Below are positions 1 to 39,897 of a stretch of 39,897 nt of DNA, in pieces (position 1 is the stretch's first letter; each line of letters begins with the position of its first letter). This stretch comes from Eubacteriales bacterium. Its GTDB lineage: Bacteria; Bacillota; Clostridia; Oscillospirales; Oscillospiraceae. The notes beneath the pieces were generated by a model. It saw only the letters and a program-made list of their open reading frames with translations. It was not told the DNA's origin and searched no databases. The translations under genes and the position numbers were made by a program. The DNA is taken from positions 1-39,897 of the forward strand of contig JAUNND010000014.1 of NCBI GenBank assembly GCA_030531595.1, written 5' to 3'.

Positions 1-205
1 GGAATGAGGAAATAGGAATGAGGAATTAAGGAGCCGCTTCGCGGCATATTAAATTTTCATCAATATTCTATGCTTATACAAAAACCTTCTGATTACGGAA
101 ACTTTCTGTTTTTTGAGAAAAACAAGACAATTGAGGAAAATATGATTCGTCGGCATCAGCCGACACCACAATTCCTAATTCATAATTCCTCATTCCTAAT
201 TCACT
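1..205. repeat. Inverted-repeat intergenic element, left edge possibly outside the window
   Basis: A perfect 16-bp inverted repeat, TAGGAATGAGGAATTA at 13-28 and its complement at 183-198, flanks an AT-rich core. Inside are two short hairpins: GCCGCTTCGCGGC near 33-45, and GTCGGC-ATCA-GCCGAC near 150-166. The repeat units iterate at each end (GGAATGAGG occurs twice on the left, CCTAATTC twice on the right). No convincing gene is present. It looks like a non-autonomous repeat element; its true left end may precede base 1. Confidence 0.6.
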
Positions 206-263
206 TTATTTGTTCACAAATTTATGCTACAATCGACAAATACATACAAAAGGTGAGACACGG

Positions 264-980
264 ATGAAAGCTGTAATTGACATTGTTTTATTGATAATAA
301 TCGCCCTGTGCACATGGAACGGCTACAAGCGCGGACTTGTGGGCGGCTTTGCGGGCATACTCGCAATTATTGTGGCACTTCTGGGAGGCAGTTTGCTGTC
401 CTCGGCGTATTCGCAGGAGGTCGTCCCCGCGCTTGAGCCGTTTGTGGACGGATATGTCGACTCACAGAAGAACAGACAGCTTATCCTTGATAATATGGGC
501 TACGGTGACAGCGACCTGTCCCTTGCCGATATTCTTGAACAGGACAGCTCGCTGAAATATGACTATGCCTATGAAGCCATGCTCAGTGTGGGCGTTTACT
601 CCGGTCAGGCGGTAAAGCTTGCGGATAAGGCCGTTACGCGCTCCAATGAGCTTGAGCTGACCATGCCCGAGGCGGTGATAAGTATAATATGCGAAACCGC
701 CACATATGTTATCGGTCTTGCGCTGGCATTTCTGCTGATCCTCATTTTCCTTGTGGCAGTCGCCAATTTCGGCAATCTCTCTCTGCGCCTGCCGGGAATG
801 GAAAATCTTGACGAGCTGGGCGGATGCGTCATCGGCTTCGTGAAGGGCTTCCTCTACTGCATTTTATTCTGCTGGCTTTTGAGCTTCCTCGGAATAATAA
901 TCGGCAAAACGACCATGGCACATACCACTTTGGGCAGATTTTTCCTCGCGTTCAGTTGGCTCACGGACGCATTAATGTAA
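264..980 (+). CDS. CvpA family membrane protein
   Basis: A 238-residue protein with a short cytoplasmic start and hydrophobic helices near residues 5-45, then a soluble middle, then two or three helices near 135-225. This is the usual CvpA/colicin V production layout. The opening DIVLLIIIALCTWNGYKRGL is typical of the family, whose Firmicutes members are poorly understood envelope proteins. I chose ATG 264 because AGGTGAG lies just upstream; an in-frame ATG 54 bp earlier would run through intergenic sequence and has no ribosome binding site. clpE follows in the same direction, separated by a GC-rich repeat arm, so the two may be co-transcribed. The family assignment is good; the function is unknown. 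Confidence 0.8.
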   Translation: MKAVIDIVLLIIIALCTWNGYKRGLVGGFAGILAIIVALLGGSLLSSAYSQEVVPALEPFVDGYVDSQKNRQLILDNMGYGDSDLSLADILEQDSSLKYDYAYEAMLSVGVYSGQAVKLADKAVTRSNELELTMPEAVISIICETATYVIGLALAFLLILIFLVAVANFGNLSLRLPGMENLDELGGCVIGFVKGFLYCILFCWLLSFLGIIIGKTTMAHTTLGRFFLAFSWLTDALM

Positions 981-986
981 ATAAAC

Positions 987-1012
987 CGTAGGGCGGGGGC
1001 TTGCTCCCGCCG
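987..1012 (+). repeat. GTAGGGCGG palindrome, single arm
   Basis: CGTAGGGCGGGGGCTTGCTC followed by CCGCCG forms one self-complementary arm (GGCGGG...CCCGCC) of the repeat family that also occurs at 6431, 8338, 10927, 17895 and 26999. Here it sits between the cvpA-like gene and clpE, where it could form a hairpin in the mRNA. Confidence 0.75.
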
Positions 1013-1028
1013 AAAATAGGAGAATAAT

Positions 1029-3365
1029 ATGCAGCCTACACTATGTACCCGCTGTAAGAAAAACGTAGCGGTGGTATTCATTACAAAAATAGAAAACGGT
1101 CAGACCTTAAACGAGGGACTGTGCCTCAAATGTGCCCGCGAGCTTCATATAAAGCCGGTCGACGATGTGATAAGCAAGATGGGCATATCGGACGATGAGC
1201 TGGACAATCTCAGCGGCGACATGATGAACGCCATGAACGGCGTGGAGGAGCTTCTTTCGAGCGGCGGAGACGACGAAGACAGCGAGAACGACGACGGCAA
1301 GACCGCGACCTTCCCCTTTCTCAACCGTCTTTTCGGCGGCGGAGCTATGCCGCCTCCACCGGCTCAGCCGCAGACGCCGCCGGGCGATAAACCCAGAACA
1401 GAGCAGAAGGAGCCGCCCAGAGGAAAACGCAAATTCCTTGATAACTACTGCATCGATCTGACCAAACGTGCCGCAGAGGGCAAGCTCGACAACATGATCG
1501 GCCGTGAAGAGGAATTGGAACGTGTTATCCAGATCCTCAACCGCCGCCAGAAGAACAATCCCTGTCTGATCGGTGAACCCGGCGTGGGCAAGACCGCCAT
1601 CGCCGAAGGACTTGCCCAGCGCATCGTCAAGGGACAGGTGCCATATAAGCTGCAGGATAAGCAGGTGTTTCTGCTTGACCTCACCGCTCTGGTAGCCGGA
1701 ACCCAGTTTCGCGGGCAGTTTGAGAGCCGCATGAAGGGACTGATCGAGGAGATACGCCAGCAGGGGAATATCATTCTCGTCATTGACGAGGTGCACAACA
1801 TAGTCGGCGCGGGTGACGCGGAGGGCAGCATGAACGCCGCCAATATCTTAAAGCCCGCTCTGTCACGCGGAGAAATTCAGGTCATCGGCGCGACGACCTT
1901 TACCGAGTACCGCAAGCACATAGAGAAGGACTCCGCGCTGGAGCGCCGCTTCCAGCCTGTCACCGTAAACGAGCCTTCGATAGACGACAGCATAAAGATA
2001 ATCCGCGGCATTGCGCATTACTACGAGGAAGCCCACGGTGTGCATATTTCAGACGAGATGTGCCGCCAGGCGGTACTGATGAGCGAGAGATACATCACCG
2101 ACCGCTTCCTGCCCGATAAGGCGATAGACCTTATTGACGAAGCCTGTTCCGATGTCAATCTCAAGGATAAGAACATCAACGAGCGCATGAGACTGACGCG
2201 GGAGCTTGATAATATCCGATTTGAGCAGAAGGGGCTTTCAGATGCACAGGACTCCGGCAAAATTCCGCCCGAGAAAATGGATGAACATTATGCCAGAGTC
2301 GCGGAGCTTCGCAGTAAGGAGCTGAAAACCGAACAGGCGCTGAAGAAGCTTGAAAAATTCGGCGCTCCCGAGCTGACTGCGGACAATCTTGCGAGAATCA
2401 TAGAGCTTTGGACAAAAATTCCCGCATCCTCCATCCGTGAGGACGAGTTTGAGCGCCTTGCAAAGCTGGACGAGAGACTCAAGTCCCATGTTGTGGGACA
2501 GGATAAGGTCATTGACGCACTTTGCGCCGCGATAAAGCGCAGCCGCGTAGGACTGCAGGTAAAGCGCAAGCCGGTCAGTTTCATCTTTGTGGGCGGCACG
2601 GGCGTTGGCAAGACAGAGCTTGTAAAACGCCTTGCCTCAGACCTGTTTGACTCGCCGGAGTCACTTATACGACTTGATATGTCCGAGTTTATGGAGAAAT
2701 TTGCCGTTTCCCGCATCATAGGTTCGCCTCCCGGCTATGTGGGCTATGACGAGGCGGGACAGCTCACCGAGAAGATACGCCGCAAGCCGTACTCTGTGGT
2801 ACTGTTTGACGAGATAGAAAAAGCCCATCCCGATGTGATGAATATCCTCCTGCAGATCCTCGACGACGGACGCATTACGGACGCACAGGGGCGCACGGTG
2901 AACTTTGAAAACACCGTCATCATCATGACCACCAACGCCGGCAGCAACACGAAATCCGGCAGCGTGGGCTTCGGCGGCACTGTCAACGATCAGAGCCGTG
3001 AGCGTGCGATGAAGGCTCTCAATGAGTTCCTGCGTCCCGAGTTTATCAACCGTGTGGATGAGGTGCTGTGCTTCAATCAGCTCACGGAGGAGAATTTCCG
3101 CGCCATCGCCGCCATCATGCTCGGCGAGGTGCGCGATATCCTCTCAGAGCGCAACCAGCTCCTTGCATGGGATGAAAGCCTTATCGATCATCTTGTCAAA
3201 GAGGGCTACTCCACAACATACGGTGCACGAAATCTCAGACGCATTATCCAGAAGCAGATCGAGGACGTTATCGCGGAAAGAATTGTTGAAATGCGCGGCA
3301 GAAACATCCGCACGATAAGCCTTTCCGCATCCGATGGCAAGGTAAACGTCGAGATAGGGGAATGA
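1029..3365 (+). CDS. clpE: ClpE-type AAA+ unfoldase of the Clp protease
   Basis: A 778-residue HSP100/Clp ATPase. The N-terminus carries a four-cysteine zinc finger (CTRC near residue 6 and CLKC near 34) instead of the double Clp-N repeat of ClpC. This is the hallmark of ClpE. A linker rich in acidic residues and proline follows (about 60-135). The first AAA domain has Walker A GEPGVGKT and Walker [13 protein letters not shown]-like coiled middle lies near 385-445. The second AAA domain has [10 protein letters not shown] and a [10 protein letters not shown] box, ending in the D2-small domain. The known role is to unfold proteins for ClpP under heat or disulfide stress. Start ATG has AGGAG upstream. 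No CtsR operator was recognised. The macro-domain gene starts one base after the stop, so it is an operon partner. Confidence 0.93.
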
Positions 3366-3366
3366 T

Positions 3367-3882
3367 ATGGGTAAAATCGAAATAATCCGCGGAGACATCA
3401 CAAATTCGGCAGTAGACGCGATCGTCAACGCCGCTAACTGCTCTCTTTTGGGCGGCGGCGGAGTGGACGGCGCGATCCACCGCGCCGCAGGCCGTGAGCT
3501 TTTGGAGGAATGCCGCACACTCCACGGCTGTGAGACCGGCAAGGCCAAGATCACGAAGGGCTATAAGCTCCCCGCAAAGTATGTGATCCACACCCCAGGC
3601 CCCATATGGCACGGCGGCAGAGGCGGCGAGGAAGAGCTTTTAGCCTCCTGTTACCGTTCCTGCCTCACGCTTGCTTCCGAAAACGGCTGTAAAACCGTGG
3701 ATTTTCCGTCCATAAGCACAGGCGTCTATCATTTCCCGCTTGACAGAGCCACACGCATCGCCGTTTCAACGATAAAGGCATACCTTGACGGGCATGAGGA
3801 GATCGAGCGGGTACGTATGGTCTGCTTTGATGAGCGCACGAGAGAGCAGTATGCGCTGGTTCTCTCGGAGTACGGTGATTGA
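3367..3882 (+). CDS. Macro domain ADP-ribose hydrolase/deacetylase (YmdB-like)
   Basis: A 171-residue single macro domain. It begins [20 protein letters not shown] and continues with [19 protein letters not shown], the adenosine- and ribose-binding loops of the MacroD/YmdB class. It later has the phosphate loop [12 protein letters not shown]. Proteins of this class remove ADP-ribose from proteins or deacetylate O-acetyl-ADP-ribose, the product of sirtuins. The length is normal for a stand-alone enzyme. The gene starts one base after the clpE stop and is followed 8 bp downstream by DUF523, so the three are probably one transcript. A link between protein quality control and ADP-ribose repair is suggested by context only. 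Confidence 0.9.
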
Positions 3883-3890
3883 GAAGGTTT

Positions 3891-4328
3891 ATGGAAAAGA
3901 TACTGATGAGCGCCTGCCTTTACGGTATGGAGTGTAAATACTGCGGCGGAAGCAACGCCCTTCAGACTGACGTCCTGACCGCGCTGAAAGATAAATATGA
4001 GATCATAACCGTCTGCCCCGAGGTCGACGGCGGACTGAGTACCCCCAGACCGCCCGCCGAGAGGATAGGGGATAAGGTAATCAACATCGAAGGGCGGGAC
4101 GTGACCGCAGAATACTTGCGCGGCGCCGGCATCGCCCTTGAAAAAGCAAAAGAGAATGACTGTAAAACAGCCATCCTCAAGGAGCTGAGTCCCTCCTGCG
4201 GAAGCGGGAAGATATATGACGGAACGTTTTCGCATACAGTTGTTGACGGAAACGGAGTGGCCGCAGGGCTGCTGAAGAAAAACGGAATAGAGGTTCTCGG
4301 CGAAAGCCGGATAAAAGAGCTGCTGTAA
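3891..4328 (+). CDS. DUF523 family protein
   Basis: A 145-residue protein starting MEKILMSACLYGMECKYCGG, the conserved opening of DUF523 (usually xKILVSACLLGxxCRYDG). Further conserved stretches are CPEVDGGLSTPRPPAE and LKELSPSCGSGKIYDG. Several cysteines (residues about 9, 15, 18, 43 and 104) could bind metal, but no activity is established. I prefer ATG 3891 over the in-frame TTG at 3879, because family members begin at this methionine and AGAAGG lies directly upstream, although the spacing is short (3 nt). It is the last gene of the clpE transcript and is followed by a clear terminator. Confidence 0.85.
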   Translation: MEKILMSACLYGMECKYCGGSNALQTDVLTALKDKYEIITVCPEVDGGLSTPRPPAERIGDKVINIEGRDVTAEYLRGAGIALEKAKENDCKTAILKELSPSCGSGKIYDGTFSHTVVDGNGVAAGLLKKNGIEVLGESRIKELL

Positions 4329-4373
4329 AAAAGGGTCGTAGCATTATGGCAATAATGCTGCGCCCCCTTTTTT
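4329..4373 (+). terminator. Rho-independent terminator after the clpE operon
   Basis: AGCATTAT-GGCA-ATAATGCT with outer G/C pairs (GGG/CCC) is followed by TTTTTT. The A-run on the left arm means it could also stop fbp transcription arriving from the other strand. Confidence 0.85.
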
Positions 4374-4385
4374 GAGCGGTTTGTA

Positions 4386-6365
4386 TTATTTTTTCTTTCC
4401 CTGTTTGACGGCGCCGGAGCGGTATGCCTCCAGCAGCATTTTCAGATCATCTATCTGTGCGGCGATATCCTTGCCGTCATCGGTGTCGGCGATCTTTACG
4501 CGGCGCTCAAAGGTCTTGAAAGGAATGAAACGGGAGTGCATATCGTGGTTATTGCACACCGCGTCCGTGATCGTCATGAACGGCTCATGCTCCGAAAGAT
4601 ACATCTGATGGGAGTTTGAAACGAGCGTATAGCCCGCAATGCCCGTGACGGACTGGTAGGCCTTGGACATACCGCCGTCTATGATGACGAGCTTTCCGTC
4701 CACCTTGATGGGACTTTCGCCCTTCTTTATTTTTACGGGGATATGACCGTTGACAATGACGGAGGTCTTTGCATCCATACCGAACTCTTCAAGTATTCTG
4801 TCTACATTTTCCGCAGAATAGGCAAGTGTGAAATACGGATCGGAGATCTCCTTGTGCGTGGCCTTGTCTTCAATAAAATATCTCTCAAAGGTCGCCATTT
4901 TGTTCTTGCCGAACAGCGGGGATTTCGGACCGCACCACAGATACCACATGAAATCACAGCCGGTGGTTTTTTCCTCGGAGCCGACATCGCCGTACTGCCC
5001 GTGGCGGGCGAGCTTTTCGCAGTGCTCTAAAAGCTTTTTGCCGGAATACTCCTTGCCGTTATGCTCAAACACGGAGAAGCTTCCGTCCTCCTCCATAGGT
5101 ACACAGCCGTGGAACATAAGACACCCGTTGCAGCATCTGAACATGGAGCCCTTCTTGAACATGAAATCGATATGTCTCTGGAGCTTTTCGTTGTTGACAA
5201 ACGCGCTTTGCAGACCGTCGATGATGTACTGCTCCTCCGATGTGAGAACGTAGGGACATTCGGGGTCTACCGTGGGGAAAAAGCTGTCCGTCAGAGGATA
5301 TTCCGTGCCGTTTACCGTGACGGTCCTTCTTTCCGCGTCCATCTTGTCCAGCAGCAGACGGTCATTCATTTTGTATTCGGGATGGGCTGAGATATACTGT
5401 CCCTCTAATTTGAACTGAATGATGCTTATAGCCTTGTGCATCTTGGCGATAACGCTGTCACTGCGGTCGTAAGCGTCATCGGCGGAGCACTTGGGCATGA
5501 AGGCGGTACAGGGGTCATCCTTATATACGTCCATTGCGAACATGGACAGCGGGCGCATATTGATACCGTAGCCGCTTTCCAGAAAATCAAAGTTATTGTA
5601 GCGCAGGCAGATACGCACGGCGTTGGCTATGCAGGCCGAGTTGCCCGCCGCGGCACCCATCCAGAGCATATCGTGGTTGCCCCACTGGATATCGACATAT
5701 CTCTGTTTTTCCAGCTCGTCCATGACAAGATGCGGATATTCGCCTCTGTCGTAGATGTCGCCGACGATGTGGAGCTTGTCGATAACGGTGTTCTGCACAA
5801 GGTGGCACATGGCTTTGATGAAGCTGTCGGCAGAGCCGGAGTCGATAATGGTATCTATTATCTGGCTGTAATATTCTTCCTTGTTGAAGTCCTTGCTGCC
5901 GGTGGTCATAAGCTCGTTTATGATATAGGCGTATTCCTCGGGCAGAGCCTTGCGGACCTTTGAGCGGGTGTATTTTGAGGTGACGATATTGCAGACAGAA
6001 ATGAGACGTTTTAGAGTGATGGAGTACCACTCGCGGTCAACCGCTCCGTTTGATTTGAGGTCGCGCAGTTTAAGCTCGGGATAGTAAATGAGCGTGGCGA
6101 GTGTCTTTCTCTCGGAGGCGGAAACATAGTCCCCCAGAGCCTGATCGATCTTGCGCCGCACCGAGCCGGAGGCATTTCTGAGAATGTGGCGGAAGCCGTC
6201 ATACTCGCCGTGAATATCGCTGATATAGTGCTCCGTTCCCTTGGGCAGGTTGAGTATCGCAGTGAGATTGATTATCTCTGTGCTGACCGACTGAACCGTA
6301 GGGTAGCTTCTGGACAGCGTTTTCAGATACTTCAAGGTGTTGGCATCAAATTCTATTTCGGTCAT
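4386..6365 (-). CDS. fbp: Fructose-1,6-bisphosphatase class III
   Basis: A 659-residue protein, the normal size for the manganese-dependent class III enzyme of Firmicutes. It is unrelated to FBPase I and II and belongs to the metallophosphoesterase fold. Metal-binding motifs are visible in order: DIHGEYDGF near residue 48, GDIYDRG near 200 and GNHDMLWMGAAAGN near 230, with a histidine in VNGHIPVKIKKGE near 545. It hydrolyses fructose 1,6-bisphosphate to fructose 6-phosphate in gluconeogenesis. It stands alone, with a repeat-filled intergenic space upstream. Start ATG is preceded by AGAAAGGA. Confidence 0.95.
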   Translation of the reverse strand: MTEIEFDANTLKYLKTLSRSYPTVQSVSTEIINLTAILNLPKGTEHYISDIHGEYDGFRHILRNASGSVRRKIDQALGDYVSASERKTLATLIYYPELKLRDLKSNGAVDREWYSITLKRLISVCNIVTSKYTRSKVRKALPEEYAYIINELMTTGSKDFNKEEYYSQIIDTIIDSGSADSFIKAMCHLVQNTVIDKLHIVGDIYDRGEYPHLVMDELEKQRYVDIQWGNHDMLWMGAAAGNSACIANAVRICLRYNNFDFLESGYGINMRPLSMFAMDVYKDDPCTAFMPKCSADDAYDRSDSVIAKMHKAISIIQFKLEGQYISAHPEYKMNDRLLLDKMDAERRTVTVNGTEYPLTDSFFPTVDPECPYVLTSEEQYIIDGLQSAFVNNEKLQRHIDFMFKKGSMFRCCNGCLMFHGCVPMEEDGSFSVFEHNGKEYSGKKLLEHCEKLARHGQYGDVGSEEKTTGCDFMWYLWCGPKSPLFGKNKMATFERYFIEDKATHKEISDPYFTLAYSAENVDRILEEFGMDAKTSVIVNGHIPVKIKKGESPIKVDGKLVIIDGGMSKAYQSVTGIAGYTLVSNSHQMYLSEHEPFMTITDAVCNNHDMHSRFIPFKTFERRVKIADTDDGKDIAAQIDDLKMLLEAYRSGAVKQGKKK

Positions 6366-6430
6366 TACGGTTTCCTTTCTTATAAAAAAGAGTCATTGAT
6401 GACGGTTGACAATGGCGTAAGGTTTTCGTT

Positions 6431-6509
6431 CGTAGGGCGGGGCCTTGAGTCCCGCCGAAAAGCTGGTAATACAACCGAGTAACGGCGGGACTCAAGGCCC
6501 CGCCCTACG
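6431..6509. repeat. GTAGGGCGG element, two perfect inverted arms
   Basis: Two 27-bp arms (6431-6457 and 6483-6509) are perfect inverted repeats of each other, CGTAGGGCGGGGCCTTGAGT then CCCGCCG, around a 25-bp spacer. Each arm is itself a hairpin. The loop bases (CCTTGAG) differ from the copy at 17895 but match perfectly between the two arms here. It lies between the UroD-family gene and fbp, both on the minus strand. Confidence 0.85.
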
Positions 6510-6519
6510 GAACAGGTTT

Positions 6520-7551
6520 TTATGTCAAATTATAGGACTTAACCGTGTCGACAAAGGCACGGATATTCTTTTCGGGGGTGGCGGGAGGCAGAGCGCAGCC
6601 GGCGCCGATCACAAGGTTTCTGCCCTTAAAGGTGTCAAGCACGCGCTGAGTTTCATTCCGGATATCGTCCTCAGAGCCGAGGCAGAAAACGCCCGACGGG
6701 TCGATGATGCCGAAAACAGTACTTTTTCCGCTGAAAACTTCGGCGGCGCGGGTGATGTTTGTTTTATAGTCAAGCTCCACACCCGCAAAGCCTAATTGCG
6801 CAATATCCTCACATATCAGATCAAGGTTGCCGCAGATATGGATAAGAGAGGGGATGCCTTCATTTTTCAGTGTATCACTTAGCTTTTTGTGAAACGGAAA
6901 GGCAAATTTCCGATACATTTCGGGGCTAATGAGGTCGGGACCGCAGGAGCTGTCGCCAAAGCTCGTCATATCAGCACCGGCCTGATAGGTAAGTCTGTGA
7001 AGCTCTGTGTGAAAATCGGTGGCTTTGTCGATAAGCTCTGAAATATCGTCCTGTACATCCTCGTCTAAAAGGTCCATCATGAAATCCGCCATACCGTAGG
7101 CAAGCATCACGAGAGAAAAGCCCATCTGGTCGCAGTTGCCGCGAATGAACAGCTCCCCTCCGACGCGCTCACGTGAAAGACGCACAGACTCTAAAATAGT
7201 TTCAACTCTTTTGCTCTCATAGAGCCTTTTTTTGTCAAGTGCGCGGCGGATATCCTCAATGCTCATGCCGTTGCCGCTGTGTATCCTCGCGGGGGCGTTG
7301 TCGGGATAGTCCACCTTAACGCCGATGGCGTCAGCCTCAACGCAGGTGTCAACGTCTATCAGAATACCGTCAAGACCGTATTTTTCCGCATAGCGGATGT
7401 GTGAGTCCGAAATAAGCCGGGCACTCTCGCGGTAGCTTTTATGGTCGATGCCCGCTTCCTCAACGGCGCTCATAAAGCAGTGGAGCATCATCGGCACTCT
7501 GTCCGCCGTGCCGCCGTCAAGGACGCGTTTTGTTCTTTCATATCCGTTCAT
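6520..7551 (-). CDS. Uroporphyrinogen decarboxylase (URO-D) family protein, MtaA-like
   Basis: A 343-residue URO-D fold protein of the type found in MtaA/CmuA corrinoid methyltransferases and in many uncharacterised clostridial enzymes. It starts MNGYERTKRVLDGGTADRVP. It retains the HxC pair in LIHICGN (about residue 240) and a later cysteine in GAGCALPPATPEKN (about 318), the usual zinc site that activates a methyl-accepting thiol. It lacks the N-terminal arginines of true HemE. It overlaps the upstream cutC by 4 bp (ATGA), so the two are translationally coupled and end the sugar ABC operon. The substrate is unknown; a role in demethylating a transported compound is possible but unproven. 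Confidence 0.8.
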   Translation of the reverse strand: MNGYERTKRVLDGGTADRVPMMLHCFMSAVEEAGIDHKSYRESARLISDSHIRYAEKYGLDGILIDVDTCVEADAIGVKVDYPDNAPARIHSGNGMSIEDIRRALDKKRLYESKRVETILESVRLSRERVGGELFIRGNCDQMGFSLVMLAYGMADFMMDLLDEDVQDDISELIDKATDFHTELHRLTYQAGADMTSFGDSSCGPDLISPEMYRKFAFPFHKKLSDTLKNEGIPSLIHICGNLDLICEDIAQLGFAGVELDYKTNITRAAEVFSGKSTVFGIIDPSGVFCLGSEDDIRNETQRVLDTFKGRNLVIGAGCALPPATPEKNIRAFVDTVKSYNLT

Positions 7552-8306
7552 GGCTTCTCTCCCAGTATTGACACAACATTTCCGATATATGCCCCGTCTG
7601 TGACATTAAATCTGTCCTCCGGCGGGTAGAGACAGCCGCCGTAAAAGATGGAGCGGTTGTTGGCGGTCGAGGTATCGAACATCAGCCTGTGCGCCGCCAT
7701 GTGTACCTGTGTGCAGCCGCTTTCCTCAACAAAGCGCCGGACATTGGCATTTGTCAGCCCCGCGCCGGGTAAAATTTCAATACGTCCCGCAGCATATTCT
7801 ATCATAGCTTTCACGACCGGCGCGGCGTAGGAGACATCATAGCACTGGCCGCTTGTGAGCACTCGCGTTATTTTCAGCTCAATGAGCATATCGAGGGCTT
7901 CCTTCCAGTCGGGCACAACGTCAACAGCGCGGTGAAATACCGTCTGCAAGCCCTTTTCCCGGGCAATTTCGGCAATTATGCGGCTTCTCTCCATATCGAC
8001 CGTGCCGTTTTCGCGGAGAAAGCCGAACACCAGACCGTCAGAGCCGTTAGCGACCATCGCCTTCGCGTCTTCGACGGCTACCTTGAACTCGGTATCGGTA
8101 TAGCAGAAGCCGCCCTCACGGGGACGGATCATCGTCATGATCGGAAGTTCTGTCTCTCTTTTTGCAACTTTCAGAGAACCGAGAGTGGGGGTCAGACCGC
8201 CGTGAAAGAGGTTGGAGTTCAGCTCCACTCTGTCGGCGCCGGCCTTATATGCCTCGATCACGTCCTCCGCGCTTCCGCAGCAGACCTCTAATTTTACTTT
8301 TTCCAT
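7548..8306 (-). CDS. cutC: CutC family protein
   Basis: A 252-residue TIM-barrel protein. It begins MEKVKLEVCCGSAEDVIEAY, then AGADRVELNSNLFHGGLTPT, and contains MIRPREGGFCYTDTE and LTSGQC, all hallmarks of CutC. The family was once called a copper homeostasis protein, but that role is doubtful and the reaction is unknown. I place the start at 8306. An open frame continues upstream to 8591, but the family begins at this methionine and the extension would overlap the permease gene. The 4-bp overlap with the URO-D gene implies coupling. CutC genes are often found near sugar genes in Firmicutes. Confidence 0.88.
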   Translation of the reverse strand: MEKVKLEVCCGSAEDVIEAYKAGADRVELNSNLFHGGLTPTLGSLKVAKRETELPIMTMIRPREGGFCYTDTEFKVAVEDAKAMVANGSDGLVFGFLRENGTVDMERSRIIAEIAREKGLQTVFHRAVDVVPDWKEALDMLIELKITRVLTSGQCYDVSYAAPVVKAMIEYAAGRIEILPGAGLTNANVRRFVEESGCTQVHMAAHRLMFDTSTANNRSIFYGGCLYPPEDRFNVTDGAYIGNVVSILGEKP

Positions 8307-8337
8307 ATTACAAACCTTTCGTTTTTTTGAAAAGCAG

Positions 8338-8363
8338 CGGCGGGAGACAAGCCCCCGCCCTAC
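8338..8363 (-). repeat. GTAGGGCGG palindrome, single arm, inverted
   Basis: CGGCGGGAGACAAGCCCCCG then CCCTAC is one arm of the repeat family, in the opposite orientation to the copy at 987. It lies in the 71-bp gap between the MalG-like permease and cutC. As an RNA hairpin it could separate expression of the transporter from cutC. Confidence 0.75.
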
Positions 8364-8377
8364 AAGATAGTATTTTA

Positions 8378-9973
8378 TTAACCTTTGACGCCGCCGGCGG
8401 TCAGACCGCTGGTGAGGTGCTTTTCGATGCACATGAACAGAATTACAACGGGTATCGTTGCAAGCAGTGAGGACGCGAACAGATACTGCCACTCTATCAT
8501 GTTGAATGAGCTGAACTGAGTTATACCCACGGTGATGGGGCGGTTCGTCGCGGTGGAAATGAGAATGGTGGATATGGTGTACTCGTTCCATGCGTTAATA
8601 AAGACGAAAATAAGAGTAGTCACGATACCGGGCGCCGCCATGGGGATAAGGATTTTAATAAGAGCCTGAACGGTATTGCATCCGTCTATCTTTGCCGCCT
8701 GCTCCATTTCAGCCGAGATCGAAACGAAGGTACCGCGCAGAAGCCATATTGCAAACGCCTGGTTGAACGCGGCGTTTATCAGCATCAGACCAAGAAGTGA
8801 GTCATTTAGCTTCAGTGCGCTCATGAGCTGTGCGATACCGATAAGCAGAACGACGGGGGAGAACATCTGCGACATGATGACGAAGCCCAGAAACGCGTTG
8901 CGCCCCTTGAACTTCATACGCGCCATGGCGTATGCCGCGGGAATGCCGCAGAGAAGGGCGATGACAGTTGCACCGCCGGCGATCAGAAGAGAGTTGAGCA
9001 GATACTTCGGTATGCCGCGTCCCATGATATATTTGAGGTTCTCAAAATGCCACTCTGTGGGGAAGATATGCAAAAAGTACATATCGTTCGCCTCGGCACT
9101 GGTGCGGAAACCGGTGACGAGCATGACATAGTAGGGGTAGAGGATGAATATGCACATCGCGATGACGAACGCATACAGCAGACCGCACATGAAGGACTGT
9201 CTGATAGTGCCGTGTCTTAAAGAGACAGCGGCAAGCATCATCGCAAAGGTACAGGGAAGAACGCCCCATGCGGCGTATGTATTCCTGAATGAAAGTCCGG
9301 CAAGTGCGCTTGCGATGTTGTCACCCGCCGTGCCGTCAAACAGGAAGGCATTGAGCAGGGCATAGAATTCCTCCGCGCCCTCGGTCATTGCTTCGCTTGT
9401 AAAGAGCTTGACCTGACGGGACAGCGCAAAGGTATTCGTCATGAAGAACACCGGCACGAGAAGCATTGCGATAAGTGCCAGATAAGCGGAGGCGGAGCGG
9501 AAAGAGGCAGAGCGGGCATCAAGGCGGTTATAGCTGTCGCCCATAGAGCCGACTATGCCCCCCAGAGCGCAGGCACAGGACAGAGCGGCGCAGAGAATAA
9601 TTCCCAGCAGCAGCCACGAGGATGTTAGACCGGAGCCGAGAAACGACCAGCCGGATCTTGTAAAGCTGCTGTCAAGGGTGAAGGTGACCATAGAGGTCGT
9701 CTTGCCCTTGGAGTTCGTGCGCTCGATAACGCTTTCGTTGAGTGTGACTTCAATACCGTCTGCGCGGTATTCCTCAGCGACTGCCTCGACCTCGGCTTTT
9801 ACCTCGACATACTTTTCATCGCCGACAAAGGTGTTGCCGGATTTTTTGGTGTAGATGCTCGATGTGAATTCATACGCGGGCAGACACAGCAGAGAGCAGA
9901 TAAGGACAAACGCGAGGATGAGGACTATGACGGAGGTGCGGTTTTCCTTTATAATTACAGTACGTTCCTTCAT
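8378..9973 (-). CDS. Sugar ABC transporter permease, MalG-like, with long N-terminal membrane extension
   Basis: A 531-residue protein, about twice the usual length of a MalG-type permease (near 275). The C-terminal half is canonical. It has LYPYYVMLVTGFRTSAEAND near 275-300 and the EAA loop EMEQAAKIDGCNTVQALIKI, ending ILIPMAAPGIVTTLIFVFIN, which docks the ATPase. The first ~250 residues are extra. They hold one helix after the N-terminus, a hydrophilic segment (about 45-115) and three or more helices (about 115-140, 160-190 and 235-255). The gene starts one base after the MalF-like gene ends. No ATPase gene is nearby; such operons usually share an MsmX-type ATPase. Confidence 0.88.
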   Translation of the reverse strand: MKERTVIIKENRTSVIVLILAFVLICSLLCLPAYEFTSSIYTKKSGNTFVGDEKYVEVKAEVEAVAEEYRADGIEVTLNESVIERTNSKGKTTSMVTFTLDSSFTRSGWSFLGSGLTSSWLLLGIILCAALSCACALGGIVGSMGDSYNRLDARSASFRSASAYLALIAMLLVPVFFMTNTFALSRQVKLFTSEAMTEGAEEFYALLNAFLFDGTAGDNIASALAGLSFRNTYAAWGVLPCTFAMMLAAVSLRHGTIRQSFMCGLLYAFVIAMCIFILYPYYVMLVTGFRTSAEANDMYFLHIFPTEWHFENLKYIMGRGIPKYLLNSLLIAGGATVIALLCGIPAAYAMARMKFKGRNAFLGFVIMSQMFSPVVLLIGIAQLMSALKLNDSLLGLMLINAAFNQAFAIWLLRGTFVSISAEMEQAAKIDGCNTVQALIKILIPMAAPGIVTTLIFVFINAWNEYTISTILISTATNRPITVGITQFSSFNMIEWQYLFASSLLATIPVVILFMCIEKHLTSGLTAGGVKG

Positions 9974-10858
9974 TTAATTATCCTCCTTCCTCAGTACGCT
10001 TACCATATATATACCGGCGCAGAGACAGAGGATAAGGAAGCCTATGACCGAAAGCGCGGTCGCCGGTCCCTTCTGCCGTTCGTGGAACGAGAGCATATAG
10101 AGGTATGTTATCAGCGTGTCGGTCTTATGCACCGGCGCACCCTTCGTCATCGTGTAGACGATGGGGAAGGAGTTGAAGACGTAGATTATGTTCAGAACCG
10201 TGGACACCGTAAGGGAGGGCTTTACAAGGGGAATGGTGATGTTGAAAAGCTTGCTCCAGAAGCCCGCGCCGTCAATATCCGCCGCTTCGTAAAGTGAGCC
10301 GTCAATAGATTGCAGACCGGAGAGAACACAGAAGCATACAAAGGGGATAGTGACAAAGATACCCACGCCGCATTCCCATATAAACTCCACCTGATAGCTC
10401 ATGCGCCAGTTAACGGCTTCCTTGATGATACCGAGGTTCAGGAGAACATTGTTCAGGTTGCCGTATTCGTACTTGATTATGTAGTTCCACACGGAGGCCT
10501 GAATGACAAGGGAGGTTGCCCACGGGAAGACAACGATGGCACGGGCTATCTTGCGACCGTGAAACTTCTGGTTGAGCACCATTGCGATAATGAAGCCGAT
10601 CACGGTGGAGAGAATAACGACCGAGAGCACCCACCAGAGGGTATTGAGCATGACAGTCTTAAAAGCGGGCAGAGCTATCGCGTCACGGAAGTTCTGCAAA
10701 CCCACAAAGCCGCCTGCGATACCCGCCTTGGATATCTCGCTGAATGCCAGCTTGAAAACGATGATGATCGGGAAAACGACAAATATCCCCATCAGAACGA
10801 TACTCGGCAGCAGCCAGAGATAGGGGTAGGATTTTTTAAGAAGAGTGTTGTTGTTCAA
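9974..10858 (-). CDS. Sugar ABC transporter permease, MalF-like
   Basis: A 294-residue carbohydrate permease of the CUT1 (MalF/UgpA) type with six predicted helices. The first is YLWLLPSIVLMGIFVVFPII. The coupling loop is LYEAADIDGAGFWSKLFNIT, followed by IPLVKPSLTVSTVLN. It begins MNNNTLLKKSYPYLW. It pairs with the MalG-like protein directly downstream and with the solute-binding protein upstream, from which it is separated by a 240-bp gap holding a terminator-like hairpin and repeats. The substrate cannot be read from sequence. Confidence 0.92.
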   Translation of the reverse strand: MNNNTLLKKSYPYLWLLPSIVLMGIFVVFPIIIVFKLAFSEISKAGIAGGFVGLQNFRDAIALPAFKTVMLNTLWWVLSVVILSTVIGFIIAMVLNQKFHGRKIARAIVVFPWATSLVIQASVWNYIIKYEYGNLNNVLLNLGIIKEAVNWRMSYQVEFIWECGVGIFVTIPFVCFCVLSGLQSIDGSLYEAADIDGAGFWSKLFNITIPLVKPSLTVSTVLNIIYVFNSFPIVYTMTKGAPVHKTDTLITYLYMLSFHERQKGPATALSVIGFLILCLCAGIYMVSVLRKEDN

Positions 10859-10926
10859 GTGTTGACCCTCTTTCTTTATGATTTTCTCTTTTCAAAATAC
10901 GTAATATCAATACCTGTCGGTAACTT

Positions 10927-10995
10927 GTAGGGCGGGGGCTTGCTCCCGCCGATTGGCTCCCTCCGTCCTTCGGGCACCTCCCTCAAAGAGGGAGG
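10927..10995. repeat. GTAGGGCGG arm plus adjoining CCTCCCTC hairpin
   Basis: The arm GTAGGGCGGGGGCTTGCTCC then CGCCG (10927-10951) is followed by a second palindrome, CCTCCCTC-AAA-GAGGGAGG (10977-10995). Both lie in the 240-bp gap between the solute-binding protein gene and the permeases. No gene is seen in this gap. The hairpins may stabilise or segment the operon mRNA. Confidence 0.7.
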
Positions 10996-11049
10996 CAAGA
11001 CCGCCATACAGTATAACACTAAAAGAATTATATACTTTGAAAAAGGAAG

Positions 11050-11077
11050 GGAGCCGGACCTGCGTCCGGCCCCCATA
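11050..11077 (-). terminator. Intercistronic terminator-like hairpin after the solute-binding protein gene
   Basis: On the minus strand GGGGGCCGGAC-GCAG-GTCCGGCTCCC is followed by TTCCTTTTT. It lies just after the solute-binding protein stop codon, ahead of the permeases. Such partial terminators commonly make the binding protein more abundant than the membrane subunits; here that is inference. Confidence 0.7.
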
Positions 11078-11099
11078 AAAGCGGATTTAAGTAATTAAC

Positions 11100-12356
11100 T
11101 TACTTTACGAGAGTTGCCTGGAGTGCATCCAGCTCTGCCTGTGCATCGGCACCGTTGAGAACTGCCTGCTCAGCAGCGATAACGCCCTGCTTTACAGTGT
11201 CCCAGCCGTCCTTAGCGGTGGAGTAGAACTTAGCATTGTTCAGAACGCCGAGCCATGCTTCGAAGGAAGGATCGGACTCAACGAGTGCGCCGACAGCGGA
11301 GTCAACTGCGGGCAGGAAGCCTTCCATGGAGACCCAGCCGACATAGTTTTCGGGATCGTAGAAGAACTTGAGGAATGCTGCAACTGCTGCGTTGCGTGCT
11401 TCCTGATCTGCCTCTGCCTCGTCCTTGAAGACCATGATACGGTCCATAACGCCGACGGAGGAGGAGGTGCAGCCTTCGTTTGCGGGGATGTCTGCGGTTG
11501 CAAGCTCTACCTCGCCGCCCTTATCGGCAACGTAGGTGGGGAGCTGGTTGGGAGCAATGATCATTGCCAGCTTGCCTGCTGCGAACATATCCTGCAGGTC
11601 GTAACGGGTCTGGGTTGCGGGGTTGGGGTTGGTGAAGCCGTCGGCTACCATGCCGGTGATGAAGTTGACTGCTTCGACGTTAGCTGCGCTGTTGACAGCC
11701 CACTCGCCGTTCTCGTCAACGAAACCGCCGTTGTTGCCCCATGCGTAGTAAGCAAAGCAAGCCTGACCTTCGTCAGTGGTCATGTCAACGCCCCAGGGGT
11801 AAACTTCGCCGTTGTAGAAGTCAATGATAGCCTGAGAAGCATCCTCAAGCTCTGCCCAGGTGGTGGGAACTTCAATGCCGACTTCCTCAAACATTGCGGT
11901 GTTGTAGAACAGTGCGCGTGCGGATGCGAGGTCGGGAACTGCGTAGCAGACACCGTCAATGACGGACTGGTCGATGAAGGAGGGGAAGAAGTCTGCGAAC
12001 AGATCCTCGGGGCAGTACTCGGAAACGGGCATCAGCAGACCTTCGTTTGCATAGTCTGCAAAGGTGTCGAGGTTGAGGATGTCAGGAGCCTGACCGGAAG
12101 CGATACGGGTATCGGCGACGGTCTTGAGGTCGTTCCAGGAGATAACCTCAAGGTTGAGCTTGATGCCGGGGTTTGCGGCCTCGAACTTCTCAACGAAGTT
12201 GGAGCCGTCCATGCCCTTGCCCAGGAACCATTCCTGAGTGTTGGGACCGTACTGAGCGATGATGACATCGAGGGTGTAGGTGTCATCAGCGAATGCGACT
12301 GTGCTCAGAGCGAATACCATCACGAGAGCCAGAAGCAGTGCCATGAACTTTTTCAT
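11100..12356 (-). CDS. Extracellular sugar-binding protein (family 1) of the ABC transporter
   Basis: A 418-residue solute-binding protein. The signal peptide MKKFMALLLALVMVFALSTV ends in a signal peptidase I-type site, AFA before DDTYT. There is no lipobox cysteine, unusual for a Gram-positive binding protein. The mature part shows family 1 features: LNLDTFADYANEGLLMPVSE, a middle with ALFYNTAMFEEVGIEVPTTW, and FLKFFYDPENYVGWVSMEGF near the C-terminus. It should capture a carbohydrate and deliver it to the two permeases downstream. Ribosome binding site AAAGGAGA and a TTTACA/TATTAT promoter lie upstream. Codon use is strongly biased, suggesting high expression. Confidence 0.93.
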   Translation of the reverse strand: MKKFMALLLALVMVFALSTVAFADDTYTLDVIIAQYGPNTQEWFLGKGMDGSNFVEKFEAANPGIKLNLEVISWNDLKTVADTRIASGQAPDILNLDTFADYANEGLLMPVSEYCPEDLFADFFPSFIDQSVIDGVCYAVPDLASARALFYNTAMFEEVGIEVPTTWAELEDASQAIIDFYNGEVYPWGVDMTTDEGQACFAYYAWGNNGGFVDENGEWAVNSAANVEAVNFITGMVADGFTNPNPATQTRYDLQDMFAAGKLAMIIAPNQLPTYVADKGGEVELATADIPANEGCTSSSVGVMDRIMVFKDEAEADQEARNAAVAAFLKFFYDPENYVGWVSMEGFLPAVDSAVGALVESDPSFEAWLGVLNNAKFYSTAKDGWDTVKQGVIAAEQAVLNGADAQAELDALQATLVK

Positions 12357-12442
12357 TTGCTGTGTCTCCTTTTAAATTTAAATAATATTGAAAAGCATTT
12401 CTGCCTTTCTTCATGTTGATCGACCCGAAGCGGTCAAACAAT

Positions 12443-12471
12443 ATAATATTATATTTGACTCAATTTGTAAA
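12443..12471 (-). promoter_or_regulatory. Promoter of the sugar ABC operon
   Basis: On the minus strand TTTACA (12466-12471) and TATTAT (12443-12448) are 17 bp apart. A small hairpin (GACC-GCTTCG-GGTC) follows in the leader, which could be an operator or mRNA stabiliser. Confidence 0.6.
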
Positions 12472-12515
12472 GTATGTAAATCGTTTTTCGGAAAAAAGTA
12501 TATAAAACGCCCTGT

Positions 12516-13592
12516 TTATTCTATGCCGCCCTCGCGTCTGACGATGGCATACATTTCCTCCCATTTGGCGTCCATGTCGTGCACCATCTTTATCTGCGTG
12601 CGGCAGCGGTCAAGGTTGTGTTCGGGGTAGTGGACGGAGAAGTAAACATCGCCGTTGAGGTAGTCTGTCAGAAAGCGCACGCCGCATTCAAGCGTCATCA
12701 GCTTTGCGCCCCACGGCAGACTCAGCTTTTCTTCCTCGGTCATACCGGCGCAGGAGCGTATAAAGCCGCGTGTAAAGACGGTGTAAAGACCGATATCCAT
12801 GGACACTTTGCTCAGATCCTTCTCGTCCTCGGCTGCGGTCGCCGCACCGAAGCGTATGGAGTCGCCGAAATCGAACGCGGCAAGCCCCGGCATGACGGTG
12901 TCAAGGTCTATAACGCACAGTGCCTTTCTCGTCTTTGCGTCAAGCATGACGTTGTTGAGCTTTGTATCGTTGTGCGTTACGCGCAGAGGAAGAACGCCGC
13001 TTTCAAGCTGTTTCTGCAAGGTCGCGGCTTCGTTTTCATAGCTCAGATAGTCCTCAATTTCCGCCTGTACGGAGGCAGCGCGTCCGACGGCGTCCTTTTC
13101 GATGGCCTCATGAAACCTTCTGTATCTGTCGGGGGTGTTGTGGAAGTTGGGAATGATCTCATGGAGCGTTTTGGCGGGGAAGTCGGCAAGCTGCTTCTGA
13201 AATGTGCCGAAGGCAACGGCGCTCTGATAGAAGTCCTCCGCATTTTCGGGGGCTTGCAGGCAGAGACTGTCCTCTATGAAATCGTATACGCGCCAGCTTC
13301 CGCCGTCATCATCCGTGAAATAAGACCGGCCGTCGGTTGTTTCAATGAGATTGAGATACTGTCTCGGGTCGGAGCACTGCTTTGAAAGATGGGCGGTAAC
13401 GGCGGAGATATTCTCCATAAGTCCCGCAACATCCGCAAAAACATTTGAGTTTATGCCCTGAAGTATATAACGCTTGCCGCTGTTACAGACAACGAGAAAG
13501 GTACGGTTGATATGTCCGAAGCCGTATGGCTCGCAGGAAATGATTTTGCCGTCGAGCTTAAAAAAAGACGCGGCATGAAGTGCAGTATTCAT
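12516..13592 (-). CDS. Sugar/aminoglycoside phosphotransferase-family kinase, NahK-like
   Basis: A 358-residue APH-fold kinase. The ATP-lid region YGFGHINRTFLVVCNSGKRY is near the N-terminus, the catalytic loop is VTHNDTKLNNVML (about 210-222) and the metal-binding segment is CVIDLDTVMPGLAAFDFGD. The HNDTKLNN loop and length match N-acetylhexosamine 1-kinases (NahK) of bifidobacterial type, which make GlcNAc/GalNAc 1-phosphate. The choline/homoserine kinase relatives are an alternative. I chose ATG 13592 because GGAGG lies 7 nt upstream; an in-frame ATG 33 bp earlier has no such site. It sits upstream of a sugar ABC operon, which fits intracellular phosphorylation of the imported amino sugar, but no lacto-N-biose phosphorylase, galT or galE is present. 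Confidence 0.78.
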   Translation of the reverse strand: MNTALHAASFFKLDGKIISCEPYGFGHINRTFLVVCNSGKRYILQGINSNVFADVAGLMENISAVTAHLSKQCSDPRQYLNLIETTDGRSYFTDDDGGSWRVYDFIEDSLCLQAPENAEDFYQSAVAFGTFQKQLADFPAKTLHEIIPNFHNTPDRYRRFHEAIEKDAVGRAASVQAEIEDYLSYENEAATLQKQLESGVLPLRVTHNDTKLNNVMLDAKTRKALCVIDLDTVMPGLAAFDFGDSIRFGAATAAEDEKDLSKVSMDIGLYTVFTRGFIRSCAGMTEEEKLSLPWGAKLMTLECGVRFLTDYLNGDVYFSVHYPEHNLDRCRTQIKMVHDMDAKWEEMYAIVRREGGIE

Positions 13593-13623
13593 CAATGGAC
13601 CTCCGCAATATGGAATATACTTC

Positions 13624-13652
13624 ATTATACAGCTTTTTTCGGGAAATGAACA
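13624..13652 (-). promoter_or_regulatory. Candidate promoter of the NahK-like gene
   Basis: On the minus strand TATAAT (13624-13629) lies 17 bp after TGTTCA (13647-13652). The -10 is perfect and the -35 weak. It lies between the small RNA terminator and the kinase start, so the kinase does not depend on read-through. Confidence 0.5.
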
Positions 13653-13663
13653 GCCCTTTGCAA

Positions 13664-13801
13664 TAAAAAAACGTCCGTTTGACGGACGTTATGTAAACAC
13701 CCTCGCGGGCGATGTATTTGGTCTGCCGCTTCGGATAGTCCATGGGTGGGCAGTAACCCTTACCTGAAAGCATTAACGACAGGCTCGAAAGCCATCATTA
13801 A
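13664..13801 (-). ncRNA. Unrecognised structured small RNA with its own terminator
   Basis: Read on the minus strand from about 13801, a chain of helices appears. A hairpin closes with TTAATGA/TCGTTAA and GGCT-UUCG-AGCC (13773-13801). CTGCC/GGCAG pairs across 13753-13723. AAATAC/GTGTTT pairs around a GC-rich apical loop. A perfect intrinsic terminator follows, AACGTCCGT-CAA-ACGGACGTT and a T-run (13664-13690). There is no credible reading frame. It does not match the riboswitch, SRP, RNase P or tmRNA cores I know; 6S RNA cannot be excluded. It may be a free RNA, since the kinase downstream has its own promoter. Confidence 0.6.
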
Positions 13802-13805
13802 TATA

Positions 13806-13835
13806 TATGACGGATGTTAAGAAGCTATGACGGAT
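13806..13835. promoter_or_regulatory. Direct repeat TATGACGGAT x2, operator candidate
   Basis: TATGACGGAT occurs at 13806-13815 and again at 13826-13835, exactly 20 bp (about two helical turns) apart. The pair sits between the small RNA (minus) and the PAS gene (plus). Phased direct repeats of this size are typical of dimeric response-regulator sites, for example LytTR type. Which of the two genes it controls is not clear. Confidence 0.5.
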
Positions 13836-13836
13836 A

Positions 13837-13865
13837 TTTCAAAATTTTATAAAACGTGGTATAAT
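13837..13865 (+). promoter_or_regulatory. Weak promoter of the PAS-domain gene
   Basis: A perfect -10 TATAAT (13860-13865) lies 17 bp after TTTCAA (13837-13842), a poor -35 directly beside the TATGACGGAT repeats. A poor -35 next to an operator fits an activator-dependent promoter, by inference. Confidence 0.4.
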
Positions 13866-13894
13866 GAAAAAACAAAAAACGGGAGGTACAGAAA

Positions 13895-14278
13895 ATGAAC
13901 ATCGATATTTTTCTCAGAAGCGTAATCGAACAGGACAGCGCACCGGTCGTACTGTGCGATCTCAGGCACACTGTCGTATATATGAACAGTGCCGCCGAGC
14001 AGAGGTATTCCTATGCGGGCGGCGCTGAACTGATCGGAAAAAGCCTCATGAACTGTCACAACGCGCATTCACGCGGCCTGATCGAAAAATGCATCGCGTG
14101 GTTCGAGGAAGATGTGACGCACAACAGCGTTTATGAGAGCTATAATCCCGATGAAAACAAGGATGTCTATATCGTTGCTCTGCGCGATGCCGACGGAAAG
14201 CTCATCGGCTATTACGAAAAGCATGAGTACAGAAATAAAGAGACGGACCGAACATACGGTTTTATGCCGGAAAAGTGA
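13895..14278 (+). CDS. Small stand-alone PAS domain protein
   Basis: A 127-residue protein that is almost wholly one PAS-like domain. APVVLCDLRHTVVYMNSAAE is the typical PAS opening, followed by YAGGAELIGKSLMNCHN. A short helix then precedes the final strands (VYIVALRDADGKLIGYYEKH). No kinase, cyclase or DNA-binding module is attached. PAS domains sense ligands or redox state, and the histidine and cysteine in the NCHNAHSRG loop could bind a metal or haem. GGGAGG lies 8 nt upstream of ATG. The gene is convergent with the motor cassette, with only two bases between their stops and no terminator seen. Partner unknown. Confidence 0.72.
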   Translation: MNIDIFLRSVIEQDSAPVVLCDLRHTVVYMNSAAEQRYSYAGGAELIGKSLMNCHNAHSRGLIEKCIAWFEEDVTHNSVYESYNPDENKDVYIVALRDADGKLIGYYEKHEYRNKETDRTYGFMPEK

Positions 14279-14280
14279 AA

Positions 14281-15282
14281 TTATTCTGTCTCGGGAATTT
14301 TTAATTTAAGATAGTCGTTGATGATATCCATGACCGTATCGTCTTTGAGCACCATGGAGATCTCGATACGGCGGTTAGCGGCACGGCCTTCGACCGTGTC
14401 GTTTGTCTGCACGGGACGTGTCGCGCCGTAGCCCGCGGCGCAAAAGACGTCGGAATAGGGCGCGAGAACGCCGTATCCGTTATTGAGCAGATAACTGAGG
14501 ACGGAATTTGCTCTGTCGGTGGCGAGTACGCGGTTTTCCTCGGCGCTGCCCGTGCTGTCGGTGTGACCGGAGATCACGATGCTCTCAACATAGCGGGAGT
14601 TTTCGTTGTCGGCGAGAAATTCGGAAAACACCGCGATAAGCTGATTGAGAAGCGGCTGGCTCTGCGGCTTTATCGCGCTTGAGCCGACATCGAAAAGTAC
14701 GCTGTCCGAAAGGATGATATTGCCGTTGTCGCCGATGCTGACCTTGGAGGCGTCGCCCATGACCTCGGCGATCCTGTCGCGTATCTGTTCGAGGATGGAG
14801 ACCCGAAGACCGGCAATTGTCTCCATCTGACTGCGCATGGCGGTCAGCTCATCGTTGGCGGCGGTGACATATTGCTTCTGCTGATCGATCAGCGCCTGCT
14901 GCTGCGCTATCTCGGCGGTCTGGCTGTCAAGACGGGACTGCTGAGCCTCTATCGCCGCCTTCTGTGTGGCTATTTCAAGCTCCTGCGCATCCAGCGTCAG
15001 CTTTGTGCTGTCAAGATCGGCTGTCACGACGGACAGCTCGTTTTCGGCTTCCTCAACATTGCGCAGCATGGCGGAAAGCTGAGTGCGGGAATTATCCAGC
15101 ATCTTCTTGGTATCTTCCAGATTGTTGCCGGTGATGAGATTTTCTATGTAGGCGATAAGCATCAGGAAGAACAGAATAAGTGCCACGGCGGACATCATAT
15201 CCGCGTAGGACGGCCAGAAGCCCTGCTCTCCGCCGGAAGAGGACACAAGGCCGTCTGTGCGGGAGGAAGAGGTTCTTCTCAT
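14281..15282 (-). CDS. OmpA/MotB-like stator subunit (ZorB-like)
   Basis: A 333-residue protein with one N-terminal membrane helix (about 30-50), a long coiled coil (about 55-165) and a C-terminal OmpA-like peptidoglycan-binding domain (about 195-315). Before the helix, FWPSYADMMS carries Asp28 at the position of the proton-binding aspartate of MotB and ZorB. The OmpA part has VISGHTDSTG and RAANRRIEISMV, the peptidoglycan contact motifs. It overlaps the upstream channel gene by 4 bp. There is no flagellar context and a Gram-positive has no outer membrane, so it should anchor an ion-driven motor to the wall. ZorB and uncharacterised motor partners are the nearest analogues. Confidence 0.88.
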   Translation of the reverse strand: MRRTSSSRTDGLVSSSGGEQGFWPSYADMMSAVALILFFLMLIAYIENLITGNNLEDTKKMLDNSRTQLSAMLRNVEEAENELSVVTADLDSTKLTLDAQELEIATQKAAIEAQQSRLDSQTAEIAQQQALIDQQKQYVTAANDELTAMRSQMETIAGLRVSILEQIRDRIAEVMGDASKVSIGDNGNIILSDSVLFDVGSSAIKPQSQPLLNQLIAVFSEFLADNENSRYVESIVISGHTDSTGSAEENRVLATDRANSVLSYLLNNGYGVLAPYSDVFCAAGYGATRPVQTNDTVEGRAANRRIEISMVLKDDTVMDIINDYLKLKIPETE

Positions 15283-16193
15283 TGCTTGATGCTCCTCTCA
15301 ATATTACGTGTTGCTTCACGCATACCGCTGACCACGTCGCGCAGAGATACGTCCATACGTTCAACGGTGCCGCGCAGATTGTAGTTGAATTCGTTGAAGT
15401 CGCGCACGCCGTCGTTGAAGCTGCCGACCGTCTGATTGAATGCGCCGAGGTAGCTTTTCGTCAGCTCAAGGGTCTTGTTCATGTTGAGGGTGGCGTTGCT
15501 GAGAGTGCTCTCGATGCTGTCAGAGGCGTTGTTGAGAGCGTCCATCATCTGGCGGACAAGCTCATATTCGTCCTTTGCCGCAACGGTCTTCAGTCCGGGA
15601 GCCACATCGTGGTCGAGCCACAGCTCCATGGAGACCTCAAGACGGCTCCTTGCCGTCTCGGGGTTCACAACGGCCCTGAGAACAGTGAGAAGAATGGAGC
15701 AGGCGACACCCACCAGAGAGGTATAGAACGCAACGCCCATGCCGGACAGCGCGGACATCAGTCCGCCGCCGACGCTGTCAAGAACGCTCAGCCATTCGGA
15801 GGTATCGGAAAAGCCGATCAGCTCCGTCAGAGACTGAACGGAAAGGCTCAGACCGAGGAAAGTGCCGAACAGACCGAGAGTTACGAACAGGGATACGGCG
15901 TTGTTCAGAAATCTCTCGCAGGCGAGCAGACCGCCGAGACGTCTGCCTATGGCCTCGGTGATGATCGCGGGTGTGTTGACCTCGCTGCCGTGGTGCTTGT
16001 ATGCCTCGGCGTACTCGGCCTTTACTCTGTGGAGAAATTCACTGCCGTTGCTGCCGTCGGAATTGACAAGGGCGGTCAGTCTTTTGTACCGTCCGCAGAC
16101 ATAGAACAGCAATATCAGAGCCAGGGCGAACAGCGCGACGATGATCGTGATAACGATGGTGCCCACTGCGGGCATATTACTCAGATTGCTCAA
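15279..16193 (-). CDS. MotA/TolQ/ExbB-like proton channel subunit (ZorA-like)
   Basis: A 304-residue protein with three membrane helices (about 10-33, 98-119 and 146-175), the ExbB/TolQ arrangement rather than the four of MotA. The conserved channel segment FVTLGLFGTFLGLSLSVQSL and the GGGLMSALSGMGVAFYTSLV stretch are clear. A cytoplasmic region of about 65 residues follows the first helix, and a 120-residue C-terminal helical tail follows the last. ZorA also has a cytoplasmic tail. With the overlapping OmpA/MotB-like gene it should form a 5:2 ion-driven rotary motor. It follows the RsiV-like lipoprotein gene by 24 bp. Confidence 0.87.
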   Translation of the reverse strand: MSNLSNMPAVGTIVITIIVALFALALILLFYVCGRYKRLTALVNSDGSNGSEFLHRVKAEYAEAYKHHGSEVNTPAIITEAIGRRLGGLLACERFLNNAVSLFVTLGLFGTFLGLSLSVQSLTELIGFSDTSEWLSVLDSVGGGLMSALSGMGVAFYTSLVGVACSILLTVLRAVVNPETARSRLEVSMELWLDHDVAPGLKTVAAKDEYELVRQMMDALNNASDSIESTLSNATLNMNKTLELTKSYLGAFNQTVGSFNDGVRDFNEFNYNLRGTVERMDVSLRDVVSGMREATRNIERSIKQ

Positions 16194-16217
16194 TTTTTTA
16201 TCCTCCGAATTATTTTT

Positions 16218-17753
16218 TTATTCAAATATGTCATTTACGTTTGTCCCGTTGACGAACTGGGTGTTTCCCTTGTTGACGAACAGGCGGCAGCATACCCCGG
16301 TGCTTGTTTTCATATCCACGCAGGAGACCGCGTCCGTGCGCCAGAAATAAAACTCTGTTTTCGCCGGTATTTTCACCGCGCCCTGATTGCCGCTGCCGGT
16401 GGCGGGATCGATGCTGACGGTGGATATCTCGTTTTTACTCGTTACAACGACGGTCGGATCGAGCAGAAAATATCCCTCGTCGCTTATCGGCATACCGTCG
16501 GCGCCGATGTGATAGGTCTTTACGCCGGGCTGCTCTCTTATGAGCGTGCACTTTGAGCCGAGCATGAAGCTTTCCGGATCGGTAAGTATAGGCTTGCCCT
16601 CGCAGTATCCGCTCCTTCCGGCACACTGAAGGCTCGTGTCATAAAGACCTCCGACAAAGGATGCGCCTGTACGGTCGATCCTGAACACGTTCACATAGCC
16701 GTAATCACTGAGGTTTTCGCCGTTGATCAGCAGATAATTCCTGCCGAGACCGGCATGGATGACGTAGCATTCGTAGCCTCTGAGACCGGTCTTGGTCGTG
16801 GTCTCATTGCCGTTGATGCTGATGGTCAGTACATCGGAATAGCCCAGCTTTTCGTTGTATGTGTCATATACGCTTATCCGGTCGCTGGCGCCGTTTAAGT
16901 CCAGATCGAAATTCAGACACTGACCGTCTACAAGAGGCACCGAATAGGCGCCGGGAACCTCCGCATAGTCCTGCACAAGTATCTCCGGATAGCTTTCATA
17001 GCGGAGAGATACGCTTAACACTCCCGCCGAAGCGTCCGCCAGCTCATAGGGGTTGAAATACAGGGTTATTCCCTGATAATCCACCGTCCATACGAACTGC
17101 GTGGGGTCTGCCATATATCGGTTGAGCGCGTTTATCAGATCATAAAACTCAACATCCGGGTATTTTGCCGGAAGCTCTGCTTCTATTATGTTGCGCAGTG
17201 CGGGAAGATCAGTCACGACATCGCGGATATCGAGCTGTCTGCCGGTAGCGGTGACGCGGTTGGAGCAGGAATAGGAGATATCCGTCATATCGCCGCCGGA
17301 GCTGACGGCGGATCTGTACAGGATGCTGACGGCGCGGCTGTCACAGCGCGGGAGAACAACGGAGGTAGAGCGCTGATAGCCGATAAAGTTTTCGCTGTCT
17401 GCAAGATAGCTCTGCTGTGCGGCGGCGCAGAGCTGTGAATACACGGTCTGGCCGTTCTGTATAAAGGAGCTGTTGATGCTGTTGAGTGCGTTGCTGAGAG
17501 CGGGATACTTCACACTGTCCTCGCTGTCGAGCCTGAGAACAGGATACTCAACGCGGCAGAGAAGCCTGTCACCCTCCATCTTCTCATAATACTGAATGTC
17601 CATAAAAAAGCGGAGAGCTTTCAGCGGCGCCGGCGTGGGCTCGGCTGACTGCGGGCGGGGCGTTTCCTCATTCAGCGGAACACTGTCGGTCTTCCCACAG
17701 CCGCAAAGCAGCAGAAATATCGTGAGAAATATAACGGAAAGTGTTTTTTTCAT
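16218..17753 (-). CDS. RsiV-like lipoprotein (DUF4163/DUF3298)
   Basis: A 511-residue exported lipoprotein. It starts MKKTLSVIFLTIFLLLCGCG; the cysteine in LLCGC is the likely lipid-attachment site, and a proline/acid-rich linker follows. Residues about 50-130 resemble DUF4163 (VEYPVLRLDSEDSVKYPALS) and about 200-265 DUF3298, with GITLYFNPYELADASAGVLS. These two domains bind lysozyme in RsiV and peptidoglycan-like ligands elsewhere. The remaining ~240 residues are beta-rich and include a calcium-loop-like DLDLNGASDRIS. Upstream there is an AGGAGG site. It is the first gene of the motor cassette, so it may sense the wall or transmit motor movement; this is inference. Confidence 0.82.
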   Translation of the reverse strand: MKKTLSVIFLTIFLLLCGCGKTDSVPLNEETPRPQSAEPTPAPLKALRFFMDIQYYEKMEGDRLLCRVEYPVLRLDSEDSVKYPALSNALNSINSSFIQNGQTVYSQLCAAAQQSYLADSENFIGYQRSTSVVLPRCDSRAVSILYRSAVSSGGDMTDISYSCSNRVTATGRQLDIRDVVTDLPALRNIIEAELPAKYPDVEFYDLINALNRYMADPTQFVWTVDYQGITLYFNPYELADASAGVLSVSLRYESYPEILVQDYAEVPGAYSVPLVDGQCLNFDLDLNGASDRISVYDTYNEKLGYSDVLTISINGNETTTKTGLRGYECYVIHAGLGRNYLLINGENLSDYGYVNVFRIDRTGASFVGGLYDTSLQCAGRSGYCEGKPILTDPESFMLGSKCTLIREQPGVKTYHIGADGMPISDEGYFLLDPTVVVTSKNEISTVSIDPATGSGNQGAVKIPAKTEFYFWRTDAVSCVDMKTSTGVCCRLFVNKGNTQFVNGTNVNDIFE

Positions 17754-17894
17754 TTACACCTCCTGCGACTCTACAAAATATGTAAACCATTTTATCAGAT
17801 TGTCTCCGAAAAATCCATAGTTTTTTTATGAACAAACGTATTTCCCCGGTTTCTCTCTGATGTCTGAAAATTAATCTTTCATTTTTGCTTTAAT

Positions 17895-17975
17895 GCGTAG
17901 GGCGGGGGCTCTGCTCCCGCCGAAAAGCCGGATTTTTCGTGACGTTACGGCGGGAGCAGAGCCCCCGCCCTACGC
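17895..17975. repeat. GTAGGGCGG element, two perfect 28-bp inverted arms
   Basis: Arms at 17895-17922 and 17948-17975 are perfect inverted repeats, starting GCGTAGGGCGGGGGCTCTGC, around a 25-bp spacer. Each arm folds on itself (GGCGGG/CCCGCC). It lies in the 505-bp gap between the divergent lipoprotein and Ig-like genes. Apart from this element, a candidate folded RNA (17984-18054) and a promoter, I see nothing else in the gap. Confidence 0.85.
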
Positions 17976-17983
17976 ATCGGAAC

Positions 17984-18054
17984 TTATATTGTACGCTAAG
18001 CTGGCACCATTGTCTCAAAGAGAGCCGTCGGCAAGGTAGCAAAACTGCATATAA
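17984..18054 (+). other. Candidate folded leader segment, weakly c-di-GMP-I-like
   Basis: TTATAT (17984-17989) pairs with ATATAA (18049-18054). Within it GCTGGC (18000-18005) pairs with GTCGGC (18027-18032), including G-U pairs, around a TCTC-AAA-GAGA hairpin. ACGCTAAG before and GGTAGC after the helix recall the second half of GEMM/c-di-GMP-I riboswitches. The first half (GCAAACC stem with GNRA loop) is absent, being replaced by the repeat at 17895. It may be a decayed riboswitch or chance. Confidence 0.25.
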
Positions 18055-18185
18055 AAAGACGTTCTTATAACATGAAAAAGTTCCCATTTATATTTTCATT
18101 TTTTCGGGGGAACATTTTAAACCGGCCTCCGTCAAATCAGACACAGTCGGAAAACAGCGGAAAGCACAATTTTTGACGAAAGTTG

Positions 18186-18214
18186 TTGCCGATGCCGGAT
18201 GATTGTGATATGAT
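18186..18214 (+). promoter_or_regulatory. Promoter of the Ig-like surface protein gene
   Basis: TTGCCG (18186-18191) and TATGAT (18209-18214) are 17 bp apart, 45 bp before the start codon. Confidence 0.55.
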
Positions 18215-18258
18215 ATATTTTGCAGTATTGTCAAATACCTCAACAGGAGGACAGAATA

Positions 18259-20037
18259 ATGAAAAGCCTGACAAAAATTCTTACGATAGTGATGCTCATG
18301 TGCGCATTGACGGTGCTCGTCAGCGCCAACGCATGGGCAGAAGGTATGTATCCGAGCATTATCGGTACCGGCAGCGTAGTGGTTTCCACGACGGTTCCGA
18401 CGTATAATAGCGCAGTCCCCACAAGCTCTGCATGGACAGTGGAGGAACACCACGCCATAAGCATCGCTTCATCAAATCTTGCGTCGGCAACCATAAATAT
18501 TACCGAAAACCTTAACGCCGCGTACTCGGTTCAATGCGTTTATACATTTGACGGGGGGCATACAGAAACCGTCAGCGGTTCTATCAGTCAGACCGCAGCC
18601 AGCGTTTCGATTACGTCGCCGGACATTGGCCTTTCCGTTAGTGAAACGTATCAGCTTACCGCTGCCACAAATACCGGTAAACCGATAGAATGGAGCAGCA
18701 ATAATCCCGACGCCGTATCTGTTTCAAACACCGGCCTTGTTACCGGTAAAAGTGAAGGCTCTGCTGTCATTACCGCATCTTCCTGCGGTGGCTCCGATTC
18801 ACGAACCATCTATGTCACGGTTCCGACCCCCATTTCCGTGACCGGCGTAAACCTCAACTACTATGATCTGGAGCTTCCCGTAAATCACTGGGCTCAGCTC
18901 ACCGCGACCGTTGTTCCCTCCAATGCAGATAATACGGCGGTAACATGGGATTCCAGTGATCCCAGCAAGGTTTCTGTCGATGCAAACGGCGTTATCAGAC
19001 GTATTGCCGACGGCGAGGTTCAGATCACCGTAACGACCGCTGACGGAGGCAAAACAGCTGTTTGCAGCGTATCCTCCCCCGAGCCGACACCTGACCTGAC
19101 GCTCAGTGAAAATTCCATTGACCTCACCAACGCCGCCAGACAGCTCAAGGTGTACTGCAACGACAGTGATGTTACCGATGCCTGTGAGTGGGCAAGCTAC
19201 AATCCTTCCGTTGCCACTGTTTCCAAGGGCATTGTAACTCCCGTTGCCAACGGCTCCACAACGATATCCGCCAGATACAACGTGGGCAGCACAGATGAAA
19301 CTCTCTACTGTTCCGTCAGCGTGAGCAAAACCACCGCTCCCCTCACACTCAGCTCCTATAATCTTACTCTCTCGTTCGGCGGCGGAAATGCCTTCCTGCA
19401 GCCCTATTATAACGGTGCACCCATTCCCGCAAGCAACTGCACATGGGAGACCTCCGATCCCAACAGAACCGTTATTTCCGTAAATCAGGGAACGATCACG
19501 CCGATCAGAGCCGGAACGGCGTCCGTCAGAGCCATATACCGCTTTAACGGCACTAACGTATATTCCGATTGGTGTACCGTGACCGTCGGCGGTACGACCT
19601 TCTTCACCATTACCGCCGTCAGCAACAACGCCACCTTCGACGGAGTCAACCCCCTGTACTTCGTGACATCCGCAGCCTACGATAAGAACGCATACCCCTC
19701 CGTGACGATCGTCGGCGCAAACAACGAATATTCCCGCAACCTCGTTTACGGCAGCGATTTCAGAGTCGACTGCAGCCCCGACGGGCATATGATGATCACC
19801 GTTAACCCCGTCACTCTGCACAATCTGCCGCAGTCCAACTTCCACAACATCGCCGTTTCCTACGGCGGACAGATCGCCTACGCCCGTTTCTGGCGTGCCG
19901 GCACGAGCTACAATGTCTACGGCGTGAGGACCGGCGACGATAACAACATCGCTCTCTGGAGCAGCCTTTGCCTGATAAGCTTTGCGGGAGCTGCCGCGAT
20001 CGTTATTACAAAACGCAAGGACATTTTTGCAAAATAA
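18259..20037 (+). CDS. Secreted surface protein with bacterial Ig-like (Big2) domains
   Basis: A 592-residue exported protein. The signal peptide MKSLTKILTIVMLMCALTVL ends near AWA. ATG 18259 follows AGGAGG by 8 nt; an in-frame ATG 39 bp earlier lacks a site. Three or four Big2 repeats follow, with the pattern VTWDSSDPSKVSVDANGVI and EWSSNNPDAVSVSNTGLVTG, then less regular repeats (about 280-450) and a beta-rich C-terminal domain. The end is a wall-sorting-like tail: TGDDNN, a hydrophobic helix (ALWSSLCLISFAGAAAIVIT) and a KRKDIFAK tail. The usual LPxTG is replaced by YGVRTG. It is probably an adhesin-like surface protein. It stands alone and is flanked by repeats on both sides. Confidence 0.85.
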   Translation: MKSLTKILTIVMLMCALTVLVSANAWAEGMYPSIIGTGSVVVSTTVPTYNSAVPTSSAWTVEEHHAISIASSNLASATINITENLNAAYSVQCVYTFDGGHTETVSGSISQTAASVSITSPDIGLSVSETYQLTAATNTGKPIEWSSNNPDAVSVSNTGLVTGKSEGSAVITASSCGGSDSRTIYVTVPTPISVTGVNLNYYDLELPVNHWAQLTATVVPSNADNTAVTWDSSDPSKVSVDANGVIRRIADGEVQITVTTADGGKTAVCSVSSPEPTPDLTLSENSIDLTNAARQLKVYCNDSDVTDACEWASYNPSVATVSKGIVTPVANGSTTISARYNVGSTDETLYCSVSVSKTTAPLTLSSYNLTLSFGGGNAFLQPYYNGAPIPASNCTWETSDPNRTVISVNQGTITPIRAGTASVRAIYRFNGTNVYSDWCTVTVGGTTFFTITAVSNNATFDGVNPLYFVTSAAYDKNAYPSVTIVGANNEYSRNLVYGSDFRVDCSPDGHMMITVNPVTLHNLPQSNFHNIAVSYGGQIAYARFWRAGTSYNVYGVRTGDDNNIALWSSLCLISFAGAAAIVITKRKDIFAK

Positions 20038-20045
20038 GATAAGAT

Positions 20046-20356
20046 AAACGGGCAGCGCCGAAAGGCGGTTCGCCATAAGGATTTACAGGTTTTGATCCGC
20101 CCTTTTCCGCCCATACTGCATAAAAAATTCCGGAAATACGACAGTATTCCCGGAATTTTATTATATTGTCTGGACGAAAAATGCCTGGCTCAAAACTGCT
20201 TCGCACCTGAAAAGCAGGATGTTTTTGGCAGGACAAGGTTCCTCGTCGCAGGAATACTTTTTGTATTTCAAGGCGATTTAACGCAGTACTGCCGAAAAAA
20301 GACGCTTTTCAGGCTGCAAATCCCTATGGTGAACCGCCTAAAGGCGCTGCCCGTTT
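20046..20356. mobile_element. MITE-like element with 43-bp terminal inverted repeats
   Basis: Bases 20046-20088 (AAACGGGCAGCGCC...) are an inverted copy of 20314-20356 (...GGCGCTGCCCGTTT), matching at 37 of 43 positions. The 311-bp element has no transposase. GAT borders both sides (20043-20045 and 20357-20359), a possible 3-bp target duplication. Inside, a strong hairpin AAAATTCCGG...CCGGAATTTT (20124-20159) with an inner AATAC/GTATT pair may act as terminator for the Ig-like gene, which ends 8 bp upstream. No gene is seen here. Confidence 0.75.
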
Positions 20357-20385
20357 GATATGCGGAAAAATCCGAAGCCGGTAAA

Positions 20386-20682
20386 TCAGATGATGGTGAG
20401 GATATCCGCAAAACCGGTCATTTCGAAGACTTCCATGATGCTCTCGTTGACATTGCTGATCGTCATAGTGCCGACCTTGTTCATGGCCTTCTGTGCGGCG
20501 AGAAGAACGCGAAGTCCGGCAGAGGATATGTACTCAAGCTGAGTAAAATCAAACGCCAGTTCGCTGACACCGTCAAGGCTGACCTTGAGCTCTTTGTCCA
20601 GCTCGGGAGCGGTGATCGTGTCGAGACGGCCTACCAGAGCGATCGCAAGCTTGTTCCCGTCAAGATTTTTGATTATTTCCAT
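20386..20682 (-). CDS. STAS domain anti-sigma factor antagonist (SpoIIAA-like)
   Basis: A 98-residue single STAS domain. VGRLDTITAPELDKELK is the typical first half, and FTQLEYISSAGLRVLLAAQK carries Ser53/Ser54, where an HPK-like kinase would phosphorylate to switch it off. The length is normal for SpoIIAA/RsbV-type antagonists. No anti-sigma factor kinase or sigma factor lies beside it, unlike the spoIIA operon, so it is an orphan antagonist of unknown pathway; related gut clostridia have many. GGAGG precedes the ATG, and it has its own promoter. Confidence 0.9.
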   Translation of the reverse strand: MEIIKNLDGNKLAIALVGRLDTITAPELDKELKVSLDGVSELAFDFTQLEYISSAGLRVLLAAQKAMNKVGTMTISNVNESIMEVFEMTGFADILTII

Positions 20683-20718
20683 TGAGATTTCCTCCGTAAT
20701 TTTTATTTCATCCTTGTC

Positions 20719-20747
20719 ATTATATACGCAAATCGAAAATTAGTAAA
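20719..20747 (-). promoter_or_regulatory. Promoter of the STAS gene
   Basis: On the minus strand TTTACT (20742-20747) and a perfect TATAAT (20719-20724) are 17 bp apart, between the S24-fold gene and the STAS gene. Confidence 0.6.
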
Positions 20748-20771
20748 GTGTTTTTTTGAAAAATCCGAAGA

Positions 20772-21137
20772 TTATGTGCAGTAATCCGGCGGAGGGAGAG
20801 GTCGTCTTGTGATGACGCTGCCCAGACAAAGGCACTTTCCGCGCTCCGAACGCGGTATCGTAATATTCAGCGCGGCGTTTTTCCGCTCCGGACACAGCAG
20901 ATGCAATGTGCCCGAATAATCCTCGCACCATTGACGGCAGATGACCTTGCCCTCATACATGAATACACCCGGCTGAAACTCTTCGGGAAGAATTGAACGA
21001 GTTATGTAAACCATGTCGCCGCACCGGAAAAACGGTTCCATGGCGTCTTCTCCCAGAATGAGGCAGTAATCCGAGTCTTTCGGAGATTCGTCGCCTCTTG
21101 AAATGAACTCAAAACACTGTGTGTCAACTGTTCCCAT
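20772..21137 (-). CDS. S24 (LexA/UmuD-fold) protein lacking catalytic Ser and Lys
   Basis: A 121-residue protein that is essentially one S24 peptidase-fold domain, with no helix-turn-helix. The family nucleophile motif GDSMEP reads GEDAMEPFFRCGD here, with Ala32 in place of serine. The lysine motif (VKR) reads VICRQW, with Cys67. Self-cleavage therefore seems impossible. The rest of the fold is intact, including GDMVYI and the C-terminal LCLGSVI. I chose ATG 21137 over the in-frame GTG at 21146 because AAGGCGG is 8 nt upstream of the ATG. A strong promoter and a palindrome precede it. It may be a scaffold or a partner of a repressor, unproven. Confidence 0.75.
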   Translation of the reverse strand: MGTVDTQCFEFISRGDESPKDSDYCLILGEDAMEPFFRCGDMVYITRSILPEEFQPGVFMYEGKVICRQWCEDYSGTLHLLCPERKNAALNITIPRSERGKCLCLGSVITRRPLPPPDYCT

Positions 21138-21142
21138 GGCCG

Positions 21143-21189
21143 TCACCGCCTTTCGGTGATATAATATTTCAAAAGCCTTACGTTGTCAA
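21143..21189 (-). promoter_or_regulatory. Strong promoter with start-site palindrome, S24-fold gene
   Basis: On the minus strand a perfect TTGACA (21184-21189) and TATTAT (21161-21166) are 17 bp apart. Immediately downstream TCACCG-AAAGG-CGGTGA (21143-21159) is a perfect 6-bp inverted repeat that spans the likely transcription start, with part of the ribosome binding site in its loop. It could be a repressor operator or an RNA hairpin limiting translation. Confidence 0.7.
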
Positions 21190-21283
21190 ATGTAAACTTT
21201 CCGTCAAAAGTCGGCGCTCGGTATTGGATTTTTTTCGAAAAGTGATATTATTGTTTTATTATTCTGATCTAAGAGGCACATAA

Positions 21284-22081
21284 ATGATACTGTCCTTTTT
21301 GAGCGCTTCCGCTGTCATCGCCGCCGCGTCCGTCTTTGCTTTCAAGCTCGCGCTGTGGAAGGCGATCTTGATCTTTATATTCGGCCCTCCCGCTTTTACA
21401 CTGCTCTATATGCTTTTTTTCACCGTTGTGAGCGCCTTTGTGGATAATACAAAACCGATAGAGCGTCAGAGCAGACTGTGCGCCCGGGGCGTTGTCGGAA
21501 TATCCCGACTGGCTCTCGGCTGGTGCGGCGTGAAAACGCGCGTTGTCGGCATAGAGAAGCTTCCGGAGGGAGAGTGCTTCCAGCTCGTTGCAAATCATCG
21601 GTCGCTTTTTGATCCGCTGATCATTGTAAGGTGTCTGAAAAAATACAATGTCTCCTTCATCGGCAAGCCCTCGGCTCTGGCAATTCCGGTGATCGGGAAG
21701 ATCGGCTACGGAGCGGGCTGTCTGCCGATAGACCGCGAAAATAACAGGAACGCGCTGAAAACGGTGGTCACTGCCATAAATTATGTGAAAACCGAAATCT
21801 GCTCGATGGCCGTATTTCCGGAGGGTACGCGAAACAAGACCGATGCTCCGCTCCTGCCCTTCCGCGCAGGCTGCTTCAAGATAGCGCAGAAAGCAAACGC
21901 TCCGCTCGTTATCGCCTGCATAAAAGGCTCACGCGATATAAGTAAAAATATGTTCCGCCGCAAAACGGAGACGGAGCTTGTGATCTTGGAGGTCATAAGC
22001 GCGGAGAAGAACGCCGCCATGAGCACCGCGCAGCTTGCCGATCACAGCAGCAGACTGATAGAAAAATGCTATACGGAGTAG
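21284..22081 (+). CDS. plsC: 1-acyl-sn-glycerol-3-phosphate acyltransferase family protein
   Basis: A 265-residue membrane-associated acyltransferase. A long hydrophobic region (about 1-55) precedes the catalytic domain. The NHRSLFDP box (HX4D motif, about residue 105) is the catalytic dyad, and FPEGTRNKTD near 183 binds the phosphate of the acceptor. It should convert lysophosphatidic acid to phosphatidic acid in phospholipid synthesis. AAGAGG is 7 nt upstream of ATG. It is first in a probable operon with an SDR reductase 21 bp downstream and a radical SAM gene. Confidence 0.88.
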   Translation: MILSFLSASAVIAAASVFAFKLALWKAILIFIFGPPAFTLLYMLFFTVVSAFVDNTKPIERQSRLCARGVVGISRLALGWCGVKTRVVGIEKLPEGECFQLVANHRSLFDPLIIVRCLKKYNVSFIGKPSALAIPVIGKIGYGAGCLPIDRENNRNALKTVVTAINYVKTEICSMAVFPEGTRNKTDAPLLPFRAGCFKIAQKANAPLVIACIKGSRDISKNMFRRKTETELVILEVISAEKNAAMSTAQLADHSSRLIEKCYTE

Positions 22082-22102
22082 TTTTAGTGCAGGGGGTTAA
22101 AG

Positions 22103-22834
22103 ATGAAAAAGGTTGCGCTTGTTACGGGTTCCTCCCGCGGCATCGGCGCCGCGATCGCCGAAATTCTTGCCGAAAACGGATGGAGCGTGTGCATCAACTA
22201 TATCGAACGTGAAGACAAAGCCGAAGAGCTGGCGGAAAAACTGCGCTCAAAGGGCTGTGAGGTCATGACATACCGCTGTGACGTGGCTGACGCGGACGGC
22301 GTTAAGGCGATGGTACGCGAGGTCGAAAAGCGGCTCGGATATGTGACGCTTCTCGTCAACAACGCGGGCATCGCAAAGCAGCAGCAGTTTCAGGACATCA
22401 CTGCCGATGTATGGAAGCGCGTTTTTGAGGTCAATCTCGGCGGCTGCTTCAACTGCACGCAGGCTGTTATGCCCAATATGCTCCACGAGCACGCCGGCTG
22501 CATCATAAATATAAGCTCCATCTGGGGCAGCCACGGCGCATCCTGCGAGGTGACCTATTCCTCGACAAAGCACGCCATTATCGGTCTGACACGTTCTCTT
22601 GCCGCGGAGCTTGCCCCCACCGGCATTCGCGTCAACTGCGTCGCGCCCGGCGTTATCGATACGGACATGGTGCAGGTTTTGGGGCAGGAGACACTGGATA
22701 TGCTCGCAAGGGAGTCTATCCCGCTCGGCAGACTCGGTACTCCGAGGGAGATCGCCGAGAGCGTTCTCTACCTTGCCGGAGCGACCTATACGACCGGTCA
22801 GGTGCTCGGCGTGGACGGAGGATTTATTATCTGA
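22103..22834 (+). CDS. Short-chain dehydrogenase/reductase, FabG-like
   Basis: A 243-residue classical SDR. It has the NADP-binding VTGSSRGIGAAIAEIL at the N-terminus, LLVNNAGI near 88, the catalytic serine in NISSIWGS, the YxxxK motif in YSSTKHAI and a C-terminal GQVLGVDGGFII. The layout is that of 3-oxoacyl-ACP reductase, and placement after plsC fits lipid metabolism, though FabG-like SDRs have many substrates. Its stop shares one base with the start of the radical SAM gene, so the two are translationally coupled. Confidence 0.9.
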   Translation: MKKVALVTGSSRGIGAAIAEILAENGWSVCINYIEREDKAEELAEKLRSKGCEVMTYRCDVADADGVKAMVREVEKRLGYVTLLVNNAGIAKQQQFQDITADVWKRVFEVNLGGCFNCTQAVMPNMLHEHAGCIINISSIWGSHGASCEVTYSSTKHAIIGLTRSLAAELAPTGIRVNCVAPGVIDTDMVQVLGQETLDMLARESIPLGRLGTPREIAESVLYLAGATYTTGQVLGVDGGFII

Positions 22835-23709
22835 TGAACTACGAAGGTCAGATCTGCCGCAGTCCCATGGAAAAGGGCAGCTTCATGCTGCCTGTGTCCG
22901 TGGGCTGTGCATACAATCAGTGCAGATTTTGTATGCTGTTCAAGCATCTCACCTACCGTCAGCTCCCGCTTGAGGAAATAAAGGCCGAAATCGACAGAGT
23001 GGCAAATCTCGGCGGCAGGCCCGAGCGCGTATTTTTAGGTGACGGCAGCGCCTTTTCCCTGCCGACGGAAAAGCTTATAACGATCCTTTCATGGCTCAGA
23101 GAGGCTTTCCCGGAATGTGCAGGCGTCTCGATGGACGCGACCGTGCAGAGCATCCTTTTCAAAAGCGAAAGTGAGCTGAAAGAGCTTCACTCACTCGGAC
23201 TGACCGATCTCTATATCGGCGTAGAGTGCGCCGAGGAGGACATATTGCTCAAAATAAAAAAGGGAAATACGCTTGCCGAGGCGGAAAAGGCGATAGAAAA
23301 GCTGCACCGCTGCTCTGTCGGCTATGACGCGCATATCATGACCGGTATCTGCGGACACGGCAGAGGAGAAGAAAACGGGAAGGCACTGGCGGCGTTTTTC
23401 AACCGCACAAGACCTGTAAGGATATGCAATTTTTCACTCTTTCTCCATAAACGCGCACCGCTCTATGAGGATGTGCTAAACGGAAGCTTCCGACCGGCGG
23501 ACGAGCGGGAAAATCTGCTCGAAGAGCTTAGGCTTCTTGAAAACCTGTCGGACTTTGGCGTACAGTATGACGGACTGCATGACTTTGTCCCGATCCGTGT
23601 CCGCGGCTTTCTGCCGAAGGATCGGGAAAAGCTGTGTGCGCAGCTCAGACAGGCCATTGAAAAATACGACGCTTCGCCGGAGACGATCCCGTACGCTGTT
23701 GTTGAATAA
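22834..23709 (+). CDS. Radical SAM protein
   Basis: A 291-residue radical SAM enzyme. The cluster motif VGCAYNQCRFCMLF has CX4CX2C spacing, a known variant of CX3CX2C, near residue 28. VFLGDGSAF (about 66) is the SAM-binding region after it, and GVECAEEDIL and MTGICGHG mark later barrel strands. The relatives I recognise are Elp3/HemN-like short radical SAM proteins without an accessory cluster. Substrate unknown. It is the third gene of the plsC operon and is followed by a terminator shared with glgB. Confidence 0.82.
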   Translation: MNYEGQICRSPMEKGSFMLPVSVGCAYNQCRFCMLFKHLTYRQLPLEEIKAEIDRVANLGGRPERVFLGDGSAFSLPTEKLITILSWLREAFPECAGVSMDATVQSILFKSESELKELHSLGLTDLYIGVECAEEDILLKIKKGNTLAEAEKAIEKLHRCSVGYDAHIMTGICGHGRGEENGKALAAFFNRTRPVRICNFSLFLHKRAPLYEDVLNGSFRPADERENLLEELRLLENLSDFGVQYDGLHDFVPIRVRGFLPKDREKLCAQLRQAIEKYDASPETIPYAVVE

Positions 23710-23750
23710 AAACCATTCTCCCATAAAGCTTTACGGGAGAATGGTTTTTT
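23708..23750. terminator. Bidirectional terminator between radical SAM gene and glgB
   Basis: AAAAACCATTCTCCC and GGGAGAATGGTTTTTT form a 15-bp stem around CATAAAGCTTTAC. There is a T-run on one side and an A-run on the other, so it can stop transcripts from both convergent genes. Confidence 0.93.
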
Positions 23751-23752
23751 CG

Positions 23753-25633
23753 TTATTTTTCGGGAAAATCAAGGATCATGCACTCAAAGGGGCGAAGATC
23801 GTATTTCAGCGTAAAATCTCTGCCGTCACACTCGCCCTTTTGCGCCGTCAGCGGAGGGATGTCGCTCTGAGCGCCGGAGAGAGTGTCATAGGTGCTGAAA
23901 ATGCGCTTATAGTAGCCCTCGACAGGCGCACCGACACAGTATCCGTCATACTGCATCGGTGAGAAGGAGCAGACCACGAGCACGGCTTTCTCATAGTTCC
24001 ACGGGTTGCGGCGGATGAAGCTTATGATATTTCTGTCGCTGTCGGTGCTGTTGATCCACTCAAAGGTCGCAGGATTTTTTGAGTCCGCATAAAGGCAGGC
24101 GCGGGTCCGATAGATATGCAGCAGCTTCCGGACACATTCAAGCACGGCGCGGTGGTCTTCCAGACTTGCAAGCTCCCAGCTTATCTGCCGCTTTTCGTCC
24201 CACTCTTTGTCATCCCCGAAATCCTGCCCCATGAAAAGGAGCTTCTTTCCGGGGTGCGTGAACTGATATGTATAGAGAGCCTTCAGGTTTGCAAACTGCT
24301 CGGGCCGTCCTGCCGGTGCTTTCAGAAGCATCGGTTTTTTCAGATGCACGACCTCGTCGTGGCTGAGAACGAGTACATAGTTTTCAAAAAACGCATAGTC
24401 GGGGGAGTGAGTGAGCTCCGTGTGATCCCAGTGACGGTATATTGAGTCTGTACCGATATATTTGAGCGTGTCGTTCATCCAGCCCATATTCCACTTGTAA
24501 TTAAAGCCGATGCCGCCGTTTTTCACATCCTCGGTTATCCCGGGCATAATGGAGGAATCCTCGGCAATGATGAACGCCCCCTCCATACGCACCTTCCGGT
24601 TGAGCTGACGCAGGAAGGCGATGCTGTCAAGGTTTTCGGTGCCGCCGTATCTGTTCAGCCTTCCCTCCGGACGGCCGAAGCCGGTATGCAGCATGGAAGC
24701 CACAGCGTCCACGCGCAGAGCGTCGATATGAAATTCTCTTATCCAGTATATCGCACCGGAGATAAGAAAGCTTCTGACCTCATTTCTGGCGTGGTTGAAG
24801 GCCATCGTGCCCCATTCCGGATATTCCGCAAGCAGCGGATCGGGAGACTCGTACAGTGCCGAGCCGTCAAAGCATCTGAGACCGAAGCTGTCCTTCGGAA
24901 AATGAGCGGGCACCCAGTCGAGGATGACGCCGATGCCGCATCGGTGCATTTTATCGACAAAATAGCGGAAATCGTCGGGTCTGCCGTAGCGGCTGGTGGG
25001 TGCATAGAAGCCTGTTACCTGATAGCCCCATGAACCGTCAAACGGATGCTCACAGATACCGATCAGCTCGACATGGGTATAGCCCATGTATGTCACATAC
25101 TCCGCAAGCTGGTCGGCGAGAGTGCGGTAATCAAGAAAACCGTCACTGTTTAAGGAAAAGTCCTTTTTCCACGAGCCGAGGTGGACTTCATATATCGCCA
25201 TCGGCTTTTGCAGAGAGCTTTCGCCGCTGTGCCCCTCCCATGCGCCGTCGCCCCATTCATAACCACCGAGAGAGCATACAATGGAACAGTTGGACGGACG
25301 CAGTTCGCTGTAAAATGCGTAAGGGTCGGCTTTCCAGCGCTTTTCCCCGTCACAGCCCTCCACTAAAAAACGGTACAGCTCGCCGGCACGCATATGGGGA
25401 ACGAAGCTCTCCCATATACCGCCCTCGCCTTTTTGCATTGCGCCCTTATCACCTGTCCAGTCGGTCCTTTCACACAGGACAGAGCAGCTTTTCGCGTTCG
25501 GCGCCCACAGCGCGAAGTGAACGCCGCTCACGCCGTTTTCGCGCCTTAAATGTGCGCCCATGAATTTGTAGGCGCTGCAGCTCGTTCCGGAACTGAATTT
25601 TTTGCGTTCGGCCTGCGTAATGGCGAATGACAT
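23753..25633 (-). CDS. glgB: 1,4-alpha-glucan branching enzyme
   Basis: A 626-residue GH13 branching enzyme, normal for GlgB. An N-terminal carbohydrate-binding beta domain (about 20-110, VHFALWAPNAKSCSVLCERT) precedes the barrel. Active-site motifs are visible: DWVPAHFP, the nucleophile in DALRVDAVASML, the acid/base in IIAEDSS and LSHDEVVH. It forms alpha-1,6 branches in glycogen. No other glg gene is adjacent, so it stands alone here, transcribed divergently from the CARF nuclease. GGGAGGACG precedes ATG. Confidence 0.95.
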   Translation of the reverse strand: MSFAITQAERKKFSSGTSCSAYKFMGAHLRRENGVSGVHFALWAPNAKSCSVLCERTDWTGDKGAMQKGEGGIWESFVPHMRAGELYRFLVEGCDGEKRWKADPYAFYSELRPSNCSIVCSLGGYEWGDGAWEGHSGESSLQKPMAIYEVHLGSWKKDFSLNSDGFLDYRTLADQLAEYVTYMGYTHVELIGICEHPFDGSWGYQVTGFYAPTSRYGRPDDFRYFVDKMHRCGIGVILDWVPAHFPKDSFGLRCFDGSALYESPDPLLAEYPEWGTMAFNHARNEVRSFLISGAIYWIREFHIDALRVDAVASMLHTGFGRPEGRLNRYGGTENLDSIAFLRQLNRKVRMEGAFIIAEDSSIMPGITEDVKNGGIGFNYKWNMGWMNDTLKYIGTDSIYRHWDHTELTHSPDYAFFENYVLVLSHDEVVHLKKPMLLKAPAGRPEQFANLKALYTYQFTHPGKKLLFMGQDFGDDKEWDEKRQISWELASLEDHRAVLECVRKLLHIYRTRACLYADSKNPATFEWINSTDSDRNIISFIRRNPWNYEKAVLVVCSFSPMQYDGYCVGAPVEGYYKRIFSTYDTLSGAQSDIPPLTAQKGECDGRDFTLKYDLRPFECMILDFPEK

Positions 25634-25676
25634 TTCAACGTCCTCCCTTATGGATAGTGCACAATTTCACATTATG

Positions 25677-25705
25677 ATTATACCATGTTTCGGCAGCCGA
25701 TTAAA
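25677..25705 (-). promoter_or_regulatory. Promoter of glgB
   Basis: On the minus strand TATAAT (25677-25682) lies 17 bp after TTTAAT (25700-25705). Confidence 0.5.
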
Positions 25706-25713
25706 GAGAAATA

Positions 25714-25742
25714 TTGCCTCTTTCCGATAAAAATGCTATAAT
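25714..25742 (+). promoter_or_regulatory. Promoter of the CARF nuclease gene
   Basis: TTGCCT (25714-25719) and a perfect TATAAT (25737-25742) are 17 bp apart. AGGAGG (25752-25757) follows, 9 nt before the start codon. Confidence 0.7.
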
Positions 25743-25766
25743 CAATAAAAAAGGAGGTCAGGTGCG

Positions 25767-26939
25767 ATGAAAACTCTCATTGAGCTTTATGATGAAAGAC
25801 CTTTGGAAAATGTTATGAGCACGGAAATGTTCCTGCCGGAAAAGACCGTGTTTATCTGCGACAGGCAGACGGCAGCGAATACAAAGCTGCATAAAAAGCT
25901 GAAGGAATATTTCAGAAGCCGGAATATTGACTCCGAACTGATCTTCATGGAGGCAAGTCACTATTCCGCCGCGTCCATACTGAAAACTCTGAAGATCGCC
26001 GTATCGACATACCCCGATTGCGTACTCGACATATCGGGCGGCACCGACGATACGCTTTTCGCCGCCGGTCGGCTGTGCGGTGAGAAGGATATCCCCGTTA
26101 TAACCTATTCCCGAAAAAGAAACCGCTATTTCAGCATCAATAACGCCGCCTTTGCCGACAATTTAGAGTGCACCCTCAACTACCGCACCTGTGACTTTTT
26201 CCGTATGGCGGGGGGCGAAATGCGTCAGGGCAGAGTGGACAACGGCATACTCAACGGATATTTTGACATTATCGACCCGTATTTTCGCATTTTCCTCGAC
26301 AACCGTCGGAAATGGGGCGACATTACGGCATATTTTCAGCGTGCATCACAGCTCCCGCGCGACAGGGAGATCACAATGGATGTCTGCGCGGACTTTACTG
26401 TCAAGGGTGACAGAGGCCGAAGGATCGAAGCGCCTGTCGACGCGCTGAAAAGCTTTGAAAAGATCGGCATGATATACGATCTCCGAATTACGGATAAGGT
26501 CTGCTTTACGTTCCGGGACAAACAGTGCCGCACATGGCTGCGCGATGTGGGCAGCGTGCTGGAGATATACATATATAAGCTGTGCGTTGAATGCGGGCTT
26601 TATAATGATGTGCATACCAGCGTGGTGGTCGACTGGGAAAAGGGCGTCAGGACCGACAGCGTTACAAATGAGATCGACGTTATGGCGGTCAGGGGAGTTT
26701 TGCCGGTGTTCATAAGCTGCAAGACCTGTCCGGTGAGTACGGAGGCTCTCAATGAGCTTGCCATACTGCGCGACCGCTTCGGCGGCAAGGGCGCACGCGC
26801 CGCCATCGTCACCACCGAAAACGGCACCGCCGTCATGCGCAACCGCGCCCACGAGCTGGATATTGACGTTATTGAATTGCAGGACTTTACGCGCGGAAAC
26901 GTGAAAAAACGCATCGAGTCGATCGTCAGAAGCCGGTGA
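25767..26939 (+). CDS. Orphan CARF-domain PD-(D/E)xK nuclease, Card1/Can2 (DUF1887)-like
   Basis: A 390-residue protein. Residues about 1-140 look like a CARF Rossmann sensor: CVLDISGGTDDTLFAAGRLC resembles the ligand-binding loop of DUF1887 proteins. After a winged-helix-like middle (about 150-255) comes a nuclease domain (about 265-345) with GSVLEIYIYKL, then NEIDVMAVRG (Asp304) and FISCKTC (Ser317, Lys319). The (D/E)xK glutamate of Card1 is serine here. Card1/Can2 enzymes cut DNA or RNA when activated by cyclic oligoadenylate from type III CRISPR. No cas gene or repeat array is in the window, so the activating signal is unknown. It stands alone, with its own promoter. Confidence 0.85.
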   Translation: MKTLIELYDERPLENVMSTEMFLPEKTVFICDRQTAANTKLHKKLKEYFRSRNIDSELIFMEASHYSAASILKTLKIAVSTYPDCVLDISGGTDDTLFAAGRLCGEKDIPVITYSRKRNRYFSINNAAFADNLECTLNYRTCDFFRMAGGEMRQGRVDNGILNGYFDIIDPYFRIFLDNRRKWGDITAYFQRASQLPRDREITMDVCADFTVKGDRGRRIEAPVDALKSFEKIGMIYDLRITDKVCFTFRDKQCRTWLRDVGSVLEIYIYKLCVECGLYNDVHTSVVVDWEKGVRTDSVTNEIDVMAVRGVLPVFISCKTCPVSTEALNELAILRDRFGGKGARAAIVTTENGTAVMRNRAHELDIDVIELQDFTRGNVKKRIESIVRSR

Positions 26940-26948
26940 AAAAGAGCG

Positions 26949-27137
26949 AAAACCGCCACTCGGCAAAGCAATGTCATTAAGTTAAGAAAAACGTGTCTGT
27001 AGGGCGGGGGCTCTGCTCCCGCCGAAACATCTGATACGCTGCTTGTCTGCGGAGGGAGACAGCCAGCGCCCTACGGTGAAAAATCATTAACTAAATGACA
27101 TTGCTCGGCAAAGTGAAGGTTTTCTAAACATTTTTTT
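26949..27137 (+). terminator. Terminator of the CARF nuclease gene, split by an inserted element
   Basis: Left half AAAACC-GC-CACT (26949-26960) and right half AGTG-AA-GGTTTT (27112-27123), then a T-run (27131-27137). Without the element between them, they would form one hairpin with loop CGGCAA. The element now separates the halves by about 140 bp. Confidence 0.75.
26969..27103. mobile_element. Small non-autonomous element with TIRs and target duplication
   Basis: The ends CAATGTCATTAAGTTAA (26969-26985) and TTAACTAAATGACATTG (27087-27103) are inverted repeats matching at 16 of 17 bases. CTCGGCAAAG flanks both sides perfectly (26959-26968 and 27104-27113). Depending on where the boundary is drawn, the target duplication is 8 to 10 bp. 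The core holds one GTAGGGCGG arm (26999-27024) and a degenerate inverted partner (27050-27075). It has no coding capacity. Confidence 0.85.
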
Positions 27138-27253
27138 AGAAGATTAAAACACTGCTGAGGGTCACAAACCGCTGACGATTATGTGATACTCTTTTCATTT
27201 TTATTGAACCACATCAGTGCCGATCGTAGCGCAAAAAACTTTGTTTAAAAAGC

Positions 27254-27281
27254 TTGACAAACAGCAAAAAAAGCTTATAAT
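27254..27281 (+). promoter_or_regulatory. Promoter of the rpsF-ssb-rpsR operon
   Basis: Perfect TTGACA (27254-27259) and TATAAT (27276-27281), 16 bp apart. Confidence 0.85.
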
Positions 27282-27286
27282 TATTG

Positions 27287-27334
27287 AGCCTGTAAATTTT
27301 GAGACAGGCTTCCTTGCTCCCGACTGACGGGGGC
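27287..27334 (+). promoter_or_regulatory. Candidate S6/S18 autoregulatory leader of rpsF
   Basis: The leader forms AGCCTGT/ACAGGCT (27287-27310) and then GC-CCCG-ACTGA-CGGG-GC (about 27316-27334) just before the AGGAGG of rpsF. Many bacteria regulate this operon by S6:S18 binding to such a leader; I cannot confirm the exact consensus here. Confidence 0.45.
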
Positions 27335-27359
27335 CATTAGACCAGAAGGAGGTGCAATT

Positions 27360-27656
27360 ATGGCAAAAGCAAGTGAGAAGTACGAAGTAATGTACATTAT
27401 CAATCCCAACTTCACTGAGGAAGAGACCGCAGCGATAGTTGAGAAGTTCAAGGCACTTGTTGAGGCAAACGGTACTCTTGATGAGCTGGAGGAGATGGGT
27501 AAGCGCAAATTGGCTTACGAGATCAACTACATTTCCGAGGGTTACTACGTGCTGATGAAGTTCACCAGCGGCGCGGAACTGCCCGCAGAGCTTGACCGTG
27601 TTCTCGGCATTACCGACGGCATTCTGCGTCGTCTGATTACCCTGCGTGCAGAGTAA
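27360..27656 (+). CDS. rpsF: 30S ribosomal protein S6
   Basis: A 98-residue S6. KYEVMYIINPNFTEEETAAI at the start and LAYEINYISEGYYVLMKF in the middle are diagnostic. The end DGILRRLITLRAE is short, as in Firmicutes. It binds the central domain of 16S rRNA with S18. AGAAGGAGGTG precedes the ATG. It is first in the classic rpsF-ssb-rpsR operon, and ssb follows by 11 bp. Confidence 0.98.
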   Translation: MAKASEKYEVMYIINPNFTEEETAAIVEKFKALVEANGTLDELEEMGKRKLAYEINYISEGYYVLMKFTSGAELPAELDRVLGITDGILRRLITLRAE

Positions 27657-27667
27657 GGAGACGTACA

Positions 27668-28144
27668 ATGCTCAATCACATTGTCATCATGGGTCGCCTG
27701 ACCCGTGACCCCGAAATCAGATATACCCAGAGTCAGATTCCCGTTGCTTCCTTTACCGTCGCGGTAGACCGCGATTTCGGCGCAAAAGACGGCGGCGAGA
27801 AGCAGACCGACTTTATCAACTGTGTTGCGTGGCGTTCCACCGCGGATTTCGTCAGCAAGTATTTCCACAAGGGCAGCATGGCCGTTGTATCCGGTCGTCT
27901 CCAGATACGTCAGTATCAGGACCGTGAGGGCAACAACCGCACCGCTGCAGAGGTAGTTGCCGACAATATCTATTTTGGCGAGTCCAAGCGCGACAGCAGT
28001 AATTCCGGCAGTTACAACAGCGGCAGTTATGCCCAGCCCACCTACCAGCAGCCGTCCTACGGCTATGACAACGCCCCCAAGAGCGCAGCTCCCACCGGCG
28101 GCTTTGCCGAAATAGACGACGGCGACGGCGAACTGCCTTTCTAA
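27668..28144 (+). CDS. ssb: Single-stranded DNA-binding protein
   Basis: A 158-residue SSB. The OB-fold (about 1-108) starts MLNHIVIMGRLTRDPEIRYT and includes FINCVAWRSTADFVSKYFHK. A flexible serine/tyrosine/glutamine-rich linker follows (about 112-145), and the acidic tail ends DDGDGELPF, the DDxxxPF-type tip that recruits replication and repair proteins. Located between rpsF and rpsR as in most Firmicutes. Confidence 0.97.
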   Translation: MLNHIVIMGRLTRDPEIRYTQSQIPVASFTVAVDRDFGAKDGGEKQTDFINCVAWRSTADFVSKYFHKGSMAVVSGRLQIRQYQDREGNNRTAAEVVADNIYFGESKRDSSNSGSYNSGSYAQPTYQQPSYGYDNAPKSAAPTGGFAEIDDGDGELPF

Positions 28145-28167
28145 AATAATTATAGGAGGATACAGCT

Positions 28168-28407
28168 TTGGCTTTCGATAAGAACAATCCCAAGAACCGC
28201 AAGCGCAGAAAAGTATGCCAGTTCTGTGTTGATAAGGCAACCTCTATCGACTATAAGGACACTGCAAAGCTCCGCCGCTATGTCTCCGAGCGCAGCAAGA
28301 TCCTGCCTCGCCGCACCACCGGTGTTTGCGCTATGCATCAGCGTCAGCTCACCGAGGCTATCAAGAGAGCCCGTCAGATCGCTCTCATGCCCTACGTGAC
28401 CGACTGA
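28168..28407 (+). CDS. rpsR: 30S ribosomal protein S18
   Basis: A 79-residue S18 with the conserved core [20 protein letters not shown] and [20 protein letters not shown]. It uses a TTG start at 28168, decided by AGGAGG 8 nt upstream (28154-28159) and by the expected N-terminus [14 protein letters not shown]. The CxxC near residue 18 (CQFC) may bind zinc. It is last in the operon and followed by a terminator. Confidence 0.97.
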
Positions 28408-28422
28408 TCTTCAAAATGAACC

Positions 28423-28454
28423 ATCCGACATTCATTTCGAATGTCGGATTTTTT
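28423..28454 (+). terminator. Terminator of the rpsF operon
   Basis: ATCCGACATTC-ATTTC-GAATGTCGGAT is an 11-bp perfect stem followed by TTTTT. Confidence 0.92.
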
Positions 28455-28597
28455 GTTCGGAGAAGCGTTAATAAAATATTTCCATCTATTAAAAAACTGT
28501 TGTATTTTTGTTCATTACAATTTCATAATTGGCAGATATATTATACACATAAAAAGAGATGCAGACAGCATCCCGCATGAAGAAAGAAGCATGATAT

Positions 28598-30085
28598 ATG
28601 AGCGAATTTGAATTTGACAATTCCGGAAATGCTGACGCTTCTGCCGGTATCAACGATTCCCCGAATGACTTTGAACCCTCTTTTCCGACCGACAGCGGCG
28701 AGGACCGTTACGGACGCGCTTACAGAGAGGATGTCTACTCCGATGCGCACTATGTTCCCAAGAATGAGAGCACCGTGCCTCCGAGATACTATACGCCCCC
28801 CGAGACAAAGGCAAAAGAGTCTAAGCCCCGGGAGAAAAAGGGCGCCGGCAGGTGGGTCGCCGTAATTGCGGCCTGTCTTGTATGCGCCCTGCTTGGCGGT
28901 ATCGGCGGTGCCGCCATCATCGAAAGCAATGTGGACGAGCGGATCGCCAATCTGGAAACGGCTCTGAGGGAGCAGCAGGAGAACAGAAGCGTTCTCACTC
29001 AGGCTCCGGCTGTTGTATACGATCCCGTTTCTCCCGCCGCATCGGGACTCAGCGCCGCGAGCATTTATGATATGGCATGCCGTCAGGTCGTCGGCATCAC
29101 CTCCGAGATCACATACCAGAACTTTTTCGGCATGAACAGCTCCGCCGCCGTCAGCGGCTCCGGCTTTATCCTCACCTCGGACGGCTACGTCCTTACAAAC
29201 TTCCACGTCATAGAGGACGCCTACCAGTCAAATGCCGAGATAAATGTGATGACCCACGACGGCACCAAGTATCCTGCCGCCATTGTCGGATTTGAGTCCG
29301 ATAACGATATTGCCGTATTGAAGATCGAGGCGGAAGACCTTGACCCCGTCATTATCGGCGACAGTGACGCAATGAAGGTCGGTGATGTAGTATACGCCGT
29401 AGGCAACCCCCTCGGCGAGCTTGAGTTCTCCATGTCTACCGGCCATGTCAGCGCAAAGGACAGACAGATCGGCGAGAGCAGAACGGCTGACTACATCAAT
29501 ATGTTCCAGCTTGATGCGGCTGTCAATTCCGGCAACTCCGGCGGTCCCGTATATAACGACCAGGGGCAGGTCGTCGGTGTTGTCACCGCAAAGTATTCCA
29601 GCAGCGGCGTGGAGGGGCTCGGATTTGCGATCCCCATCAAGGATGCCGCAGATATAGCGAACGATCTTATCACCAAGGGTTATGTCACGGGAAAGGCATA
29701 CCTCGGCATATCCATAAGAAATGACTACACCTCCATGTATGCCCAGTACTACGGCTGGCCGATGGGCGCAATGGTCGCCGAAGTCAGCGAGGATGGCTGT
29801 GCGGAAAAGGCCGGTATACAGGCCGGTGACATCATCACGAAGCTCGGCGATATTGAAGTCGAAAGCTATAATGATCTCAAATCGGCTCTCCGGAAATTCT
29901 CCGCAGGCGAGACTGCCGATGTGACCCTCTACCGCGCCGGCGAAGAGCTGACCGTTTCCGTCACCTTCGATGAGGCGCTCCCCGAAGAAGAAGCCGAAAC
30001 TCAGCCTCAGACAAATCAGCAGCAGCAACAGTTCGGCTCACTCTATCCGTTCCAGATCCCGGGCTTCAGCTTTGACTTCGGCTAA
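28598..30085 (+). CDS. htrA: Membrane-anchored HtrA/DegP serine protease with PDZ domain
   Basis: A 495-residue HtrA. An acidic cytoplasmic N-terminus (about 1-85) precedes one membrane helix (about 86-110, VAVIAACLVCALLGGIGGAA), placing the protease outside the cell. The trypsin-like triad is complete: His203 in NFHVIEDA, Asp237 in NDIAVLKIE and Ser314 in NSGNSGGPV. A PDZ domain follows (about 365-465, MVAEVSEDGCAEKAGIQAGD), then a Gln-rich tail. It degrades or refolds misfolded exported proteins. The site before ATG 28598 is weak (AGAAAGAAG). It stands alone, 190 bp after rpsR; I see no clear gene in that gap. Confidence 0.94.
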   Translation: MSEFEFDNSGNADASAGINDSPNDFEPSFPTDSGEDRYGRAYREDVYSDAHYVPKNESTVPPRYYTPPETKAKESKPREKKGAGRWVAVIAACLVCALLGGIGGAAIIESNVDERIANLETALREQQENRSVLTQAPAVVYDPVSPAASGLSAASIYDMACRQVVGITSEITYQNFFGMNSSAAVSGSGFILTSDGYVLTNFHVIEDAYQSNAEINVMTHDGTKYPAAIVGFESDNDIAVLKIEAEDLDPVIIGDSDAMKVGDVVYAVGNPLGELEFSMSTGHVSAKDRQIGESRTADYINMFQLDAAVNSGNSGGPVYNDQGQVVGVVTAKYSSSGVEGLGFAIPIKDAADIANDLITKGYVTGKAYLGISIRNDYTSMYAQYYGWPMGAMVAEVSEDGCAEKAGIQAGDIITKLGDIEVESYNDLKSALRKFSAGETADVTLYRAGEELTVSVTFDEALPEEEAETQPQTNQQQQQFGSLYPFQIPGFSFDFG

Positions 30086-30130
30086 ACTGCTTATTTCTCT
30101 CCTAACCTCTCCTTTTTCTCCCAAACATCG

Positions 30131-30170
30131 AAGGACCTTCCGGAATACTCCGGAAGGTTCTTTGATTATT
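30131..30170. terminator. Terminator between htrA and nadE
   Basis: AAGGACCTTCCGG-AATACT-CCGGAAGGTTCTTT forms a strong stem with a T-rich tail on the plus strand (end of htrA). The symmetrical arms could also serve nadE on the other strand. Confidence 0.85.
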
Positions 30171-30196
30171 TTTATATTACCTATTACATTACATTA

Positions 30197-32077
30197 TTAC
30201 AGATTATTGAGATCTTCGAGGAACAGACTTGCCTCCGCGTCGGAGGGAATTAAATAGCCCGTTCTCGGTGAGACGGTGAAGGCGTCCACGGCGGGGCCGT
30301 CCATAAGGCAGGAACGTTTGAACTGCTGTGAGAAGTAGCGTTTGCAGTAGCTTTTCAGCCAGCGTTTCAGCTCCTCGTCGGTGAACTCGTCGCCGTATGC
30401 CGCCTTTGCCAGACGGAAGGTCTTGGAGGGCGTAAAGCCGCAGATGATGATCTTATGAGTGAAGAAGTCCTGCAATGAGTACGAGCCCACCGCGTCCTCG
30501 CTTTTCTGCTCTATTTGATCGTCGTGAATGGGCAGAAGCTCCGGCGTTACGGGGCAGTCGAGCACGTCCCACAGTGCCTTTGACAGTATTTCATTGTCGG
30601 CCGTCTGGGCGATATAGCGCACGGCGGCGCGGACCTGAGTTTTTGTAAGACCGAGGTTTACATCGTAGTTGCTCGTATGGTCGCCGTTGAAGGTGCACCA
30701 GCCGTCCACAAACTCGCTCAGATCCTCCGTGCCGACGTCCAGACCGTTGACCTTGTTGGCGATATCGAGCAGCACCATCGTTCTCATTCTCGCCTGTGCG
30801 TTCTCAAAGGCAACGGAATAGTCGTCGCGCTCGTGACCTATATCGTCAAAATGCTGATTGACGGATTTGCTTATATCAATGACCCGCACATCACAGCCGA
30901 GCTGTTCGGCAATCGTGACGGCGTTGTTCTTCGTGCGGGATGAGGTGCCGAAGCAGGGCATAGTGCAGGCTATGACGTTGGAAGCGGGCAGACCCATCTT
31001 CTTTACAGCCTTCGCCGCTATCATGACAGCCAGCGTTGAGTCCACACCGCCGGAGATACCGACGACACAGTGGTCAAGATTGGCGTACTCCATGCGCTTT
31101 ACAAGCCCCGAGACCTGAATATCCGTCATTCTCTCGCAGTACGCGGGGATGTCCTCCGGCTTTGAGGGCAGATGCGGGAGCTTTGAAAAGGCACGTGTAA
31201 GCTCCGTTTCAACGCACTTTTCGCCCCATGTGACGATACAGTGTTCAGCCTCACAGCAGTCAAAATCACCGCTGTCACGGCGCAGATTTATCAGATATTC
31301 AACATCTATCTCACTTATTGCGAGTGAGTTTTCCTTCTCGTCTTGTGCAAGCACCGCGCCGTTTTCCGCGACAAGGCAGAGACCGGAATACACGTTGTCG
31401 GTGCTGCTCTCGCCCTTATTGGGGGCGGACATTATCATGCCGCATTTAAGCCGCTTTGACTGTGCGCGGATGTCAAGCACGGCGTTATCCGCGGAGCTGA
31501 CGGTTTCGGGAAAGCCCGCAAGCTGTGCGATAACCGTCGCGCCCGCCTCGGCATGGCGCACGGAGGGCGGAGCTATTATATCCATATCCGCGCCTATCTC
31601 ACAGCCGACGAAAAGATCGGGCAGAGCGGCACATTCAAAGAGCGTGTCGGGACAGACAAAGGACAGCTTACCTGCAAGCGTGACTTCCGTTTCGTCAGCG
31701 GAGGGCACGGCAAAGGCAGAGCCCTTTACGTTCTCTCTCGGCACTATCCCCAAAAGCTCACCGGCACAGACGGCGGCGGCGCAGGAATAGACCCTCGCGC
31801 CCACCGCAACTGGCAGACCGACAAAGACAAGCATATCGATACCGGCTGTGGCGGCAAGAATTTTTTCAAGAGCCTTTTCGCTTCCGTCAAGTATTACACG
31901 GTGAGTGATAAGGTCATAGCAGCGTCCCGTGAGGCTCAGCTCGGGAAAGACAAGGATCTTAACGCCCCTTCTGTCAGCCTCTTTGATACATTCGATTATT
32001 CTGTCGGCGTTATATCCGGCATCGGCGACCTTTATCACAGGCGAAGCCGCCGCGACCTTTATAAAACCATTTTTCAT
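30197..32077 (-). CDS. nadE: Glutamine-dependent NAD+ synthase
   Basis: A 626-residue two-domain NadE. The N-terminal nitrilase-like amidase (about 1-290) has the catalytic glutamate in FPELSLTGR, a lysine in ENVKGSAF and the cysteine in VGCEIGAD. It frees ammonia from glutamine. The C-terminal synthase (about 325-620) has the ATP pyrophosphatase loop GISGGVDSTLA and the DLSEFVDGWCTFNGDHTSNY stretch. It converts nicotinate adenine dinucleotide to NAD+. The gene starts 2 bp after the glyS stop, so the two are one transcript. Confidence 0.96.
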   Translation of the reverse strand: MKNGFIKVAAASPVIKVADAGYNADRIIECIKEADRRGVKILVFPELSLTGRCYDLITHRVILDGSEKALEKILAATAGIDMLVFVGLPVAVGARVYSCAAAVCAGELLGIVPRENVKGSAFAVPSADETEVTLAGKLSFVCPDTLFECAALPDLFVGCEIGADMDIIAPPSVRHAEAGATVIAQLAGFPETVSSADNAVLDIRAQSKRLKCGMIMSAPNKGESSTDNVYSGLCLVAENGAVLAQDEKENSLAISEIDVEYLINLRRDSGDFDCCEAEHCIVTWGEKCVETELTRAFSKLPHLPSKPEDIPAYCERMTDIQVSGLVKRMEYANLDHCVVGISGGVDSTLAVMIAAKAVKKMGLPASNVIACTMPCFGTSSRTKNNAVTIAEQLGCDVRVIDISKSVNQHFDDIGHERDDYSVAFENAQARMRTMVLLDIANKVNGLDVGTEDLSEFVDGWCTFNGDHTSNYDVNLGLTKTQVRAAVRYIAQTADNEILSKALWDVLDCPVTPELLPIHDDQIEQKSEDAVGSYSLQDFFTHKIIICGFTPSKTFRLAKAAYGDEFTDEELKRWLKSYCKRYFSQQFKRSCLMDGPAVDAFTVSPRTGYLIPSDAEASLFLEDLNNL

Positions 32078-32079
32078 TA

Positions 32080-33504
32080 TCAGAATTTAATGCGCTTTGC
32101 GATATAGCTCTTGACCTCGCTGACGGGAATACGGACCTGCTCCATACTGTCACGCTCGCGGACGGTGACGCAGTTATCCGCCTCGTCGGTCTCGGTGCCG
32201 ACGGTGTTGAAGTCAAAGGTGATGCAGAAGGGAGTGCCGATCTCGTCCTCGCGGCGGTAACGCTTGCCGATGGAGCCGGTCTCGTCGTAATCGCACATAA
32301 ACTCCTTGGAAAGCTCCCGATACAGCTCCATTGCGGGGCCGGTGAGAACTTCTTTCTTGGAGAGAGGCAGAATAGCGCACTTGTAGGGGGCGAGAGCCGG
32401 ATGCAGATGCAAAACGGTACGGACATCATCGTTGCCCTTCTTGTCCTGCCCGACGACCTGCTCGTCGTATGCCTCGCACAGGAAGGCGAGAGCCACACGG
32501 TCACAGCCGAGAGAGGGCTCGATGACATAGGGCACATAGTGCTCGTTGGTGTCCTGGTCGAAGTAGGTCAGATCCTTGCCGGATTCCTCCATGTGTCTGC
32601 CGAGGTCAAAATCGGTACGGTCGGCAATGCCCCACAGCTCGCCCCAGTCGGTGAACGGGAAGGCGTATTCAATGTCGGTGGTGGCTCTGGAATAGAAAGC
32701 AAGCTCTGCCGGCTCATGGTCGCGCAGTCTCAGGTTTTCCTTCTTGATGCCGAGACTCAACAGCCAGTTGATGCAGTAGTCCTTCCAGTACGCAAACCAC
32801 TCAAGGTCGGTGCCGGGCTTGCAGAAGAACTCGCACTCCATCTGCTCAAACTCACGGGTACGGAAAGTGAAGTTGCCCGGGGTTATCTCGTTGCGGAATG
32901 CCTTACCAACCTGACACACGCCGAAGGGCAGCTTTTTGCGCGTTGTGCGCTGGATATTGTTGAAGTTTACGAAAATGCCCTGTGCGGTCTCGGGACGGAG
33001 GTAGCATATAGATGAAGAATCCTCGGTGACACCGATGGAGGTCTTGAACATCAGGTTGAACTTGCGGATGGGGGTGAAATTGTGCTTGCCGCAGACGGGG
33101 CAGGTGATGTCCTCATGCTCTGCGATAAAAGCGTCCATCTCGTCAAAGTTCATTGCGTCAACATTGACTTCGGGGTGCTCTGCGCCGATGAGCTTGTCTG
33201 CGCGGTGACGGGCCTTGCAGGATTTGCAGTCAAGCAGAGGGTCGGAGAAGCTGGAAACGTGACCGGTGGTGACCCAAGTCTGAGGGTTCATGATGATGGC
33301 TGCGTCAAGCCCCACGTTGTAGGGGCTTTCCTGCACGAACTTCTTCATCCATGCCTTTTTGACATTGTTCTTAAACTCAACGCCGAGAGGACCGTAGTCC
33401 CAGGAGTTTGCAAGACCGCCGTAAATTTCGCTTCCGGCGTATACAAATCCGCGGTTTTTGCACAGTGCAACGACTTTGTCCATTTTGTTTTCTATGTTTG
33501 CCAT
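32080..33504 (-). CDS. glyS: Glycyl-tRNA synthetase, dimeric class II type
   Basis: A 474-residue single-chain GlyRS of the alpha2 type. [20 protein letters not shown] marks the N-terminus, and a CXXC pair (CKSC, later CPVC) suggests a zinc insert. [12 protein letters not shown] is motif 2-linked and [14 protein letters not shown] is motif 3. The anticodon-binding domain starts near 375 ([10 protein letters not shown]). No T-box element was found upstream; the leader is short with only a small hairpin (ATCGGA-AA-TCCGAT). Promoter below. Confidence 0.97.
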
Positions 33505-33570
33505 ATTTTACATCCTTTCCCACGGCTGGCAGCCGCAGAGATAATATTAATCGGATTTCCGATCTGGATT

Positions 33571-33599
33571 ATTTTATCATATACAACAGAATATAGCAA
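33571..33599 (-). promoter_or_regulatory. Promoter of glyS-nadE
   Basis: On the minus strand TTGCTA (33594-33599) and TAAAAT (33571-33576) are 17 bp apart. Confidence 0.6.
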
Positions 33600-33650
33600 G
33601 ATATTATTATCGGCGGGGGCGGCGGGGGCGGTCATCGCGGCGAGTCATAC

Positions 33651-33679
33651 TTGACAAAACGGAGAAAAGATACTAACAT
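33651..33679 (+). promoter_or_regulatory. Promoter of the ECF S component-coaX operon
   Basis: Perfect TTGACA (33651-33656) and TAACAT (33674-33679), 17 bp apart. Confidence 0.6.
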
Positions 33680-33744
33680 TTATATTGCGCCGCATCCCGT
33701 TTCTTTATACAGAATAAAGGGAGCGACAGCAGGAGGAATTGAAT

Positions 33745-34341
33745 ATGAGATCCACATCCGGTTCGCTGCGTCGGACGACAGAGCTTTCTGTTTTTTCCGC
33801 GCTTATCACGGTACTTGCCGTACTCGGTAATTTTGTGCGCTTCGGCCCGTTTCCCATCACGCTTGCGCTTGCACCGATCGTTATCGGCGCGGCTCTGAAC
33901 GGACCGAGAGCCGGCGCTTTTCTGGGCGGAGTTTTCGGCGTCGTAACGCTGCTCATAGGTCTTCTGGGCTGGGACGGCGGAAGCGTCATGCTGCTTTTCG
34001 GAGCCTCGCCGGTCGTCCTTGTCGTCATGTGCATCGGAAAGGGAGTCCTGGCGGGCTTCCTTGCGGGTCTTGTCTATCGGGGCATTGAGAAGAAAAGCGC
34101 ACTGACGGCTGTTATCCTTGCGGGCATAATCTGTCCCGTCGCCAATACCGGCACATTTCTTCTGACCATGCTCCTCGTTTACCGTGAGCTTCTGGCTCAG
34201 TGGGCAGGCGGCAGCGATGTGCTGACCTATGCACTCTTCGGACTCACCGGCATAAACTTTCTTGTGGAGCTGGGCGTCAACATGGTGCTCTCCTCGGGCA
34301 TCACAACAATTATCCGTTACAGAAAGAAGGGCGCAATATGA
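33745..34341 (+). CDS. ECF transporter S component, probably for pantothenate
   Basis: A 198-residue membrane protein with about six helices. The N-terminal ELSVFSALITVLAVLGNFVR, and LAPIVIGAALNGPRAGAFLG with the loop that follows, are typical of small ECF substrate-binding subunits. ATG 33745 is chosen because AGGAGG lies 8 nt upstream; an in-frame TTG at 33739 is too close. The gene overlaps coaX by 4 bp, which supports pantothenate as substrate (PanT-like), but this is by context only. The energising EcfA/A'/T module is not in the window. Confidence 0.83.
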   Translation: MRSTSGSLRRTTELSVFSALITVLAVLGNFVRFGPFPITLALAPIVIGAALNGPRAGAFLGGVFGVVTLLIGLLGWDGGSVMLLFGASPVVLVVMCIGKGVLAGFLAGLVYRGIEKKSALTAVILAGIICPVANTGTFLLTMLLVYRELLAQWAGGSDVLTYALFGLTGINFLVELGVNMVLSSGITTIIRYRKKGAI

Positions 34342-35102
34342 TACTTGCTCTTGACGTCGGCAATACGAACATCGTTGTAGGCTGCATTGAAAACGGAGAG
34401 ATAAGGAATATTTTCCGCATCAGGACCGATGTAAACCAGACATATATTGAATATGCCGTAAAGCTCAGAGAAATTTTTGAGATATTGAAGGTCGATACCG
34501 ACGCCTTCGAGGGCGCGATAGTCTCGTGTGTCGTACCGCCGGTGACGAAGTCCCTCACGGACGCCGTAAAGCTGCTGACCGGACTCGACTGCAAGGTAGT
34601 CGGCCCGGGCATGAAGACGGGGCTGAACGTCTGCATCGACGATCCCGGCACTCTGGCGGCGGATCTTGCCGTGGGCGCTGTGGCAGCGATCAACTGCTAC
34701 GGTTCTCCCTGCATCATCGTCGACATGGGTACCGCCACGACCATCACTGTCGTTGACGGGAAAAACCGCTTCTTAGGCGGCGCGATCATGCCGGGCGTCA
34801 ATCTCTCCTACTCTGCCCTTTCCAGCGGCACGAGCCTGCTGCCGCATATATCCATTGTTCCGCCGCCCAAGGCTGTCGGCAGCAACACCATTGACTGTAT
34901 GCGCTCGGGCGCCGTTTTCGGAAACGCGGCTATGATAGACGGCATGATCGACCGTATGGAGGAAGAGCTCGGCGTGAAATGCAATCTCGTGGTCACCGGC
35001 GGACTTGCTTCAAGCGTCACAAAGTATTGCCGGCATGAGCTGATATGCGATGACGATCTGCTGCTCAAGGGTCTGTGGATACTCTATAACAAAAATAAGT
35101 AA
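34338..35102 (+). CDS. coaX: Type III pantothenate kinase
   Basis: A 254-residue CoaX. The N-terminal ATP loop ILALDVGNTNIVVG, the second motif IVDMGTATTITVVD and GGAIMPGVNLSYSALSSGTS are diagnostic. It makes 4'-phosphopantothenate for coenzyme A and, unlike types I and II, is not inhibited by CoA. ATG 34338 overlaps the ECF gene stop (ATGA), so translation is coupled; an open frame extends upstream but does not match the family. Confidence 0.95.
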   Translation: MILALDVGNTNIVVGCIENGEIRNIFRIRTDVNQTYIEYAVKLREIFEILKVDTDAFEGAIVSCVVPPVTKSLTDAVKLLTGLDCKVVGPGMKTGLNVCIDDPGTLAADLAVGAVAAINCYGSPCIIVDMGTATTITVVDGKNRFLGGAIMPGVNLSYSALSSGTSLLPHISIVPPPKAVGSNTIDCMRSGAVFGNAAMIDGMIDRMEEELGVKCNLVVTGGLASSVTKYCRHELICDDDLLLKGLWILYNKNK

Positions 35103-35110
35103 AAAATGAC

Positions 35111-35150
35111 GATCCCCCCTGTTTCCGCCCATGGAAACAAGGGGGATCGG
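35111..35150. terminator. Bidirectional terminator between coaX and the spoIIE-cotH transcript
   Basis: GATCCCCC-CTGTTTCC and GGAAACA-A-GGGGGATC form a long stem around GCCCAT. TTTTTT follows on the minus strand, so it best ends the DUF4956 transcript. Confidence 0.85.
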
Positions 35151-35161
35151 ATGCTTTTCTT

Positions 35162-35755
35162 TCAGTTGACCGCCTCGCCGTCATGGGACAGCAGCGACAC
35201 GGAGGCAACGCCTTCAACGCCGGAGAGCTCTTCCACGAGGGAATTGCCGTACTTTCCGACGATAGGCAAAAGCGCCTTTTCCGCGGCGGTATCGGAGCAG
35301 TGCACGACAAGCAGCATCGGGGCGCGGACTGTGGGGATATTGCCGAGTATGATTATGACCGCCGCGACGATCACAGACAGATATATCGCCAGCCTTGTTA
35401 TACCCGCGCCGCAGATGATGCCCACGCTTATCGACCAGTAGAGATACAGAAGGTCGACAGGGTCTTTGATGGCTGTACGAAATCGGACGATCGAGAGTGC
35501 ACCGACCATACCCAAAGACACGACAAGGCTGTACTGAATGGTGATGATGATGCCGCAGGTGACGACTGCCACGCCCACAAGCGATACAGCAAGGCTTGCG
35601 GAAAAGAAAGAGCTTCTCGTCTGTATTCTGTATACGGCATAGATGCACAGACCAAGCACCAGACTTTTCAGCAGCATACCGAGAACATCGGCAGTGCTGT
35701 ACATGGCGTTGAGCTCGCCGGACAGTGTCTTTATAAGCAGTTCCTTAATACCCAT
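35162..35755 (-). CDS. DUF4956 membrane protein
   Basis: A 197-residue protein with four or five helices in the first 145 residues (for example SLVLGLCIYAVYRIQ and LSVIVAAVIIILGN) and the conserved SLGMVGALSIVRFRTAIKDP loop that defines DUF4956. A soluble C-terminal domain follows. DUF4956 genes typically travel with CotH and VTC-like polyphosphate polymerases; here cotH overlaps its start by 11 bp and no VTC gene is seen. Function unknown. Confidence 0.87.
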   Translation of the reverse strand: MGIKELLIKTLSGELNAMYSTADVLGMLLKSLVLGLCIYAVYRIQTRSSFFSASLAVSLVGVAVVTCGIIITIQYSLVVSLGMVGALSIVRFRTAIKDPVDLLYLYWSISVGIICGAGITRLAIYLSVIVAAVIIILGNIPTVRAPMLLVVHCSDTAAEKALLPIVGKYGNSLVEELSGVEGVASVSLLSHDGEAVN

Positions 35756-36971
35756 TTATTTCTCTCCCCGAAAAATCAAATTTTCTGCACAGGTAGTATT
35801 TTGAAAAAGCGGTCATCCTGAGATTTCTTATACTCAGCGCGTTTAGTATGAAGTCCGGAATGAACTCGTCGACCTCGGCATACAGAATCGTATCGCCCGC
35901 CGGTATAAACGCTTTGGCGGGTCTTGTGCGCTCTTTGTCGAAAAACCAGCTGTAATAATAGAGGTCGGCGGGGCATTCCTCACCGTCAAAATATGCCAGC
36001 GATACGCCGGTGTCCTTGTATGTGACGGAATGAAACGGCTCACAGTCGATCCAGATACGTCTGAAAAAGTCAAGACGCTGTGTAAGAAAAGCCTCAAGAT
36101 GCTCCGTATCCGCGCTGCCGTCCGGCAATATCCAGCGTATGGCGTTCATGCGCCGTGAAGGAGAGAGCGTGTCAAGGCAGGTATTTACGGCAAGGAGCAT
36201 TTTTTCCTCAAAATCGGGATATATCTCCTCCGCAAAAACCGAGCGGACATGATCGTAAAACTCTTTGTTTTGCATCAGCAGGTAAAACCACGGCGTCGGC
36301 TCGCCCAGGTAGTTGGTATCGCAGTTATAGTCAAGAAGATTGATGAGGTCTGTCTTTTCGGTACTTAAGGTACCGGAGGAATTGCCGGAGGAGCTGTCAA
36401 AATCCCATACGGGACCGGCATAGATAATATCACTGTCGCTCTTTATATAGAAATACTGGCTTGTCGTCCATGCGTCAAAGTCAGAGAACAGCTCCTCGAT
36501 GATACCCATTTTCGCCCATGACTCGACGTCGATATATTTCTCAAGCTCGGAGAACGTGAAATCGGAACTGATACGCTCCTCAAAGCCGTCGACGATACGG
36601 ACAAACCGCTGTGTCCAGCCGCCGTTGTTCGCTTCCGGCTCAAGTCTCACGAGCTGCTGACCATTTTCGGTTATATGCTCGTTCTCCCTGCCTGTCAGAC
36701 GTATGCCGGCCTCCATTGTAAAAAGAATGCCGTCATCGCCTATATCAACGCGATCCCTGCCGCTCTGCGGTCTTTCGCAAAGAAGGTACGTGCCGTGGTA
36801 CAGCCCGTCAAAATACACGTCGACGAAACGCGACTCCGGTGAGTATTCAAGACCGATCTGTGAGGCATAGTCATAGACGAGCTTGTTTCTGATCCCCGTC
36901 CGGTCGGCGGCGTTGGCAAGAATGACCCATTCGTCCGACTGCCCCATGCCGAAAAGATCCTCGGCAAACAA
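35745..36971 (-). pseudogene. CotH kinase family protein, 5'-truncated
   Basis: The 408-residue frame opens at TTG 36971 (GGGAG 6 nt upstream) with FAEDLFGMG then EWVILANAADRTGIRNKLV. Full-length CotH proteins carry roughly 80-150 more residues before this point, including the GRGNSTW...PKKxYRLKL segment. A stop codon (TGA, 36972-36974) lies directly upstream and none of the other frames of the short gap encodes the missing part. The rest is intact, including the catalytic AGPVWDFDSSSGN. CotH proteins phosphorylate spore coat proteins. Either a decayed gene, or a translated, shortened variant. Confidence 0.75.
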
Positions 36972-37046
36972 TCAAAGCTCCCACGCTATACGCACGAAAA
37001 CGAAGATATGCACTTACCGGCAGGGAAGGGTCTTGACCGTTCCGGG

Positions 37047-37379
37047 TCAGAATATATAAAACAGTAATATCGCTGTCTCAGCCGCGAGAAGTACCGAGAG
37101 AGCGGCGATGATAAAGGTACATTTTCGGCTTAGACCCGACAGCGGCGGCACATAGACCCCCGCTGCCTGTCTTGCTCTTTGCAGCAGCTCCTCCTGCGGC
37201 AGGGCGGAAGAGCTGAAATAATCGTCGCGCATGATGAAAATGACCTGTATGAAGATATCGTTTTTCGGTTTTATTACGATGACGTTATGTGTGCGCCCTC
37301 TGGGAATGTGCTGCCTTTCCGGCACTTTTTCGAGCTCCTCACGAAAAGAGAGGAGCTTCTTTTTTATGTTTTCGATCAT
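37047..37379 (-). CDS. Small tail-anchored membrane protein, unknown function
   Basis: A 110-residue protein that I do not recognise. It starts MIENIKKKLLSFREELEKVP, has a soluble middle with SALPQEELLQRARQAAGVYV and ends in one hydrophobic helix (about 88-110, TFIIAALSVLLAAETAILLF) with no tail after it. Its ATG overlaps the spoIIE stop by 4 bp, so it is translationally coupled to spoIIE. It ends 75 bp before the truncated cotH. It might be the remnant of the missing cotH N-terminal anchor, or a distinct small gene. Confidence 0.6.
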   Translation of the reverse strand: MIENIKKKLLSFREELEKVPERQHIPRGRTHNVIVIKPKNDIFIQVIFIMRDDYFSSSALPQEELLQRARQAAGVYVPPLSGLSRKCTFIIAALSVLLAAETAILLFYIF

Positions 37380-39703
37380 ACCCGTTCCTCCACTCTTACG
37401 GCAACCACCGTCATGTCGTCGTTCGCTCCGTAAAGCCGTTCCGCCTCCTTCAGTGTGGAGCGGGCCAGCGCCTTCATATCCTCGAAGCCTTTACCGAGAA
37501 TGGCCTTGACCCACTCGTCCTCAAGCCCCGCGATCACCCCGTCGGAAGCGATGATCGCCGTGGAGCCGGGATGCAGATGCATACGCACAAGATCGGGCAC
37601 GACGCCGTCGCTGCCGTTCATTCTGGACGAGAGCGGTTCACCGTTGATGCGGCTGACACTCTTCCCGTTCATCACATAGGAGGGCGCGGCGCCGTATTTG
37701 TAAAAGCAGGTGTCGCCCGTGAAGAGGTCAACGCACATCAGATCGACGGTCGCATAGCCCCAGCTGTCGTTGGAGCGCAATAGCATGACGGAATTGAGGA
37801 TCTTCATCGCCACTGCCGGATCAACGCCCGAACGGAGAAACTTTTCAAGGATCTCCACCACCTGATTGGAGTCGCTTGCAGCCTCATCGCCCGTGCCCAT
37901 GCCGTCGGAGAGGATCACACACAGCACTCCGGAGTCGGTCTTGAAGTAGGTGCCCTTATCGCCGCTGACACGCTCACCGCGCTTTTTCATCGCCGCGATT
38001 CCGACGGAAACGGCAAGCGGCTCAGCCTCTATGAGCGTCAGCTTCATGCTCCCTACGCCGCCCTCTGCCGGAACACACAGCTTTACCCCCGCAACGCCCG
38101 AAAGCTTTTCCAGTATTCCGTCGATCTTCAGTAGAGAATTGAGCTGCGGACTTTCAATGATCACCCTTGCCCGCCCTGCCGCGTCGCGGAAGACGGAGGT
38201 CTGCGCCTCAATATCCATGCTTTTAAGAAGCCTTGTCATTCTTCGCTCGGCAAGCGGATCGGAGCCGTTGACGCTGCCCAGCTCGTCCGCCACATGGGAG
38301 AGAATGTGCGCTATATCGCTGTATTGCGACCAGACTACATTGCGGTTTTCCTGCAGATGCGCCTTGAGCTGACGGCGGTAGGAGAAGGAGCGAAGCTCAC
38401 CGTTTACCGCCGCGACGAAGCTTTCAAGATGCGTGCAGCTTTCGCGGAAATATCCGGGAAGGTCTGCCGATTCAAGGCTGCCTTTTTCGCTCATGGCCCG
38501 GGTGGCGTCGTTCATAGCCGAAAGGGTGTCCATAAAATCGCTGTTCCAGCAGCGGTTTTTGTTTTTGCATTCCGCGCAGACCATATCTGCGGCGCGGTCG
38601 AATACGGTGGCGATGTTCTCGTCGTTGAACGGCTCCTCCATATTCCGCCGCACAGTCTCGTAGAGTGTGCCGTAGGCCTGACTCAGATTTCTTACACGCC
38701 CTGCGGCAAAACGGCGCAGTCCCGCCTCTCCGCTGCCTTTTTCGACTGCCTGCAGCATCAGACCGACCCGGTTGAGCACTCTGTTCGGCAGAGCCATATA
38801 TATTACCGAGGCACAGAAGTTTTCAAATAATGCGGTTATGTAAACCTCAGTATTCCATACACAGATAACGCTCAGAGTACCGGCGAGAATAAACGACAGT
38901 GTAAATATAACTTTTCCGCGCTTTCCGAAAGCGCCGGAGAGCAAGCCGGAGAAGGCGTAAGACATTGTATAAAAGGGAGAGCTGATGCGCGTGACATCCA
39001 TCGCCATACCGAACACGGTGCCGACTGCCGCGCCGGTGAGCATCCCGCCGCGATAAGCCGAGGTCATCACGAGAAGAAGCGCAATCACGCGCCCCACTGA
39101 GACGGTTTTGAACAGCACCGCTCTCGCAAATGCCATCAGTGCACAGGCCGCCATGACAAGTACGGCGGTACTGTGCTTAAGCTCTTCGCCTTCGGTCATG
39201 CGGAGAGTATCCGTCAGAGCCTCACGGAAAAAATAAGCCCCGCCGAAGGCCATGACGGTCTCCGGAAAGATCTTTGCATATAAGGGCATAGCCTGTCCGA
39301 GCGCAGGATTGCCCAGAAGAGCGGTCACCGCCATGACGCAGGCGGAGGCGGCAGGCATGAAAAACTCATGCTTTGATATTTTCAGCTCCTGAAACACAAA
39401 GGAGATCGTGTACACGAGCACGGATGCCGCAACATAACGTATGCCCCATTCCAGTCCGCCGCTGAGAAGATAGCCAATAGCCGCTCCCAGCAGCGCGAAA
39501 ACGCCCGTCAGTCCCGCCCCCGAGCACGCCACCATCGCCATACCCAGCGGTGCGCCGGTCTCCAGCACTCTCGCGCACGACATCCCCATGCCCAGCCCCA
39601 TGTAGATCAGACATCGGAAAACGATGTAAAACCTTGCGTCAAGCTTTTTCGACATGTTTCCGCGCCCGAACGATCCGAATTTTCTCCGTCCCTCAAGCTC
39701 CAT
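37376..39703 (-). CDS. spoIIE: Stage II sporulation protein E, PP2C phosphatase
   Basis: A 775-residue SpoIIE. About ten membrane helices span residues 25-310 (for example FYIVFRCLIYMGLGMGMSCA). A cytoplasmic middle with CAECKNKNRCW (about 375) follows. The C-terminal PP2C phosphatase (about 565-770) has the metal-binding aspartates in ILSDGMGTGDEA and NDDMTVVAV. It dephosphorylates SpoIIAA to release sigma-F in the forespore. GGGAGG is 6 nt upstream of the ATG. It is the first gene of the minus-strand run to DUF4956. Its presence marks a spore former. Confidence 0.96.
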   Translation of the reverse strand: MELEGRRKFGSFGRGNMSKKLDARFYIVFRCLIYMGLGMGMSCARVLETGAPLGMAMVACSGAGLTGVFALLGAAIGYLLSGGLEWGIRYVAASVLVYTISFVFQELKISKHEFFMPAASACVMAVTALLGNPALGQAMPLYAKIFPETVMAFGGAYFFREALTDTLRMTEGEELKHSTAVLVMAACALMAFARAVLFKTVSVGRVIALLLVMTSAYRGGMLTGAAVGTVFGMAMDVTRISSPFYTMSYAFSGLLSGAFGKRGKVIFTLSFILAGTLSVICVWNTEVYITALFENFCASVIYMALPNRVLNRVGLMLQAVEKGSGEAGLRRFAAGRVRNLSQAYGTLYETVRRNMEEPFNDENIATVFDRAADMVCAECKNKNRCWNSDFMDTLSAMNDATRAMSEKGSLESADLPGYFRESCTHLESFVAAVNGELRSFSYRRQLKAHLQENRNVVWSQYSDIAHILSHVADELGSVNGSDPLAERRMTRLLKSMDIEAQTSVFRDAAGRARVIIESPQLNSLLKIDGILEKLSGVAGVKLCVPAEGGVGSMKLTLIEAEPLAVSVGIAAMKKRGERVSGDKGTYFKTDSGVLCVILSDGMGTGDEAASDSNQVVEILEKFLRSGVDPAVAMKILNSVMLLRSNDSWGYATVDLMCVDLFTGDTCFYKYGAAPSYVMNGKSVSRINGEPLSSRMNGSDGVVPDLVRMHLHPGSTAIIASDGVIAGLEDEWVKAILGKGFEDMKALARSTLKEAERLYGANDDMTVVAVRVEERV

Positions 39704-39734
39704 TTTGTGCCTCCCGTTTTCTTAAGTTGATATC

Positions 39735-39767
39735 AGTATAGTTTTGCAATTCGGAAAAGACTGTCAC
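39735..39767 (-). promoter_or_regulatory. Candidate Spo0A-dependent spoIIE promoter with 21-bp spacing
   Basis: On the minus strand GTGACA (39762-39767) is followed, 21 bp later, by TATACT (39735-39740). Bacillus spoIIE and spoIIG promoters have the same abnormal 21-22-bp spacing and need Spo0A. TTCCGAA between them is a poor Spo0A box (TGTCGAA, 5 of 7). The rest of 39704-39897 shows no gene. Confidence 0.45.
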
Positions 39768-39897
39768 TCGGTGCTGTTGTAAATCAATTTATTTGCGGGA
39801 GAAATACGGAAACTCGCTGTTGATATGGTGCGTTTTTCGTGGTATAACCCGAGTTTGCCACTTGCAAAAATGAAAAAATCAAACTTTCAGAACTAAT

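What the first reader, a model, noticed from the sequence alone, without database searches (positions are those of the whole stretch)
14281..17753. Lipoprotein, ExbB-like channel and MotB/OmpA-like stator: a non-flagellar motor cassette
The channel and stator genes overlap by 4 bp and follow a DUF4163/DUF3298 lipoprotein. The stator keeps the membrane aspartate and peptidoglycan motifs, so the motor should run. It resembles ZorA/ZorB of the Zorya anti-phage system, but no ZorC, ZorD or ZorE is present. The lipoprotein, from a lysozyme- or wall-sensing family, could be the effector or sensor. I know of no described system of this composition.
Basis: partly seen in the sequence, partly recalled or inferred. 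Interest (0 to 1): 0.75.

Follow-up and report, generated by a model that had tools for sequence, protein, structure and literature searches.

The report
Stand-alone Zorya-like membrane motor pair
This bacterium carries a two-gene, wall-anchored, probably ion-driven membrane motor related to the motor of the Zorya phage-defence system but without Zorya's DNA-attacking parts; the lipoprotein gene beside it looks like a local neighbour rather than a third motor part.

Summary
Channel (15279-16193) and OmpA-domain stator (14281-15282), overlapping by 4 bp, are a conserved pair: together in 50 of 52 loci examined, diverging together (r=0.91, 48 loci), with invariant pore Asp, Thr residues and peptidoglycan-site Arg.

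The lipoprotein is not part of the unit: no relative at 13 of 13 homologous loci; 17 other same-family genomes of 150 searched hold a distant relative, none seen at a motor.

It is not plain Zorya either: no ZorC in 52 loci, the one ZorD-like hit is a CshA-like RNA helicase, and the channel falls in a Clostridial clade (80/88) apart from Zorya I ZorA and from MotA.

New lead: a long-tailed sister branch carries a TPR gene beside the motor (21 of 21 long tails, 0 of 28 short; genomes 6 of 6 against 0 of 23). In one family the TPR gene is missing at the same chromosomal site where the tail is shorter. The window motor is a short, partnerless form. Function unknown; best guess wall-to-cytoplasm signalling.

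The parts
14281..15282 (-). B subunit (stator): short N-end, one membrane helix with D28, variable coil-like linker, OmpA-type peptidoglycan-binding domain (residues 196-304), conserved C-terminal end
   Evidence: Pfam OmpA 64 bits; PADLOC ZorB1 125.7 bits; D28 and R257 invariant in 48 of 48 loci; alignment A2
15279..16193 (-). A subunit (channel): three hydrophobic stretches (judged by eye) and a cytoplasmic C-terminal tail of about 125 residues; T111 and T158 presumably line the pore
   Evidence: PADLOC ZorA1 35.7 bits; nearest solved chain ZorA of 8vvn; alignment A1; heptad-like periodicity of residues 205-300
15282..15665 (-). DNA for the cytoplasmic tail of the channel (residues 177-304), with a motif around FNxGVxxFxExxYNLRGxxERxD conserved in the same-family loci
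   Evidence: alignment A1; tail comparison with long-tailed relatives
16218..17753 (-). Lipoprotein with marginal DUF3298; possibly co-transcribed here (24-bp gap) but a local neighbour, not a conserved motor part
   Evidence: DUF3298 24.9 bits; no relative at 13 of 13 homologous loci; relatives elsewhere

Best explanation
A chromosomal, stand-alone, wall-anchored 5:2 ion motor of the ZorA/ZorB kind. Five channel subunits would surround two stator helices; ions would pass D28 and the Thr ring and turn the pentamer around the stator, which is held by peptidoglycan (all inferred from homology to solved ZorAB). The channel's cytoplasmic tails would form a short rod that carries motion or strain into the cytoplasm (inferred; a heptad-like pattern supports it). 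In a long-tailed sister branch the channel is up to about 200 residues longer and goes with a TPR protein encoded next to it (gene association shown; binding inferred). The window form has neither. I think it most likely senses or adjusts the state of wall and envelope rather than attacking phage DNA (a guess). The upstream lipoprotein is an operon neighbour of this genome only.
For: Pair adjacency in 50 of 52 loci; matching A/B divergence, r=0.906, 0 of 2000 permutations as high (shared ancestry alone would also give this); invariant motor residues; ZorA/ZorB the nearest PADLOC profiles and ZorA the nearest solved channel; Clostridial clade apart from Zorya I ZorA and MotA; no ZorC in 52 loci with working leave-one-out controls and references confirmed as Zorya I; no match in plasmid or phage collections, one short 30% match in viral contigs; fixed housekeeping neighbourhood in family f32; low dN/dS; tail length and TPR gene go together, 21 of 21 against 0 of 28 loci, 6 of 6 against 0 of 23 genomes.
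Against: No structure could be predicted, so the 5:2 assembly and the rod are inferred. Patchy presence in its own family (12 of 200 genomes, the window's own included; 6 of 106 genera) with differing neighbours also fits an accessory gene such as defence. Nothing shows a wall-related function. The Clostridial clade has moderate support (80/88), and the free tree search missed better-scoring trees. The tail tip of short f32 channels is kept although the TPR gene is gone, so the tip is not simply a TPR dock.
Confidence: 0.6

Rival explanations
1. An anti-phage system: a reduced Zorya relative in which the motor alone, or with an effector encoded elsewhere, detects wall or membrane disturbance by phage and acts.
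For: Nearest profiles and nearest solved channel are ZorA/ZorB; patchy presence in its own family with varying neighbours.
Against: No ZorC and no true ZorD in 52 loci; no match in phage or plasmid collections; some loci lie among housekeeping genes: topoisomerase (L022), ribosomal S15 (L076), primase and sigma-70 (L074), NAD ligase (L062), and a fixed site in family f32. In published work deletion of each component abolished protection by Zorya I against phages Alma and Mav and by Zorya II against T7 (PMC11890865, section 6 part 1 read). Effectors of types II and III were not profiled here.
Confidence: 0.2
2. One reading: the lipoprotein is the motor's sensor or effector.
For: 24-bp gap, same strand, plausible shared transcript in the window.
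Against: No relative at 13 of 13 homologous loci and no lipoprotein cluster among the listed recurring neighbours of 52 loci. Besides the window, 17 of the 150 genomes have a relative; 2 of the 17 (G004, G129) also have the motor, on other contigs, and the other 15 had no motor match.
Confidence: 0.06
3. A stator of an unrecognised surface machine (gliding, secretion or pilus-like) whose other parts lie elsewhere in the genome.
For: 5:2 motors drive such machines in other bacteria (PMC12204202, passages and section 8 read); no partner gene recurs beside the short form across families.
Against: The feature that varies with a partner gene is the cytoplasmic tail, and the TPR protein shows no signal peptide or membrane stretch by eye, pointing inward. 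The genome was not searched for such machines.
Confidence: 0.14

Closest known systems
ZorA/ZorB of Zorya type I (solved entry 8vvn)
   Same: Channel with a cytoplasmic tail; stator with membrane Asp and OmpA-type wall-binding domain; adjacent genes in the order A then B
   Different: Channel 304 aa against ORFs of 527-680 aa in seven Zorya I loci; ZorA models far under cut-off (30.4 of 100, 23.2 of 500); no ZorC/ZorD; separate clade
MotA/MotB flagellar stator
   Same: Pore Asp motif (SYADxM, recalled) and OmpA-type domain in the B subunit
   Different: No flagellin and no other MotA-type protein found in the genome; channel outside the MotA clade (100/100)
TolQ/TolR and ExbB/ExbD
   Same: TolQ/ExbB-type channel with GLxGTxxGL stretch (motif recalled)
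   Different: B subunit has an OmpA domain and no ExbD/TolR domain hit at E<=1e-3
TolQR-like motor with TPR and vWA genes in PVC bacteria (PMC12204202, section 8 read)
   Same: A TPR gene next to a 5:2 motor, like the long-tailed Clostridial sister branch
   Different: TolR-type B subunits and vWA transducers, other phyla; the window form has no TPR gene

Membership tests
Zorya anti-phage system | ZorA/ZorB-type motor pair | tested here: inconclusive
   PADLOC ZorB1 125.7 and ZorA1 35.7 bits, but NCBIfam ZorA 30.4 and 23.2 bits against cut-offs of 100 and 500
Zorya anti-phage system | ZorC and ZorD (type I) beside the motor | tested here: not met
   ZorC profile: 0 hits in the window and 51 other loci; ZorD profile: one hit, a CshA-like RNA helicase. 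Leave-one-out controls recovered 7 of 7 ZorC (one weakly, 8e-7) and 6 of 6 ZorD; PADLOC confirms 6 of 6 ZorC and 3 of 3 ZorD references scanned. One ZorC also found nothing in the whole own genome, with no positive control in that call
Zorya anti-phage system | ZorE (type II) or type III effectors beside the motor | not tested
   No such profile was built for the 52 loci. In the window the pair, the lipoprotein and three neighbouring ORFs gave no PADLOC hit besides ZorA/ZorB and one 15.5-bit LmuB match to the stator; other window genes were not scanned
Zorya anti-phage system | Long ZorA tail | tested here: not met
   Tail about 125 residues; PMC11890865 gives residues 236-696 for the type I and 100-378 for the type II tail
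Zorya anti-phage system | Protection against phage | not testable with these tools
   needs a plaque assay
5:2 ion-driven rotary motors | Membrane Asp in B and Thr ring in A | tested here: met
   D28, T111, T158 invariant in 48 of 48 loci; that these Thr form the ring is inferred by analogy
5:2 ion-driven rotary motors | Pentamer around dimer, ion flow | not testable with these tools
Flagellar stator MotAB | Flagellum in the genome and MotA-type channel | tested here: not met
   no flagellin (control rang in 4 of 14 genomes); one MotA_ExbB protein only; outside the MotA clade
TolQR/ExbBD | ExbD/TolR-type B subunit | tested here: not met
   only OmpA found by Pfam at E<=1e-3

The most novel reading that the evidence does not exclude
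A chromosomal motor class of Clostridia, distinct from Zorya, MotAB and Tol/Ton: a wall-anchored rotor whose cytoplasmic tail length is matched to a dedicated TPR partner. In at least one family a short form arose from the long form with loss of the TPR gene; short partnerless forms such as the window's use the rod alone or another cytoplasmic target, giving single-membrane bacteria a mechanical link from wall to cytoplasm.
Probability: 0.4. Interest if true: 0.78.

Novelty: new variant of a known kind. Interest (0 to 1): 0.5.

Why it matters
5:2 motors are best studied in two-membraned bacteria and flagella, and Zorya showed that one can act on the cytoplasm. A Zorya-like motor without ZorC/ZorD, under purifying selection on Clostridial chromosomes (49 of 391 class genomes at 98 bits or more, the window's own included), would show what such a motor does outside defence and where Zorya's core may have come from. 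The tail-TPR pairing gives a concrete partner to test.

Tried and rejected
Lipoprotein as third part: rejected. Plain Zorya I: rejected. Flagellar stator: rejected. Mobile origin: no match in plasmids or phages (long form in plasmids only); one short 30% match in viral contigs, whose ORFs were listed and not followed. RNA families in 13000-19000: none. Solved relatives of the lipoprotein: none at E<=0.1. The second solved-chain hit of the channel profile is a protein named Syn-F4-Link (22.8 bits), taken as a coil match. The upstream gene of L014 (Cthe_2159 carbohydrate-binding family; same layout in L015/L018) was considered as an equivalent of the window lipoprotein, but it is another family and seen only in near-identical loci.

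Literature: searches listed no paper on this pair or on a Clostridial motor-TPR set; several listings were cut to the best 8-20 papers and the library is partial, so this is weak. The Zorya structure paper in Nature was not held and is only recalled.

Rows dropped: L015 and L018 from counts over 52 loci (L018 kept in alignments A1 and A2 and in the listings); L015 and L018 from the tree; L153 (wrong frame taken) and L094 (ends at the contig end) from the tree; L154 moved from MotA to 'other'; L089, L090, L075 and L094 from the A/B comparison, the last two because no stator was found there. L027, L137 and L138 were fetched and used no further. Of 53 non-window class genomes with a match, 40 were fetched and two weak ones; 11 were not fetched as stretches.
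Full report
What is there. The three minus-strand genes stand at the stated coordinates: stator 14281-15282, channel 15279-16193, lipoprotein 16218-17753. Channel and stator overlap by 4 bp; the lipoprotein ends 24 bp before the channel's TTG start, which has a fair ribosome site. Pfam gives OmpA (64 bits) for the stator, a sub-threshold MotA_ExbB for the channel as a lone protein, and a marginal DUF3298 for the lipoprotein; DUF4163 did not appear. PADLOC gives only ZorA models for the channel, and ZorB models plus one 15.5-bit LmuB match for the stator. NCBIfam's two ZorA models are far from their cut-offs (30.4 of 100 and 23.2 of 500 bits).

The pair is real and conserved. In the same-family sample 12 of 200 genomes, the window's own included, carry the channel; the 11 others are 54-62% identical, and G174 has one further marginal match. 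In the order sample 3 of 295 had a match: the window, one same-family genome and one weak match. In the class sample it was 54 of 391, of which 49 (window included) reach 98 bits or more and 5 are weak. In the phylum sample it was 8 of 398: the window, one at 226 bits (G1110), two at 56-60 bits and four under 28 bits, of which two (G882, G908) are Zorya loci. I examined 52 loci around channels (window, L014, 10 other same-family loci, and 40 class loci including the divergent L089 and L090): 50 have an OmpA-type gene directly after the channel. The exceptions are L094, which ends at the contig end, and L075, where the channel is followed directly by the TPR gene. Distances of A and B agree (r=0.906, 48 loci, 0 of 2000 permutations as high); D28 and R257 of B and T111 and T158 of A never vary in those 48; the dN and dS of four close pairs give ratios of about 0.04-0.19.

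The lipoprotein is not a part. BLAST of the window proteins against ORFs of the same-family homologous stretches found stator and channel in all 13 and the lipoprotein in none (L015 and L018 are one genome, and some stretches are only 5.6-9 kb long because the contigs are short). Among neighbour clusters of 52 loci (those shared by at least 3 loci, list cut at 40) none is a lipoprotein of this family; the recurring ones are the pair, shadows on other frames, the TPR gene, and genes shared by subsets of up to 11 loci, as a rule related genomes. Of 150 same-family genomes 18 have some relative of the lipoprotein, the window included; the others are at 21-34% identity, and the window's genome has a second weak one on another contig. 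Two of those 17 (G004, G129) also have the motor, on other contigs. Upstream ORFs elsewhere look unrelated, and 23 of 50 share the channel's strand, the window counted (the ORF picks are greedy and include some that may not be genes).

It is not plain Zorya. I took seven ZorA-B-C loci from the phylum and class samples as references. PADLOC names ZorC in 6 of 6 of their ZorC proteins scanned (one only 27 bits) and ZorD in 3 of 3 scanned. Profiles of their ZorC (7) and ZorD (6) were run over all ORFs of the 52 loci and L018: ZorC hit nothing; ZorD hit one 438-residue protein in L083, an RNA helicase nearest to CshA, though under that model's cut-off. Leave-one-out controls found 7 of 7 ZorC and 6 of 6 ZorD. 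Type II and III effectors were not profiled. A channel tree of 76 rows places MotA (14 rows, 100/100), Zorya I ZorA (7 rows, 89/87) and a Clostridial clade (49 rows, 80/88) apart; the window family is 12 rows with 100/100. The nearest solved chain to the window family's profile is a ZorA (8vvn, E=3.9e-5), aligned over the pore region and the start of the tail. The own genome shows one MotA_ExbB protein and no flagellin.

A partner in the sister branch. Measured from the start of the family model, 21 channels are 479-508 residues long and 28 are 276-363 (L089, L090, the cut L094 and the duplicate L018 set aside). All 21 long ones have a gene of 299-334 residues, with a weak TPR match in Pfam in the two examples scanned, just after the stator, or in L075 after the channel; none of the 28 short ones has it. 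In five of the 28 (L020, L026, L097, L098, L099) less than 2.2 kb is held downstream of the channel, so absence there is weaker. A profile of 15 of these TPR proteins found full-length matches in 6 of 6 long-tailed genomes and in 0 of 23 short-tailed ones; 7 of the 23 showed only short generic TPR matches of under 33 bits. The long-tailed channels are one clade (100/99). In family f32 both forms sit at the same place, followed by the same M20-type peptidase, dUTPase and U32 peptidase genes (Pfam for L068; relatives by BLAST). The TPR gene is present in 4 of 4 long loci and absent from 5 of 5 short loci there. The three short f32 channels aligned (L077, L078, L091) lack a middle stretch of the tail but keep the same last residues. 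Trees that join the f32 short forms to the f32 long forms, or to all long forms, scored 13.6 and 14.7 log units better than the free tree and are not rejected (p-AU 0.76 and 0.72). So one short form probably arose by shortening of a long one with loss of the TPR gene. Since the tip is kept without the TPR gene, the missing middle is the better candidate for the contact; this is inference.

Mechanism. Shown: paired genes, invariant motor residues, a wall-binding-type domain, a tail with heptad-like hydrophobic periodicity (relative power 10-11 at periods 3.5-3.6, 1.3 or less at the other nine periods tried), and the tail-TPR association. Inferred from solved ZorAB (PMC11890865, outline and section 6 part 1 read, a term search without passages): 5:2 assembly, rotation, Asp-driven ion passage, rod-like tail. 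Guessed: the output. No known effector was seen next to the short form. Phage defence is kept as a rival because the pair is patchy in its own family (6 of 106 genera). Against it stand the lack of ZorC/ZorD, no plasmid or phage match, housekeeping neighbours in several loci and a stable site in f32. I put wall or envelope signalling first at about 0.35-0.4 on its own, and the motor-pair reading overall at 0.6.

Known or new. The literature searches listed nothing on this Clostridial pair; the library is partial. PMC12505986 (outline and passages read) left ZorAB out of its phylogeny and groups non-flagellar motors broadly. PMC12204202 (passages and section 8 read) describes a TPR gene beside TolQR-like motors with vWA proteins in other phyla, so motor-TPR neighbourhoods have a precedent. 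I file this as a new variant of the known 5:2 motor kind.

Noticed in passing
L089:6084-12872 (G731): A divergent ZorA/ZorB-like pair is followed by a 1133-residue protein with no Pfam, PADLOC or NCBIfam hit and preceded by a 286-residue protein without Pfam hit; possibly an undescribed motor-effector set.
   Followed up: partly
L075:7153-9717 (G805): Channel is followed directly by the TPR gene; no stator gene was found in the stretch, a possible natural loss of the B subunit in a genome that keeps A and TPR.
   Followed up: no
window 17901-17969, also 27003-27023 and 8339-8359: A GC-rich inverted repeat (GGCGGGGGCTCTGCTCCCGCC) upstream of the lipoprotein gene recurs exactly once more and once with 3 mismatches in the window; 0 expected in shuffles. 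In 164 loci only the own-genome locus L100 has the exact 22-base form.
   Followed up: partly
window 13895-14278: A small PAS-domain protein gene converges on the stator gene with a 2-bp gap.
   Followed up: no
L134 and L136: Another ZorA-like channel type with a large B-like protein (737 and 524 residues by ORF), in L136 beside genes that look by eye like polysaccharide assembly; outside the window clade in the tree.
   Followed up: no
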